Source: Platycnemis pennipes (taxonomy: Eukaryota > Arthropoda > Insecta > Odonata > Platycnemididae). Taken from it: a DNA stretch of 64,000 bases. Under the pieces are notes generated by a model. That model did not search any database. It was not told where the DNA came from and saw only the letters and a list, made by a program, of their open reading frames with translations. Numbering within the stretch: position 1 is the first letter of the stretch; every line of letters begins with the position of its first letter. This document shows, in pieces, positions 1 through 64,000 of the stretch. The position numbers and the translations under genes are program-made. Where the stretch lies: the NCBI GenBank assembly GCA_933228895.1, contig OW121856.1, forward strand, positions 15,951,805-16,015,804, written 5' to 3'.

Positions 1-190
1 AAGGGCCCATTCAGGGGCTTTTGGGGACCCTGAGGGTATTTTAACATAGCCTATGTTCTGTCCAGACACATTTCCTATCTACATACCAAATTTCAGCTCA
101 ATCCGTTTAGTAGTTTTTGCGTGATTGAGCAACAGACAGACGACAGACAGACAGACAGACACCATTACATTTTTATATATTAGTATGGAT
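1..190 (+). repeat. RTE-type LINE or related SINE 3' end
   Basis: The segment has the familiar insect 3' tail signature: a stretch about a query-like phrase for 'upon which the remaining bases form a tail', with a run of CAGA/GACA repeats near 140-160 followed by TTTTATATATTAGTATGGAT. RTE-clade LINEs and SINEs that borrow their tails end this way. It is cut by the window edge, so its length is unknown. Confidence 0.55.
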
Positions 191-607
191 TAGTTTTTGT
201 AATCCATAAAAAACCTACCTTTAACACCCAAGTTGTCGTCACTTAACAACACTGCTTGTCAATGCCAATACCAAACAACGTGATTGAAAAATGTACCTAT
301 CTATATGCCGTTGAGGATTGCTTGTGGGACAAGCTTCTTTTTTGACTCATTTGGATTAAGTAAGGAAGTCAATTATAGCTAAATGAAATGAATTTGAATT
401 CGCCAGTTTTCCGAATCCTCTCTACGGGATATCACTACCACGTTGACAGGGACGAAAGACTATGATCCTAGTTATTTCTCTAAGGGTATTTCTCTGAGGT
501 TATTTCATCCATGCCAGATGGGTCGAAGGGTAGGAGCGAGAGAAAGGTCTTGGCGCCCTCAAGGAGGTGGTTGAGAGAAGGCGTCAAACCTCAGTAGAGG
601 TGTGTCG
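191..607. other. No recognisable gene or repeat
   Basis: AT-rich sequence. Short open frames exist but show no family signature or codon pattern, and I see nothing I can name. Confidence 0.5.
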
Positions 608-648
608 CTCATGAGTGAATCGTTCAATGTGAACGATTCACTCATGAG
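608..648. repeat. Perfect 19-bp hairpin palindrome
   Basis: Two perfectly complementary 19-base arms (608-626 and 630-648) are separated by the 3-base loop ATG. The arms begin CTCATGAGTGAATC. It could be a foldback element remnant or the joined ends of a small inverted-repeat transposon. No target duplication is evident. Confidence 0.85.
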
Positions 649-1338
649 TGAGAACCAAATGAGTGATTTGAGTGGAAAAATCTTTTGATTTGTTATGAAA
701 GAGAGCAGCGGAGAGCAGTTTGAATCCTTTGAATCACGAGATTCAAGAGCGATCGAGATTGAGGGTAAAGAGCACAAATTTGAACTAAACTGCTTATATC
801 TGTTATAGCATGGAAATCGTGCAATAGTGCTAATACGCATTACAAAAATTATTCTTCCATAAGAGAAATTTCTCCTAAATGATGGTAATATTTAGCACAG
901 AAGTTAGGAGAACCGTGAAAACATGATCTATTATCTTTTAAGCCAATATTATTATTAAGTATTAAGTTAATAGGTGTGAACAGAAAATTTTCCGCGCTGT
1001 TTTGGCGTTGATTCAATATTATTCAGCGGTTATACATAACGAAAGCCATATTTGTGCAACTACAAAGTTGACTAAACCCAGGGAATCCTTTACAAGCACT
1101 TTACCTAGCCAATATTTGTACGCAATAGGTTTTCTCGAGCAAACATATACTGGCTAATGATGAAATTTCGGCAGTTAACAAGTTTCTACTTTGGATGGAA
1201 CACTTTGCCTTTCAAGGATCATTAGAGTTGAAATTAAAAGGCTACTTTGAGTAAGTTTCATTTTCCAAAAGCAATCAGCATGTAATTGTGTATGTTTTTA
1301 AAGTCCGAATTTCAAGCGCAGAACTAGAAGAATCCAGA
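649..1338. other. No recognisable gene or repeat
   Basis: AT-rich DNA with no long open frame and no motif I can assign. Confidence 0.5.
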
Positions 1339-1511
1339 CCCGGGGCACGAGTCTTGAATCTTTCGTTATTCACCGATTAAATATTCACGTTTTCGTTACC
1401 AAAGAAACGTCATCAACGTGGATAAACGAATAACTTGAAACGAATGACGTTTTCATAACGACAAATTTAATTCGTTATAGCGTAACAAAAGATTCAAGAC
1501 TTGACCCCCGG
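1339..1511. repeat. Small inverted-repeat element (MITE-like)
   Basis: The left end (CCGGGGCACGAGTCTTGAAT) is matched by the inverted right end near 1484-1511, with about 25 of 30 positions agreeing. The interior is rich in CGTTA/TAACG motifs and is itself partly palindromic. It has no coding capacity. Ends and target duplication are uncertain. Confidence 0.5.
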
Positions 1512-2290
1512 TGTTCATTTTCTTCATAAATTTCCATCGTTAGCGGTATCATCTACCAATGACCTGTTCTTTTATATGGTTCAGAATGAGTCAACAAGAA
1601 CCGCAGGAACTAGGGATGGGTCGGTTCCACTATTTTTCGGTTCCGGTTCGGTTCTTAACTTCGGTTCTCGGTTCCGATTCTCGGGTCCGATTCTTAATTG
1701 ACCACTTACTTTGCATTGCTTGATGGTAAGATAAGGTAATCAATAATCATTTTCAGAGACTGAACTAGAATAATTCGTGACTTTGAAGCATCTAAGTACA
1801 GCCACTTACAAAAAATTCGTACCACTTCCCTACGCAACCCGCTCAACAGGCTCTTTAATTCCTCGATGTGACAACACTGTCACCGATTCGACTGCCGAAC
1901 ACCTATCGCGTCTGGTTGACGATCTCAGAAGCAGGAGCACCCGAATGAAACATGACCTGGCAAAGCAAAGCCCCGTGATACAGGGGGTTGGAAGCTCACC
2001 GGCGGCGAGTAAGATTTTCTTTCCCAAAACAACTGACGAATGCCTTTCGCAATGCGGACCACCGTCGTGCCTCTCCATCTCGCTCGCTGACCATGCAAGC
2101 ACAGAATTTAGGAACCCCAGTTTTCCAAATTACTACTAGTATTACTACTACTAGTAAGAGTTTATATGGCTGAACTGCTTTTCGAGGAACACTCCGTGGA
2201 CCATCCATTTCCGATTCGGCCTCATCGCACTGTCGTTCGCGGAAGTCGGGAAACCCCGCGGATTAATGTGTCGACTAAACCAAGCCTCAT

Positions 2291-2335
2291 AGATCTACCA
2301 TGCAAGCCACCGCGAGGGTGCGTGGCAGGAGGTGT
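2291..2335 (-). repeat. Family 1 LINE 3'-end fragment inside the hAT-like element
   Basis: A short stretch (TGCAAGCCACCGCGAGGGTG followed by a GTGGCAGG-type motif) matches the conserved 3' end of the (TAGATG)-tailed LINE found more than 20 times in this window. Confidence 0.55.
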
Positions 2336-2399
2336 TGCTGAGGAGTGGAATCTTACGGGCGAGGGGACGGTTTTTTATTCCTAAGATAAGTTTCCATTG

Positions 2400-2940
2400 C
2401 CTTCCAGCAGTGAAAACTGACATTTTCTCACTTAAGTAATGCTACTTGCCGTTATTGGAAAATTATGCTTTTTAATTAAATACTATTATTAGCTAAAATT
2501 CACTTAGTTTGAAGGCGGCGAAGAGTCCTCGAAACAGTTTCAATGAAAGTAATCTCGACACATCAGCGATACTTTTCTATTCTACCTGAATAATATGATT
2601 ATGTTTTTCAACTTTATGAAAACAAAAATTTTCTATCGAGAATAAAAAATATTTTTTTTCTATGGAAGCCACATGCAATGCCACACATCGAGAAATTTAT
2701 ATTCCTAGATGTGAATCATACACATTTCCCTTAAGGAGCTTTCATTGACACTGCCGAGAACATTTATCTTTTTTCAGACACGTAGTAGAGCATGGGCATA
2801 ACACCATGGAGCTTTTTTCTGGGCTACAACTCACAAATTCCCGAAAGAAAGTGAATGCGTATCATTTTAACTTATTTTTCATTGTTGCATTAGGCAAGGA
2901 AGATATTTTTCGAAATCACTTCGTGATGTTAACGAAATGA
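2400..2940. other. Internal AT-rich filler of the hAT-like element
   Basis: No coding frame or recognisable repeat; ordinary AT-rich interior sequence. Confidence 0.4.
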
Positions 2941-2947
2941 AAGACGA

Positions 2948-3295
2948 TCAAAAATTAAAAATATAAAATACCAATGAAAACTCAAGAAATGAAAGAAATC
3001 CAGGCGTGCAACTTTGTGAGCATTTGTAAGAAATTCCTTCACGCCTTACCCCAAGTCCTACGCATTGCATCCTCCGACGCACGGTCTGTGGACATGTCCG
3101 AACACGAACAGCATCCCCAGTCTCTTCGGCAGTCGAAAAAGTATTTTCCCTTCCTTGGTCCACTATGCTCGCGTCTTCCTGAGAGGTGACTTTAGGTTTC
3201 CCTGAACCCGCATTTAATTTACCTGCAATCTCCCGAACTGACATATTTGCCGTTAGTATTCCTGCCATTCGGTTTCTCCACCTACCGTCAACCAA
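2948..3295 (-). pseudogene. Tc1-like transposase N-terminal relic
   Basis: The 115-residue frame resembles the paired helix-turn-helix start of Tc1-like transposases. It contains SVREIAGKLN (first HTH), then a basic G-x-P/K linker, then DASIVDQGRENTFSTAEE and CPQTVRRRM (second HTH; the family pattern is S-x-x-TVRRRL). Residues expected between the first HTH and the linker are missing. The frame then runs into unrelated sequence before any DDE catalytic domain, so it is truncated and non-functional. In an active copy this protein would bind the TIRs and cut DNA at TA sites. It lies inside the hAT-like element, next to the large palindrome. Assignment is by motif recognition only. Confidence 0.55.
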
Positions 3296-4265
3296 AATAT
3301 TGTGTGCACTCGAGTTTGAAGGGTGTTTACAAAGTTACCTAATAACAGAAAATTTAAAAATATTAATTTTTGTCGTTCAATTCTGCGCTAATGAATGTAA
3401 AAATGCATTTCTAAAAAACCCTTCAGATTATTAAACCCAAATGATAACTCCATATAAACAAGAATGTTTTATGCATTTTCTATAAAGTTTAGAATTTTAG
3501 CTGAAAAAGAAATGATACTGTAATCATATTTAATCAGAAGGCTTTTCTCCGCTTTAGGTGATCGAAAAAATACAATTTTAATTGCGTCACAATCCTTAGA
3601 TATCCTAATGTTATAATACATCGATTTTAATAACGTAATTTAATAAACTAATTTTATATCAGTTTAAATTTATGGCTTAGAATGAGACGGTTCAGCGTTT
3701 ATTTGTTGCTGGGAAAGCCGTGCGACGTTGCTGCAACAAGTAGCCGCAGACTTGTCTCACTCTGGCCCGTACAAATATAAACTGATATAAAATTAGTTGA
3801 TTAAATTACGTGCTTAACAATGATGTATTATAACATTAGGATATCTAAGGATTGAAACGCAATTCAAATAGCATTTTTTCGACCACCCAGAGCCGAGAAA
3901 AACGTTTATGATAAAAATTATTTCAGTATCATTTCCTGATAGATAAAATACTGAAAGTAATAGAAAACGCATAAAACATTCTTGTTTATATGGAAAATTT
4001 GTATTAAATAATTTGAACTGTTTTTGAGATATGTATAAGCTTTTATACTCGGTGTAATAGTTGAACACGTAAAAAACCGTCACTTTTTCCAATCAAACTT
4101 TAATAAGAAATACAAAAATATAAGAAAGAAAATTAAAGTGCCCAATTAGAATGTAGAATTCAATGACAAAAAATACTATATGATTAAAATTTCTTTATTT
4201 ATTTTGGTTACTCGTAAACACCCTTCAAACTCGAGTGCACATAATATTTTGGTCGACAGTAGGTG
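3279..4265. repeat. Nested ~987-bp imperfect palindrome
   Basis: The outer arms read CACCTACCGTCAACCAAAAT (3279 onward) and its inverted partner ending at 4265. Next inward comes the shared CACTCGAGTTTGAAGGGTGT block (3307 and 4215 regions), then the CATATAAACAAGAATGTTTT block (3450 and 3965 regions), then a ~90-bp inner block (3570-3660 and 3770-3860). The centre is near 3770. The structure suggests a foldback element or inverted duplication inside the hAT-like element. No coding sequence is seen. Confidence 0.7.
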
Positions 4266-4948
4266 TCAACTGCGGCATTCCTCTAGCGTAACTAGCGCGC
4301 ACCGTCAATGTGAATTATCGGCTTACTTTTCCTCCCAAAAACACACACTTCGCCGCTAACACCACATGCTGAATTGGGAACGAGATTAATAAATGGCAAG
4401 GCAGGTTCTCGCTCAAATCGGAACAGAGCATTTTAAACGCATAGCTACATCATATGCCCAGCTTTTGTTTCGAGGTAAGGAAACCCTCCCGGCTTGAGCT
4501 TCCAGTATCGAGTATGACGGGGCTTTGGGTCGCCAGCTCATGTTTCGCTCGGGCGCGTCTCATACCGAGATCTCCAGTCCGACGTAACTGCGTTCGGCCA
4601 ACACCCGGCAGTCGAATACAGCGACAGTGTTGTCTCATCGCTGATTTTAAAGGTCTGTTGGCCGGGTTGCGTCGGGAAGTGGTAAGAATTTTTTGTAAGT
4701 AGCTGTACACTATTTCACCAGGTTTTAATGTGAAGCCTCCACTTTCGGAGTGTGAGTAGGTTTCAAACTGGTTTTCGCGCCAATTATTTCCCTACCGATT
4801 ATTTTTGGCCTCGGTTCCGGTTCCGCTTCTAACAAAAGCTCAAGAACCGGTGGAACCGAGAACCGAAGAACCGAACCGACCCATCCCTAGCAGGAACCAT
4901 GCGCATCTCTGAATCCCGGATTCATACTCATGACAGTTCTGTTACATA

Positions 4949-5510
4949 CAGTCCAACTCGGATATAACGAGATCATTAGGACCAAATGCTTTTGCTCGTA
5001 ATATCAGTTACTCGTTACATCCGTTACTCGTTATATCCGGTACTCGTTATATCCGGTACTCGTTATATCCGGTACTCGTTATATCCGGTACTCGTTATAT
5101 CCGTCACTCGTTATATCCGTTACAAGTAGCAACAATTACTGTCACTCACTGTCTTTCCCTCTCTCACGATCACACGCGCTCTCACACACATACTATTCAG
5201 ATTGAGACTTGATAAAATAACAAAGGTTAATATAAGATGATTGAAATTACAAAATGAACTATTTATTCAGTAAACTATCCACATACATGCTAAATTTACT
5301 ACAAAAAGTCCTTGTTACGACAGTACAGCCACTGCTCGTTCATTTGGACTAAGGAATTGTTCGTTATAACCGTAAGGCTCTCTAATAAAGTCTCGTTTTA
5401 ACCGTTATATATTGCTCATAAAATGCATTATTTCCAAGCAACCCTTCTCTCTTTCCTCGCAATAGCCGAGATCTCGTTTTAACTGTGCTCGTTATAAATG
5501 AGTTTGACTG
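4949..5510. mobile_element. pogo/Tigger-like MITE with TA duplication
   Basis: The 562-bp element begins CAGTCCAACTCGGATATAAC and ends with the inverted partner TTATAAATGAGTTTGACTG. TA sits on both sides (4947-4948 and 5511-5512). CAGT ends and a TA target are typical of pogo/Tigger members of the Tc1/mariner group. It has no transposase and contains a 16-bp tandem array. Confidence 0.75.
5009..5122 (+). repeat. 16-bp tandem repeat inside the pogo-like MITE
   Basis: About seven copies of TACTCGTTATATCCGG, with minor changes in the first and last units. The unit resembles the TIR interior (TCGTTATA), suggesting amplification of a subterminal motif. Confidence 0.9.
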
Positions 5511-5841
5511 TAGTTCAAAATTATTCGTAAACCGCAAGAATCAATGACATCTGCGAATACCGGATTCATACACATCTGGATCTGCATGGTTCGCATGCGG
5601 TTCATGGTTCTTGGCGGTTCATTTTGAACCACGTAAAAGAACGAGTTATTGCCACGAACCGAGTCACGTGAATCGAATCATCTAAATGAATCGAAATTCC
5701 CATCTCCGAAGCACAGTGAGTGTGCCTAACAAGCGATGGTATCACGTTAAAAACAGTATCGAGCGAGGCAACAGGAAACCACCCTAATTATCTCCTACCC
5801 AAACCTCGGCGGGGACGCCAATAGTGGGGGAGTTAGTGAGA

Positions 5842-8452
5842 GGTACCTTGCATTTTGTGATTAAAGAATGCCACTTTGCACACGTGTTCCTGGGACCACA
5901 TAGGACCATTTAAGATGTGTAGCCACTGCCGGCAACAGAGCAGGGGCCGTGTATTGCGGGTTGCATATCTCACCGGCGAAGTACTGTGTTTTGGTCATAC
6001 ACGACTATGCTGCGTGATTTGCACGCAGAAAGGATTGTTTCCGCGTATATGACGAATATGAATGCACAAATTAAGCTAATGATTAGACAATTTCCACGTG
6101 ACAGTCGAAAAGCAGTTCTTAAGTATGCGAGTCCGCTGGCTGCATATTCTGCAGGTGCCGAATCCGATCCTCCGTCACAGATGCCTAACTCTCGTGCTAC
6201 TTACTGTATCTTCTGGTGCCGATTCCCGAGGCAAACCTAAAAAAAGAAAAAAATTTTACGTGCCACATCAAACATTGAGTGCTGTACCCTCACAGAAAAA
6301 AACCTAACCTGCTTCTCTAGGCAGTCTGTGCTACATAAGAGTGATAGCTGTTCCATGGAAAGCAGTTTGCGCTGTGGCCGATGACGGATTGCGGCCGTCA
6401 TTATCGACAGCCGCAGTTGTGAATTGGCCTTTCTTGATTTTTGGGGGACAGACCACACCATCCCGACGGTAAGTCGCGCACACCTCATTAGCTCTTTCAG
6501 TAATGATAGACTGCAGTCGGTGATAGGAAATGCCCATACCTAGCCGATATGTGCTGTCGATAAGTCCCTTCTTGCGAGTTTCTGCATAAAGTTTCGTCGC
6601 TAGGTAAACAGGGGTAGCAGTCTCTTGGCTTCTGTTTTGTCGCTTTGCCTCGCCCCTCTTTGTATTCTTGACTGAATGGTAGAATATGAGCTCTGCTATA
6701 CGCTTTGCCTCATCGTGATCACTGTGGGCAGACTTTGATGCCGAGGAAGGGCCGTTGATAATCATTCTCAGCAAAGCTACAAGACACGCAGGTACACCGC
6801 CGTTGCAGTTACCTTCAGTATTCCCGCCGAACATGTCAGATCTCACTATCTTCGCAGCTTCACACAAAGGGGCAACGTCTGAATCAAAATCTCGGGCAGC
6901 CATAGAACGTACTGCAAAGTCGACATTTTCCCTGAAAGTTATGAGACTTTCCAATCCTTCCCGGTCGCAAGATTGTAGGTAAGGACATTCCTCCAATAAT
7001 TTGTCACGTTGAATGTACGTCGTAGTTATACCCGAGCTCTTTCATAGCACCTGCCTGTAGCTTCGCAAGATCTGCCATGCTGAAGACTGCATTATCTCTG
7101 GCCGTTTCGCGAGTTTCGTTGATGTAAGCCACGAGACCCGCGAAAGCGATGCTGCAAATCTGGCGCCGTGAGATGTTAGCACTTGAGTCATTCTTTTCAC
7201 TGGCTCTTCTCCTGTTTTTGTACTCAGTGAGACATTTATTGTGGTATTGTGCCTCTAATGATATTAAGTCACAGCGTTCAGAAATTTTTGCTAAAACCTT
7301 CGAATCTTTGAGTGCAAGGGCACAGTCAGTAATAGTTTGACAGTAAGATGTCATTCTCACGTTACTCAGGTTATTTAATCTGGAGCCCGGCAAATCACAA
7401 AAGAGGCAGGTTCCTTGTTTGTACTCGGTAGAGTGGCACCTTCGAGTTTTGACTGGTGACGCATGCGAAGGACCTGCCTCTTGTCTCCTCTTGTTAGCTC
7501 TCTCCTGAGCTCTCTGAAGCTTTGTGCTGTTGCACTCTAAGTAACATGATTTGTGCCACGATGCCTTGTTTTCAATCATAGTTTTCTTTAAACCTGCGTC
7601 GCTGTTCAGGGAAGGTATGTCCAGATCAAAAGGAAGTAGAAAACAAGTAGATTTTTCGCTAGTGAATCATAACCTTCATTTATTGTGGACCATGTATATT
7701 TTGTAGGATTAATCAGCCTCTCATTTGTGTTGATTTGACACAGCATGCAGCGTTCCCACTCGATGCCTGACATGATACAACTATGCCAATAACACCCAAC
7801 CCCCTTCAAACTTACAGTATCCTCCACCTTAAACTAAAGGAAAAAAGAAGGCATGATTCGTAACTGTCACCATCAACAACTAATACCATCCAAACGCCAC
7901 ACTGAAAACCTCTGTGAATAGGAAGAATAATGATCGTTATTACTTACATGTACGAAGTAGAGCTTCACAACACTATAGCGGAATATCCATACAAACACCT
8001 AACTTATAAACGCACACTATCGCACACGCTGAACTTACAGCTTATTGTCGGTCATCACCACTTTTCTCACTCAAAACACGACTGGACGTATGTGACTTGC
8101 AACGACGGTACTACAGCGCAAGCGTCCGGCAAGCCCAGCGTACGACATGAGCGCCAGTTCCTCTGAGTATTGTTACTGTGTCTTAAGTATATAAATGTAT
8201 ACTTTGAGCGACAGAACACTTAATCTGTGCATTCATATTCGTCATATACGCGGAAACCATCCTTTCTGCGTGCAAATCACTCAACATAGTCGTGAATGAC
8301 CAAAACACAGTACTTAGCCGGTGAGATATACAACCCGCAATACACGGCCCCTGCACTGTTGCCGGCAGTGGCTACACATCTTAAATGGTACTATGTGGTC
8401 CCAGGAACACGTGTGCAAAGTGGCATTCTTTAATCACAAAATGCAAGGTACC
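5842..8452. mobile_element. 2.6-kb DNA element with ~235-bp inverted repeats
   Basis: The left arm (5842-6076, beginning GGTACCTTGCATTTTGTGAT) is matched in inverted orientation by 8219-8452 with high identity. Between them lies a decayed gene for a widespread transposon-associated protein. No convincing target duplication is visible next to either GGTACC end, so the true termini may lie slightly elsewhere or be eroded. Superfamily is not assigned. Confidence 0.75.
6331..7827 (-). pseudogene. Decayed gene of an unnamed transposon-associated protein family
   Basis: Three reading-frame pieces on the minus strand (7827-7606, 7600s-7004, 6996-6331) form one broken gene. I recognise the pattern as a protein found in many copies in arthropod, mollusc and cnidarian genomes, without knowing an accepted name. 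Landmarks in order: a W-x2-C-x2-C start (EWERCMLCQ), ENKASWHKSC, a second C-x2-C (CLFCDLP), an H-x3-C site (YHNKCL), SMADLAKL, a DFDSD block, and near the end VCPPKIKKGQFTTAAVDN with SFHG-like AFHGT. The three Cys/His groups suggest zinc binding. Frameshifts near 7605 and 7000 and loss of everything after FHGT make it non-functional. Its place between long inverted repeats suggests it may be the element's own protein, but that is inference. Confidence 0.65.
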
Positions 8453-8739
8453 CCCTGAAATAGGACATTAACGCCCCCACTACAAGTGATTAAAGGCGAT
8501 GGTTTCTTGAAGGCCGAGACAGAAGATCGAGTTCTTGAGAGGAGAGGAAGGAGAGGAAGAGAATGAATCGAGAATGTCGCTCATACGAAATGTTGGGAAA
8601 GGGAGTTTTATGACATGGCTGCCTGTGAGAACCTGAACGGAAATCTGTTTCAGGAATTCCCCCCAAAATTTTTTCATACTGATTATCCGCAAACGAGTGG
8701 CTTCCGCCCATTTTTGTACCATCATCATTTAAATTATTT
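8453..8739. other. No recognisable gene
   Basis: Short open frames on the minus strand show no family signature. It separates the TIR element from a SINE copy. Confidence 0.4.
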
Positions 8740-9005
8740 TTTAACCCGCAGGTTGGTTTTTGGTAGGTTTGGTTGTAGGTGAGGGTACAGTTCACCTCGT
8801 ACAAATCCATTGGCGTGTTAAATTTACACATTCAGGGTAGGGGGGCCAGTTCCTTTCCCTGGGCCTCCTGCAGTTTCGTACAAATGTCTGAAAAGCTGAA
8901 TATAGAATCGCAAGGATTTTTTAAGGTTTCCTTATAGGCTTCTCTCCACGATTTGAACCCGGGACTAGTTATGGAATAAACCATGACTTCCTTGTCACCG
9001 AGCCC
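8740..9005 (-). repeat. Degraded tRNA-derived SINE copy
   Basis: The sequence is a diverged direct relative of 9325-9598; both share a block reading TTTCCCTGGGCC near the middle. A B-box-like TTTGAACCCGGGAC lies at 8950-8964, read as a pol III promoter on the minus strand. The A-box end is worn. Confidence 0.55.
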
Positions 9006-9042
9006 TAAATGTGACTGTTCCGTTACAATTACTGTGATTACA

Positions 9043-9066
9043 AAATGTGATTGCGATCACATTTTA
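9043..9066. repeat. 10-bp palindrome
   Basis: AAAATGTGAT-TGCG-ATCACATTTT is a perfect 10-base inverted repeat with a 4-base loop. The surroundings (9000-9070 and 9900-9990) repeat TGTGACTGTT/CTGTGA motifs, hinting at a worn repeat family I cannot name. Confidence 0.7.
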
Positions 9067-9324
9067 GAGGACTGGTCATGTGAACGTGACGTCAATTTTT
9101 CAAAGTACTCTGTGAAAAATGATTTATAGACTGTGGTTATATATTGTGATTTCCCCAAATTCCAACGTTTACAATGGATAAAAGGAGGAAAACAAGTGAA
9201 TGTGTTTTAATCGTTTCAAGTTACCATTCAAGTCAAGGACAAGAATTGTCGTATTTCTCAGCCATATCTATTTATTTTAATACGCATCATCAAAAGTTTA
9301 TAAAGAGTTTAAAGTAATAGCATC

Positions 9325-9598
9325 ATCACTCAGTGATTCAACCCGAAGGTTGGTCTTTGACAGGTGAGAGTAGAGTACACTCCGTACTAAGCCAATGGCG
9401 CGTGAAATTCACACATTCAGGGTTGGGGGGCCAGTTCCTTTCCCTGGGCCCTGGGATTTCCTACGAAGTTCTAACACTCAGAAAATCGAATCGCGAGGAT
9501 TTTAGATGGGGGTGTCCAGAAAGACTCTTGCCCGGAATTAGAACCCGAGACCCTCCGACAGTGCTCTACCCACTAGGCCACCACTACCCCAATATCGT
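9325..9598 (-). repeat. tRNA-derived SINE
   Basis: Read on the minus strand, the head is tRNA-like: an A-box region GTGGCCTAGTGGGTAGAGC (complement of 9568-9586) and a B-box region GGTCTCGGGTTCTAATTCC (complement of 9534-9552). The body then matches the neighbouring copy at 8740-9005. Such elements are transcribed by RNA polymerase III. Confidence 0.7.
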
Positions 9599-9599
9599 A

Positions 9600-10277
9600 A
9601 AAGAATCATAAAACGTAAAAAAAATTATCATTGACTTCTGAAGATCTTTCTTCAAAAAATATATATGGGAGAGAAATACAATTCATCTCCCTCAATGGTT
9701 ACGTGTCATAAATTAATTAAATAAAATGTCACTGGTTTTTCTTCCTTTTCTCCATTTTTAACATTGGCAGTTGAAACAATGCAATCACAGACTAACCAGT
9801 GTTCACAGTGTGCTTAATCGGATAGCGGTACTTGCAGCAGTTGTCAGTAGCAAGTACATCGCAGATCACTCCTAATCACAATTTACAGGTTTCGCCGGAA
9901 CTCAGGTCACGGGTGGTGACTGTTACTTCTACATATCTGTGACTTAATCACAGTTTGTGATGCATCGCCCGTCACTATCTGGGGGGCTATTTTATCATCT
10001 CACCATTTTAATGACTCTTTGCGGGAAGGCGGGAGATCCGTTTTGCTCTCTTAATGCTCACGCTCACGAACGGTTCGTGAATTGTCGAAGCTTCTGTTGG
10101 TAGCGCTATCTGTTGCCGATCTCGTCTACTTTGAACAAATAAATTTTATTCAAATTCCAAAAATACAATTTAAAATCGTTTGTATCTTTCTCGCTCTTGC
10201 TTTTTTTCCAACTCAATCTTCAAGTGGAAACGATGGTGGCTCCATTTCACGTTCTTTATGAAGATGAGATGGGAACT
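9600..10277. other. No recognisable gene
   Basis: AT-rich, with scattered TGTGA/TCACA motifs near 9800-9990 and the phrase CACGAACGGTTCGTGAATTG at 10064-10083. I can assign no family. Confidence 0.4.
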
Positions 10278-10280
10278 AAT

Positions 10281-10786
10281 GGGTGCTTTCCAATCATCGA
10301 CGCAAGTCGACACAAGTCAACTTGTGTCGCGTTGCTTTCCAATCAGTGTGTGTCGCTAGTGTGTCACTCGCGAGTCGACACACGGTGACACACCGGTAAG
10401 GGTGAGTTATTGAAAAAAGAAAGAAGGACGGCGCAAGCTCTAAATCGCAATACGTCTGCAAGAGGCAATTTGAAAATAACCGATAAATCAGAATAAATGT
10501 TTAAGTTAAGTATTTTCTTAATTAATCATCCTACAACTCACTTTTTTGTTCATTGGTAACGATCTTGCTATAGCAAGATTTTCACTGCTAACAATAAGTC
10601 AAATAGAAGGAAGCTCCTGATTATCTTCCCACAAAAACGCACCAATCACGAGTCCCCGTGAAAGTCCTTAGCGCATCAGCTACTGCGCATCTGAAACTTG
10701 CTTTCTATTCGTGAAGACACAAGTCGACTTGAGTTGCCGCGAGTTAACTGAAGACGACGCATGAGTCGCTTGAATGGAAAGCACCC
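10281..10786. mobile_element. Harbinger-like MITE (506 bp)
   Basis: The ends are GGGTGCTTTCCAATCA and the inverse TTGAATGGAAAGCACCC, flanked by AAT (10278-10280 and 10787-10789). GGGTGCTTTCCA ends with a short 2-3-bp duplication are seen in PIF/Harbinger and ISL2EU elements. The interior has many CGACACAAGTCGAC-type small palindromes and no transposase. Confidence 0.65.
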
Positions 10787-10965
10787 AATGACAGGCGGAG
10801 ATAGTGAAACGGGTCTAGAGTCGAAAGATACGGATCAGAACGGATGAATCGTATAAAAGACCAGCACATGGCCGGCAGTTCACTGCTTGAGATCCGAAGA
10901 TGATCACGCCGCATGGGTGGCGGAGTTCAACTACGAAAAAGTGACATTTTATGACGTATTCTCAC

Positions 10966-11030
10966 TACATCTACATCTACACGATACCCTGCGAGCCACC
11001 GCGAGGGTGTGTGGCAGGGGATCTCACTAA
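10966..11030 (-). repeat. Family 1 LINE 3'-end fragment
   Basis: CATCTACATCTACACGATAC followed by the CCACCGCGAGGGTG block is the reverse complement of the (TAGATG)-tailed LINE terminus. Only about 65 bp is retained. Confidence 0.8.
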
Positions 11031-11059
11031 AGTGAGATTACAAAATAACCCCCCTGGGA

Positions 11060-11112
11060 TGCTCCGATCGGTAGCTCAAAGCTCTACCGATCAGGCCACC
11101 ACGACCCCTCGA
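11060..11112 (-). repeat. tRNA-like SINE head fragment
   Basis: On the minus strand GTGGTGGCCTGATCGGTAGA reads as a tRNA-type A-box region, as in the SINE at 9325-9598. No body follows. Confidence 0.5.
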
Positions 11113-12094
11113 AAAAAATCAAAACCAACATTTGGGTTGAGGAATGATGATTCATGATTTTATCATGAAAATGAAAAAAATAAACACTTCGCGTGAAAAT
11201 TGAGTTAGTATTTCTCTTCTCCAAGTATAAATGCCTTAAAACTAATTTTGCTGCTCTTTACGAAAAAGGAAGAGCTTCGTGAAGACAATCGTTGAGGTGT
11301 ATATGTCCTGAAAAGGATTGGACGATGAAGACCTCGTGTGATATACAAGTATTTAAAATAAATAGTGATGGATGAGGCAAGAAAAAAAGGCCCAATCAAG
11401 AATGAAGAGGTTACGCCGTGGTGAAAAGCCGTAAAAGGTAAAATCATAGCCGTATCCGAAAACCAAGTATGCTTCGGCAAAGCATTCTTGGTGATGACGT
11501 ATTGCTGACGTGCAATGTAGCATGCTTGAGAAAGAATACTTCATATTCGGACAGTCTACGGTTAGGAGCGACGTTAAGAAGTAGTGGCAACATAAAAAAA
11601 CCACTAGGTATTGTGAAACACGATATAGGGCAACATCTATAAAATGTTTATATCGGAAGAAAAAGAGCGATTATATGTATATTAACCTTTTAATTGATAT
11701 GCATATTAATATTGATATGCAAATGTAATATACGAAGTAAACAAATAGATACTCCACACATTTGTAAGTAGCAAATGGCTCCGCCATCTTTTGTTATTCT
11801 CGTCAACAATGCTTCGAAGCCAACATGGAAGCGTGCTTCTGTGCTTTGGCTTCGTAGCATGTTTCCCCCAGAGTGCTTCGTGTTCGGACGTACTTCGGGT
11901 GTTTCCGACGGTACCTCCCTCCACTTGCAAGCAAGAATTGTGGTATGCTTAGCGCTAGAAGCACACGTTTCGGACAGGGCTCATGTGTTAATTAAAAGAA
12001 ATAGCAAATAGGAAAGTCAAGTGCAGAGCTGCGTATAGTCAGTCTCATCACTTTTGGCGATGATATGAAAGTGGATAAAATCAAAGAGAAGTCT
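11113..12094. other. No recognisable gene
   Basis: AT-rich sequence with recurring GCTTCG/AGCATG words around 11470-11530 and 11800-11960. No inverted-repeat ends or coding signature were found. Confidence 0.4.
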
Positions 12095-12872
12095 TCTACG
12101 GAGAAAAAATAAGCATGCTGCGATTCGCTGATGACATACCACTAATAGCAGAGACAGGGAGGGATCTGAACAAGATTCTGGTAACCATGGAAAGGACAAT
12201 GGCCAGATATCAGCTGAAGATAAATTAGAAGAAAACTAAGATATTGGTGTGCAGCAAGAAAGAAGAGGCCAAAACCAATAACAAACTAGGGAAAACAAAA
12301 ACTTGAAGAGGCGAAAGAGTTCTGTTACCTAGGAAGCCGAGTAACCAACGATGGACGAAGCAAGAAAGAAATAGTTAGTAGAATAGCCAGGCAAAGAGGA
12401 CATTCTATCAAAAGAAGAATCTACTTACAGCTGGAAATACAAGCGTAGAAGTAAAGAAACAGTTCATCACAACATACATCTGCAGCATGTTTCTTTACGG
12501 CAGTGTAGCATGGACGATGGTCGATTCGAAATGTGGTGCTACAGAAGAATTTTGAAGATTAAATGGATCGACCGAGTGACAAATAAAGAAGTCCGAAGAT
12601 GAGTGGGATAAAAGAGAAGTCTGCTGAAAACTCTAAAAAGAAGAAGGGACAACTTAATCGGCCATATTTTAAGACATGATGACCTGATGAAGACTATCGC
12701 TGAGGGAAAAGTGAAAGGGAAGATTGGAAATGGCAGGCCTCGTAGGAGATACATGGAACAGGTTGTGAAGGATGTAAAAGAGAAGAATTACGTCACAATG
12801 AAAAGGTTGGCCGATAGAAGAATCGAGAGGAAAGCTGCGTCAAACCAATCCTAGGATTGTTAACCAATGATG
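12095..12872 (+). pseudogene. Family 2 LINE reverse transcriptase C-terminal fragment
   Basis: The plus strand encodes, with stops and shifts, the end of an endonuclease/reverse-transcriptase polyprotein. RT motif C is MLRFADDIPLIAETG at about 12116-12160, followed by FCYLGSRVTNDGRSK, YICSMFLYGSVAW, FEMWCYRRILKIKWIDRV and LIGHILRHDDLMKT, ending in ASNQS. In an active LINE this protein copies its RNA at a nicked target. The copy is 5'-truncated, has an in-frame TAG near 12226 and further breaks. The 3' end reads GATTGTTAACCAATGATGAT, the GAT-type tail of this family. Four other copies lie in the window. Confidence 0.8.
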
Positions 12873-13140
12873 ATCTGAGACAATGATATAATGTGGTGAG
12901 TTAATGAATTACTGTGGGCTACTATAATAGGCGTTACACTATTTTATGCAATTAATTGCTGCCATCCGATAAGAAACAAATTTTAACGTATATTCTTGAC
13001 GGAAACTGCAACACGGCATGTAATTGAACATAGGGCTATGAGACGAATAAAAAGTAGCTTATATTCTGTCTGTTTGTGAAATTAGACTATTCATCAAAGT
13101 TCAGTTTTTTCCAACATCCAATCAGTTTTTTCATCATGTT
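12873..13140. other. No recognisable gene
   Basis: AT-rich spacer between two family 2 LINE pieces; nothing assignable. Confidence 0.4.
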
Positions 13141-13250
13141 TAGGTTGTAAAGGATGTAAAAGAGAAGAATTTCGTTACAATGAAGAGGTTGGCCGATAGA
13201 AGAATCGAGTGGAAAGCTACGTCAAACTAATCCTAGGATATTTGACTGAT
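13141..13250 (+). repeat. Family 2 LINE 3' fragment
   Basis: The stretch repeats the last ~100 bp of the copy at 12095-12872 (KDVKEKN, RLADRRIEWKA-type coding, then TCCTAGGATATTTGACTGATGA). It is either a separate short insertion or a partial duplication. Confidence 0.75.
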
Positions 13251-14130
13251 GATAACGATGAAAGTGGAGTGATGAGATTTTGGGACAGTTGCAACGTCTT
13301 ATCCTTGTGGGATTTCTTTGAAATGTATCGTGTTTGTCTTCGCATAAATGTGAGGTTCATTCCAATTTCCAAGAACTTCCGAAACAGTAAATGAAGATGG
13401 ATATTGCATCCTACTATTCGATCTATGCTACTAATGTTGTCTTTGATTTGACTCGTAAATTACTCTGCTTGAAACCTCATGCCACACGCAAGATTTTCAT
13501 TTCATGGGAAACCAATGGATTTATATTGAATTATAAAGAAAATCACGTCTTATTCGATGGAACTGATGGGGAAGAGCTAATTGTTGAATTTTTTACGCCA
13601 AAGTTTTAAAGTCGCTTGGGTAGTCTCATCTCTGAATTTATATTTTAATATCAAAACTTTATCATAGTTTTGATAATTAAGTTAACATCAGCCACGACGA
13701 AGTCAGATGATATACACCTACTTAAGTTCCCGCTCCAACTTTTAGTTTGAAGAAACTCTTTTAGCTTGAAAATGAAATTCGGCAGGCCAAAATTATTTGG
13801 GTTGGCGAGGATTTCAGTTCTCTCCTCAAATTCCCTTGCTGTGGAGGGATTCATCTTTCATTGATTTACATTTTCATTGAATCAGGCTTTTTAATGAAAA
13901 CGTGGGCACGCATGCTCAAATTGTTCACAAAAATTGATGGGACCGCAAACAGGCGATGGCTAAACTTTATGGAGTAAACAATTAATGCACAAACATTTAA
14001 AAGGGAAAGATGTCCTTTTCACAAGCCATAAGATAAACTTGCGGGATGCACGTAAGGTAGTTTATGTTGAAGACATTTTAGCAGAATTTCCATTGAGAAA
14101 TATATCATTTACCGTGATTAAGTTGGTATT
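13251..14130. other. No recognisable gene
   Basis: Several short open frames on both strands (for example 13391-13609 and 13651-13854) show no family signature and no supporting context. Confidence 0.4.
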
Positions 14131-14210
14131 ACATCTACACCTACGTAATACCCTGCAAGGTACCATAAAGGTGTGTGGCAGTGGATAAATTCACACCAAA
14201 CATGCGTGAA
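14131..14210 (-). repeat. Family 1 LINE 3' fragment
   Basis: ACATCTACACCTACGTAATA plus the GGTGTGTGGCAG block is the reverse complement of the family 1 terminus. It is fused directly to a plus-oriented copy of the same family. Confidence 0.8.
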
Positions 14211-14868
14211 AGCTAGAATTTATAAAAAGAGTACTTGAGAAATGTGATGAGAAGACAAAAGAGCGATGTTACTTTTCACTGGTTAGGCCCTACCTTGAGT
14301 ATGCAGCCAGTGTATGGCATCCGAATGAATTAGGTTTGATCAGAGAACTAGACAGTGTGCAGCGTAGAGCAGCTAGGTTCGTTAAAAGGTGTTACGATAG
14401 GTTGAGTAGTGTTTCAGAATTAATACAAGAATTAGGGTGTGAATCATTATCAGAGCGTAGGTTAAAGTACAGATTAAATCTATTAGAGAAATTTCAATCG
14501 GATAGCTTTACTGAAGTTGTTAGGAACATATTAAAAACAACCAGCGTATTATGCTAGATTCAACCAGATAAATAAGATAAGAAAGATAGATTGTCGTACC
14601 GATAGATTCCAAATGGCATTTTCCCCCCGTACTTTAAGAGAACAGAATAGGCAGCATAGCAAAGGGATAGGTAGGGGAACTATTTTAGATTAGTTTGTAG
14701 TGCATGATGCATGTATTAATCCCTTAAATACCTTATATACCAACAATCTAGTTGCATGAGACCCTATAGTTGCTTTTTTGCATGTTATTAGTGCATGCTT
14801 GGTGTTCTTCACCCCCTACCACACACCCTCGCGGTGGCTTTCAGGGTATCTTGTAGATGTAGATGTGG
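14211..14868 (+). pseudogene. Family 1 LINE 3' portion (RT C-terminus and tail)
   Basis: The coding part reads FIKRVLEKCDEKTKERCYFSL, then RELDSVQRRAARFVKRCYDR and SERRLKYRLNLLEKF, the C-terminal region downstream of the RT core of a CR1-like LINE. A frameshift follows near 14540. The untranslated 3' end contains CCACACACCCTCGCGGTGGC and finishes in GTAGATGTAGATG. 5'-truncated and inactive. Confidence 0.8.
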
Positions 14869-15275
14869 ATTACATATCATGCATAAATAGGATTAGTACC
14901 TAATAATATTATAATCCAAACTTCACGATTCAGAAAAAGATGAAAATAGCAAAGCATGCGTGCAATATGATGCTGTTAGTTGTGTTAAGTCCCTATACCA
15001 AAATGCAACTACCGATGATACTCTTATAGCTATACTATTGGATTTATTTACAGTTCTTCATGTCCATAACTTTTCGAGGAAAGAAGGACTTTTTGAATCT
15101 GTCAGTTCGGCAATCAATTTCTCTAAATTTCTGATTATGGTCCAGTCTACCACAGTAAGTTCGTTAGTAAGTTAGTAAGGAGTTCGCAAAATATTTTAAA
15201 CTTCATCAGTGAAAATATTATCTTGGAATTTATGTAAGAGATTAAGTCTAACTTTCTACCGACGATATGACCTTG
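14869..15275 (-). repeat. Family 1 LINE fragment, opposite orientation
   Basis: The segment starts abruptly at ACATATCATGCATAAATAGG, lacking its own last ~80 bp, exactly where the plus copy's tail ends. It continues through GTCAGTTCGGCAATCAATTT, the complement of the conserved IDCRTD coding block. The plus copy may have inserted here and removed the end. Confidence 0.75.
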
Positions 15276-15459
15276 TCACAACCTCGTAACTTCATTATTT
15301 CATTAGAATACGTGGTTGCAATCAGAATTATTTCTTTTTTTATCTCTTACTTACTACAATATCAAATAATCATCTGTAAATTGTTGCTACATCTCAAACT
15401 ACGTCTGCGACAGTACCTATGGGTTAGAAACATCTTGAGCAGTGTACCAGGCAGAGGGG

Positions 15460-15612
15460 AGGTAGACTTAATCTCTTTAGACTTAATCTCTTATACAAAT
15501 TCCAAGACCATATTTTCAGTGATGATGTTAAAAATATTTTGCGGACCCCAACTTAACCCCTGCCACACACCTTTATGGTGGCTTGCAGGGTATTATGTAG
15601 ATGTAGATGTAG
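15460..15612 (+). repeat. Family 1 LINE 3' fragment with internal deletion
   Basis: Coding-derived sequence (AAGACCATATTTTCAGTGAT) jumps directly to the terminal CCTGCCACACACCTTTATGG block and a TAGATG tail, skipping most of the 3' UTR. Confidence 0.75.
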
Positions 15613-16305
15613 AAGTGAAGTTACTTGGCTGTATTACCAGGCACTTGCCCTCGCAATGGTGCTACCCTTATATCCTTATTACCATGTTCTTTCATTTCAT
15701 TTCCTTCCTCAAGCTTGAATCAAAACTTGCTTTTATTACTTACATATCTCTCTACCTTCCTCCTTTTTTAAAGCAAGGCTCCACAGGGAACTGAATTAGC
15801 TTGTCTCTACCCCTTTGAAGCAAAAGAAACACCTTTTTTATTTCAGACATTTCTCTCTGCCTCAAAAGGAAATCCCTCCTTGACATGGTATCCTGGATGG
15901 AACCAAGGTACTTCCCAGGGGTGGGTATTTCGTTGGCGTAGAATTCCCTTGGCATACCCCTTCATTATTCACGTTTTAAGCCACAATATTTGGAAATTGT
16001 GAGCGAATGCAGTTCTCAGTGAGGGAGTGAGTGTGTGTTTAGCAATTTAAAGAGGAATTTTCAGGAAGAGATACTTAGTCCACCTCAAAGCTTCGTATAT
16101 TTAGTCATTTTTTTAGTTATATCATGCATGTATCCCAGAGGACGGCTTTCATCTCTTTCAAAAACTTTTCTTTGGGTAACTCTGAACCTTGTAGAAAACA
16201 TATTCTGCTACCAAAGAGTTACTAAGTAAGTTATTCAGGGCGGGCGACCGACATCTGAGTTCACGTGCTCCACTTCATCAGGTGGGTAATTAGGTAATGG
16301 TAGTA
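15613..16305. other. No recognisable gene
   Basis: Unremarkable AT-rich sequence with no signature of a coding region or repeat I know. Confidence 0.4.
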
Positions 16306-16535
16306 ATACTTCAGGTAATGAAGTGAGGGTGGAGAGAAACCCGGCGTCGAAATTAGCCTACTCTTAACGACAGGCGCTAAGGCTTAACGTCCCATCCGAC
16401 GGACGGAGTACTGAACTTGAAATGCCCTCCACTAGACACGGAAGTAGGGACCGGTTTGCCAATGCCTTGAATCGAACCCGGGTCCTCGGGATGGTAGGCC
16501 AGTACTCTAGCCACCACACCGACCCGATCCCCTAC
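16306..16535 (-). repeat. tRNA-derived SINE
   Basis: Minus strand: an A-box-like GTGTGGTGGCTAGAGTACTG (complement of 16504-16523), a B-box GACCCGGGTTCGATTCAAGG (complement of about 16466-16486), then a body with GGGACGTTAAGCCTTAGCGC and GACGCCGGGTTTCTCTCCAC. The body phrases recur in insect SINEs as I remember them; the exact family is not named. Confidence 0.75.
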
Positions 16536-16667
16536 TACCTTGAAATTTCGCAATCTCCATTGGCATTGCGTAGGAGTTGGAGAGACAAAAAAAAAACTGT
16601 ACAAATTCTTATTTACACTTCAGGTACCAATTACCAAATCATTACTATCCGGAGTCATCAACCCTAA

Positions 16668-17092
16668 AGCCTGAATCACACGATCATTTTTCTCGTCCCT
16701 TTAAAGGGATCATTTAAGCTATAGCTTTCAGGGACCGCAAAAATGATAGCTCAAGCTATCATTTCGCCGCTCACACGATCATTTTTACCGTCCCCTCTCG
16801 TATCATTTCCGTTCGCGAGATACGGTAAACAACTTCGTAACTATGGATGATTTACATCGTCGTCGACTACCTTTGGCTGCAGCCCAACGTTTCTTTCAGA
16901 ACGTGCACTCTGATTGGCTAAATGACAGGCCCGAGGGACAGAAAAAAGGACATGCTCAAATGACGAAAAAAGGGATAGCGATCCCTATCATTGCCGCTAT
17001 CCATGAAGTGATCAAGGCAGACGATCATTTTTAAGCTATCATTTGAGCTATCCCTGAAATGGGAGGTAAAAAATGATCCTGTGTTTCAGGCT
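16668..17092. mobile_element. Harbinger-like MITE (425 bp) with TAA duplication
   Basis: TIRs AGCCTGAATCACACGATCAT and the inverse ATGATCCTGTGTTTCAGGCT are flanked by TAA (16665-16667 and 17093-17095). The interior repeats ATGATAGCTCAAGCTATCAT-like palindromes. A 3-bp TAA target duplication fits PIF/Harbinger. There is no transposase; a 63-codon frame inside has no signature. Confidence 0.75.
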
Positions 17093-17261
17093 TAAGATTA
17101 GTTTTGCGCAACTTCCTACTTGATTCTCCTCCTGAACCTCTTATCTATTTATGTGATTTTTCTCTATTACGTTTCACTCCTTGCCCGACGTTAAGACATC
17201 ATCAGCCATTCTTCCCTTTCACTTTTTACCTTTAAACCATAACTAAATTGTACATTGGATG

Positions 17262-17482
17262 AGGGGGGGGGGGGCCTTCTGGAGCCCCCTGGCACTTAGA
17301 CCTCTTTAGATCCATTGTGCCAACCCACATTTAACCTGTCCGCCACTTGCAGACAGGGGACAGGAGCACCACGGTAGAGCTAAGAAGAGGGCTACCCATC
17401 CAACCTCCGTCCGGCCCCAACGTTGCTTAACTTCGGTGATCTGACGGGAACCGGTGTATAAACGTGGCTAGGCCCTTGCCCA
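17262..17482 (-). repeat. 5S rRNA-derived SINE (SINE3-like)
   Basis: Read on the minus strand from 17482, the first ~95 nt follow arthropod 5S rRNA: CACGTTTATACACCGGTTCC, then GATCACCGAAGTTAAGCAAC, then GGTTGGATGGGTAGCC. After that the sequence leaves 5S for an unrelated body ending near a run of G on the plus strand at 17262-17274. The 5S internal control region is largely retained, so pol III transcription is plausible. It is not a functional 5S gene because the 3' half is replaced. Confidence 0.75.
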
Positions 17483-17639
17483 AAACCATAACTATGTTTA
17501 AAACATTATCATATCGTTAGATATGGCCGTTAAGATGGTATCGTCTAATGTTTAGATTTTCATACCTGTATTTCCTCCCACTCTTTTTAAATCTTCATTG
17601 CTTCTTACCAAGTCTGTCCAATTTTATTCTAATCATTCT

Positions 17640-17965
17640 TCCAGAAGGTGAAATGAATCGACCAAGTAAGTAAAGATGAAGTCCTAAGAAGAGTGGGAGA
17701 GAAGAGAAGCCTGGTGAAAACTCTGAGAAAAAGACGGGATAACTTAATCGGCCATATCTTAAGACATGATGGCCTGATGAAAACAATCGTTGAAGGTAAA
17801 GTGAACGGGAAGAACGGTAAAGGCAGGCCTCGTATTAGATTTATGAAACAAGCGATGAAGGATGCGAAAGAGAGGAATTACGTAGATATGGAGAGATTAG
17901 CCGATAGAAGAATTCAGTGGAGAGCTGCGTCAAACCAATATCAGGATTGCTGACTATAGTGATGA
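17640..17965 (+). pseudogene. Family 2 LINE C-terminal fragment
   Basis: Encodes the tail of the family 2 polyprotein: GEKRSLVKTL, RRDNLIGHILRHDGLMKTIV, GRPRIRFMKQ and DRRIQWRAASNQ, then a stop and a GTGATGATGATGATT tail. 5'-truncated; no RT core is present. Confidence 0.8.
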
Positions 17966-18904
17966 TGATGATTTATTGATGAATACTCTAGGTATATGCG
18001 TTACGTCGAAGGTATCATTTACACATTATCGTAGTTTGCGAAGCTGTGGGAAGTCTAGTGCAGAATCGTATTATTGCGCCCTATGAAGCGAAAAGAAATG
18101 GAATAATAAGAATCAATCAAGTTATTATTTTTTTCAATGAAAAACGAAATAAATTTGGATTTTCAAAGAGAGAAAATGATTCAACTTATCACCGGGATAT
18201 TTGATCAGCATTTGCTTAGAATATGCTGTATTTCCGATGGGATATCTAATCTAACAAGGGAAGGTTCCCAAGTGTAACCTGCGGATCGCGATCAAACTTC
18301 GTAGGGTGGTATAAAACAAAAATTCATTAGATACGTGTCTTCGGAAATGCGTCCAATAGGCCTTAGTTTTCGAGATATTTGCATTTGAAAATCTTTAAAA
18401 ACGCCTAAAATGAAGCGTGACGCAACCCGCAATACACGTACGCGGCCCCTGCTCCTTTCTCGGGGTAATCTTCAAGCGATGGAGTGGATGGGACTCTTGT
18501 GTCACTCCTAACACAAGCTAATGCTTTGTGTGCGGCAATACCTGTATTCACCACTCGTCAGAACATTTGCCACGACTTTAGTATCGCTACACGCGTTCGT
18601 ATGCTGAATGGATCTCTGCCTTGATGCTTTCAGTTGCAGACGAAGCTCATTGAATAAAAGCTGTAATAAAAGTATTGCATGAAATGGCCATCCCTCGACG
18701 TTAGATGGACAGGGTTCTTCACTTTTTTTCCTGAATTGGTAAAAGACCTTGAAAAATTTATAGTCCCCGATGGCGACAAGTTATCTGGGATTTTATATGA
18801 CGAAGACCACACACGAAAAATTTCTTTCACAATTGCTTTTGCAGGGAGAGAGACATTTTTACTAGCTTGAGTTGTAGTCAAGCTATACTGTCGTAGAAGC
18901 TCAA
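17966..18904. other. No recognisable gene
   Basis: A block at 18270-18420 has the look of a dispersed repeat (CCTGCGGATCGCGATCAAAC, then an ATACGTGTCTTCGGAAATGC phrase), but no second copy is in the window. A 63-codon frame at 18679-18870 has no signature. Confidence 0.35.
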
Positions 18905-19595
18905 GAATTTAGCATTGTAAAAAAGTCCTCGCCTTACCACAGTTATTTAATTGCTATTAATAAATGTTTGCTCTAAAAAAAGCAGAAAAGCCTTAGTTAT
19001 ATAGAAGTGGAGCTACAGTATGTTGTTATCATTGGCAACGGTACTTGTGACGGGACGTGTTTACTAGCCTCTTTACCAACTTAATTTAGAAATATACCTT
19101 ACCAAGGTCCTTCTTATATTTTTTATGTAATTTAAATTTTTCATTAGTTATTGAAATGGTGAAATTTATACCTATGCTCCCAAATGGTAGCAACGTCATT
19201 GTTGCCAAACAAATTTCAAAAATATGAATACTAATAAAATTCAAAACAAATAGTTGTATTTGCAAAGGAATAGTTTAAAACTAGGTAAGAAAATATTTAA
19301 CCTAATATTTTAGAATACGTATTAGCAAGTTTGAGCATTTATTATCACTTTGTAAATTAAACGTAGCAACAACATGCCAGTCATGTCTCGAAGTCAAAAT
19401 GAGTTAAAAGAGCATGTAAAAAATAGAATGCAACTACAAGGCGCTATATAGTAGTATAATCATACAATTATTGTGTACGCGTTATCATCCTATAGATGAT
19501 ATTCCATATAGGTGTTTTTCTGGATTGGTATGTATTCATTAAATAACATAGCTCTTTTACGGGATTTTGAATCGCGGAGTCACGGTGGAACCTCC
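18905..19595 (+). mobile_element. Truncated TTAA-type transposon copy
   Basis: The sequence matches the complement of 43341-44050 over about 690 bp at moderate identity. Its right end GGTGGAACCTCC abuts TTAA (19596-19599). The left ~230 bp present in the other copy is missing. No coding capacity. Confidence 0.7.
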
Positions 19596-19599
19596 TTAA

Positions 19600-20245
19600 A
19601 ATGTGACGATTTCTGGTGAATTTTTATTCAGTTTTAACAGCCCCTATCCCCTTAACGACTAAAGGGATTGTTGCATTATAAAGTAGATAAGCAGTATAAA
19701 ATGTAGGCATATTCATTATTCACGTAAAACTCGACAACCAAACGTATTGCGTCATTCAGACTTTGAAGTGAAATACATTTCTTTCTTGTGAGGTTAATAG
19801 ACTACTTTCATTGTAAATAATAGTTCCTGGTTCGTCCCCAGACAGATCATAGCGTTCACATTAAACGTACATGTAAATATATTTTTGCTTAAGGCAATTA
19901 TTTCATTTGTAAATTTTAATTAGAAAAATTCATTACAGGAACTTGAGATGCATACTAGCCTAAAGATATTTCAATAACAATTCTACTTTTGTCGACTAAT
20001 GCCACGAGAGGGTCAAGGGACAAGGAAAGAAAGGGTTTACAAAGATGCAAAGCGAATGAAACCTAGATGCCAAAATAAAAATAAAGCGACGGTACGGGAA
20101 AATTCAACTTTTTAAGATAAATTGATATAAGATGTTGAGTGTAAGATTCTCTCCTGTAAAATCGCAACTGCTCTATTATTTCCTACTCCTATCCCTCCCG
20201 TTGGGAATCAAAAGGCACCCTCTGCTGATATACTATATTACCTAT
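19600..20245. other. No recognisable gene
   Basis: AT-rich spacer; nothing assignable. Confidence 0.4.
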
Positions 20246-20412
20246 CCCTTTATTACCATGCATATATTAAACATCTAGATGCATGTGACCTAATTGCCTA
20301 GCATGTTTCCATGTAGTAGCCTAGTTGCATGTCAGTAGTGCATGTTTGGTGAACTTCACCCCCGCCATACACCCTCGTAGTTGCTCGCTAGGAATTACGT
20401 AGATGTAGTCAT
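20246..20412 (+). repeat. Family 1 LINE 3' end
   Basis: Contains AGTAGTGCATGTTTGGTGAA, ACACCCTCGTAGTTGCTCGC and a short TAGATGTAG tail. Confidence 0.75.
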
Positions 20413-20507
20413 CGGGTCAAAATGCCGCCGTTGTCGCTCTCATACGCTTGCCTCCGGGCTCCCCCGTCAGGGTTGGTTCTTATTCTAGTTCATTGTTACA
20501 TTCATAC

Positions 20508-21000
20508 ATCTACACGATACCCTGCAATCCAACGCGAGGGTGCGTGGCAGGGGGTGAAGATCACCAAGCATGCACTACCGACATGCAAACAAGCAACTAT
20601 AGGGTCTCATACAACTAGATGTTATTGTCAATAGTATTAAGGGATTAATTCATGCATCATGCACTACGGACTACTCTAAAATATTTCCCCTACCTATCCC
20701 TTTGCTATGCTGCCTTATCTCTAAAAATCTAAATCTACATAATACCCTGCAAGCCACCATAAAGGTGTGTGGCAGGGGGTGAACTCTCACCAAACATGCA
20801 CTACATATCATGCATAAAAAAGATTAGTACTTGTATAGGTACTGTTCAAAACTTATCTGTTCTCTTATAGTACGGGGGAAAATGCCATTTTGAACCTATC
20901 ATTACGACAATCTATCTCCCTAATCTTATTTATCTGGTCTAATCTAGCATAATACGCTGGTGTTTTTAATATGTGCCTAACATCTTCAGTAAAGCTATCC
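20508..21000 (-). repeat. Family 1 LINE 3' portion, interrupted
   Basis: Minus-oriented copy from the CATCTACACGATACC terminus through the conserved coding blocks (complement of FARFDQ-like and RTDRF-like sequence) to about 21000. A 131-bp insertion interrupts it at 20721-20851. Confidence 0.8.
20721..20851 (-). mobile_element. Short family 1 LINE insertion with TSD CTTATCT
   Basis: A 131-bp 3'-end fragment is flanked by CTTATCT (20714-20720 and 20852-20858). Removing it restores the continuous host copy, so it is younger than its host. Confidence 0.85.
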
Positions 21001-21424
21001 CATTGTAATACACCATAAGCGTTCAGCTGACGTTTCAGAATGTTTCGAAAGATTTAGAATGTGTCAACAGACGAATCCTATGAGTAGAGAATGCTAGAAA
21101 ATCTCATTCATAGAGGATATCTCTAGCATGTAATCGCGGAGCGCTGTGTGAATGAAACCTGTAATTGTGAAAATACTTATTTCTAGGGTTGGTTCTATAT
21201 TTTTAGATCATAAATTTGGCACATTCTTGCGATGGCTAGAAGGGTATAATGTAGAGACAGATGATTATTATCGATGGTAACGATGTGATTACTGGTTAGA
21301 AAGAATTTTAATAAATATATTTATCTGAATTTCCCTTGAATGCATAGGTTAGTTACACTAAAACATGCTTAATGATCTGCAGGCTACTCTAACAATTTTA
21401 CCCACTTTTGCAATGATGCCTTTT
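21001..21424. other. No recognisable gene
   Basis: AT-rich sequence without signatures. Confidence 0.35.
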
Positions 21425-21625
21425 GTGTTCTCTTTATATGGTATGCGGGAAAAATGGCATTTTAAAACCATCGGTTTTCCCAGCTATCTCTCTAATCTTA
21501 TTTATCTGATCAAACCTTGCATAATACTCAGGGAAGCCGAAATTTTTATCTGTTTTCTGATAGTAATTCCCATCCTAGTTCTTCTATTATGTAGATGCTA
21601 TGCAGGGTATTATGTAGATGTATTA
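21425..21625. repeat. Rearranged family 1 LINE fragments
   Basis: A minus-oriented coding-derived piece (about 21430-21530, with TATGCGGGAAAAATGGCATT) is followed by a plus-oriented tail piece (GCAGGGTATTATGTAGATGT, 21600-21619). Confidence 0.6.
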
Positions 21626-21879
21626 AACTCGTAAATGTCGATGTAGATGAGAGTTGACGGCTTATTGGGTCAAGTAAAGGTTACAATTTGAATCCGTCCA
21701 TCACCAGAGTCACTGAAGAAGGATAAAATATACTATAAAATAACAATCAGCAATAAGGAAAGGAATACATATAGAGAAATATTCACCATACTGAAAGCAG
21801 TGATGCTCTGCGATATGATATAGCTATGGGAACCACATCAAAAGCATTGCTGCCGCTAAAGCAATGGGGAATATGCATG

Positions 21880-22452
21880 AAATTTGTTCCTCAAAGATTA
21901 ATGATGTACTTGATGCGAAATTTTCTCACCAATTGAAATATATAAGCTAAATTTTTCTGCGCCCACCACAAAGATTATTAAATGAATTTAAAATGTTCCC
22001 GGAAATTGACGAAAGTCACGTGACCTAAAAGGCCTTCTGACGTCACTGCACGATATAGGTTCCATATTGCTACGGAGATAGACATTTATTTTTAACAGAA
22101 AGCGAAGAGATATATTTTTTTTGAGGATTTTAGCCGTTTCTCGAACGAAAAGATGACTGAGAAAATGCTTAAAAAAGCACATTCCGATAATTTTCTTTGG
22201 TTGACTCCCTTATGACGGCGTTCTTCTTAAAAAAACCCAGTGATTGCATAGGCGTAGTAGAAATTCTTGGGCACTAAACAGGCATTATATAATTAATGGA
22301 TGATTTGCTCGTTACCATACATAACACGTAAATAAAAAATCGAAATACAATAGTTTTTTGTATTAAACAAATGAGATAAATACATAGTTTATCCCCAAGT
22401 ATTCATTGAACAACTTCCTCCACTCATAAGCAGATAAACAACGCCCATAGTG
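21880..22452 (+). repeat. Host repeat, left part, split by the Polinton-type element
   Basis: This segment aligns with 59405-59972 throughout (shared words include AAGTCACGTGACCT and TTCTGACGTCACTGCACG). The remaining right part resumes at 33298. The last six bases, ATAGTG (22447-22452), are the target duplication. Confidence 0.85.
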
Positions 22453-22498
22453 AGTAGGGTCAATTTGTTCATTCTGGGACAAGGTCGCCCTTGAAATT
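22453..22498 (+). repeat. Left 46-bp terminal inverted repeat
   Basis: Exact reverse complement of 33252-33297. Begins AGTAGGGTCAATTTGTTC. Immediately preceded by the ATAGTG duplication. Confidence 0.98.
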
Positions 22499-22518
22499 AC
22501 ATTTGCCTTACACTTCCC

Positions 22519-22599
22519 GATACGTCCAACCCACTTTCACTTCCGGATACGTCCAACCCACTTTCCCTTCCGGATACGTCCAACCCACTTTCCCTTTTC
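22519..22599 (+). repeat. Three-copy 27-bp subterminal tandem repeat
   Basis: GATACGTCCAACCCACTTTC recurs at 22519, 22546 and 22573 (period 27), 21 bp inside the left TIR. A weaker related block continues to about 22680. Subterminal repeats may be binding sites for replication or transcription proteins; that role is inference. Confidence 0.9.
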
Positions 22600-22762
22600 G
22601 CGCACGGAGACGTCTGCCCCCACGTTCACATTTCGTGCCCGCGACTCGGAGACACCCGACCCACTTTCACTTTTCGCACACGTGTTGAGGAGACGTGTAC
22701 CACCCTTCCACTATTGCTTGCAACATTGCCATCGTTTCTTCACCTCCCATCTTCTCAGACAG

Positions 22763-22770
22763 TATAAAAG
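22763..22770 (+). promoter_or_regulatory. TATA box of the left-arm gene
   Basis: TATAAAAG lies 53 bases upstream of the ATG at 22823, the expected spacing for a transcript starting near 22793 with a short leader. Confidence 0.7.
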
Positions 22771-22822
22771 CGCGTTAAATCGAAGCGATATATAATCGCT
22801 GACAGATATTCGACACGTAAGG

Positions 22823-23419
22823 ATGTCTCCCTTACTCTCCGTGAAAGCTGAGCTTGGTGGGAAGCATCAACTCCTCGTTCGCAAATTCAAGGATAATGTG
22901 AACAACATATATGAAGTGCTCCTCCCATTACCACTACTGGGCAACAACGAAGAGAACGATCTTAATCTCAGTATAGAATTTGAGGAGAGATGCTTCACAG
23001 TGTTCAAACATATGAACAAATCCATAAATATCGTGGGAAAAAGTGTAATATTTTCGGGGTTTGAGAATCCTGAAACAGATGAAGTGGAACGTTTCAACGT
23101 TTCCACGATCAAGCAGCTGAAACTCGAGGGGGATAAGTTGGAGAAGGCCAAGAGACAAGATCCATCCATCACGTGTCATGTCTACGATATAAAGAAGATG
23201 AAGAAGATTGCTTATTCAATGGGAGGATCCGAGTTCATTTCAAAAGGCGGGAGAACGTCAACGGATGGTGTCCAATTTGATTTCGCCCCACCTGTGACAT
23301 TCACAACTGGAGAAAAGTCACGAATCAACTATTGTAACGTTTACGATCAACGAGGGAAGCATTTGGAAACGTATACTTTTATACTGAATGTTGTACCAAC
23401 TGAATATACTTTGTTCTAA
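22823..23419 (+). CDS. Left-arm 198-aa protein of unknown function
   Basis: I do not recognise this protein. It begins at an ATG 53 bases after a TATAAAAG box and ends at a TAA overlapped by two AATAAA signals (23419-23429), so it looks like a complete monocistronic unit. The sequence is mixed alpha/beta in feel, with no signal peptide, membrane segment, Walker motif or cysteine cluster. A charged central part (residues ~95-130, KQLKLEGDKLEKAKRQD) precedes a glycine-rich stretch (MGGSEFISKGGRTSTDG) and a beta-rich end. It is the only plus-strand gene in the left arm and converges on the minus-strand block ending at 23547. As the sole TIR-proximal left gene it could be an early or regulatory protein, but nothing in the sequence proves this. 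Confidence 0.75.
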   Translation: MSPLLSVKAELGGKHQLLVRKFKDNVNNIYEVLLPLPLLGNNEENDLNLSIEFEERCFTVFKHMNKSINIVGKSVIFSGFENPETDEVERFNVSTIKQLKLEGDKLEKAKRQDPSITCHVYDIKKMKKIAYSMGGSEFISKGGRTSTDGVQFDFAPPVTFTTGEKSRINYCNVYDQRGKHLETYTFILNVVPTEYTLF

Positions 23420-23533
23420 ATAAAAATAAAATCAAATCTTCTCTCCTTGTTATCATTTCTCAATACCTTTTCCTTAATATTAAGAGGAAGGGTTGTTCAG
23501 TAAATAAAACACATAGCATATAGGTTTGACAGA

Positions 23534-23539
23534 TTTATT
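23534..23539 (-). terminator. Poly(A) signal of the minus-strand block
   Basis: AATAAA on the minus strand lies 8 bases past the stop at 23547. It probably serves the last gene or the whole virion gene block and faces the plus-strand signals at 23419-23429. Confidence 0.65.
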
Positions 23540-23546
23540 TCATTTT

Positions 23547-24017
23547 TTAACATATTTTATTTTGTGTACACCAATCTGCTAGCTTATAACAATTTTTTCT
23601 TGCACATTGCAGATTATTTTGAGAATGTGACTTAATTAAACAGTCCTCATTTGTGGCTAATTTCTTAAGTGAAGGACAGCCGTACATTTCCAAGTTACCC
23701 ACACATATTCCTTTGGGAAGGAGACTGGTCAAGAAGGATGCCTTTTGAGCACCTTTTGTGAATAAAAACTGATATCCCTTTGTATATTCATATAATATAC
23801 TCTCCAGTTCCGAATAATCTACATCCCCAGAGTATTCATTCAATCCATGATAGTTGTTTCTCAACCAAGACGAGTCTCTCGCGTACAGTAATCTTGCAGG
23901 CGATTTGAAAAGCCACGTATTGCAACATCTCGTATGCATATTAATGATGGCCAATTCCTTAACTATATATTCACCATAAGTTGCGGTGAATCCTTGAAAT
24001 TCGATAATGACACTCAT
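23547..24017 (-). CDS. Small C/H/CA/W-signature protein A (possible DnaQ-like fold)
   Basis: 156 aa from the ATG at 24017; an upstream extension would need a TTG start. It opens with SVIIEFQGF and IVKELAI, resembling the first beta-strand region of DEDD exonucleases, but the usual acidic pair is E6/Q8. Later come a NYHGL motif (55-59), the KGAQK segment (88-92), GCPSL (113-117) and a C-terminal signature C126-x4-H131-x6-C138-A-x6-L-A-x-W149-x3-N153. The protein at 24788-25309 has the same C-terminal spacing exactly. I have seen related 'FQGF...KELA' proteins described only as uncharacterised in arthropods. A nuclease-derived or zinc-binding role is inference; loss of the first acidic residues argues against normal exonuclease activity. 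It is the last gene of the minus block. Confidence 0.7.
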   Translation of the reverse strand: MSVIIEFQGFTATYGEYIVKELAIINMHTRCCNTWLFKSPARLLYARDSSWLRNNYHGLNEYSGDVDYSELESILYEYTKGYQFLFTKGAQKASFLTSLLPKGICVGNLEMYGCPSLKKLATNEDCLIKSHSQNNLQCARKNCYKLADWCTQNKIC

Positions 24018-24161
24018 GGTGTAATCTCTCAAACTTACAAGGTTTTTTACACCCAATGCCAGAGGTTCAAGAGATTACAAGAGCTTCTGACTTGCAGAAT
24101 TTTACCTCGTGCCAGAGGTCAGAAACCCTTTGCAAACACACGTAATCAAAGTACAACCAAG

Positions 24162-24755
24162 TTATACCTTTTGATTACAAGACACATCATTCAACATGAG
24201 TATAAAATCAAATTCCAACCTTTCCAGATCATTTTCAGTGATATCGTTAGATATCCTGCTAGCGAGAAATTGTCTAACCTTATCGTGATTGTCCGAAAGT
24301 CTCCGGAGGAATAGATTTATCAGATTGGAGATTTTTAATAGAGCTTCCCATTCACCGGCATTAAGGTTAAATGAGCTCTTTGGTAAAATATTTTTAATAG
24401 ACAAATGTCGCTTCCCAAAGTAATTTGCATAGGATAAGCAATTTGAGGAGAGCTGATCTTTTAAACCAGCATATAAATAATTACTCACTGATTTTTCCAA
24501 ATTTATGACATTAGTCCATTCACTATGTGAAACAATAACACTTTTCTTAGTTGTATGATTAAATTGCACTACTGGTTCAAAGTCTCTGCTGGGGTCGTAA
24601 CCCACACAAACACTTTTTGATTTTACACCATTGAGATAATACACAGTCTGAAGCAGTAAGTTATTAGTGTTAGAAAATGACGAGGGGGCGGGAGGATGTT
24701 CAACAGGTCTCTTCCTTTTCACTGGCGGAGACGCCTTCATCGATGATGACTGCAT
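24162..24755 (-). CDS. 197-aa protein of unknown function with two similar halves
   Basis: Starts at the ATG at 24755, 32 bp after the previous gene's stop. The first ~28 residues are basic and proline-rich (VKRKRPVEHPPAP), a possible nuclear localisation or DNA-binding tail. Two segments resemble each other: KSVIVSHSEWTNVINLEKSV (about 91-110) and FNLNAGEWEALLKISNLINL (about 130-149), each a short strand followed by S/G-EW and a helix, which recalls small PC4-like repeats. The frame ends in AAG-GTA-TAA, which also reads as a splice donor (AAG|GTATAA), so an alternative spliced ending is possible. Function not recognised. Confidence 0.6.
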   Translation of the reverse strand: MQSSSMKASPPVKRKRPVEHPPAPSSFSNTNNLLLQTVYYLNGVKSKSVCVGYDPSRDFEPVVQFNHTTKKSVIVSHSEWTNVINLEKSVSNYLYAGLKDQLSSNCLSYANYFGKRHLSIKNILPKSSFNLNAGEWEALLKISNLINLFLRRLSDNHDKVRQFLASRISNDITENDLERLEFDFILMLNDVSCNQKV

Positions 24756-24787
24756 AACAACTGATGATCGACAGGATATTATCTTGC

Positions 24788-25309
24788 TTAAGAGGGATTA
24801 GGTGGGGGAGGGGTGGGGGAACAGTCGCTGGAGCAAGGCTCAACTTCTGCTTTGAGGCGGTTGTATTGCATCCATTGAGCGAGGGAATGCGCATCACGGA
24901 GTGCGCACGTACTGCTACGTAACTTATGACATGGGTTCAGACAGGAAAAGGTGGGGAAGGAGCATTTTTCAGGTGCCGGACAATGGAGTTCTTTCTTCAG
25001 GGAAATGAAGGTACGGTCTGTGAGGTCGGAGAGGAACTCACACTCGGCTTCACTATATGCATACAAAGAGGTTGCTCCTTCAATGATGGCTTCCAGCGCG
25101 GGTAGGAGCTCCACATGTGAGATGAATCCATGATCGAAGGTAGTCTCCTCGCAGTTTAGCGGATCATGTAACCGCAGTTTCTTCCCACCAGCGATAAGCT
25201 TTCCATGCTTCTGAAAACTCCCCCAGAACAAACGATTTGAGTCGACATCCACAGCTGCCAGCTCAATGACGCCACCCTTGGCGAAGCACACTGACGCAAC
25301 GATCTGCAT
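24788..25309 (-). CDS. Small C/H/CA/W-signature protein B (possible DnaQ-like fold)
   Basis: 173 aa from the ATG at 25309, 18 bp after the protease stop. The C-terminal signature C123-x4-H128-x6-C135-A-x6-L-A-x-W146-x3-N150 matches protein A (23547-24017) position for position. Here the CALRDA core also resembles the AL-x-DA part of the DnaQ ExoIII motif. A middle helix (YAYSEAECEFLSDL, 83-96) aligns with LFTKGAQKASFLTSLL of protein A, and both follow with a strand. The N-terminal half has IELAAVDVDS and a tryptophan-containing strand. The C-terminal ~20 residues are acidic then proline-rich. The two genes look like diverged duplicates within one virus-like element. The molecular role is not established. 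Confidence 0.7.
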   Translation of the reverse strand: MQIVASVCFAKGGVIELAAVDVDSNRLFWGSFQKHGKLIAGGKKLRLHDPLNCEETTFDHGFISHVELLPALEAIIEGATSLYAYSEAECEFLSDLTDRTFISLKKELHCPAPEKCSFPTFSCLNPCHKLRSSTCALRDAHSLAQWMQYNRLKAEVEPCSSDCSPTPPPPNPS

Positions 25310-25327
25310 TTCGGAAAGTCTCTCTCG

Positions 25328-25843
25328 TCAATGATGTTTCTTCACCCGAAGCATCATATTTATTCTCGAGCAGCACCGTTGAGCTTTGGGATGACACTTG
25401 CTTTCACTCCTCAACTCGTTGAAGGTCAGGTGGAACCGCTCCAAAGCGCGACAGTCGTTGAGATGAGGGATGGTGTGATGGAATTGTGTGAGGAATTTGT
25501 GTAATGTGTACCCTAACGACTTACTAGCTGCGTAAAGACAGCAGTATTCTCCGCAAATATCAGAATGGAAACTTTGAATCTGAACGCTATTGTGAGTGTA
25601 AGCGAAAGGTTTCAAAAAATTTATTATACCCGGAACGAAAGGGGCCAATCCGTAAGAGTCGAAATACTCTCCTATTCCATTGAAAATATATACCGCGACC
25701 CAATGAGACCCGGGTAAGTATGAAGGGTCTAAATTCACTACGTATACACCATTTCTAGGAGATTGAGGTAATTTATCAGAAGCGAAGACTCCGCGGAATA
25801 TTTTAAACGGATTCAATAACCTATCAATCCGTACACTATCCAT
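25328..25843 (-). CDS. Adenain-type cysteine protease (Polinton PRO)
   Basis: 171 aa from the ATG at 25843. The order of catalytic residues fits the adenovirus protease/Ulp1 clan: H47 in PGSHWVAVY, D62 in EYFDSYG, Q90 in IQSFHSDICG and the nucleophile C97 in DICGEYCC. The FDSYG phrase and the Q-x6-C-G spacing are family hallmarks. In adenoviruses the enzyme matures capsid and core precursors during assembly; the same job is inferred here, and a matching cleavage consensus is visible in the core protein at 27141-27587. Length is near that of Polinton PRO and a little below adenain (~205 aa). All catalytic positions are intact. It starts 7 bp after the hexon stop, inside the virion gene block. 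Confidence 0.88.
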   Translation of the reverse strand: MDSVRIDRLLNPFKIFRGVFASDKLPQSPRNGVYVVNLDPSYLPGSHWVAVYIFNGIGEYFDSYGLAPFVPGIINFLKPFAYTHNSVQIQSFHSDICGEYCCLYAASKSLGYTLHKFLTQFHHTIPHLNDCRALERFHLTFNELRSESKCHPKAQRCCSRINMMLRVKKHH

Positions 25844-25850
25844 TGCAAGA

Positions 25851-27137
25851 CTAATAATTTGTGATGATGTTCCTGTTTTTATCGATTTCTAGAGAGGCAT
25901 CGTATTCTGCAAATACCAAGCACGTCACGGTGTTTGTCAATTCTTTCTCGAATTTCGCCTCTATTCGCACCACACCTCGATCTCCGAGACTTGCATAATC
26001 TTCGTTTCCTGAATCGTCCGGGGTGAGATCGAACACCAGCATGAAATATCCATGTCCAAACATGTCATACGTAATTTGATTTCCTCTATCATAATGCTTT
26101 ATTCCACTGCCTGAGAATATGGTATCATACGCTCGTGCCCAATACTTTTTACTGTAGAAATTACACTCCAACCCCTCGGAAGGAAACTGAACACCGTTTA
26201 CAAAGAGTGAAAAATTTTCCAGGGAATAGTGAGAGAGAGCAAATGGATTCTTGTCAACCTTACCAGCGTACGAGTCATTATCAACCATAGCAAATATTAT
26301 GGTGTTGGGTATTCGACCAACGATCGCATTATCAATGCTGAGAGTTCGTCCACCGGCAGGAACCGTGAAAGATTTCATTTCGGTACGTTTGTAGTGATAT
26401 CTAGCATTATTTTTTTCCAGCATCTTATTGTGTGCCAATAATATGGAAGGGTTGATGTCGAAATGTTGAACATAAAGAGTCGCATCTAGTATTTTTATTA
26501 TTCCCCCATCCACTCCCATCAGATTAAACGCGGGGTTTGAAAGCATCAACCTGATTCCTATATCGACCCGATCTAACAGCAATTGTGCCTGATTAAACAC
26601 ATCCACATGTAATTTACCATATAGCTCAACCTCGGCACTATTCTCGAACCAAGTCTTTCGCTTCACGTAACCTGCATTACTCACGTCAGTTTTATTAATA
26701 TCCTCCCCCGTATCCACTTCCCACCCAACATTCCTCAAATGCGTTCTACTCGCATCCCCACCATAATTCAACACATTTTCAATATAGCTCCTATAATGAT
26801 AATTATCTTCTGATGGGGTCACTAATGTCCCATTGAAATAAACGTTGCATTGTTCGAAGAGGGAGTGGAGAATATTGTTCACAACGCCTGGTTGATTTCC
26901 ATCGCTAGACGTATAATCTACCAAGCTCGTCTTACAAACCTTCACTCTCAGCTTGAGAAATATGCTATTCAAATCCTTGTAAGCATCCCCAGAATCTTTG
27001 ATCAGGAATTCAATCACCGATCTATTATCCAGCGATGATATAGGTTTGTAGGAGACTAGCCGCTTTGATAAAATGTTAGTCTGAATGGGTGGATTGGGTT
27101 GGAATAAGTCCAGCGAGCTCAGCATATGCTCACCCAT
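25851..27137 (-). CDS. Hexon-like major capsid protein (Polinton PY; F54H12.2-like)
   Basis: 428 aa from the ATG at 27137. The pattern matches the protein family annotated in many animals as 'F54H12.2-like', which belongs to Polinton capsid modules. Recognised landmarks are the N-terminal SSLDLFQPNPPIQTNILSK, then DLNSIFLKLRVKV, the FEQCNVYFNG segment, HYRSYIENVLNYG, a W-x-V-D-T acidic linker, HVDVFNQAQLLLDRV, and KNNARYHYKR leading to KSFTVPAGGR, VNGVQFPSEG and a beta-rich C-terminus. The alternating strands and large inserts fit a double jelly-roll capsid subunit. Family: established for Polintons and adintoviruses; the fold here is inferred. The frame is fully open. It sits between the core protein (3 bp upstream) and protease (7 bp downstream). 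Confidence 0.8.
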   Translation of the reverse strand: MGEHMLSSLDLFQPNPPIQTNILSKRLVSYKPISSLDNRSVIEFLIKDSGDAYKDLNSIFLKLRVKVCKTSLVDYTSSDGNQPGVVNNILHSLFEQCNVYFNGTLVTPSEDNYHYRSYIENVLNYGGDASRTHLRNVGWEVDTGEDINKTDVSNAGYVKRKTWFENSAEVELYGKLHVDVFNQAQLLLDRVDIGIRLMLSNPAFNLMGVDGGIIKILDATLYVQHFDINPSILLAHNKMLEKNNARYHYKRTEMKSFTVPAGGRTLSIDNAIVGRIPNTIIFAMVDNDSYAGKVDKNPFALSHYSLENFSLFVNGVQFPSEGLECNFYSKKYWARAYDTIFSGSGIKHYDRGNQITYDMFGHGYFMLVFDLTPDDSGNEDYASLGDRGVVRIEAKFEKELTNTVTCLVFAEYDASLEIDKNRNIITNY

Positions 27138-27140
27138 GAC

Positions 27141-27587
27141 TTAGTTGGAAAAAATATCTCTGTGCACGACCTTCTTCCCTCTTCGCCTTCTCTGCGAATG
27201 CCCTTTCTTTTTCCCAACACTAGTTTTTATTTTATTCAATCGTGGGCGCTTAACCAGTCTCATCCCACCCCCACTCATATTTTTTATCTTCTCCTCCGCT
27301 TTCCGTTTCAAGTTCTGCCCCGCCTCGTTTAATCTACTACGCAATATATCCTTAACCGGTTTAGTCCCCAGATCGCTCAAGGCTGCTGCCCCAGCACTAA
27401 CTGCCTCCTTACCAACCGTCTTCAACCCGCTGTAAAAAAGAGGTCTGGCAAAACGCCACAAACCAGCAAGAAAACTTCCTATACCCCGACCCTTTTGCAC
27501 ACGATACGATGCTCGATATATTGGTCCAATCTCCCCACCCGACTGCTTTAGGTAGTAAGATAAATAACGATCCGTCACCGGAGCCAT
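27141..27587 (-). CDS. Basic virion core protein (adenovirus pX/pVI-like)
   Basis: 148 aa from the ATG at 27587 (a longer frame would need a TTG). Order of parts: YYLKQSGGEIGPIYRASY (residues ~11-28), a glycine- and aromatic-rich amphipathic stretch GRGIGSFLAGLWRFARPLF (33-51), an alanine/glycine helix KEAVSAGAAALSDLG, then a strongly basic tail with KRKAEEK, KRPRLNK and QRRRRGKK. The layout resembles adenovirus minor core proteins, where an amphipathic segment can act on membranes and the basic tail binds DNA. MSGG-G at residues 104-108 fits the adenain consensus (M/I/L)-x-G-G|x, so the element's own protease could cut it. Position between penton-like and hexon-like genes is as expected. Sequence similarity across this class is low, so function is inferred from layout. 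Confidence 0.65.
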   Translation of the reverse strand: MAPVTDRYLSYYLKQSGGEIGPIYRASYRVQKGRGIGSFLAGLWRFARPLFYSGLKTVGKEAVSAGAAALSDLGTKPVKDILRSRLNEAGQNLKRKAEEKIKNMSGGGMRLVKRPRLNKIKTSVGKKKGHSQRRRRGKKVVHRDIFSN

Positions 27588-27616
27588 CTCGACGCTCAAT
27601 GATCAACCAACTCATA

Positions 27617-28672
27617 TCACATCTTTTTTATAAAATGCAATACGATGATGGAAGATTGCCCCCCACTGCGAAATGGTATTGACTCGCCGAGTTTGTCAGT
27701 CAACAAAATTTCTATGCTCTCGATGTTGTTTTTTTCGACGTGGTAATAAAAGATGGGATTGAATGTCCAGTGTAAGACTTGAGTGTTTAATATACGCAAG
27801 CATCGACTGAGCGAATCACCTACCAGTTGGGGTTTAATTATATCCGTGTAAACGTAAACGTTTTTGGGAGGAGACAAGATTTCTCTTTTCGTTCTACCAC
27901 TTCGCAAGTTGCGGTATTCAGCTTTAATTCTCTTGAAATTCTTTACGAAATCCTCCGCAAGTGTTGACGAAGATGAATCCCACTGATAGAAACGGAGAAG
28001 AATGCTTGATAATATCAGAATATCTTGTTTTATTTCAGCCTGCTGTTCGCCGTTGAAATCTTTAATCGATTTATCGAATAATTCCTTGAACGAATTATAT
28101 GTTCCTGGCTTTAACGTATACTTAACATCATCGGTAATAATCTGCACTGAGTTTGGTGATAATCTCTCATTTATACCACTCTTTTTATCATTCACTCTCA
28201 TTCCGTCTGCGTAAATCATTACATCATTCGCTATGTCAAACCTTTTCTCCCCGCTAATCTCAAAAAATGATGGTTCGAAGGCAAAAGCTATACTTTCGTA
28301 CCTACCATTTGGAACGACGAAGAACGAACCATCCTTCAACTTTACTCTAACAATATCTTTATCCTGAGGCCCACCAATTTCACCCCGGACCACTCCCTCC
28401 TCATTTCGAGTCCTATTATCTTTTGCTGGTGAGCCGGAAGATAACGCTTCTTCTTCCTCCAGAGTTCCCGGAGTCGCGGTTTCTTCTCTAACATCCCGCG
28501 AGAGAATACTCCCGTCTATGGGAGGAATAGAAATCTCAGCTAAACCTACCATCCATTCATCATTTTCCAAATCGACACGGTGTGATAATCTCGTACGGAA
28601 ATGTGATATTGTGTTGTGAGGAAAATATGTTTTGGAACTATCACTAGGTAACGTAATGTAAAACTCGTTCAT
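27617..28672 (-). CDS. Penton-like minor capsid protein (Polinton PW type)
   Basis: 351 aa from the ATG at 28672. The start overlaps the stop of the upstream integrase remnant (ATGA). The N-terminus carries the familiar pattern MNEFYITLPSDSSKTYFP, HFRTRLSHRVDLE and EWMVGLAEISIP. The C-terminus has NVYVYTDIIKPQLVGDSLS, then LR-I-L and a final strand pair ending IPFRSGGQSSIIVLHFIKK. The same two end blocks recur in insect and other Polinton minor capsid proteins. A variable, acidic middle (about 60-100, TATPGTLEEEEALSSG) looks disordered. In virions this protein would sit at the vertices. The frame is intact. Similarity is confined to the two ends, so the centre may differ among lineages. Confidence 0.72.
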   Translation of the reverse strand: MNEFYITLPSDSSKTYFPHNTISHFRTRLSHRVDLENDEWMVGLAEISIPPIDGSILSRDVREETATPGTLEEEEALSSGSPAKDNRTRNEEGVVRGEIGGPQDKDIVRVKLKDGSFFVVPNGRYESIAFAFEPSFFEISGEKRFDIANDVMIYADGMRVNDKKSGINERLSPNSVQIITDDVKYTLKPGTYNSFKELFDKSIKDFNGEQQAEIKQDILILSSILLRFYQWDSSSSTLAEDFVKNFKRIKAEYRNLRSGRTKREILSPPKNVYVYTDIIKPQLVGDSLSRCLRILNTQVLHWTFNPIFYYHVEKNNIESIEILLTDKLGESIPFRSGGQSSIIVLHFIKKM

Positions 28673-29004
28673 ATTTCACGTACCGAAGAAGCGAGGATCC
28701 AAGAATTAAATGATTTTGGGTATCCTTCCCACTTTACAAAATATTCTAAATCGCCAGCCTGCCCCCTGCGCTTCAAAATTTTCTCAATCTTATATTCCGC
28801 CTCGGGGGAAAGGTTAACCCGCACTAACTCCTGCTCATAGAAACTACCCTTTATATCCTCACCGTTTAGATCTTTCAACTCGTACGTGGGTATCTCCCTC
28901 GATTGATTCACACCCTCGACTTGGAATATTTCGCTGGTGTAATTAGGTGTATATCCTTTTGCAAATGGACGTCGTTCTTTACTGATTCTGACGTAATCAC
29001 CCAC
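28669..29004 (-). pseudogene. Integrase C-terminal remnant: SH3-like domain plus chromodomain
   Basis: 111 codons starting from a valine; there is no ATG in the frame and an in-frame stop lies near 29026. Residues 1-60 (VGDYVRISK, FAKGYTPNYTSEIF, TYELKDLNGEDIKGSFYEQE) are the SH3-like end of Polinton integrases of the F54H12.3 type. Residues 71-108 form a chromodomain (YKIEKIL, YFVKWEGYP, SWI) with the aromatic residues Y71, W92 and W102. The zinc-binding N-terminus and DDE core are absent and were not found elsewhere in the element. The upstream minus-strand sequence CACATCGTTTTAG looks like a splice acceptor, so it may once have been a 3' exon. It is still fully open over 336 bp. It overlaps the penton-like gene by 4 bp. 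Confidence 0.75.
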
Positions 29005-29144
29005 TAAAACGATGTGAATTGGAGGTTAATATAACTAGTATTGATTTTTCTACACGTCTTTCCCCCTGTGCATATCAACTTTTCCTCGATAGACCTTTGG
29101 ATTTTATATTAGATTTAGAGGGTTTTATTGGGGATACAATTCAC

Positions 29145-29576
29145 ATGGTCATTATTTTCTACACATACGGTTATAATTATTCTACTCTCCATTTTTGTCA
29201 AACGTGTGCAGTAACAATAAGACCGTACAAACCATGGAGCGTTTACGTTTACTGTGAACACCTTGCTCTGAATGTTTCGACCGTGGCGACTATGATTCGG
29301 AGGAGGGAGTATTGGTGCTCAAACTGTATTAGGACGCCCCTTTTCACCCTAATGGATAAGTCCGACTGTTTTTTAAGGTTTCAGGGACATATTGATTCGG
29401 GGGATGATACATCCTCGGGGGATGAATACTTTTCCTATAATTTCTCTTTTAATACACATCGGAGAAAAAAACACCTCACTCCCACTAAAGAGTACTTTCG
29501 TGCTCGGCGGCGGAGATGTCTCGACTCCAATTTCTCTTCAGATACGTTTTTAGAAAGTCCGTCCAACAGCGATTGA
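29145..29576 (+). CDS. Putative zinc-binding protein of unknown function
   Basis: The frame is open from 28992, but the first in-frame ATG is at 29145, giving 143 aa. The longer form would need a non-ATG start or a spliced exon. Paired cysteines C-x2-C (FCQTCAV), a C-x-H (YCEHLAL) and a second C-x2-C (WCSNCIR) are spaced about 15 and 18 residues apart and could bind one or two zinc ions. A serine/aspartate-rich acidic segment follows (SGDDTSSGDE), then a basic tail (RARRRRC). Such a layout suits a small nucleic-acid-binding regulator. I do not recognise the family. It diverges from the integrase remnant, whose start is within 30 bp of the open frame, so the two occupy a shared bidirectional zone. 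Confidence 0.5.
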   Translation: MVIIFYTYGYNYSTLHFCQTCAVTIRPYKPWSVYVYCEHLALNVSTVATMIRRREYWCSNCIRTPLFTLMDKSDCFLRFQGHIDSGDDTSSGDEYFSYNFSFNTHRRKKHLTPTKEYFRARRRRCLDSNFSSDTFLESPSNSD

Positions 29577-29648
29577 TGCCCCCCCCCCCCCCCCCCCCCC
29601 TCACCTAATCCCCCCTCACCTAATCCCCCCTCATCTAATCCCCCCTCC
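29577..29648 (+). repeat. C homopolymer and 15-bp repeat
   Basis: A run of more than 20 C begins right after the 29576 stop, followed by about three units of TCACCTAATCCCCCC. Such runs often vary in length between alleles and assemblies. Confidence 0.85.
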
Positions 29649-29699
29649 CTCAGCCTCGATTTACCCTCACCCTTTCACTTTACTAGCTAGTGCAATCTG

Positions 29700-29733
29700 T
29701 ATATATACGCTATGTTTGCTAGACAAGTCACTC
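29700..29733 (+). promoter_or_regulatory. TATA box and initiator of the right-arm transcript
   Basis: TATATATA at 29700-29707 is followed by an arthropod-type initiator TCACTC at 29728-29733, whose A (29730) lies 30 bases from the start of the TATA box. This spacing is canonical. The ATG at 29712 falls upstream of the predicted start and would not be in the RNA. Confidence 0.65.
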
Positions 29734-30200
29734 ATAGCAGCAGTCTCAATCAACTCTCTTCCGAGCAACGTCCGGGCAACTGCAAGCGGTATCTCATCAC
29801 AATCATCACCACCACCAGAAGCATCACTCAATACCAGCACCAGCAGCTAACCCTCACCTCAACGACCACCACCACAAGAAGCAGCACTGCACCACCACCT
29901 CCAGAAAAGCGTCACTCAATACCAGCCACAGCAGCTAACCCTCACCTCAACGACCACCACCAGAAGAAGCACCACTGCACCACCACCAGCACCAACAGCT
30001 ATCCCTCACCTCAACGACCACCACCACAAGAAGCACCACTGCACCACCACCTCCAGAAAAGCATCACTCAATACCAGCCACAGCAGCTAACCCTCACCTC
30101 AACGACCACCACCAGAAGAAGCACCACTGCACCACCACCAGCACCAACAGCTATCCCTCACCTCAACCACCACCAGAAGCAGCACTCGCCCACCCTTAAA
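29730..30200 (+). other. Predicted AUG-free, G-poor repetitive 5' leader exon
   Basis: From the predicted start to the splice donor there is no ATG in any frame over about 470 bases, despite the length. Composition is mainly A and C (ACCACCACCAGAAG-type words), with an imperfect tandem repeat of about 154 bp (CACTCAATACCAGCCACAGC recurs near 29909 and 30063). It is open in one frame, but the only ATG for that frame (29712) precedes the predicted start. I read it as a leader, not a protein. Confidence 0.55.
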
Positions 30201-30302
30201 GTGAGTATATTTTCCTTAGCAACCAATGCTCCTTTTATAATACAATCACTGTTACCAATATATGCTGATTTATTTTTCTCCTTTTATATATTAACGTTGT
30301 AG
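30201..30302 (+). other. Predicted 102-nt leader intron
   Basis: Donor AAA|GTGAGTAT and acceptor TATATATTAACGTTGTAG|A bound a 102-nt interval, with ATTAAC as a plausible branch site. The acceptor falls one base before the dUTPase ATG (30304), so splicing would place the leader directly against the start codon. Confidence 0.65.
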
Positions 30303-30303
30303 A

Positions 30304-30741
30304 ATGTTCATCACTATCAAAAAAGTACATCCACATGCAGTAATCCCCTTTCCATGCTATGACTGCCCCGCTGGGTATGACATTACTGCTATCCAGTCGG
30401 ACGTTATTGCTAAGCGTGGACGCTGTCTAATAAGAACCGGATTCTCTCTCGAGATCCCGAAAGGTTTATACGGTCGACTTGCCTCTCGCTCGGGATTATC
30501 CGTAAAATTCGGAATTGAAATTGGCGCTGGAATAATCGATCCAGATTATCGAGGAGAAATTAAAGTTCTTCTTTATAATCATAGTGATGAAGATTTTGTG
30601 GTGAAAAGGGGTGATCGAATATGTCAGATCATATTTGAAAGGATTGCTGTTGATATAGAGTTCGTTCAGAAAGATCCCAGTTTACCTACTAAACGGGGTG
30701 AATTTGGTTTCGGTAGTTCCAGTCACCTGGTGATTAATTGG
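30304..30741 (+). CDS. dut: dUTPase (trimeric family)
   Basis: Hydrolyses dUTP to dUMP and pyrophosphate, keeping uracil out of DNA and feeding dTMP synthesis. All five motifs of the trimeric family are present: AGYDIT (23-28), RSGLS (62-66), GIIDPDYRGEI (76-86, with D79 and Y82 at the substrate positions), RGDRICQII (102-110) and RGEFGFGSSS (131-140). With the predicted intron at 30741-30847 removed, the frame closes on TGA after 145 codons, the usual size; unspliced it would run to 30867 with an unrelated 42-residue tail. Animal viruses such as some adenoviruses and herpesviruses carry dUTPases; it is not one of the standard Polinton core genes, so it is probably acquired cargo. Catalytic residues are intact. 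Confidence 0.92.
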
Positions 30742-30847
30742 TATGAAGAAAAACATCGTACACATTCGACTTGCATGCATTTTCGATTCTCGGTTTTGTT
30801 AATGTTTTGTAATAATATTTTGTTAATGTTTTTCTCTTCTGTTACAG
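30741..30847 (+). other. Predicted 107-nt intron joining two coding units
   Basis: Donor TTG|GTATGA and acceptor TTTTTCTCTTCTGTTACAG|ATG. Splicing brings TG and A together, creating the TGA that ends the dUTPase and overlaps the ATG of the next gene (TGATG). The pyrimidine tract is strong. Confidence 0.55.
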
Positions 30848-31135
30848 ATGAGCGGATTGAAAAATAAATTTATCGCCCTCCAGAAGAGTGTGGAGTTTCT
30901 CCGGAGGGAGGAGCTCGAGGAGGGTGTAGGGTATCCGGTGGAGGGTTTGCAATACCTGGAGACGAGATATGGGGGCTCGGTGGTGGCCGAGATCATTTTC
31001 AAGGGGGTGAGGAGGAAGATTTTTCTTCCTCGCCACCTGAAAGCGAGTGAAAATGAGGTGAGGCTGTTTAACGAAAATGCCTGGGGTGAGGGCATGACAA
31101 TTAAAATCAAAAATAAATATATAGTGATTGAATGA
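30848..31135 (+). CDS. 95-aa small protein, possible OB-fold/ssDNA-binding type
   Basis: Starts at the ATG exactly at a predicted splice acceptor and ends at 31135; AATAAA at 31112-31117 overlaps its last codons. The pattern GYPVEGLQYLETRYGGSVVA, then a strand ending in KIFLPRHL, then a short helix and a final strand (MTIKIKNKYIVIE) resembles short 'Y-x-V-x2-L-x3-TRYG ... FLP' proteins that I have seen near transposon and virus genes in insects, generally unnamed. The all-beta layout with a basic face would suit an OB-fold that binds single-stranded DNA, but this is inference. It shares a predicted transcript with the dUTPase. Confidence 0.6.
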   Translation: MSGLKNKFIALQKSVEFLRREELEEGVGYPVEGLQYLETRYGGSVVAEIIFKGVRRKIFLPRHLKASENEVRLFNENAWGEGMTIKIKNKYIVIE

Positions 31136-31715
31136 AAAAACTGTGAGTTTTATTTCCGAAATCTCTCGCTCCTATCCCTTTAAATATTTTATTACCGTTG
31201 TGATTTTAATACTGAAGAAGTTTATTGTTTACGATTTTTTTTTCAATCCGTATAAATGAACGGCTATCCGTATAAATGATGCTCATCGTAAATAGTTCAC
31301 ACGTTAGCCCTATCCAATACAATAACCAAGATAAAATAAAGCTAAATAAGATGGCATTCCTTATCGGTAGCGGTGAAACTAAATATATTAAATGATGGAT
31401 TTTCGTTAGGGTCATTGATGATACCATGGTCGGGATATCACCCCACAGTGATCGGAGAGCTATCGGAGATTGATGGCTCACCGCGGGTTCTTAAGAAAAT
31501 CAGAATAGACTTAGGAGACTGGCGGGTACTCACCTCCTCAGAACACAGATGATTGTGGACCACAGCACAGGATAAGATGATTGTGGACTTACACGGTGAT
31601 TTCTGTTGGACCTTTGCAGCTGGGCTAACCCCAGTGCGTTGGTGAAGAGCTAACTCCACGCTCGCCTTATATACAGTGGAAAAGACCCCCACTCTACACC
31701 CCGTGCTTGAGGTCG
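31136..31715. other. Right-arm non-coding zone
   Basis: No protein family signature on either strand. A 105-codon minus-strand frame at 31438-31755 has no homologue I recognise and lies partly in repeats. Confidence 0.45.
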
Positions 31716-31965
31716 CACGAATTGAGTGGGGAGTTTCTATGTCAGATGCCTCCATGTCCGTGAACTTGCTATCGAGGGTGGAAGGTTTCTATGTCAGAAG
31801 GTTTCTAGACCTCCATCTAGTTTGTTAGGTCATGGTGTCGGGGTAGCGCAAAGAGGGTGGAACGTCTCTATGTCAGAGACACCCATGTTAGGTTGTTAGG
31901 TCATGATGTCGAGGTTGTGCGAAGGGGGTGGGGCGTTTCTATTCCAGAGACCTCCGTGACCATCG
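31716..31965 (+). repeat. Imperfect ~75-bp repeats in the right arm
   Basis: About four diverged units share TTTCTATGTCAGA and TTGTTAGGTCATG phrases and GAGGGTGG starts near 31774, 31853 and 31923. Confidence 0.7.
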
Positions 31966-32159
31966 CACCATTCTGCTCTCTTTGTGACGCTTACACAGAG
32001 TAAATCGCAGCGGGGAAATAACATGGCGGGTACATTAGCTTATAACTTCGGAAATTAAAATGCTCATATTTCGGTAACGGATTGTCGTATCAAGGTGGAG
32101 TAAAAACAGTTTCCTCATTTATATTGTTACAGTTCTTAATATATCGTCACATTTGGTGA

Positions 32160-33032
32160 TTTTATTGTGTTTCTTATTATTTATAACAATAACTTTTTTA
32201 CTGTTAACTTTTAACGTAGAAACCGATTGGATCGGTCCCGATCGCAACTCTTTAAATATGAATCCGCGGTGAAATTTTGAAATTTGTCTCGAATAAAAAA
32301 ATTTTTTGGAAATTTTTCCCCAACTTAGAATGATTTCATTCGGATATTAAAATTCATTTTTCGGGCTTAATATTAGTCGCAGTGAAAAATTGCACAGGAC
32401 CTTTTCGATTTATATTCCTAATAGGTATCGAACGTGACCGTTCACGTTCGTATTTTTATTGTTTTTATTATTGTTTATAACAATAACTTTTTTACTGTCA
32501 ACTTTTAACGTAGAAACCGATTGGATCGGTCCCGATCGCAACTCTTTAAATATGAATCCGCGGTGAAATTTTGAAATTTGTCTCGAATAAAAAAATTTTT
32601 TGGAAATTTTTCCCCAACTTAGAATGATTTCATTCGGATATTAAAATTCATTTTTCGGGCTTAATATTAGTCGCAGTGAAAAATTGCACAGGACCTTTTC
32701 GATTTATATTCCTAATAGGTATCGAACGTGACCGTTCACGTTCGTATTTTTATTGTTTTTATTATTGTTTATAACAATAACTTTTTTACTGTCAACTTTT
32801 AACGTAGAAACCGATTGGATCGGTCCCGATCGCAACTCTTTAAATATGAATCCGCGGTGAAATTTTGAAATTTGTCTCGAATAAAAAATTTTTTTGGAAA
32901 TTTTTCCCCAACTTAGAATGATTTCATTCGGATATAAAAACGCATTTTTCGGGCTTAATATTAGTCGCAGTGAAAAATTGTACAGGACCTTTTCGATTTA
33001 TATTCCTAATAGGTATCGAACGTGACCATCCA
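32160..33032 (+). repeat. Three-copy 294-bp tandem repeat with internal palindromes
   Basis: The unit start ATAACAATAACTTTTTTACT recurs at 32183, 32477 and 32771, an exact 294-bp spacing with very few differences. Each unit holds the palindrome GATCGG-TC-CCGATC and, at its end, the inverted repeat CGAACGTGA-CCGT-TCACGTTCG (for example 32429-32450); the last copy has lost the second palindrome. No gene is present. High identity implies recent amplification or ongoing homogenisation. Confidence 0.95.
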
Positions 33033-33251
33033 CGTTTTCCTAAGTTTCTTAACAGACGAGATAACGGCTATTGTTTAAATGTTTAATGTCTTTTATTAGC
33101 CATAGTTAGCTTATTTGAAGACTTAAATGAAAAATGAAAAGGACTTTTATTCCTTATAATTTAATTATCTATCGGATGGTTTCCTTTGTTTTTGTCTACA
33201 TTACTTAATAAGCGAGAAAACGCTTATTGTTTATTACGTTAGCAGAAGTAA

Positions 33252-33297
33252 AATTTCAAGGGCGACCTTGTCCCAGAATGAACAAATTGACCCTACT
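33252..33297 (-). repeat. Right 46-bp terminal inverted repeat
   Basis: Exact reverse complement of the left TIR, followed directly by the second ATAGTG (33298-33303). Confidence 0.98.
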
Positions 33298-33490
33298 ATA
33301 GTGATACCGTGTCGTCACGTCATGCGATGACGTTGTGTTTTTAAGCTGCCGAAAAGGTACAATTTTCAGATAGTAATACCTTTGTTACACAACCTAATTC
33401 TTCAGCAAAATTTTCGTCAAGTACATTTTAGCTATTAAACATTACATTAAAAGAGTTATAAAAAATAGTTCATGTTCCCCGTTGTTGCTT
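33298..33490 (+). repeat. Host repeat, right part
   Basis: Continues the repeat interrupted at 22452, aligning with 59967-60155 (shared ACGTCATGCGATGAC and AAAAATAGTTCATGTTCCCC). Begins with the duplicated ATAGTG. Confidence 0.85.
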
Positions 33491-33849
33491 CTAAGGGAAA
33501 AAGGCATTGTATAGTCACCGCGGGTTATTTCTCACGAATATTTCGGCTGTTCCCTATCGCCCGTTTTATTTACTCGGGGAGTTTAACCAAGGGAAAAAAT
33601 TCCTTCCAGCGTCAGGAGATGGAGGCATTTATCTTCTTCGTTAACGTGGATACCAAAGCCTTTTAATGCCAAGAGTGAAAGTTTGTTTTCTTTCTCAACG
33701 TCAAGAGCTCAGTAAAAAAAACAGTTTGTTCCGGATCTGATATTCTAAGCTCCTTGATGAATGCAAAAACGTTTTACAGGCGGAGAAAATTCTAACTACG
33801 ACTCTATAATGCCTTATTCACGAATGTAATCGTTGTTTGTTCTTTTTAG
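33491..33849. other. No recognisable gene
   Basis: A 64-codon frame at 33472-33666 shows no signature; the rest is AT-rich. Confidence 0.4.
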
Positions 33850-34420
33850 ACCGTAGGTTGAAATTTAGACTAAATCTCTTAGCTAAATGCAAAGATAATA
33901 TTTTCACTGATGACGTTAAAAATATTTTACTAACTCGAATTTACTGTGGTAGACAGGACTCAAATAAGATCTCAAATTAGAGAAATTGATTGCCGAACTG
34001 ACAGATTTAAAATGTCCTTCTATCCACGTACAACTAGAATATGAATGACTGTAAATATGTCCAATAGTATAAATACAAGTGTAAGGTGTAATTCACCTAG
34101 TTGCTTAAAGAAACTGACTATTTTCATTAAATATGATTTTATGCAAATATTTTTTATTATACGTTTCATGCGCCATAGGTAGTTGCATGTTGGTATAAGG
34201 ACGTTAACCTAACCTGACTAACGACTTGATTTTGTATTATTGCTTTGCTACTTATAACTTTTTTACATTTTAAAGTTTAAACCAGATTCACTATATTTAC
34301 ATTTATAGATATTATTACTAATCCTTTTTATACATTATACGTAATGCATGTTCGGTTAAATTCACCCCCTGCCTTACACCTTTAAGGTGGCATGCAGGGT
34401 GTTATGTATATGTAGATGTT
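33850..34420 (+). pseudogene. Family 1 LINE 3' portion, subfamily B
   Basis: Coding-derived sequence corresponding to the RLKFRLNLL and REIDCRTDRFKMSF blocks, broken by shifts, followed by a 3' UTR ending CCTTTAAGGTGGCATGCAGG and TATGTAGATG. Confidence 0.75.
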
Positions 34421-34644
34421 ACTATCGCTCGGCCGAAGGCGATCAAAACCACCTTTGGTTACGAGAGAATGTGTCGTCGTAATCCCAGTCTTTTGAATTA
34501 GCGCACATTGACTTTCTGATAGGACACAAGTCTGAGTATATTGCGATTAATATCAAATACTGCACTCCTCGAGAAACTGTAGGGATCTGGCGGGATTTGG
34601 AGAGGAAGTCAGTCATTTCACGGTTTCGTATCGGTGAATATGGT

Positions 34645-34905
34645 ACATCTACATCTACACGATACCTTGTAAGCCACCGCGAGGGTGTGTGGCTAGATGC
34701 AGCTAGATTGTTAATATCTATAGTTTTTAAGTGGTTAATACATGCATCATGCACTACAGACTACTCTAAAATATTTCGCCTACCTATCCCTTTGCTATTC
34801 TGCCTATTCTGTTCTCTTATTGTACGGGGGGAAATGCCATTTTGAATCAATCGGTACGACAATCTATCTCTCTAATCTAAAAGGTAGTACAAAAATATTT
34901 AAAAA
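34645..34905 (-). repeat. Family 1 LINE 3' portion, subfamily A
   Basis: CATCTACATCTACACGATAC terminus followed by 3' UTR with an internal deletion near 34695, ending in the complement of the RTDRFKM-type block. Confidence 0.75.
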
Positions 34906-35182
34906 TGACGTTATAAATATTTTTATCATACCATAATTCATTTTGTACCCGCGTCTCCCCATGGGCCATGGTGCGGTCACTAGAAGTGACTGTAAACGGG
35001 GTGTGGGGATGGAGGGGTGTTTGATAGGAGGGGGGGATATTGGGTAAAAAGCGCAGGCGTTATTGGGCGCCAACTGCGTCTGGAGAGATGCGGTGAAAAA
35101 GGAAGATTAAACAAAAAAAGCCTGCGATCCTGCACTCGGGGCCGGGAAGAGGGGAAAAAGGGACGTTCGCATCGAACAGCTG
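34906..35182. other. No recognisable gene
   Basis: Short G-rich stretch (34995-35035); nothing assignable. Confidence 0.35.
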
Positions 35183-35660
35183 ACGCTCATCTACATCTAT
35201 CTACATCTACATAATACCCTGCATGCCACCATAAAGGTGTGTGGCAGGGGGTGTATTCTCACCAAAACATGCACTACATATCATGCATAAAAAGGAATAT
35301 TATTAATATACTAGTCAGAACTTCATTATTTAAAACAGATAGAAATTGTAAAGCAAACATGCAAAAACATTCTGTTAGTAGGGTTAGCTTTAAGTACTCA
35401 TACCAACATGAAGCAACCTATGCTATGGATTTAATCACTCGTATTGGAAATATTTACCGTTATTCGTATGTCTAATTTTACGAGGGAAAAAGGACATTTT
35501 GAATCTATCAGTTCGGCAATCAATTTCTCTAATTTTATGATTATGGTCCAGTCTTCCGTAGTAGGTTGGGGTTCGCAAAATATTTTTAACATCATCACTG
35601 AAAATATAGTCTTGGAATTTATTTAAGAGATTATGTCTAAATTTCAACCTTCGATCTGAC
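35183..35660 (-). pseudogene. Family 1 LINE 3' portion, subfamily B
   Basis: Minus-oriented; the frame 35704-35435 reads SDRRLKFRHNLLNKFQDYIF and REIDCRTDRFKMSFFP. It joins a plus-oriented subfamily A copy head-to-head at about 35665-35685. Confidence 0.8.
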
Positions 35661-35683
35661 AATGATATGAAATTTTGAAACCA

Positions 35684-36418
35684 TAAGATATTTAGGTGTA
35701 ACAATCACTAAAGATTTTTCATGGGTAAGACACATCCGGGAAATATGCGGCCGAGCGAAGAGAAAGCTAGGATTTATAAAAAGAGTACTTGGGAAATGTG
35801 ATGAGAAGGCAAAAGAGCGATGTTACTTTTTACTAGTTAGGGCCCCACATTGAGTATGCAGCCAGTGTATGGGATCCGAATGAATTAGGTTTGATCAGAG
35901 AACTGGACAGTGTGCAGCGTAGAGCAGCTAGGTTCGTTAAATGGTGTTACGATAGGTTGAGTAGCGTTTCAGAATAAATAAAAGAATTAGGGCGGGAATC
36001 ATTATCAGAGCGTAGGTTAAAGTACAGATTAAATCTATTAGAGAAATTTCAATCGGATAGCTTTACTGAAGATGTTAGGCACATGTTAAAAAACCAGCGT
36101 ATTATGCTAGATTCGACCAAACAAATAAGATTAGAGAGATAGATTGTCGTACCGATAGATTCAAAATGACATATTTCCCCCGTACTATAAGAGAACAGAA
36201 TATGCAGCACAGCAAAGGGATGGGTAGGGGAAATGTTTTAGAGTAGTCTGTAGTGCATGATGCATGTATTAATCCCTTAAACACTATAGATACTAACAAT
36301 CAAGTTGAATGAGACAATATAGTTGCTTCTTTGCATGTCGGTAGTGCATGCTTGGTGATCTTCACCCCCTGCCAGGCACCCTTGCGTTGGCTTGCATGGT
36401 ATCGTGTAGATGTAGATG
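35684..36418 (+). pseudogene. Family 1 LINE 3' portion, subfamily A
   Basis: Starts in the segment encoding RYLGVTITKDFSWVRHIREI, passes through the KCDEKAKERCYF and VQRRAARFV blocks with a frameshift near 35845, and ends with a TAGATGTAGATG tail. Inactive. Confidence 0.8.
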
Positions 36419-37224
36419 AATGATTCCCATTTTATTTGAAAGTACTTATCGACTCTTGGACGTGGACACTTCTGGCGACTGCTTACTCCCTGCGATCATT
36501 CCTTCGCCCGCGATCGGGGTTTCTGACGCGGGGTGCGGAATCTCTGGTCACTCTCCCCGTCGCGGCGTCTCTCTCTCCTTTCATTCCTGCGTCGCGACGC
36601 TTTCCCGTCGACCCTCCGTTCCGCCCTTTGCCCGTCAGCGGATCGCTTCTCCTCCCGTTGCTCGCCGTGCTTTCTCGACTCCGTCTCCACCTGAAATGTT
36701 GCTATCACTCTGCCGCCTCGCGGGTACTTCACCAATAGTCGTCCTCTCCGTAAGCGGTCGGTCGCTTACATAAGGGAAGGGTCTGGCTGCGCTGGTGAGC
36801 TGCAGGGCTGTTAAATGCACAGGGTGGGGGTGGGGTGGGAAGATAGGTTGGGGCTGGGGGGTGTTCTGCCCGGAATTTGCGGGGCCAGGCCCACTTTATC
36901 TACCTAGCTGTCTTGTGATGAACTGGTCGTCGTATAGGTGGTGGGAGGGGGAGGGGGGGAGAAAGGGGAATTGACCGTCGAAGTGGCCCAAAGCTTCGCC
37001 CCGCACAAAAGAACAAGTGGGGGGGGGGGGGGGAAAGAGGGAACACACTCACGCTCAAACACTCGCCGCACGATCCGCACACACGCCTTGTGATCAAACT
37101 AAAGTTAAATGCACAGAAAACAAAAGAAGAGAAAAAAAGGGGAGCGACCTGACTGCTCCTTAGTCACTCTTAGCCGACTGCCCCAACATGGGATCGTTAA
37201 CCGTCGGGAACGGTTACAACACAG
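36419..37224. other. GC-rich stretch without a recognised gene
   Basis: 36480-36760 is markedly GC-rich with open frames on both strands, which is expected by chance at that composition. A run of 15 G lies at 37018-37032. No family signature. Confidence 0.4.
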
Positions 37225-37345
37225 GACCATAATCATACAATTAGAGGAACTGATTGCCGAACTGACAGATTCAACACGACTTTCTTTCCTCGTACTATTA
37301 GGGATATGAATAGATGTAAACGCATTTAATAGTATGAATAGAATT
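37225..37345 (+). repeat. Family 1 LINE fragment
   Basis: About 120 bp matching the subfamily B region GAACTGATTGCCGAACTGAC through TAGGGATATGAATAGATGTA. Confidence 0.7.
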
Positions 37346-39130
37346 GGGTCATTCCACCTCAGTTCGACCATAAAATCGGTAAAAATGACCCGTAGGGTCA
37401 CCTATTTTGACCAGCTGTTGCATAACGGTACCATTTGATGAGAAAAAGAAAAATCCAAAGCCGTTTTTCAATAAACGTAACCGTTTCCCACACCATACAT
37501 CAATATGTTACCCCACCCCCCTGATGTTTTGTATTTAAAGCCATTCCTTAGGAACTTGTTGCACACTATATGTTGCCTTGATAATGACGCTATAGCCGTC
37601 GAAACCGCGGTAGGTCTTGTTAATGAAAGTGTGGAATATACCAAGTCATTTTTATTTTCATGATGCTTCAATTCCACTAAGTTACGCCTGAGGGTATTTC
37701 TTCGTTTACGAGTAATTGCAACGTTGCAAATTTCTAATTTTACACTCCTAAACTTACAAACTTACCACACATTTGACGGTATATATCAGAAATTATTAAA
37801 GCTACAGATACACAATATTGCTTATTTCAAAGGTATTGAACTTAAAATGTTTTAGGAATTATATATATGAAATGTAAACAATTTTATAAAGTTTATTTAA
37901 ATTTTAAATTTTCAAATCAATTTTTGACGATGTACCCACCTTTTCGATTTTTCTCATTTTTTATTTGGTGGATATAACCCTCCTTTAAAAATTAAATAAG
38001 TTTTATAAAGGTAATATATTTCATTTAAGAAAGAAATATATTTTTGAGTGAAGGCGTAACGCCCGCCGCGCCGGCTCCCGGCTAGCGGCCGACTGTATGG
38101 TAATCTAGTGTCTTCAGAGCCCTGTAACTTTCTCTTTCATCTTCTTCTCACCAACTTCAACCGTATGTCAACTCTTTGCCCATGAATATCGCTATTTCCT
38201 TCCCCCAGATGTGACCACAGCCTTAGAATCCACGAGGAACGGCACCTGGCCTTTGAACGGCTTTTGATTTTTTATTAAAGGAGGTTGATCCGAAAAGTGA
38301 AAGTAGTGCCATTTTTTTTTATATTTTCAGCACTTATAGAACTAAAGTTCCTCTATCCAATAAAGTAAAGATAATTACACCAACCCATACTCCTTTTTCC
38401 ACAAATTGCATTTGAAATTACATACGATTAACGACGAGAATGGCCATCACATGGGAATATAACGTTTAAAAATACCACAGTGACATGTCATTTTTGCAAA
38501 AAACTGATATTTTTTGCGTAATTTCACAAGAAATAAAATGACACGAAAAAAAGGCATCAACCCACCGTATTTTTCGCTAAATCCACCAATTTCTGCGCTT
38601 ATAGCAGACGAAATGCGTTAGTTGGCTTCAATTGGCGCTGCGGTCGCTCTAGCCAAAATGTATGGCGTATGAATAATATCATTACTAATGAGATATTAAA
38701 GCATATTTCAGAAAAATATTATAACATAACGTTTGATAGTAATATTCTGGTGTTATACATTAGTAAATTCATTGAGTACATGAATTTATTACTTTAATGT
38801 AAATGCTGAATTCACTCCATCGTCGCGCTGATTAAAATTATCATAAAAAATAAATCCTTCGACTTTACATCGTATTTCTTGTGATACTTATGACTTTCAA
38901 TAGCTTAGGTAATTTTCTTTGTGAAGTAAGGATCACTTAGCAGGCATATGCTCGCACTTAAATTAATGAGATTCCTCAGACAACTTGTCTCAAGCAGTCG
39001 CGAGCCAACCTCCTTAATCGTCATGTGGTGCCGTTCTGCCAAATTCGGTCAAATTCGGTGATCTTAAGGGCAGTCACCTGATCGATTTGACATGGAAAGA
39101 CCACAAGTGTATCAATGGATGGCATAGATA
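37346..39130. other. No recognisable gene
   Basis: AT-rich sequence. 37590-37640 (CGCTATAGCCGTCGAAACCG) resembles phrases near 3' ends of some insect retroelements, but not enough to assign. Confidence 0.35.
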
Positions 39131-39690
39131 CGAGGGTCGTTCAATTAACCCTTAGAAACAGGTAGTAAAACAAATTATTTTGGTAGATTTTTTTCAACAT
39201 TGTCTTCTTTTATGTCTATACATTATTCCCAGCGTTTCTCCAACCTTTTCCAATCCGTCCAAAAAATAGGATTTCGGAAGTTCCTCAAAATAAGAATCTG
39301 TTTGGGCGATGACCTCCTCGTTCGACGTGAATCGTTTTCCACCTAGCCATTTTTTCAAGTTTGGAAATAAAAAAAGCCACTTGGGGCCAAATCTGGGGAA
39401 TGCAGTGGATGTTGTATTAAACTGAATTTTAATTCCACGATTTTCGCAATCGAAACTGCGCAGGTGTGAACTCGTGCATTAACTTGATGGGAGGGAATTT
39501 TTTTCTTTGCCATATGAGTACATTTTTTACTGATTTCATCACTCAATCGGTGCAATAACAACACATAATACCTACTCTCAATTTATTGTTTGTCCTTTTT
39601 CCAAGCAATCTATGCAGATAATCCCACGTGCATCCCAAAAAGCCATTGCCATCACCTTACCCACCGATTTCTCCGTCTTCGCCTGCTAAT
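39131..39690 (-). pseudogene. mariner transposase C-terminal relic
   Basis: Minus strand: the TIR-like end CGAGGGTCGTTCAATTAACC follows TA at 39129-39130 or close by. The coding relic runs upstream with VMAMAFWDARGIICIDCLEK, HQVNARVHTC and SPDLAPSGFFYF, the conserved D34D-type mariner blocks. The second catalytic Asp, normally in HQDNARxH, is Val here, and frames are shifted, so it is inactive. The N-terminal half and the other TIR are missing. Confidence 0.8.
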
Positions 39691-41479
39691 TGTCTGTACC
39701 GTCTGTACCTATCTATGTACCTCGAGCAGCGCTCGGGGGTTGGTCCATTAATTTGAAGTAATCTCCAAAGGCACGGTTCGGGTGGAAGCGGGATTGGCGT
39801 TGTTGAAAAGAGGAAAGGTGGGCACATTGCTTAAGAGTACTTTCATTTTCGTCAATTGATCGAAAAGTGTAAAAATTTAAGCATGAAAAAATAGTTTTTC
39901 CGTATCTTTTAACGTGGGGAGCCCGTTGATAAGCAATTTGTTTACGTTGCTAAGTAAATGTGTTTGCGTTTTTGGTCAAGGGGCAAAAGGTGCATTGACG
40001 AAGTGGAAAAAGTCGAAGAAAGTGGAATTAGTTCTATCAATCAATTGTTTAAGTAAGAAAATATTAATTGCCGGTTTCGCTGTACCGATAGAGAAAGAAA
40101 TTAATTTTTGCCTACCAGCGGCTCCAATCTTGTGTACAAGAAGATTAACAGATTCTCCCCTATATGGTTCGAAGTGGTATAGAGCGTGTAGCTCAGAAGT
40201 AATACCAACTTTGTAGATTGAACCTCCAGACCAGTTCGACTCGAAGTAGAGATTTTAGGACGTAAGTAGTGTCAGCAAGATTATAGTTGAGATTTTTAAT
40301 ATGACCCTAACTCTCTGTCCCGGAACTTATTAGGACTAAGCTGGGATATGGCGATCCAATTCAGAATCTTAATGGGATTTCGCTCGCGCTATTAATCACC
40401 TTTGAAGTAAGTGCCAGGAATCACCTTCCAGATCGGTAGGTACACTATTAACGCCTTCACGGAGAGGCGGTGGAAGCTCCCTTTTCCAATCACTTTTAAT
40501 CTTAAAGCAGTTGATAAGCAAGGAAGGGAAAATTAATCCACACTGGTGCTTACACCGTAACTAATTAGGGCCAGTTGCCGAAAAGAACTTTAAAGAGGGA
40601 ACATCTTAAAGGAATGGTTTTATGTACAATGCCGTATACCCACTAAGATAAGCGGACTTATCCTAAACATTTTAAATGATTAGGCATGTCTACGAACTTG
40701 AAAATTCACCAATCATTAAAGCATAAGTAGCATATTTCTTCAAAAATTATATTGACTAAGGAAAACAATAACATTTTTCTCGGAGACAAGTTTTTTCGGG
40801 TAAATAGGTACCTACATTCATCTCCATCTTGAAGGAAATTATAGGGATTTTGTACTTAGGAACTGAAACAAATAACTTCACGCAATAGCTCTTTTTTATC
40901 TACCCTTATTGCCTCTGCAATATTGGCCTGACCATTCCTTGGGAATCTTTTTTATCTATTTATATTACTGAAAATCATGTCGTAAATTATTAAATCTTAA
41001 GTTAAAGGATGATTATTCTTAAATAGGTGAATAAAACAATGGTTAAGTATTTAAAAAAACTTACGCATAATATTAATGAATGTTTTCCGTCGACAATTTT
41101 AAAAGTTCATTCCCGACAATTCCCCAGAAATTGCATTACAGTATGGCACCTGAATCGATAAATGTGAAAAAAATTATAGTGATTAAATATAATCAGAATG
41201 ATATTCGTACCTATCTGGTACGCACCCTGTATCCATAAATGTATAAGATATTGATGTTGGATCCTTAATATTGGTATTATGTTAGATTAAACTGCGGCAC
41301 CTCCTTATGAATCATGGCCAATGTCAAGAAAAATAATTGAAACGAGCCTCTCGAATAAAGTTATTATTGGAACTTAATGACCAAATTAAATATTTGTTAC
41401 CCAAAGAATCATGAAATAAATAATGAACAAATTCATGGAATTTGAATCCCTTGATCCTACATTCATATATTTACAAGAA
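39691..41479. other. No recognisable gene
   Basis: A 100-codon plus-strand frame (39914-40216) shows no family signature. The rest is AT-rich with no repeat that recurs in this window. Confidence 0.4.
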
Positions 41480-42127
41480 TCATCTATATAAGAATAGAAC
41501 GAAAAGCTGAGCAGTTCCTGAATGAGGGCCAATTTGGGTTCCGAAAAATAAACCAAGGACACAAAAGCGAATTTGGTCCTCAGAATACGTATACAGAAGA
41601 TAATATAGAAGATTCAACCGACGATCGTCGCATTTGTAGACTTGGAGAAGGAGATTGACAACGTGGATTGGAACTTGATGCTAAGGATTCTCAAAGAAAT
41701 TGGAGTATCGTACGATGCCCAAAGAGTTCTGCACAGGTTTTATAAAAACCAGGTGGCTATAATCAAATCAGGACCCAACAGTAGAGAAGCAAGCATAAAG
41801 AAAAGAGTGTGACACTGTATTCCGTATTATTCAATGTCTACATCGAGAACGCTATCAGAGAAGTCAAAAGTCACCGAGAGTGAACATCCACGGGGAGAAA
41901 ATCAGCATGCTGCAATTAACCGCCAATATAGCAGTCATGGCAGAAACAGAAGGAGAGTTTAAGAAGACACTAGGAAATATAAAAAGGACAATGGCCTGAT
42001 ATCACCTGAAGATCAATAAAAAGAAAACTAAGGTACTGGTATGCAGTAGAAAAAAATGAAGCCAGGACAAATGTTAGGAAATGCTAGGAAAACGAAAAAT
42101 CGAGGAGGTGGAAGAGTTCTGTTACAT
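41480..42127 (+). pseudogene. Family 2 LINE RT fragment, 5' part of an interrupted copy
   Basis: Encodes, with shifts, GQFGFRK-like RT motif 1, FVDLEKEIDNVDWNL (motif A region) and a decayed motif C in which the usual FADD is unreadable (LTAN). It stops at GAAGAGTTCTGTTAC and resumes at 42593 after a nested LINE. Inactive. Confidence 0.75.
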
Positions 42128-42592
42128 ATACATCTACACGATACCGTGGAAGCTACCGCAAGGGTATGTGGCGGGGGGTGAAGATCACCAAGCATGCACT
42201 AATAACATGCAAACAGGCAACTATAGGGTCTCATGCAACTACATTGTTAGTATCTATAGTGTTTAAGGGGTTAATACATACATCATGCACTACAGACTAC
42301 TCTAAAATAATTCACCTACCTATCCCTTTGCTATGCTGCCTATTCTGTTCTCTTATAGTACGGGGAAAAATGCCATTTTGAATCTATCGGTACGACAATC
42401 TATCTCTCTAATCTTATTTATCTGGTCGAACTTGCATAATACGCTGGTTTTTTTAATATGTGCCTAACATCTTCAGTAAAGCTATCCGATTGCAATTTCT
42501 CTAATAGATTTATTCTGTACCTTAACCTACGCTCTGATAATGATTCCCCCGCCCTAATTATTTTATTAATTCTGAAACGCCTCCTGAAAATT
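42125..42592 (-). mobile_element. Family 1 LINE inserted into a family 2 LINE, TSD TTAC
   Basis: A 3' fragment (terminus near 42128, coding blocks SERRLRYRINLLEKL) is flanked by TTAC at its start (42121-42124) and end (42593-42596). Comparison with the uninterrupted copy at 12330 shows the host reads GTTCTGTTACCTAGG without it. Confidence 0.8.
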
Positions 42593-42596
42593 ACCT

Positions 42597-42898
42597 CGGA
42601 TGCCGAGTAACCAACGATGGGCGAAGTAAAAGAGAAATTGCCAGTAGTATTGCCCAAGCGAAAAGGGCATTTTACCAGAAGAAGATTCTGCTTACAGCTG
42701 CAAATACAAGCGTGGAAGTGAGGAAAAATTTCATTAGAACATACATCTGGAGCATTCTACTATATGGCAGCGAAGCATGGACGATAACAGCAGCAAATAA
42801 TTCAAGGCTGGAAGCATTCGAAATGTGGTGCTACCGAAGAATGATGAAGATAAAATGGATCGACCCAGTGACAAGCGAAGAAGTCTTAAGAAGGGTCT
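42597..42898 (+). pseudogene. Family 2 LINE, 3' continuation of the interrupted copy
   Basis: Continues with GRSKREIASSIAQAK, NTSVEVRKNFIRTYIW and FEMWCYRRMMKIKWID, then ends abruptly after VLRRV without its tail. Confidence 0.8.
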
Positions 42899-42919
42899 TA
42901 TACTGGCAAGGCGTTGCAA

Positions 42920-43110
42920 ATCATGTCCTGCAAGGAAAAAGTAGCTAATTTTCCGTATAGGATCGTCAAATTTGCTCAATACTCTTATGATGAATCCCCG
43001 TCTACGATTAACTCGTTCGATTGTTTCACGAATGTGTCTACCCCAAGAAGAGTACGAGTTGGAAGAAATGCTTCTATTACTTTCACTATTTGTTGGGCGT
43101 GAGAGGAACC
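42920..43110 (-). repeat. Diverged family 1 LINE coding fragment
   Basis: Minus strand reads SSWGRHIRETIERVNRRRGF and SKFDDPIRKISYF, matching the region just after the RT core of the copy at 54482-57620, without a tail. Confidence 0.65.
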
Positions 43111-43340
43111 AATTCAGAACTTGCCCTGGTAAACAAATTTCGTTTTCCGCCATAATCACGTGGCACCCCTGTTGCTGTTTCGCCGGCACCATGTAGTGCC
43201 GCGGTACACACGTTAAGGAGAACTGGTTCAGTGAATAAATTCTCATTTTCACTGTTTTTAGTTTCCCAAGGGAATGTTTTTGAAAATGTATCCATGTTCA
43301 ACTCTTTCTCTCTCTCCATAAATAGTCTTGATGCACTTAA

Positions 43341-44283
43341 GGAAGTTCCACCATGACTCAGCGATGTAATATCCAGTAAAAGAGCTATGTTATTTAATGA
43401 ATATATGCCGATCCAGAAAAACACCTATATGGAAAATTATCTATATGGTGATAAAGCATACACAATAATTGTATGAGTATGCTATTATGTAGCGCGTTGT
43501 AGTCGCATTCTATTTTTTACAAGATCTTTTAACTCATTTTAACTTCGAAACTTGACTGACGTGTTGTTGCCACGTTTAATTTATAAAGTGAGAATACATG
43601 CTCAATCCCGATAATACGTATTCTAAAATAGGTTAAATATTTTCTTACTTAGTTTTAAACTATTCCTTGTAAATACAACTCTTTGTTTTGAATTTAATTA
43701 ATGTTGATATTTTTGAATACTGTTTGGCAACTATGACGCTGCTACCATTTGGAAGCGTTGGAATTAATTACACCGTATCAATAACCAATGAAATATCTAA
43801 ATTACATTAAAAATATAAGACGGAGCTTGGTAAGGTACATTACTAAATTAAGTTACTAAATAGGCTTGTAAGCACGTACCGTCACAACTACCGTTGCCAA
43901 TGATAACAAAATACTGTGGCGCCACTTTCATGTAACTAAGGCTTTTCTGCTATTTTCGAGCAAACATTTATTAATATCAATTAAAGAAGTGTGTAGACGA
44001 GTACTTTTTTTACAATGATAAATTCTACATAAAATTTCGCATCTTATATTAGTTTTTCGTCAAAATGACATTTCTCTTCACCTTATAAATATGCAAATTT
44101 TACTGCTAGAGCCATGCTCTGCCGTATAGCTACGCATGAAATAGCTGATTTTCAGCGTCCTTTTTCTTCAAATATATGATGGAAAGGCCTCCTTATTTTA
44201 TTGCCAATCGAAGGAAGAGCCAAAAAATGTGATCTGAAATTTTCACAATAATGACACCTACTTCATAATTCGGTGGAGCCTCC
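43341..44283. mobile_element. TTAA-flanked transposon, 943 bp, with TIRs
   Basis: Ends GGAAGTTCCACC and GGTGGAGCCTCC are inverted partners, each next to TTAA (43337-43340 and 44284-44287). TTAA duplications are made by piggyBac and Kolobok transposases; the ends do not start with the CCY of piggyBac. A truncated inverted relative lies at 18905-19595. No coding capacity is visible. Confidence 0.8.
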
Positions 44284-44287
44284 TTAA

Positions 44288-44664
44288 GCAAGGGATGATT
44301 AAAAAAAGACTGCCGTCAAGCGCAGCTTCTGCGTAAACATTTACCGCCGCAAACTCCCTTTAATGGCATTCTCAGGGGTCTCTATCGTCGCGCAATTTGC
44401 GGAGCTTTGGATGCGACGCCAGGGAGCGTTGGAAATCCGACTCGCAGTCAGGGGATCCCGAGGGCCCGGCCCTGTCCGCCTGCCGTCCGAGTGCTCGCGA
44501 GGGCCGGCGCTAATCGAGAAAGGAAGGCCGCTCCTCTGTAAGGGGCTCTCATTAATTGGAGTGTGAGATTGCGAATCAGGAAGCTGAAGAGGCATTTGCG
44601 AGCCGTTCCGAGGGGAATGACTTCTGCTCACAGTATGTGTAGCGTCAAATGGTATTCACCATTT
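44288..44664. other. GC-rich stretch without a recognised gene
   Basis: 44380-44540 is GC-rich with chance open frames on both strands; no signature. Confidence 0.4.
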
Positions 44665-45235
44665 GTACATCTACGTTATACCCCGCATGCCATCATAAAA
44701 GGTGTGTGGCAGAGGGTGACTTCACAACAATCATGCTTTATATATATCATTCTTGAAAAGGATCACTGACTATATTTTAGTCTAAATTTAACAATTTAAA
44801 AAATAGATAAAAATAGCAAAGCAAGAATGGATAGACATGCAGTTATTTGGGTTAGATTAAATTTCTTATACCAACATGCAACTACTTACGCTATCCAGCA
44901 ATGCACTTTTATTTATACTATCGGATATGTTTACAGCTATGCGCATACCTAAATGTACGAGGGAAGAAGGGATTTTTGATCCTGTCTTTGCGTCAAACAA
45001 TTTTCCTAATTTTGTGATTGTGGTCCAGTCTTCCATATTAAGTTGAGCTTCGCAAAACATTTTTATCGTCATCAGTGAGAATATTATCTTGGAATTTATT
45101 TAAGAGATTAATTCTAAATTTCAACCTGTGATCTGAAAATGATTCCCACTTCAATTCAGTTAATAGACTGGTTACGCTAATATGGTATCGTACCGTCCCT
45201 TTACAAATCTTTCCGAACTTCGCTGTACACTCTTC
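44665..45235 (-). repeat. Family 1 LINE 3' portion, subfamily B
   Basis: From TACATCTACGTTATACCCCG through the coding-derived block complementary to RTDxFK and NKxQD sequence; heavily mutated. Confidence 0.75.
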
Positions 45236-46084
45236 TGTTCATTATGGTTCTACGTCAAGTCATAACCGTACATCTCTTAACCGACATCTGGTAACTTACA
45301 TATCGTAACCGCGACAACTGGTAACCAGACAACTGGTAATCGACTATTTCGTAAACGCGACAACCAGTATATGGTCATTTGGTAACCGGAAGTGCAGAGA
45401 ATGACTACTGAGGAGTATGAGAAATATACATTTCCAAATTATCATGGACGCGTGACATGAAATATAGCCAATATTAAACAAGGTAATTTCGATATAACTT
45501 TCACACCAACAATGAGGTATGAGAAGGAAAAGTTTTATAACGCCGGGGTATTTACGATGGCAGTTTCTATGCCGGCGGGCCACTAGGGGAGGCTTTACTT
45601 TGCTAAAACTGTGGACGCACAGGGCCAGTATTAGTGCTATGTTGAAACGGCTATATATCGGGAACAATCCTGAGTGGAGACAAACTGGTAACGGTATTAG
45701 ACGCGGAATGATAAACTTTAGAAAATGCATGGACTGCACTTCATTATTCAAGCCTATTTCGTAAGGATCCCGTATACTGGCAGCGTATTCTAAATCAGAT
45801 CTAACCAGGGGAAAGTGGCTATTTTCAAATGGGACTAAGGAAGCCTAGAACAAGGCTTTTATAAGGAGAAAAGTTGACTTGAATACACCTTGGATCATGG
45901 AAACAGTCATAAGAGTTATCCATGAGATAAGAGAATACAACCATTTGAAAAATTAAGAAGGATAACTCTGCTGCAAAGAAACGACGAAGGTCCCAAAGGG
46001 AGAAAAGCTAAAGAAATGTGGATGGAGAATAATTCAGAAGAGTTGAAAAACAACCATAGGAAGATACCAGCTGCCTGTTGGAAA
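45236..46084. other. Short CTGGTAAC-rich patch and unassigned sequence
   Basis: 45265-45375 has several near-repeats of ACAACTGGTAAC and CGTAAC-type words, possibly a worn minisatellite. The 135-codon minus frame and the 81-codon plus frame beyond it have no family signature. Confidence 0.4.
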
Positions 46085-46290
46085 TATAGATATTTTGAAT
46101 CCGTCAGTTCGGCTATCGATTTCTCTAATTTTATTTATGTTCCAGTCTACCATAGTATGTTGGATCCCGCAATATATTTTTAGTCACCGTTGAAAGTATT
46201 GTCATGGAGTTTAGTTCAGTTTAAATTTCAACCTATGGTCTGGTAATGGTTTCCATTTTAGTTCATCTAATATACTGACGTCGCACACAT
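46085..46290 (-). repeat. Family 1 LINE coding fragment
   Basis: About 200 bp complementary to the IDCRTD-to-RLKFRLN region, recognised by GTCAGTTCGGCTATCGATTT. Confidence 0.65.
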
Positions 46291-46563
46291 TATTATTACA
46301 CATTATGTCAGAGAAACACGAATTGGATTCAATCCATTTTTTAGCGTATCTCTGTTAATGCTCAAAAGTTAGCTATTTTCGGAGGAAAATTTTTTTCCAC
46401 AGGTTTGACTTATATAAATGGATTGGCGGTATCGATATCATTCTCGCTATTTTGTATATCCATCAGACTCAAGGACAGAGGCCACTTTCGTGCCTAGTAA
46501 TCCGTACCTTGGTAGGAATTGAAGATGTTCAGTTGAAATTTAAACACTCACCTGCGGAACTTT

Positions 46564-49500
46564 TTGGTAAGGACGTACCTACCTACATGGCCACGCTCAC
46601 TTAAACTAATTAATTTGAATGTTCAGAGTTTACCAGCTCACTACAATGAACTGCGCTCAATAATCTCAAGTGATAAATTTCACATTATATCCTTAGCTGA
46701 AACCTGGCTGAAGCCCTCCATACCATCCAGCACCGTTGAGTTACCAGGCTACACTCTCCACTGAAATGATCGTACTGGGAAAGGTGGTGGTGGCGTAGGC
46801 GTGTGCGTAAGGAATAACTTAAAATGTAGGAAACTAGCTAAGAGTGATTATAATTACAACAAGAGGCCAGAATATCTACTCATTGAAGTAAAAATAAACT
46901 CCACAAAGATTATTATCGGCACAATATACAGGCCACCCAAATTGGGCCATCTTTCCGACCTGGATACTGTAATATCTGAACACTCAACGGAATATGAACA
47001 CGTAATATTAGCAGGAGACTTCAATGCCAACTTCAATACCAATACTTACGATACAAATTACCTTAGGCGAATCTTCTCAATAAATAACCTTAGCATTCTC
47101 CCACTCTGCTCTACAAACACGACTGCAACTGCTTCAACATGGATTGACCTAGTCATAACAGCTAAACAAGAAAAAGTTATTACGTATGGACATCTCCCAG
47201 CTCATGATCTAATATACCTTGTGTATTCAGGCAGAACGCCAAAATTCAAGCAAAAGTACATTCTTCGACGAAATATCAATGAAATAAATAATGAAGAATT
47301 ACTCAACGTAGCTTATACACTTCCATGGCCAGAGCATCACAGGTCACGGGCACTCTCTCAATACATATGATAGATTAGAACACGGATGGTAAGATAAACG
47401 GCGTAAATTTAACACCATGTTGATGTTTCTTTTTGTTTATTAATTTTTCCTTAATTCCCTTTTAACTATATTTTTTAATTCTTTTTTTCTCCTTACCTTT
47501 TGTAATTTTTCTTTTCTTGAATTTTATTATTATCTACTAATTTTCCTATGTACATGCTATTATATTTGAGTTATTCTTAAACACTAGCTTTACTGTCAGT
47601 AGGATTTCGCAGGTTTTTCACTCACCCCTTCTTGTGTGGGTGTTTTCCTGCAGTGGGTTTTTGCGTAAAGGAAGTAAGCATAATAATCCTCACGTTTTGC
47701 CCGCATTGTAAATTCTTTCACACACTATTAGATATGTAATATTGATATATTGTGTATATATATTTCTTTTGTATCAATTTATCATTCTTTAATTCCTATA
47801 AGTGTATTCTTTACTGATTTTTTTAACCTCAGATTGTAATTGTTTTAGGTATTGACCACTATTTGATTTATATAATTATTTTGACGAGGGGTTAGATGGC
47901 AGGAGGGACAGTTTTGTCTCAATCTCGCCCCAATAAAGACCTTTTATTATTATTATTATTATGGCCCTCCATTAAATTCACAGAAACAGTAGATGATAAA
48001 GTGGATATCTTAAACTCACTAATGATGTATCTCTTAGACAAATTTGCTCCAGAAAAAATAATTCGGTTATCCAAACCATGTGCACCATGGTTGAATACAG
48101 AAATTAAACAATCAATGGCGAAACGAGACTCAGCTTTTAGATCATTTAAGAAAACCCAGGCTGTCGAAGCATTTCACAAATATAAACTTCTTAGAAATAA
48201 AACGAAACAGCTAATAAGAAATGCCAAACTTAAATTCTTTCACTCAGTAACAACACTTAAAAACTCACCAGCGACGCTATGGAACAAACTCAAGTCCATT
48301 GGTATAGGTAAAACTAAAGATAGTGTCCTGCCACCAGACTTATGTCTTGACTCACTGAACGAAACATTTTCTCGGCCCCCCCCCATTCGTATTATAAAGG
48401 AGGTGAAAGAGCAAGCCCTAAAAATGTACCGCTCAAAAAATTCTCGAATGCTCTCTCTCGCGAAAAAGTATTCAAATTCACCCCAGTCACCCAAATGCAA
48501 GTACTTTCTTCTTTCAAAAAACTAAAATCTAAGGCAGAAGGCTCAGATGGTATACCACTTGAATTCATAAGAAAGCTGCTCCCTCTAATCCTCCCATGCA
48601 TCACCAACATCTTTAGCTCCTCACTATTTCAAAACCATTTTCCATGTCAGTGGAAAAGTGCTCTAATCAGACCTATTCCAAAAAAGAGTAAATCTCCTGA
48701 CGATAAAGATTTCCACCCTATTTCCTTTCTTCCGATCCTCTCCAAAGTTGTTGAAAAACTTGTGTGTGAACAAATGACCAATTTTTTAAACTGCAATAAC
48801 ATACTTGACCAGCTTCAATCCGGCTTTAGACATGGACACAGTACCACTTATGCACTAGTAAAAATATCAGACGACTTAAGAAGATCCATGGATATGAAAG
48901 AAGTAACAGTATTTATTTTGCTAGATTTCAGTAAAGCTTTCGATTCACTAGACAGTGAAATCCTTGCAGCAAAAATGAGTCGCATGGGTTTCTCCTCATG
49001 TACAATCACTGGATTACTTCATACCTAACGGGTCGAAAACAGAAAGTTTTTCGTAATGATTCATGCTCCTCGTGGGTCGAAACGAACCGAAGTTCCCCTC
49101 AAGTCTCTATCTTAGGACCTTTGCTAAGTTCTCTTTGCATTAAAGATTGCCCATCAGTGCTCAGAAATTGCAAGCATCATTTATACGTGGATGACCTCCG
49201 AATATATTTACATTCGAATGTCGATAACTTGTATAACAACCTGAGACTCATAAATGATGAACTTGAATTTATCAACAGTTGGAGTAAAACAAACTTTTTA
49301 AGTACAAATCCTGGAAAATCGCAAGCAATCATTATTGGATACCCGAGGATACTGAAAGACATTAAAAAAGATGAATTACCTCAGTTAAGTATAGCAAATG
49401 ACCCAATACCTTATTGTGAGGAGGTTAAGAACCTAGGAGTAATCATGGATGAAAGTCTGTCCTGGTCATCTTATGCAACTAAGATATGCAAAACAGCAAA

Positions 49501-49890
49501 TAAGTCATTATTCCCTCTTCTCAGATTGAGACACTTCATTCCTGTCTCTCTAAAAAAACAACTAGCCTTAATTCTAGTTTATAGACTAGTTTCCGCATTA
49601 ATTCTACCCCACTTTGACCACGCTGATGTAGTGTATCAAGATCTATCTCAGGGACTTTCATTAAAACTTCAACGCTCTTTCAATGCCTGTATCCGATTCA
49701 TCTTCAATCTACAAATAACTGATCACACTACCAATTTCATAAATAGTCTCTCCTGGTTGAAACCCAGTTCTCAACGTCTTTTTCATACGCTCTCCTGAAT
49801 GTATCAAGTTTTACACACCTAAATGCCGAAGTACCTTACGGACGACTTTCAAAAACTCAGCACAGTTCATGGATCCAACACACGTGGGAA
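46564..49890 (+). pseudogene. Family 3 LINE ORF2 (endonuclease plus reverse transcriptase), interrupted
   Basis: An APE-type non-LTR retrotransposon polyprotein. The endonuclease begins RSLKLINLNVQSLPAHYNEL, with SLAETWL, VILAGDFNANF and TWIDLVI in order; the RT follows with ALIRPIPKKS, FHPISFLPILSKVVEKLV, motif A LLDFSKAFDS and motif C LYVDDLRIY. The C-terminal region has LKLQRSFNACIRFIF. An in-frame TGA at 46762, a 630-bp insertion (47331-47960), frameshifts near 48390-48500 and 49010, and loss of the 3' end make it inactive. The active enzyme would nick target DNA and prime reverse transcription there. The clade is probably Jockey-like, by motif feel only. Confidence 0.85.
47331..47960 (+). 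mobile_element. Family 3 LINE 3' end inserted into another family 3 copy, TSD ATGGCC
   Basis: Flanked by ATGGCC (47325-47330 and 47961-47966). Removing it rejoins the host frame (LPW then PSIKF). It holds a 3' UTR ending GACGAGGGGTTAGATGGCAG and CCCCAATAAAGACC, with a (TTA)n tail at 47943-47960. Confidence 0.9.
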
Positions 49891-50024
49891 TCAAACACTT
49901 GGGTTAAAGTCGCTCTCGTGGGGAGGACCGACGGTCAGACCCTCATTACCTCTCGAAGCAGCTAATCCAAGACCCTTCCTCGAGTTCGAGGCTCGTATGG
50001 ACCCAACCCTCACTGCAGGAGGCC
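49891..50024. other. Unassigned sequence after the broken family 3 LINE
   Basis: Short GC-richer stretch with chance open frames; no family signature. Confidence 0.35.
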
Positions 50025-50425
50025 CAACAACTGAAGTTGACCATTTGCAGTTAAATATGCAATTTAAAAGTTTATAACTTAAACCCGAAAGTATCATGTT
50101 TATCGCATAGCCGACGAAGATACGACTAAGTAGGTTTTTTGAACGGCATTGTGCGATAAAATTGAATGATTATTGATGAAAGTAAGATTTTCCTTATAGC
50201 GATGTGGCAACCCTGCAGATCGCCGGAGGAATGGGGAGGGGGCACAGGGATACGTGAGAACGACCATCGCCGCGGGAAACCCAGCCTCAGAAGTTGACCG
50301 TTTGCAGTTAAATATGCAATGAAAAAGTTTAAAACTTTTACCCACATTTATGATGTTTGTCGTATAGTACGCGAAGAGACGATTAAGTAGGTTTTTTGAA
50401 CGACGTTGTGCGATAAAATTTAAAC
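50025..50425 (+). repeat. Two-copy direct repeat, ~257-bp spacing
   Basis: The block GTTGACCATTTGCAGTTAAA ... TAAGTAGGTTTTTTGAACGG occurs at about 50025-50160 and again at 50285-50425. The end of the second copy reappears inverted at 57765-57830. Confidence 0.8.
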
Positions 50426-50554
50426 TCCCTATTTTGAATGCACCCTTACTATGCGAGCTAACGTCTCTGCGTCTCTACTAGTAAGTACTCTACTAGTAAT
50501 TAGGGTTGCTTCTAAATATTGCGTGGACAAATAGACCGAATTGTGCCTTTCAAA

Positions 50555-50632
50555 ACCTCCGCTTCACCAAATACGCACTATCCTGCCATTTACCCTCGCG
50601 GTGACTTTCAGGGTATTACGTAGATGTAGATG
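50555..50632 (+). repeat. Family 1 LINE 3' end
   Basis: TACCCTCGCGGTGACTTTCA and a GTAGATGTAGATG tail. Confidence 0.75.
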
Positions 50633-51357
50633 TACCCTCCATGGTATTTGGAGCAGGGGCGGAGTGGGCGCTCAGGGGCCCGTGCCGCTATATGTCCAGA
50701 GGGGCCCGGTTTTGGTGACCCCCCCATCGCTTCTGAATAAAATTCTGCGTGAAAACGCGTTTCGGGTCGTTAATGGCAAAAGGTTTGCAAATAATATATA
50801 TAAACGACATAAAAACTTTCGCTGCGATAAACGTTTTATTTTAGACGTAAAAGGGTCCGGGCGGGAATCCCCGCCTTCCTGCTCTGGCCACGCCGCACCT
50901 GATTTGGAGGATTAGTTGGTTGGGTTGGGTCAGCTACAAAACAAATTTACAGCTACACTTCTTAAATACTTCCTAAACATATCCGCTATCGAAGCGAATG
51001 GGTACCTTCTTCATTCCGCCATCTGATCGTGTCTAAAATGGTTAAAAAGCTACTTGTAAGTGGCATCTTCATGTGTTATTTATTATTAATTAGTACTTAC
51101 CACATTATTATCAAATTACTGCAGCTAATCGAAATTCACAGGAGCGCAAAGACAGGCATTACGGTCACATCATAGTATTATACAAAAACGTGTAAATAAA
51201 GATGTATTACATTTTCTATGTGCTATGCATGCATTTATTGCAACACCTTGAATGGCATCTGGGTCACTACGAAGTGATTTTCTAAACTCCAGGTATTCGT
51301 TTGTAATCAGGAGCGGAGTTCAAGAAATTTATAAAAGTCACGAAGACCCTGCTGATG
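50633..51357. other. No recognisable gene
   Basis: GAGCAGGGGCGGAGTGGGCG at 50650-50669 resembles the start of hAT-like elements seen in other animals, but no matching end is visible. Confidence 0.35.
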
Positions 51358-51408
51358 TTAAACCCCCTGTCACACGCCCTTGAAGTGGCCTGAAGGGTAT
51401 TATACAGA
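51358..51408 (+). repeat. Family 1 LINE 3'-end fragment
   Basis: TGTCACACGCCCTTGAAGTG and a worn tail, meeting the minus-oriented copy that starts at 51409 tail-to-tail. Confidence 0.65.
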
Positions 51409-52070
51409 TCTCCACATCTACATTTACACGATACCCTGCAAGACACCTTGAGGGTGTGTGGCAGGGGGTGAATATCACCAAGCATTCGCTATAAACATGC
51501 AAACATGCAACTATAGATTCTCAGGCAACAAGACTGTTTGTATCTACATAGTAATAAGGGATTGGTTGTTATTACATGCATCATGCACCACAGACTATAA
51601 AATATTTCCCCTACCTATCCCTTTGCTATGCTGCCTATACTGTTCTTTTATATTACGGGGGAAAATGACGTTTTCAATCTATCCGTACGACTATCTATCT
51701 CTCTAATCTGATTTATCTGGTCGAATCTAGCATAATACACTGGTGTTTTTAACATATGCCTAACATCTTCAGTAAAGCTATCCGATTTAAATTTATGTAT
51801 GAGATTTAATCTGTACTTTAACTTCGTAACCCTGCTCTGATAATGATTCTCACCCTAATTCTTTAATTAATTCTGAAACACTACTTAACGTATCGTAACA
51901 CCTTTTAAGGAACCTAGCTGCTCTACGCTGCACACTGTCTAGTTCTCTGATCAAACCTAATTCATTAGGATCCCTGGCTGCATACTCAATACTAACTAGA
52001 GAAAAGTAACATTGCTCTTTTGTCTTCTCATCACATTTTCCAAGTACTCTTTCCAAGTTCTGGTCGCACA
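51409..52070 (-). pseudogene. Family 1 LINE 3' portion, subfamily A
   Basis: From CATCTACATTTACACGATAC to the segment encoding VLGKCDEKTKEQCYFSLV and RELDSVQRRAARFLKRCYD; frame broken before the RT core. Inactive. Confidence 0.8.
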
Positions 52071-52329
52071 AGGATCACTTACTTCCTCGCTTACCAGTCC
52101 TTTTTCCCAGATAACAGCGTAAAAATATCGTAGAATTCTCCCTCATCTTTTTCAAATCCTTTTTCCCTAGAATTCTCCCTCGCCTACCCTCGTAGTCTTT
52201 GCCTCGCCTACCCTAGTAACCTTTGGGCATGAAGCAATTAAGACAGGTTTGAAATTCAACGGAATGGGTGGGTAGGGGGGAAGGGAAAGTGACCGTTGAG
52301 CGACCAAAACATTGTTCTGCATGGTTCTC

Positions 52330-54478
52330 CGTATGCTTCACATGCAGCATTCACTATTATGAAACAAGTTTTCAGGCTCAACATTATATGCAGCTACCTA
52401 TGCAATACACTTGTATTTATACTATTGGATATATTCAAGGTGTTCATATGCGTAATTGTACGAGGAAAGAAAGACATTTTGAACCTATCAGTATGACAAT
52501 CTACCTCTCTAATCTTATTTATCTGGTTTAATCTAGCATAATTAGCTGGTGTTTTTAATATATGCCTAACATATTCAGTAAAGCTATCCGATTTATATTT
52601 CTGTAATAGATTTAATCTGAACTTTAACTTACGCTCTCATATGATTCCCACCCTCATCATCATCATCATTGGTCAACAATCCTAAAGTTGGTTTGACGCA
52701 GATTTCCACTCGATTCTTCTATCGACCAACCTTTTCATTGTGACGTAATTCTTCTCTTTTACATCATTCACAACCTGTTCCATGTATCTCATACGAGGCC
52801 TGCTTTTCCCAATCTTTCTGTTCACTTTTCCCTCGACGATAGTCTTCATCAGGCCGTCGTGTCTTAAGATACGGCCGATTAGGTTGTCCCTTCTTTTTAG
52901 AGTTGTTAGCAGACTTCTCTTCTCTCCCACTCTTCTTAGGACTTCCTCGTTATTTACTCGGTCGATCCATTTAATCTTCATTTCCACCCTAATTCGTGTA
53001 TACAATGTGTTCTAACTGCTATTGCCGCACCACTCTTGAATTTAATCTAAATCCTTGCTAAGTGATTCCCTGTCTTCTTTTGATATACCCCTGTACACTA
53101 CCGCATCGTCTGCAAAAATTCTAAGCTTACTATTAACTACGGAACCTAATTCGTTTATGTATAAAAGAAATAGAAGCGGACATATTACGCTACCCTGAAG
53201 AACTTCCGGTGTTACTTTGATTATGTCCCACGTCATACCATCACCGTTTTTAAAAATAGGTGTAAAGTTAGCGTCTTTCCAATCCTTGGGTACTATGTTG
53301 TTCGTTAGTGTTTAATTGAATATTATTTCTAGATAGGGGGCTATTTCAGAAGCTAATGTTTTATATACTCTGGAAGGAATTTGATCGGGACCTGGTGATT
53401 TGTTTTTACTAATTTTTTTAACTGGTGCTCTATTCCGCGACATGGAATTGTTATTTCGGGCATAGGTTCACTGAAAGAGTTCGGCGGTGTTTCAACTGTG
53501 TTGTGTAGCGATGAGTTGAATACGCTTTGGAAGGCGTTTAAATAATTGGCTTTTTCTAAATTGCTGGTGACTCCAATTCCTGCATCGCTTTTAAGCGTGT
53601 GCACTGTGGACCTATTTCTCAGAAGCACATATGATAATCTAAATATTCTCCTAATATCTCGCTCTGAAAATTGTGATAACGCTTGCCTACACCATTTCCT
53701 TGGCAATACTCTCGATTTTTTATAGTTTTGAACTATCTCATTTGTCCCTCTACCGATAGACACTGTCCTGCATTCTTCATCCCAGTGTTGTATACCCTTT
53801 GTCGCTTTAGTGATTTCCTAACCTCCACGTTATACCACCTTGGCTCTATATTATCACTTATCAATTTACTTGGTATCTATTTGTTAACTGCTTTACGGGT
53901 GACCTCCAGAAATTCCATCCACGAATCCTCCGTATCTAATACTTTGCTTTGTTTGATAAATACATTAAACGATTCCCTTAATTCCTCTTTCATACCGTCG
54001 TAATTAGCCTTGTCAAATAAGTATATCTTCCTCCTTGGTTTACAATGTCTTTCAAGAGCTATAACAAATTTCACATGCACTATTTTGTGATCATTAATTC
54101 CTGTGACTGTAACTATATTTAGAACTTTTTCGGGTGTATTTGTTGCTAATAAGTCTAGAATGTGTTTCCCCTGGTCGGTTCTGTTACTAACTGTTGTAAA
54201 GAATGTGACGTAAAGGTGTTCAATAGTGATTCGCAGAGTTCCTTATCCTTACCTCCAGTTATAAAACTACACATATTCCAGTCTATCGAATGTAGGTTGA
54301 AGTCTCCACGTACTATTATTCCCCTATCATTGATCCGAGAAAGCAATGTTCCTATCTCTAACTCTAGTTCCATTAAAGAATTGACGTCTACATCCGGTGG
54401 CCTGTGGCATGCACCTGCATATATATTTAATGCGTTACTACTTATACTTTTAACGGAACACCAAATACTTTCTACTGA
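52330..54478 (-). pseudogene. Family 1 LINE ORF2, long copy 1 (interrupted)
   Basis: Minus-strand pieces in order from 54478 downward: endonuclease (NIYAGACHRPPD, IIVRGDFNLHSIDW), a linker (FVIALERHCKPRRKIYLFDK), the pre-RT region, RT with a PEVLQGSVICPLLFLLYIN block (motif B region) and an intact motif C FADDAVVYR at about 53102-53114, then C-terminal pieces to 52330. Stops and shifts are frequent, the RT motif A region is lost, and a family 2 LINE fragment interrupts it at 52655-52983. The upstream end is cut at 54478 where copy 2's 3' end begins. CR1-like by motif order. Confidence 0.8.
52655..52983 (-). mobile_element. Family 2 LINE fragment inserted into family 1 copy, TSD CCACCCT
   Basis: 329 bp with an ATGATGATGATGAG-type tail and coding blocks KWIDRVNNEEVLRRVGEKRS and DNLIGRILRHDGLMKTIV. 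Flanked by CCACCCT (52648-52654 and 52984-52990). Confidence 0.88.
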
Positions 54479-56884
54479 CATACATCTACATAATACCCTG
54501 CAAGCCACCATAAAGTTGTGTGGCAGGGGTTGATTTCTCACCAAACATGCACTCCCTATAATGCATAACAAAAGATTAGTATTTATATACTAGCCAAACT
54601 TCACTATTTAAAAGAGATAAAAATAGCAAAGTAAGCATGCAAAAACATACTGTAAGTTGGTGTACCTTCAAGTCCTTACACCTACGCTAAACATTGATTC
54701 ACTCGTATTGGACATATTTACCGCTATTCATATCCTCGATTGTACGAGGAAAAAAGTACATTTTAAATCTGTCAGTTCGGCAATCAATTTCTCTAATTTT
54801 GTGATTATCGCCCAGTCTACCATAGTAAGTTGGGGTTCGGAATATATTTTTAACGTCATCACTGAAAATATGGTCTTGGACTTTGTTTAAGAGATTAAGT
54901 CTAAATTTCAACCTGAGATCTGACAATGATTCCCACTTTGATTTATTTAATACACTGGTTACGCTACCGTCCCTTTACAAATCTTGCCGATCTTCGCAGC
55001 ACACGTTCAAGTTCATTATTTAGACCGATTTCGTAGGATCCCATACACTGGCAGCATATCCCAAATGAGGTCTTACTAGGGAAAGGTAGCTGATTTCTCG
55101 TACATGATCGTCACATTTACCCAGTACTCTTTTGACGAATCCCAGTTTACGATTCACTTGACCCATTATTTCACGAATGTGTTTACCCCAGGAAAGATCG
55201 TGTGTCAGTCTTATTCCAAGATATTTAATGGATTCCACGTTTTTTAATTCATTATTACTGATTTTGTAAGTGCTGGGAGGAGAGCTAGTCTTTTTACAAA
55301 AATTCATTACTACACATTTTTTAAAATTTAATTCTACCTGCCATTATCACAGCAATTTTTGATTGCTTGTAGGTCAGTATTTAAATATTCTTTATCGTTT
55401 GGGCATAGAATTTCCCTGTACACTACTGCATCTTCGGCAAATAGACTAAATTTACTTTTTACCACCTTATTGATATCATTTATGTAAAGGAGGAACAGGA
55501 GTGGACCTATCACACCACCTTGTGGGACACCCGAAGTGACTTTAATTGCCGGTGAGGTAACACCGTCCAAAACAACCCATTGCACCCGATCATGTAGAAA
55601 ATCACTTATCCATGATATAATGTTACTGTCTAGCCCATAATATTTTAAATTCAAAATTAGTTTGCTATGAGATACCTTGTCAAAAGCTTTCTTGAAATCG
55701 AGAAATATTGCATCCACTGGAATATTATTTTCCCCAGAAACTAAAATATCGTGGGAAAAGAGAGCAAGTTGAGTTTCACATGATCTGCTCTTTCGGAAGC
55801 CATGCTGAACATTGCACAACAAATTCTGGCTATCTAGGTGCCCCAAGACTGAACTGACAATTATATGTTCTAGGACCTTGCATGAAATGGATGTGAGAGA
55901 TATTGGTCTGTAGTTAGATGGCTGCTCCCTATCACCACTTTTAAAAAATGGGTGTTACATCAGCTACTTTCCAGTCCATAGGTACGACGTGTTCAGTGAG
56001 GGATTTATTAAATACTATTTGAAGGTAGGGAGAAATTTCGGAAGCTAACTCTCTATACACGCGGGAGGGAATATGATCAGGGACAGGAGATTTGTTGGGG
56101 CTTATATCTTTGAGTAACTTTTCAATGCCATTACAGGAAATTTCTATTGGTTGCATCAGCCGCTAAAAGAGGTCAGGTAACACGACAGTTGGATCGCCGT
56201 AAGGTGGGTTAAAAACGGTTTGGAAGAAGGAATTAAGCAAATTAACTTTGTCAAGAGTGTTTGTGGCCATTTCCCCCCTATCATTTTTTAGTGAATGGAC
56301 GGTAGACTTATGGCCTTGCACCTCCCTGACGTAGGACCAGAAGACTTTTGGATTTTCCTTCAGTTGTTCCCCAAGTGTTTTTCGTTTGAATTCTGCGAAT
56401 GCATTACTAAGTGCTGTCTTTGCAGCGGATTTTGAAATTTTATAATTTTCAATTATTACGTTACGCTCATTAGTGGGCATATATTTACTATTTCTTTTCA
56501 TTTTAGCATGACATATTCGCTGCCGTCTCAGGGATTTTCTCACTTCGGCATTGTACCACCTAGGTTCAGTGCTTTCTTTTTTAAATTTACATGGGATATA
56601 TCTATTGATCCGAGAGCGCATGATATTAATGAACGGCTTCCAGGATCCCTCCGTACATAAGTTGATGGAAGACTTTTTAAAATCCGATAAGGAATCTCTT
56701 AAATAAATTTTAAAGCTAGGAAAGTCAGCTCTTTTAAAAATATAAATCTTTATCTTTTGTTTAAAATTTTTGCCTAAAGTTAGTGAGAATTTTGCTGTTA
56801 TAACTATATATACTGGTATACTGTTATATATATATACTGGTCACTGATTCCATCAACCGTGTCAATCTTAGTCACTTGTTGTGG

Positions 56885-56998
56885 GATCTACATCTACATC
56901 TACATAATACCCTGCAAGCCACCACAAGGGTGTGTGGCAGGGGGTGATTGCTCACCAAACATGCACTACATATCATGCATAAAAAGGAATAGTATTAA
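56885..56998 (-). mobile_element. 114-bp family 1 LINE 3' end inserted in copy 2, TSD TGTGG
   Basis: Flanked by TGTGG (56880-56884 and 56999-57003). Holds only the terminal GGGTGTGTGGCAGGGGGTGA region. Confidence 0.8.
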
Positions 56999-57254
56999 TG
57001 TGGTTGCCAGTAAATCAAGAATGTTATCCCCTCTATTAGGTGCTGTAGCTAATTGTTGTAAGGAGTTGTTGGAGAACACATCTAATAGAGTCTCACAGAT
57101 GTCCTTGTCCCTTCCTCCGGCTATGAAGCAGTGAGTTCTCCAGTCTATTGATGGTGCATTGAAATCGCCACCTATTATTATATTACGCTCACTATTGCGG
57201 GACGTTATAGAATTTATCTGCTTTCCCAGTTCTAATAATGACTCAACATCAGTG

Positions 57255-57460
57255 TTTGGGGGCCTTTAGAATGCGCAGACAGATATTGATTTGGATTTAG
57301 GGCATGTTAATGAACACCAAACACATTCTAAGGGGTTGTCGGGAAATATCACTGCTGTTTGGGGGCCTATAGAATGCGCAGACAGATATTGATTTGGCTT
57401 TAGGTCATCTTAATGAACACCAAACACATTCAAAGGGGTTGTCTGGGAATAACTCTGCTT
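57255..57460 (-). repeat. 103-bp tandem duplication in the LINE endonuclease
   Basis: TTTGGGGGCCTTTAGAATGC at 57255 recurs at 57358 with one change; the intervening 103 bp repeat. Because 103 is not a multiple of three, the frame is broken. Confidence 0.9.
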
Positions 57461-57764
57461 TTCTAATGATTGAGTTGAAATCTTCAGTAAAACACTTCGG
57501 GAATATTTCATATGTGATATGTGTGATGTGTCCTTCGATAGCCAGCTTTCTGTGCATACGATTATATCTGCATCAGTACTTTGTATCTACTAGTCTACTG
57601 CAGCTAACAATCCAGCATGGAGGGTAGTGTATATTTGATGAATCGTATGTTTTCGAGACATCTCGGCCTTTATGTCTACGAAATGTTTAGAAGAAGATAA
57701 TCTTAGAGTTGTAGACAGCAGTGGCTTTCATAGTACGGGTGCAATCGCAATAGGACATTTCTTA

Positions 57765-57830
57765 GGTTTTACAACAATCCTTAAATTTTATCGCACAACG
57801 TCGTTCAAAAAACCTACTTAATCGTCTTGT
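57765..57830 (-). repeat. Inverted copy of the 50380-50430 repeat end
   Basis: TTATCGCACAACGTCGTTCA plus AAAAACCTACTTAATCG is the reverse complement of the second direct-repeat copy's end. Confidence 0.85.
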
Positions 57831-57834
57831 GTTA

Positions 57835-58590
57835 CCTCACCACCGAACCGTCAAATTCAATAAATCAAATATCGTAACTGCTGCCGTGAATGGATTAACC
57901 TTGACAGTACCATGAGAAATTCAACATCGCTCACTAAGTTCAGGAAGTCACTACATAAAATTTTCCTCCAAGCTCAACAGGGAGACAATTAACATACGCT
58001 GTGTAATCCCAGCAGAGTGACACGTATCATACTGGCCAAATACAAATGCACCATGCCAAATACACGCAAGATTATTTCACCACATTTTCAACTGTCATTT
58101 ATGTACTATTTTTGTTCTTAATTTTAATCACATTAGCCTTCTCTCAGTAGGGTTTTCACAGGTTTTTCACACCCCCTTCATGTGTGGGTGTTTTCCTGCA
58201 GTGGGTTTTTTCCGTGATGGACATCAGCTAATATCCTCACGTTTTCCCCCGCAACTGTATATGTCTTTTACACATACCTTTAATGTTATCATTTTCATCT
58301 TGTTGATTTTATATGGTTTTCCTGATCGAAACCTTATATTCATATTTTTCATATTGTATAACTATAATCATTTTTTTTCATTGTCATATTATCTTACTTA
58401 TTTTTTCCTCATTGTAATTTCAATTATTTTTCTATTGTAATTTTATTTATTTTTTTTGAGTATTTAGAACAACGTTTTTATGTAGGTATATATATGCTAT
58501 ATTTGATGCATTGACGAGGGGTTACATGGAAGAGGGGAGTTTTTAGTCTCAATCTCACCCCAATAAAGACGCCCTATCTATCTATCTACA
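57835..58590 (+). repeat. Family 3 LINE 3' end
   Basis: Last coding residues (RTVKFNKSNIVTAA, then a shift) followed by a 3' UTR closely related to that at 47600-47940 (GTGTGGGTGTTTTCCTGCAG, GACGAGGGGTTACATGGAAG, CCCCAATAAAGACG) and a tail of CTAT repeats. Confidence 0.8.
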
Positions 58591-59160
58591 TAACCCCTGC
58601 ACGACCCAGGCAACCAAATTTTCGAATAAACAAACCTTGGCAATTTTTTTTATAAAGTGTTAGGTTTTTTATTACATTGCTGTCGTAATGAAGTCGCTCT
58701 GTATGCCAGGCAGGAGCAAGTACTATATATTTCGAGGCGCAAGAATTGCGACTGGAACTTGAGAGAATTAGGGTGAAGAGGGTAAGGAAGGCGGGATTTA
58801 AACTTTGGAGAAGACAGAGATTAAAAAGGGGCGTTAAAAAGTGCTTACCCTGCGTGCGAGAAAACCCTTATTTTCCTTCCATCCGTCCCCAGCGAAGGGG
58901 AAAGGCCCATTCAGCCCTCCCGGCTGACAAAAATCGCCTCGTTGCTATGCTCTCCTTCCCCTCCCCCTACTTCCTTCCCCTCCTACCCCTTCCTCATCGC
59001 TCCTCAATTAGGCCGTTTACCATATTTTTTATTTCCGTACATGATAGAGTTTGTATAATATATAGACTCGTATTGTTCCGTTCTTCAATTAGTTCTCGAG
59101 TTACGAGCGGCGAAAAACTGATGTTTATAACTATTTCGGAAGAGTGGGCGTGAGAAGGAC
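58591..59160. other. No recognisable gene
   Basis: A 135-codon plus-strand frame (58746-59153) has a basic start but no family signature and no conserved context. Confidence 0.4.
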
Positions 59161-59164
59161 TCTT

Positions 59165-59300
59165 ACGTCATCCACTTCGTCCAATCACAACTGAGACTGC
59201 GCAGCTACTTCAGCTTATCACAATGGGTGACAAACAGCTGACTCTGCCAATGGAAATGGTTGCGACAGGCAGACCTCCCATCCCCACCTCCGTACAGCGT
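59165..59300 (+). repeat. Dispersed repeat copy (second copy at 62490-62640)
   Basis: AAACAGCTGACTCTGCCAAT and GGCAGACCTCCC are shared with 62490-62640 in the same orientation. Confidence 0.75.
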
Positions 59301-59404
59301 AGTTTTATTGCTCATTCCATCCTGAGTGGTGGTTTTAAGTATCTGAGAAAGGCCATGATTTTGCGTAATTTCCAGGAATGGGGAATTGCATCAAGTTGGT
59401 TTCT

Positions 59405-60160
59405 CGTGCATTAATGATGAACTCGATAAATATTCTCATAAATTCAAATATAAAAGCCAACATTTTCTCCGCAAACCACAAAGATTATTGAATGCTATCA
59501 AAATGTCCCCGAAAATTGACTAAAGTCACGTGACCTGAAACACCTTCTGACGTCACTGCACGGTATGGATTCCATATTGCTACGGAAACAGACTTTTATT
59601 TTAGAAGAATACGAAGGGAATATATTATTTTGAGGTTTTTACTCGTTTCTTGATCGAAACAATGACTGAAAAGGGATTTAAGAAAGTAGAATCCGAGAAT
59701 TTGCTTTTGGTTTGACTCCATTATGGTGGCATCCTTAAAAAAACAGCGATTGCTTCGTCATAGGAAGCATTTTTGGAGTGAAAACATCGAGAGAAAATAC
59801 ACTTCCTACAGTTATTACACACTTTATGGATGATTTTCTCGTTACGATCCATGCAACTTAAAAAACAATAGAAATACATTCGTTTATTCCATTTAGCAAA
59901 AGAGATAAATACATACGTTTTCGCCAAGTATTCATTAAGCAACAAACCTCCACGTAAACAACACCCATAGTGATACCGTGCCGTGACGTCATGCGATGAC
60001 TCCGTGTTACTAAGCTGCCGAAAACGTGCAATTTTCAAAGAGTAATATCTTTGCAAAACAACTTAATTCTTCAGAAAAATTTTCGCCTAGCACATTTTAG
60101 CTAATAAACTTCACACTCAAAGAGTTATAAAAAATAGTTCATGTTCCCCATTGCTGGATG
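59405..60160 (+). repeat. Uninterrupted copy of the Polinton host repeat (empty site)
   Basis: Aligns end to end with 21880-22452 joined to 33304-33490. At 59967-59972 it carries a single ATAGTG where the other copy has the 10.8-kb element plus a duplicated ATAGTG. The repeat family itself is unnamed; no coding capacity is visible. Confidence 0.88.
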
Positions 60161-60556
60161 CTTTCGCGTACCTAACTAAAAGCAACTGAGTATTTCATAA
60201 ACGGAACACGTGAATCGAAAAGAAAATACACTTCCTGGGAAATATTCACACAATATGCAACAGATCTTCGTTAGGTAATATGGTGATTGTGAAATCGCTA
60301 ATGGCTAGAGCAAACTGTGTTTGCTCTTTTATGATTCGTCGAATGCGCAAAATGGACAAACTGCAGAAGCAAACGTTATTTGCTTGGCCATCGGCCCTGA
60401 TTTGTTCCCGTCAGAGGTGTGATTTGTTTCCTCAGCGAAAACAAGCGTCATTTCGCCATTCAGCTGTTCCTCTGGCATGGCGATTTTTAGCCATTTCCGC
60501 GACCGCGCAGACCAAGGATATGAGCAGGGGTTGGAGGAGGGGGCGTACGGATGCTT
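60161..60556. other. No recognisable gene
   Basis: A 124-codon plus-strand frame at 60280-60654 has no signature and runs into a LINE tail. Confidence 0.4.
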
Positions 60557-61250
60557 ACGCTACATCTACATCTACGCAATACCCTGCGAGCCACCACGAG
60601 GGTGTGTGGCAGGGGGTGAAGCTCACCAAACATGCACTATTGACATGCTATTAGGATACTAGATGGAAGTATGGTGTATAATAGGGTCACACTCAGGTAG
60701 ATGGTTAGTATTGACATAGAAATAAGGGGATAGGTTGTCAATACATGCATCATGCACTGCATCACACTACTCTATGTTTCACCTACCTCTCCCTTTACTA
60801 CGCTGCCTATTGTGCTCTCTTGTGGTACGCGTGAAATTTGACATTTTAAATCTATCGGTACGAAAATCTGTCTCTCTAATCTTGTTTATCTGGTGAAACC
60901 TAGCATAATACGCAGGGGTTCTTGATATATCTAACGTCATCTGTAAACATATCAGCTTCAAATTTACTTAAATGGTTTAGCCTAAATTTTAACCTACGTT
61001 CTGATATCTGAATTCCCATCGTATGAACCTGAATTCCCATCCTAGTTCTTCTATTAAACTCGTAACACTTATACAATTGTCATAACGGTCTTTAACAAAT
61101 CTAGCGGATCTCGTTTGCACACGCTCTAATTCCTTTATCATACCTTCCTAGTATGTACGGATCCCATATACTAGCGGAATATTCTAAGTGAGGGCTGACA
61201 AGTGTAAAATTACTTCTTTCTCGTACTCTCTCATCGCATTTGCCTGGAAT
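60557..61250 (-). pseudogene. Family 1 LINE 3' portion, interrupted
   Basis: From CATCTACATCTACGCAATAC through coding-derived blocks to CTCTCATCGCATTTGCC, then broken by a DNA element; the LINE appears to resume at about 62155-62235 (TTTTACGAATCCTATTCAAC and GTGTGTTTACCCCATGAC). Confidence 0.75.
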
Positions 61251-62150
61251 CAGGGTGTCTATCAGTCGGGAAAAGTCGGAAATCCGGGAAAAAGTCGGGC
61301 ATTTATTAACGTCGGGAAAAAATCTGGAAAAGGTCTGGAATTCGCTGAAAAATAATAAAAAATTGGGAAAAATGTTTGCTTACAAATCGTCGGGATAAAA
61401 ATTGGAACGGCAGACAGCATTACGAAATGAGATATTGTTTCTCTTTTTCTTTATCTGTCATTATCAAAGAGGTGTTATTTTAAACCTCTCTGGTCCGTAT
61501 TTGTGAGTTCGTGACTTTCGTTGCTCGATTGCACTAGACATGGGCACCGTTTCCAGCATGACAAATCGGCTCGGTCGGTTGCAGGTTGAAGATCATATAC
61601 TTCCCTCCTGCCCATGAATGTTATTTCGAAAGAATGACCTTGACCGTGGTTATTACAACGCTCCCAAAAATTCAGGCGATCCATAGATCGTTCTATAGTA
61701 CGATTGTGACCTTTTGCGTCCTAAGTTTCTGTGAAATATATCAAAAATATGAACATCAAATTAGCATTCAGCGACTGAACACTTTTCAATACGAAATACC
61801 AATTATTAGGGATCCTACACCACTGTGCGGCGTCCCGCCGTGCATTCCTCAAAAACAGCCGTGAATGTCACGGTGTAATGTCGAGTATGCGGCGTTTTAA
61901 TCTCTATTAGGTGTTTATTCATGAATGAAGTAGATAAGGTGCTTTGCTTCTACTTTTAATACATTAAATAATGTGGATGTAATAAAATGGCCAATTCCAA
62001 GTGAAAAATTAGACCGGACTGGGCATTGAACTATTGACCTTCACGATTACACATTTTAAAAAATGCCTTTTTGGTCTGGAATTTTAAAACTTTTTCTTGA
62101 AAAGTATTGAAAAAGTCTTGAATTTCTTTTTCATATATTAGTAGACACCA
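61251..62150. mobile_element. Possible hAT-like element, ~900 bp
   Basis: Begins CAGGGTGTCTATCAGTCGGG and ends ATATATTAGTAGACACC, giving short imperfect inverted ends (GGTGTCTA). CAGGGTGTCTA-type ends are known from hAT-like elements. It interrupts a family 1 LINE. No clean 8-bp duplication is visible. No transposase. Confidence 0.5.
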
Positions 62151-62235
62151 TGGGGACCCTTTTTACGAATCCTATTCAACGGTTTGCTACACTAGTTATT
62201 TCCCTGGTGTGTTTACCCCATGACATGTCCTTCAT

Positions 62236-62489
62236 GTCAGCCTAGGGGTGACAGTGAACATGAACAGGGGTGCTTGGGAAGGACTACCTATGTGCCACGC
62301 CCAATCGGCAAAAAATATATAGTGTTTTCTATGACCTCCTATAGGTAGCTTGTGCATTAAAGATAATAATGGAATATCCCCGAAAATGCATTCCAGAAAC
62401 AGGCATTGGCCATACTTCCTGAGGATATTTTAGGGCAACATTAATGTCCACTGAAGTTTTTAACCCTTTCGGAAAATTGGGCGTGCAAA
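62236..62489. other. No recognisable gene
   Basis: Nothing assignable. Confidence 0.35.
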
Positions 62490-62640
62490 GGATTCGTACG
62501 TCATCCAAATTATTCAACCACAACTGAGACCGCGAAGTTACTTCGCCTTATCACTATGGGGGAGACACAGCTGACTCTGACAATGGAAGAGATTGCCACA
62601 GGATCTCTTCAGGCAGACCTCCCCTCCCCACCTCCGCTCC
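62490..62640 (+). repeat. Dispersed repeat copy (first copy at 59165-59300)
   Basis: Shares ACAGCTGACTCTGACAATGG and GGCAGACCTCCC with the earlier copy, with a small internal insertion. Confidence 0.75.
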
Positions 62641-62929
62641 CTTCCCGTTCTTCCTCAAGGTGAATGACGTAGGTATCCTTAAAGCAGCTCGTTCGGTGGG
62701 CGTCACGTTTTGCTTATTTTTATTTTTGATTTTTAAGTGAATGGCTGTGGTTAGAAGATTAATTTTCTCACGTAAATTCATTTTTTCGTTTCCATCTATT
62801 GATTTCGTATACAATATTGCGATTTAGGTTCCGAGCGTGGTTCCGAGTAAACGCCCCCAGTTAGCTACGTTTTTGGTATTAGTTTACCTATTTTCTCCCC
62901 TTTCCCCCCTTTCCCCAGTTTGTTTTTAC
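62641..62929. other. No recognisable gene
   Basis: AT-rich spacer. Confidence 0.35.
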
Positions 62930-63010
62930 ATCTACATCAACTTAATACCCTGCTAGCCAACACGAGGGTGTGCGGGGGTAAAGATCACCAAACATACACT
63001 GCTTAGATAC
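62930..63010 (-). repeat. Family 1 LINE 3' fragment
   Basis: ACATCTACATCAACTTAATA and ACACGAGGGTGTGCGG. Confidence 0.7.
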
Positions 63011-63189
63011 AATTATGATGCAAGCGCTAAAGTTTACTTATATCAAATCTAAATATACATAATACTAGTGCTTAAGGGATTCTATCACGGATTAAGCTGT
63101 TCTAGCACACGTAAACTAACAGTAGTTAGTAATTAAATTTAATGATCGATTAGTAATTGAATTTACTTATCCAAACTCCACAAAATATT

Positions 63190-63752
63190 ACGGTAACGGG
63201 ACGGTATGTTAGCTATATTAGCGTAACCAGTCTATTAAATTATTAAAGTGGTAATCATTGTCAGATCGTAGGCTGAAATTCATACTTGATCTCTTAAATA
63301 AATTCCAAGATAATATTTTCACTGGTGATGTTAAAAATATTTTGCGAATGCCAACTTAAAATGGTAGACTGGACCATGATCACAAAATTAGAGAAATCGA
63401 TTGCGGAAATGACAGTTTAAATATCCCTTCTTTCCTCATACTGTTAGGGATATGAATCGCTGTAAATATATCTAATATTATAAAGGCAAGTGTATCAATG
63501 AATAACAGGTATAGGCTAGCAGGAATGGGTTGTTGCACGTTGGCATAAGGAATTTATGGGAACCCAACGAACAGCATATTTTTGCATGATTTTTTTTACT
63601 ATTTTTATATTTATTTAAAATTGTGAAGTTTACACTAGAATATAATTACTAATCCTTTTTACTGCATAATATTTAATGCATGTTTGGTGTCAATTCACTC
63701 CCTTCCACACACCTTAATGGTGGCATGCAGGGTATATTGTAGATGTATATGA
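63190..63752 (+). pseudogene. Family 1 LINE 3' portion, subfamily B
   Basis: Starts near the segment before SDRRLKF-type coding (TTGTCAGATCGTAGGCTGAA), runs through the REIDC block with substitutions and a 3' UTR, ending GGCATGCAGGGTATATTGTA and a worn TAGATG tail. Confidence 0.75.
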
Positions 63753-64000
63753 ATTTTTAACAGAATAATGAACCCGTTGATATTATAAGGAACAGATATG
63801 TTTTTGATTTAAAAAAAATAGCCGGCAGATATTTTTTTCCGGGAATAGCGAAACCCTTTTTTATTATGCTGAGAGGAAATGTAATTACAGATTCAGGAGA
63901 ACATTCCATCGCGTTCATCCGTTCGCTGTGGCGAGGCGGAGCTAAGAAGGGATTGATTGCGTGGGGAAGCATTTCCTCCAATCGCACCCTCTTTCCTCGT
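63753..64000. other. No recognisable gene; window edge
   Basis: A 76-codon minus-strand frame has no signature. Confidence 0.35.

What the first reader, a model, noticed from the sequence alone, without database searches (positions are those of the whole stretch)
22453..33297. Reduced Polinton-type element: full virion gene set, no visible replication or integration enzymes
Perfect 46-bp TIRs and a perfect 6-bp duplication show a clean integration. Penton-like, core, hexon-like and protease frames are all open. Yet no DNA polymerase B, packaging ATPase or integrase core can be seen in 10.8 kb. Satellites normally lose capsid genes and borrow them; here the capsid set is kept and the replicase is gone. 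That makes it either a recent deletion derivative or a lineage that provides virions and borrows polymerase and integrase.
Basis: partly seen in the sequence, partly recalled or inferred. Interest (0 to 1): 0.9.

Follow-up and report, generated by a model that had tools for sequence, protein, structure and literature searches.

The report
Unique deletion copy of a Polinton
This is one recently inserted copy of a virus-like transposon that has lost its central genes through a single 7.5-kb internal deletion, so it looks like an ordinary defective copy rather than a new kind of capsid-only virus.

Summary
A 10,845-bp element has perfect 46-bp inverted repeats and a perfect 6-bp target duplication (ATAGTG). 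Frames for a major capsid protein, a penton-like protein and an adenain-like protease are open; PolB, packaging ATPase and integrase core are absent. One copy, C16 (18,283 bp), matches both arms of the window element with 6 substitutions in 10,829 aligned bases. Between those arms C16 carries a 7,452-bp stretch with PolB, ATPase and most of a full integrase gene. In the window this stretch is replaced by three bases. The break cuts the integrase gene (last 111 codons kept, with chromodomain) and a second frame. The junction occurs once in 1.79 Gb. The element is therefore a unique, very young internal-deletion derivative of an adintovirus-type Polinton. There is no sign of a lineage that spread without a replicase. 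Open capsid frames reflect youth: only two substitutions are demonstrably private to this copy. The deletion probably arose by end joining, more likely after integration than before; that order is not shown. Mobilisation in trans is possible but unseen.

The parts
22447..22452 (.). left target-site duplication ATAGTG
22453..22498 (+). left terminal inverted repeat, 46 bp
   Evidence: 97 matches in the genome at up to 3 mismatches, both ends of this element included
22796..23419 (+). open frame 207 aa, unknown
23547..24074 (-). open frame 175 aa, unknown
24162..24797 (-). open frame 211 aa, unknown
24788..25327 (-). open frame 179 aa, unknown
25328..25888 (-). adenain-like cysteine protease frame, 186 aa
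25851..27140 (-). [quoted passage not shown]
27141..27602 (-). basic core-like frame, 153 aa (by composition and position only)
27617..28675 (-). penton-like frame, 352 aa (tentative)
28669..29005 (-). truncated integrase gene: last 111 codons with chromodomain, catalytic core absent
29006..29008 (.). deletion junction: three bases (AAA) in place of 7,452 bp of the C16 copy
29009..29576 (+). remainder of a frame that is 305 aa in the C16 copy
29595..30175 (.). short tandem repeats, low complexity
30295..30867 (+). dUTPase frame
30827..31135 (+). open frame 102 aa, unknown
32160..33036 (.). three tandem 294-bp units, a 22-bp palindrome in at least two of them
33252..33297 (-). right terminal inverted repeat, 46 bp
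33298..33303 (.). right target-site duplication ATAGTG

Best explanation
The element is a single, very young internal-deletion derivative of an adintovirus-type Polinton family that still has many long copies in this genome. Shown: termini and target duplication are intact, both arms match the C16 copy almost perfectly, 7,452 bp holding PolB, ATPase and most of the integrase gene are absent, and the junction is unique. Inferred: the loss was by end joining (no microhomology at the break, three extra bases), and more likely happened in the chromosome after an ordinary insertion (about 60%) than in a replicating form before insertion (about 40%). Inferred: the copy cannot replicate or integrate alone. 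Because its termini are intact it might be moved by enzymes of other copies, but there is no sign that it has been.
For: Left arm 22453-29005: 4 substitutions in 6,553 against C16. Right arm 29009-33297: 2 in 4,276; 3 indel events in all. C16 has integrase 406 aa (rve E 2.9e-14) and ATPase 227 aa. Its PolB frame is open in both stretches read (930 and 327 aa, 101 bases shared). PolB motifs were recognised by eye (recalled) in the 14.6-kb relative. The junction 36-mer occurs once in the genome at up to 3 mismatches. The break leaves two genes cut. Other short derivatives with intact termini exist: a 5.15-kb form with its own roughly 9-kb deletion at one duplicated subtelomeric site and a 4,472-bp form.
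Against: No result contradicts a deletion derivative. The order of deletion and insertion is not shown. The assembly was taken as given; no reads were available. The three bases at the break could also be a short slip of the left arm's own sequence, since C16 has CTAAA two bases further on.
Confidence: 0.94

Rival explanations
1. A self-standing reduced lineage that supplies virions and borrows polymerase and integrase from full-length relatives.
For: Termini and capsid, protease and dUTPase frames are intact. Relatives with the missing enzymes and the same or nearly the same 46-bp termini are present.
Against: Junction found once. None of the other 44 paired elements has this length. Two genes are cut at the break. 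Two demonstrably private substitutions in 10.8 kb cannot show selection.
Confidence: 0.03
2. A sub-case of the best explanation: a deleted genome formed during replication of the virus-like form and was then inserted using enzymes of an intact relative, like a defective interfering genome.
For: Termini and target duplication are perfect. Other deletion derivatives of the family also keep termini and duplication.
Against: No second insertion of the deleted form. Perfect ends are equally expected after an in-place deletion. The 5.15-kb derivative multiplied with its flanks, by duplication of the site, not by new insertions.
Confidence: 0.37
3. The deletion is an assembly or haplotype-merging error between two similar copies.
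For: Many near-identical copies exist in the genome.
Against: The junction has three extra bases and is not at a shared sequence. Flanks carry a matching duplication. The copy has private substitutions.
Confidence: 0.03

Closest known systems
Adintoviruses / animal Polintons (Mavericks); the one relative listed with an adintovirus name is Ladona dragonfly adintovirus (adenain, 51% identical)
   Same: [quoted passage not shown] long copies read in the same genome add PolB, ATPase and rve integrase with chromodomain
   Different: this copy lacks PolB, ATPase and the integrase core through a single deletion; dUTPase and this right arm are carried by a subset of the family
Internally deleted copies of DNA transposons (general class, recalled)
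   Same: both termini and target duplication kept, interior lost, source-type copies with the missing interior in the same genome
   Different: here the retained part includes the MCP, penton-like and protease genes, and no amplification is seen

Membership tests
Polinton / adintovirus, complete element | terminal inverted repeats with 6-bp target duplication | tested here: met
   38 of the 45 elements I paired have a perfect 6-bp duplication
[quoted passage not shown]
Polinton / adintovirus, complete element | penton (minor capsid) protein | tested here: inconclusive
   mavirus penton best match, E 9e-4, low TM, model pTM 0.46; [quoted passage not shown]
Polinton / adintovirus, complete element | adenain-like protease | tested here: met
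   against: no direct Pfam hit and only chance-level matches among solved structures
Polinton / adintovirus, complete element | protein-primed DNA polymerase B | tested here: not met
   absent from the window; present in C16
Polinton / adintovirus, complete element | packaging ATPase | tested here: not met
   absent from the window; present in C16 (weak Pfam match)
Polinton / adintovirus, complete element | retroviral-type integrase | tested here: not met
   only the last 111 residues remain; full 406 aa in C16
Self-propagating satellite lineage | same reduced architecture at more than one independent insertion site | tested here: not met
   junction found once in 1.79 Gb
Self-propagating satellite lineage | capsid genes under purifying selection after loss of the replicase | tested here: inconclusive
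   only two demonstrably private substitutions; against the 14.67-kb relative pN/pS is 0.12 (10 N, 23 S), which mostly reflects the family before the deletion

The most novel reading that the evidence does not exclude
The copy is an active helper-dependent provirus: it makes capsids and has intact termini, so enzymes from intact relatives replicate, package and insert it, and it may interfere with them or provide particles for them.
Probability: 0.05. Interest if true: 0.6.

Novelty: new member of a known kind. Interest (0 to 1): 0.2.

Why it matters
It shows how a 'virion genes without replicase' reading can arise from one recent deletion, and that open capsid frames in a young copy say nothing about selection. 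The wider family is more interesting than this copy: twelve copies of exactly 14,593 bp on nine contigs suggest a recently active Polinton in this genome.

Tried and rejected
An independent reduced lineage was rejected on copy number and junction. I first read the short subtelomeric copies (5.1-7.7 kb) as deletions made in place from a 19.8-kb copy at the same site. Searches showed that the 19.8-kb copy has the same deletion as the 5.15-kb form plus a nested insert, so that argument was dropped and is not used for timing.

A chance origin of the termini was rejected (46 of 46 bases; 97 genome matches against 0 for the reversed-pattern control). Phmmer against solved structures gave no useful match for the protease or PolB. 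PHROGs, run on 10 frames without the core frame, named only the dUTPase among the element's recognised genes.

A genome-wide count of PolB copies could not be made. Papers: PMC4028283 (passages, and one section), PMC11071308 (passages), otherwise search listings only. The adintovirus founding paper is not held.

Full report
Observation. The element runs from 22453 to 33297 (10,845 bp). Its 46-bp termini are fully complementary and the flanking 6 bases are ATAGTG on both sides. Frames for a 429-aa MCP, a 153-aa basic protein, a 352-aa penton-like protein and a 186-aa protease are open on the minus strand.

Protein identity. The MCP has 947 relatives at E <= 0.001, of which 120 were listed. The two closest (84-85%) are unnamed; named ones include odonates (Ladona fulva 54%, Hetaerina americana 50%, Ischnura elegans 45%) and Drosophila obscura (44%). 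An odonate-like host is therefore a guess. The predicted MCP structure matches Sputnik, mavirus and PBCV-1 MCPs. The 352-aa protein has 10 relatives and a weak match to the mavirus penton, so the name penton is tentative. The protease has 214 relatives at E <= 0.001, 120 listed; one is named adenain of Ladona dragonfly adintovirus, and 5 of the 120 carry PF00770. A dUTPase (E 6e-32) and a chromodomain (E 1.3e-8) were found by Pfam.

What is missing. The family's PolB, ATPase and integrase proteins were taken from a 14,593-bp copy and searched against the whole window. Only integrase residues 296-406 matched significantly, at 28672-29004. PolB was named from motifs seen by eye (recalled); neither Pfam nor the solved-structure search named it. 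The ATPase call rests on a weak Pox_A32 match (E 0.0012, below its cut-off) and a P-loop seen by eye. The integrase call is firm (rve E 2.2e-14).

Copies in the genome. The terminal repeat occurs 49 times forward and 48 reverse at up to 3 mismatches. I paired 90 of the 97 into 45 elements; 7 single ends were left out. Of the 45, 28 are 14.0-15.1 kb (12 of exactly 14,593 bp), 6 are longer and 11 are shorter than 11 kb. Thirty-eight of 45 have a perfect 6-bp duplication. Eight pairs share one pair of flanks near contig ends and are one insertion spread by duplication; two C24 pairs also share flanks; one C1 and one C3 copy share their left flank only. In a DNA search with the MCP gene, 40 of 207 candidates were scored and all 40 matched at 98-100%, so copy number is a lower bound.

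The parent-like copy. C16:591556-609838 is 18,283 bp with a perfect duplication. Its two ends match the window's two arms. The right arm is matched over its full length, at about 100%, only in the window and C16; other matches are partial or more diverged (40 of 217 candidates scored). Between the arms C16 has 7,452 bp holding most of the integrase gene, the ATPase, PolB and part of a 305-aa frame. In the window these are replaced by AAA. The 14.6-kb copies read share the left arm at about 99.1-99.2% but not the right arm, apart from terminal repeats. The 16.7-kb C9 copy shares the left arm at about 99% and the right arm at 95-99%, and has its own different deletion.

Age and selection. Six substitutions in 10,829 aligned bases separate the window copy from C16. 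Comparing the listed positions with those for the C9 and 14.67-kb copies assigns two to the window copy (25993 in the MCP, 30667 in the dUTPase) and three to C16, and leaves 29561 unassigned. With a recalled insect rate of about 3e-9 per site per year this is on the order of 0.1 million years since a shared ancestor; the rate comes from no call. The three coding differences from C16 in the left-arm genes are all counted as non-synonymous, one of them beside an indel; this fits neutrality but has no power. Against the 14.67-kb copy there are 23 synonymous and 10 non-synonymous changes (pN/pS 0.12); against the 14,593-bp copy 23.5 and 15.5 (0.18, part of the core gene not covered); against the C9 copy 18 and 26 (0.40, one gene missing and two partly covered). 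The family looks constrained in two comparisons and less clearly in the third; none of this speaks for constraint after the deletion.

Mechanism. Both ends and the duplication are those of a normal insertion. The break has no microhomology and three extra bases, and it cuts two genes, which points to end joining rather than recombination between repeats or gene-by-gene loss. Whether it came before or after insertion is open. I favour after, because nothing shows that the deleted form has ever inserted twice; this is a weak argument. The 5.15-kb derivative gives no evidence on timing, but it shows a second derivative that multiplied only with its flanking DNA.

Known context. Krupovic et al. 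(PMC4028283, one section read) report that 46 of 72 Polintons encode full-length MCPs and 13 have split ones, with ATPase and protease genes identifiable in 83% and 74%, so incomplete gene sets are common. No paper on this element was seen in the listings of the searches made; those cover only the held library.

Verdict. The copy itself is ordinary.

Noticed in passing
G000, 12 of the 45 paired elements: Twelve copies of exactly 14,593 bp on nine contigs, 10 with a perfect 6-bp duplication and 2 with 5 bp: a recently active Polinton family.
   Followed up: partly
L092 from 2068 and L093 to 2413 (C1:173832267-173846912; the middle was not fetched): An insert of about 14.6 kb sits inside a copy of the 5.15-kb deletion form; the parts read have no match of 150 bases or more to the window element or the 14.67-kb copy, and a 6-base stretch of the host element appears on both sides. 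Possibly a second Polinton-sized family.
   Followed up: partly
C12:15.8-18.3 Mb: A dense cluster of diverged (77-95%) matches to the right-arm and dUTPase segment; could be a graveyard or a silencing cluster.
   Followed up: no
32160-33036: Three tandem 294-bp units near the right end; a 22-bp palindrome lies at 32429 and 32723.
   Followed up: no
46765-49798 and 55334-55954: Broken frames that look by eye like non-LTR retrotransposon endonuclease and reverse transcriptase.
   Followed up: no
C3:9540847-9546543 and C3:10201098-10210637: Related elements, 84-94% identical in the matched pieces, with segments of the window element in a different order and orientation.
   Followed up: no
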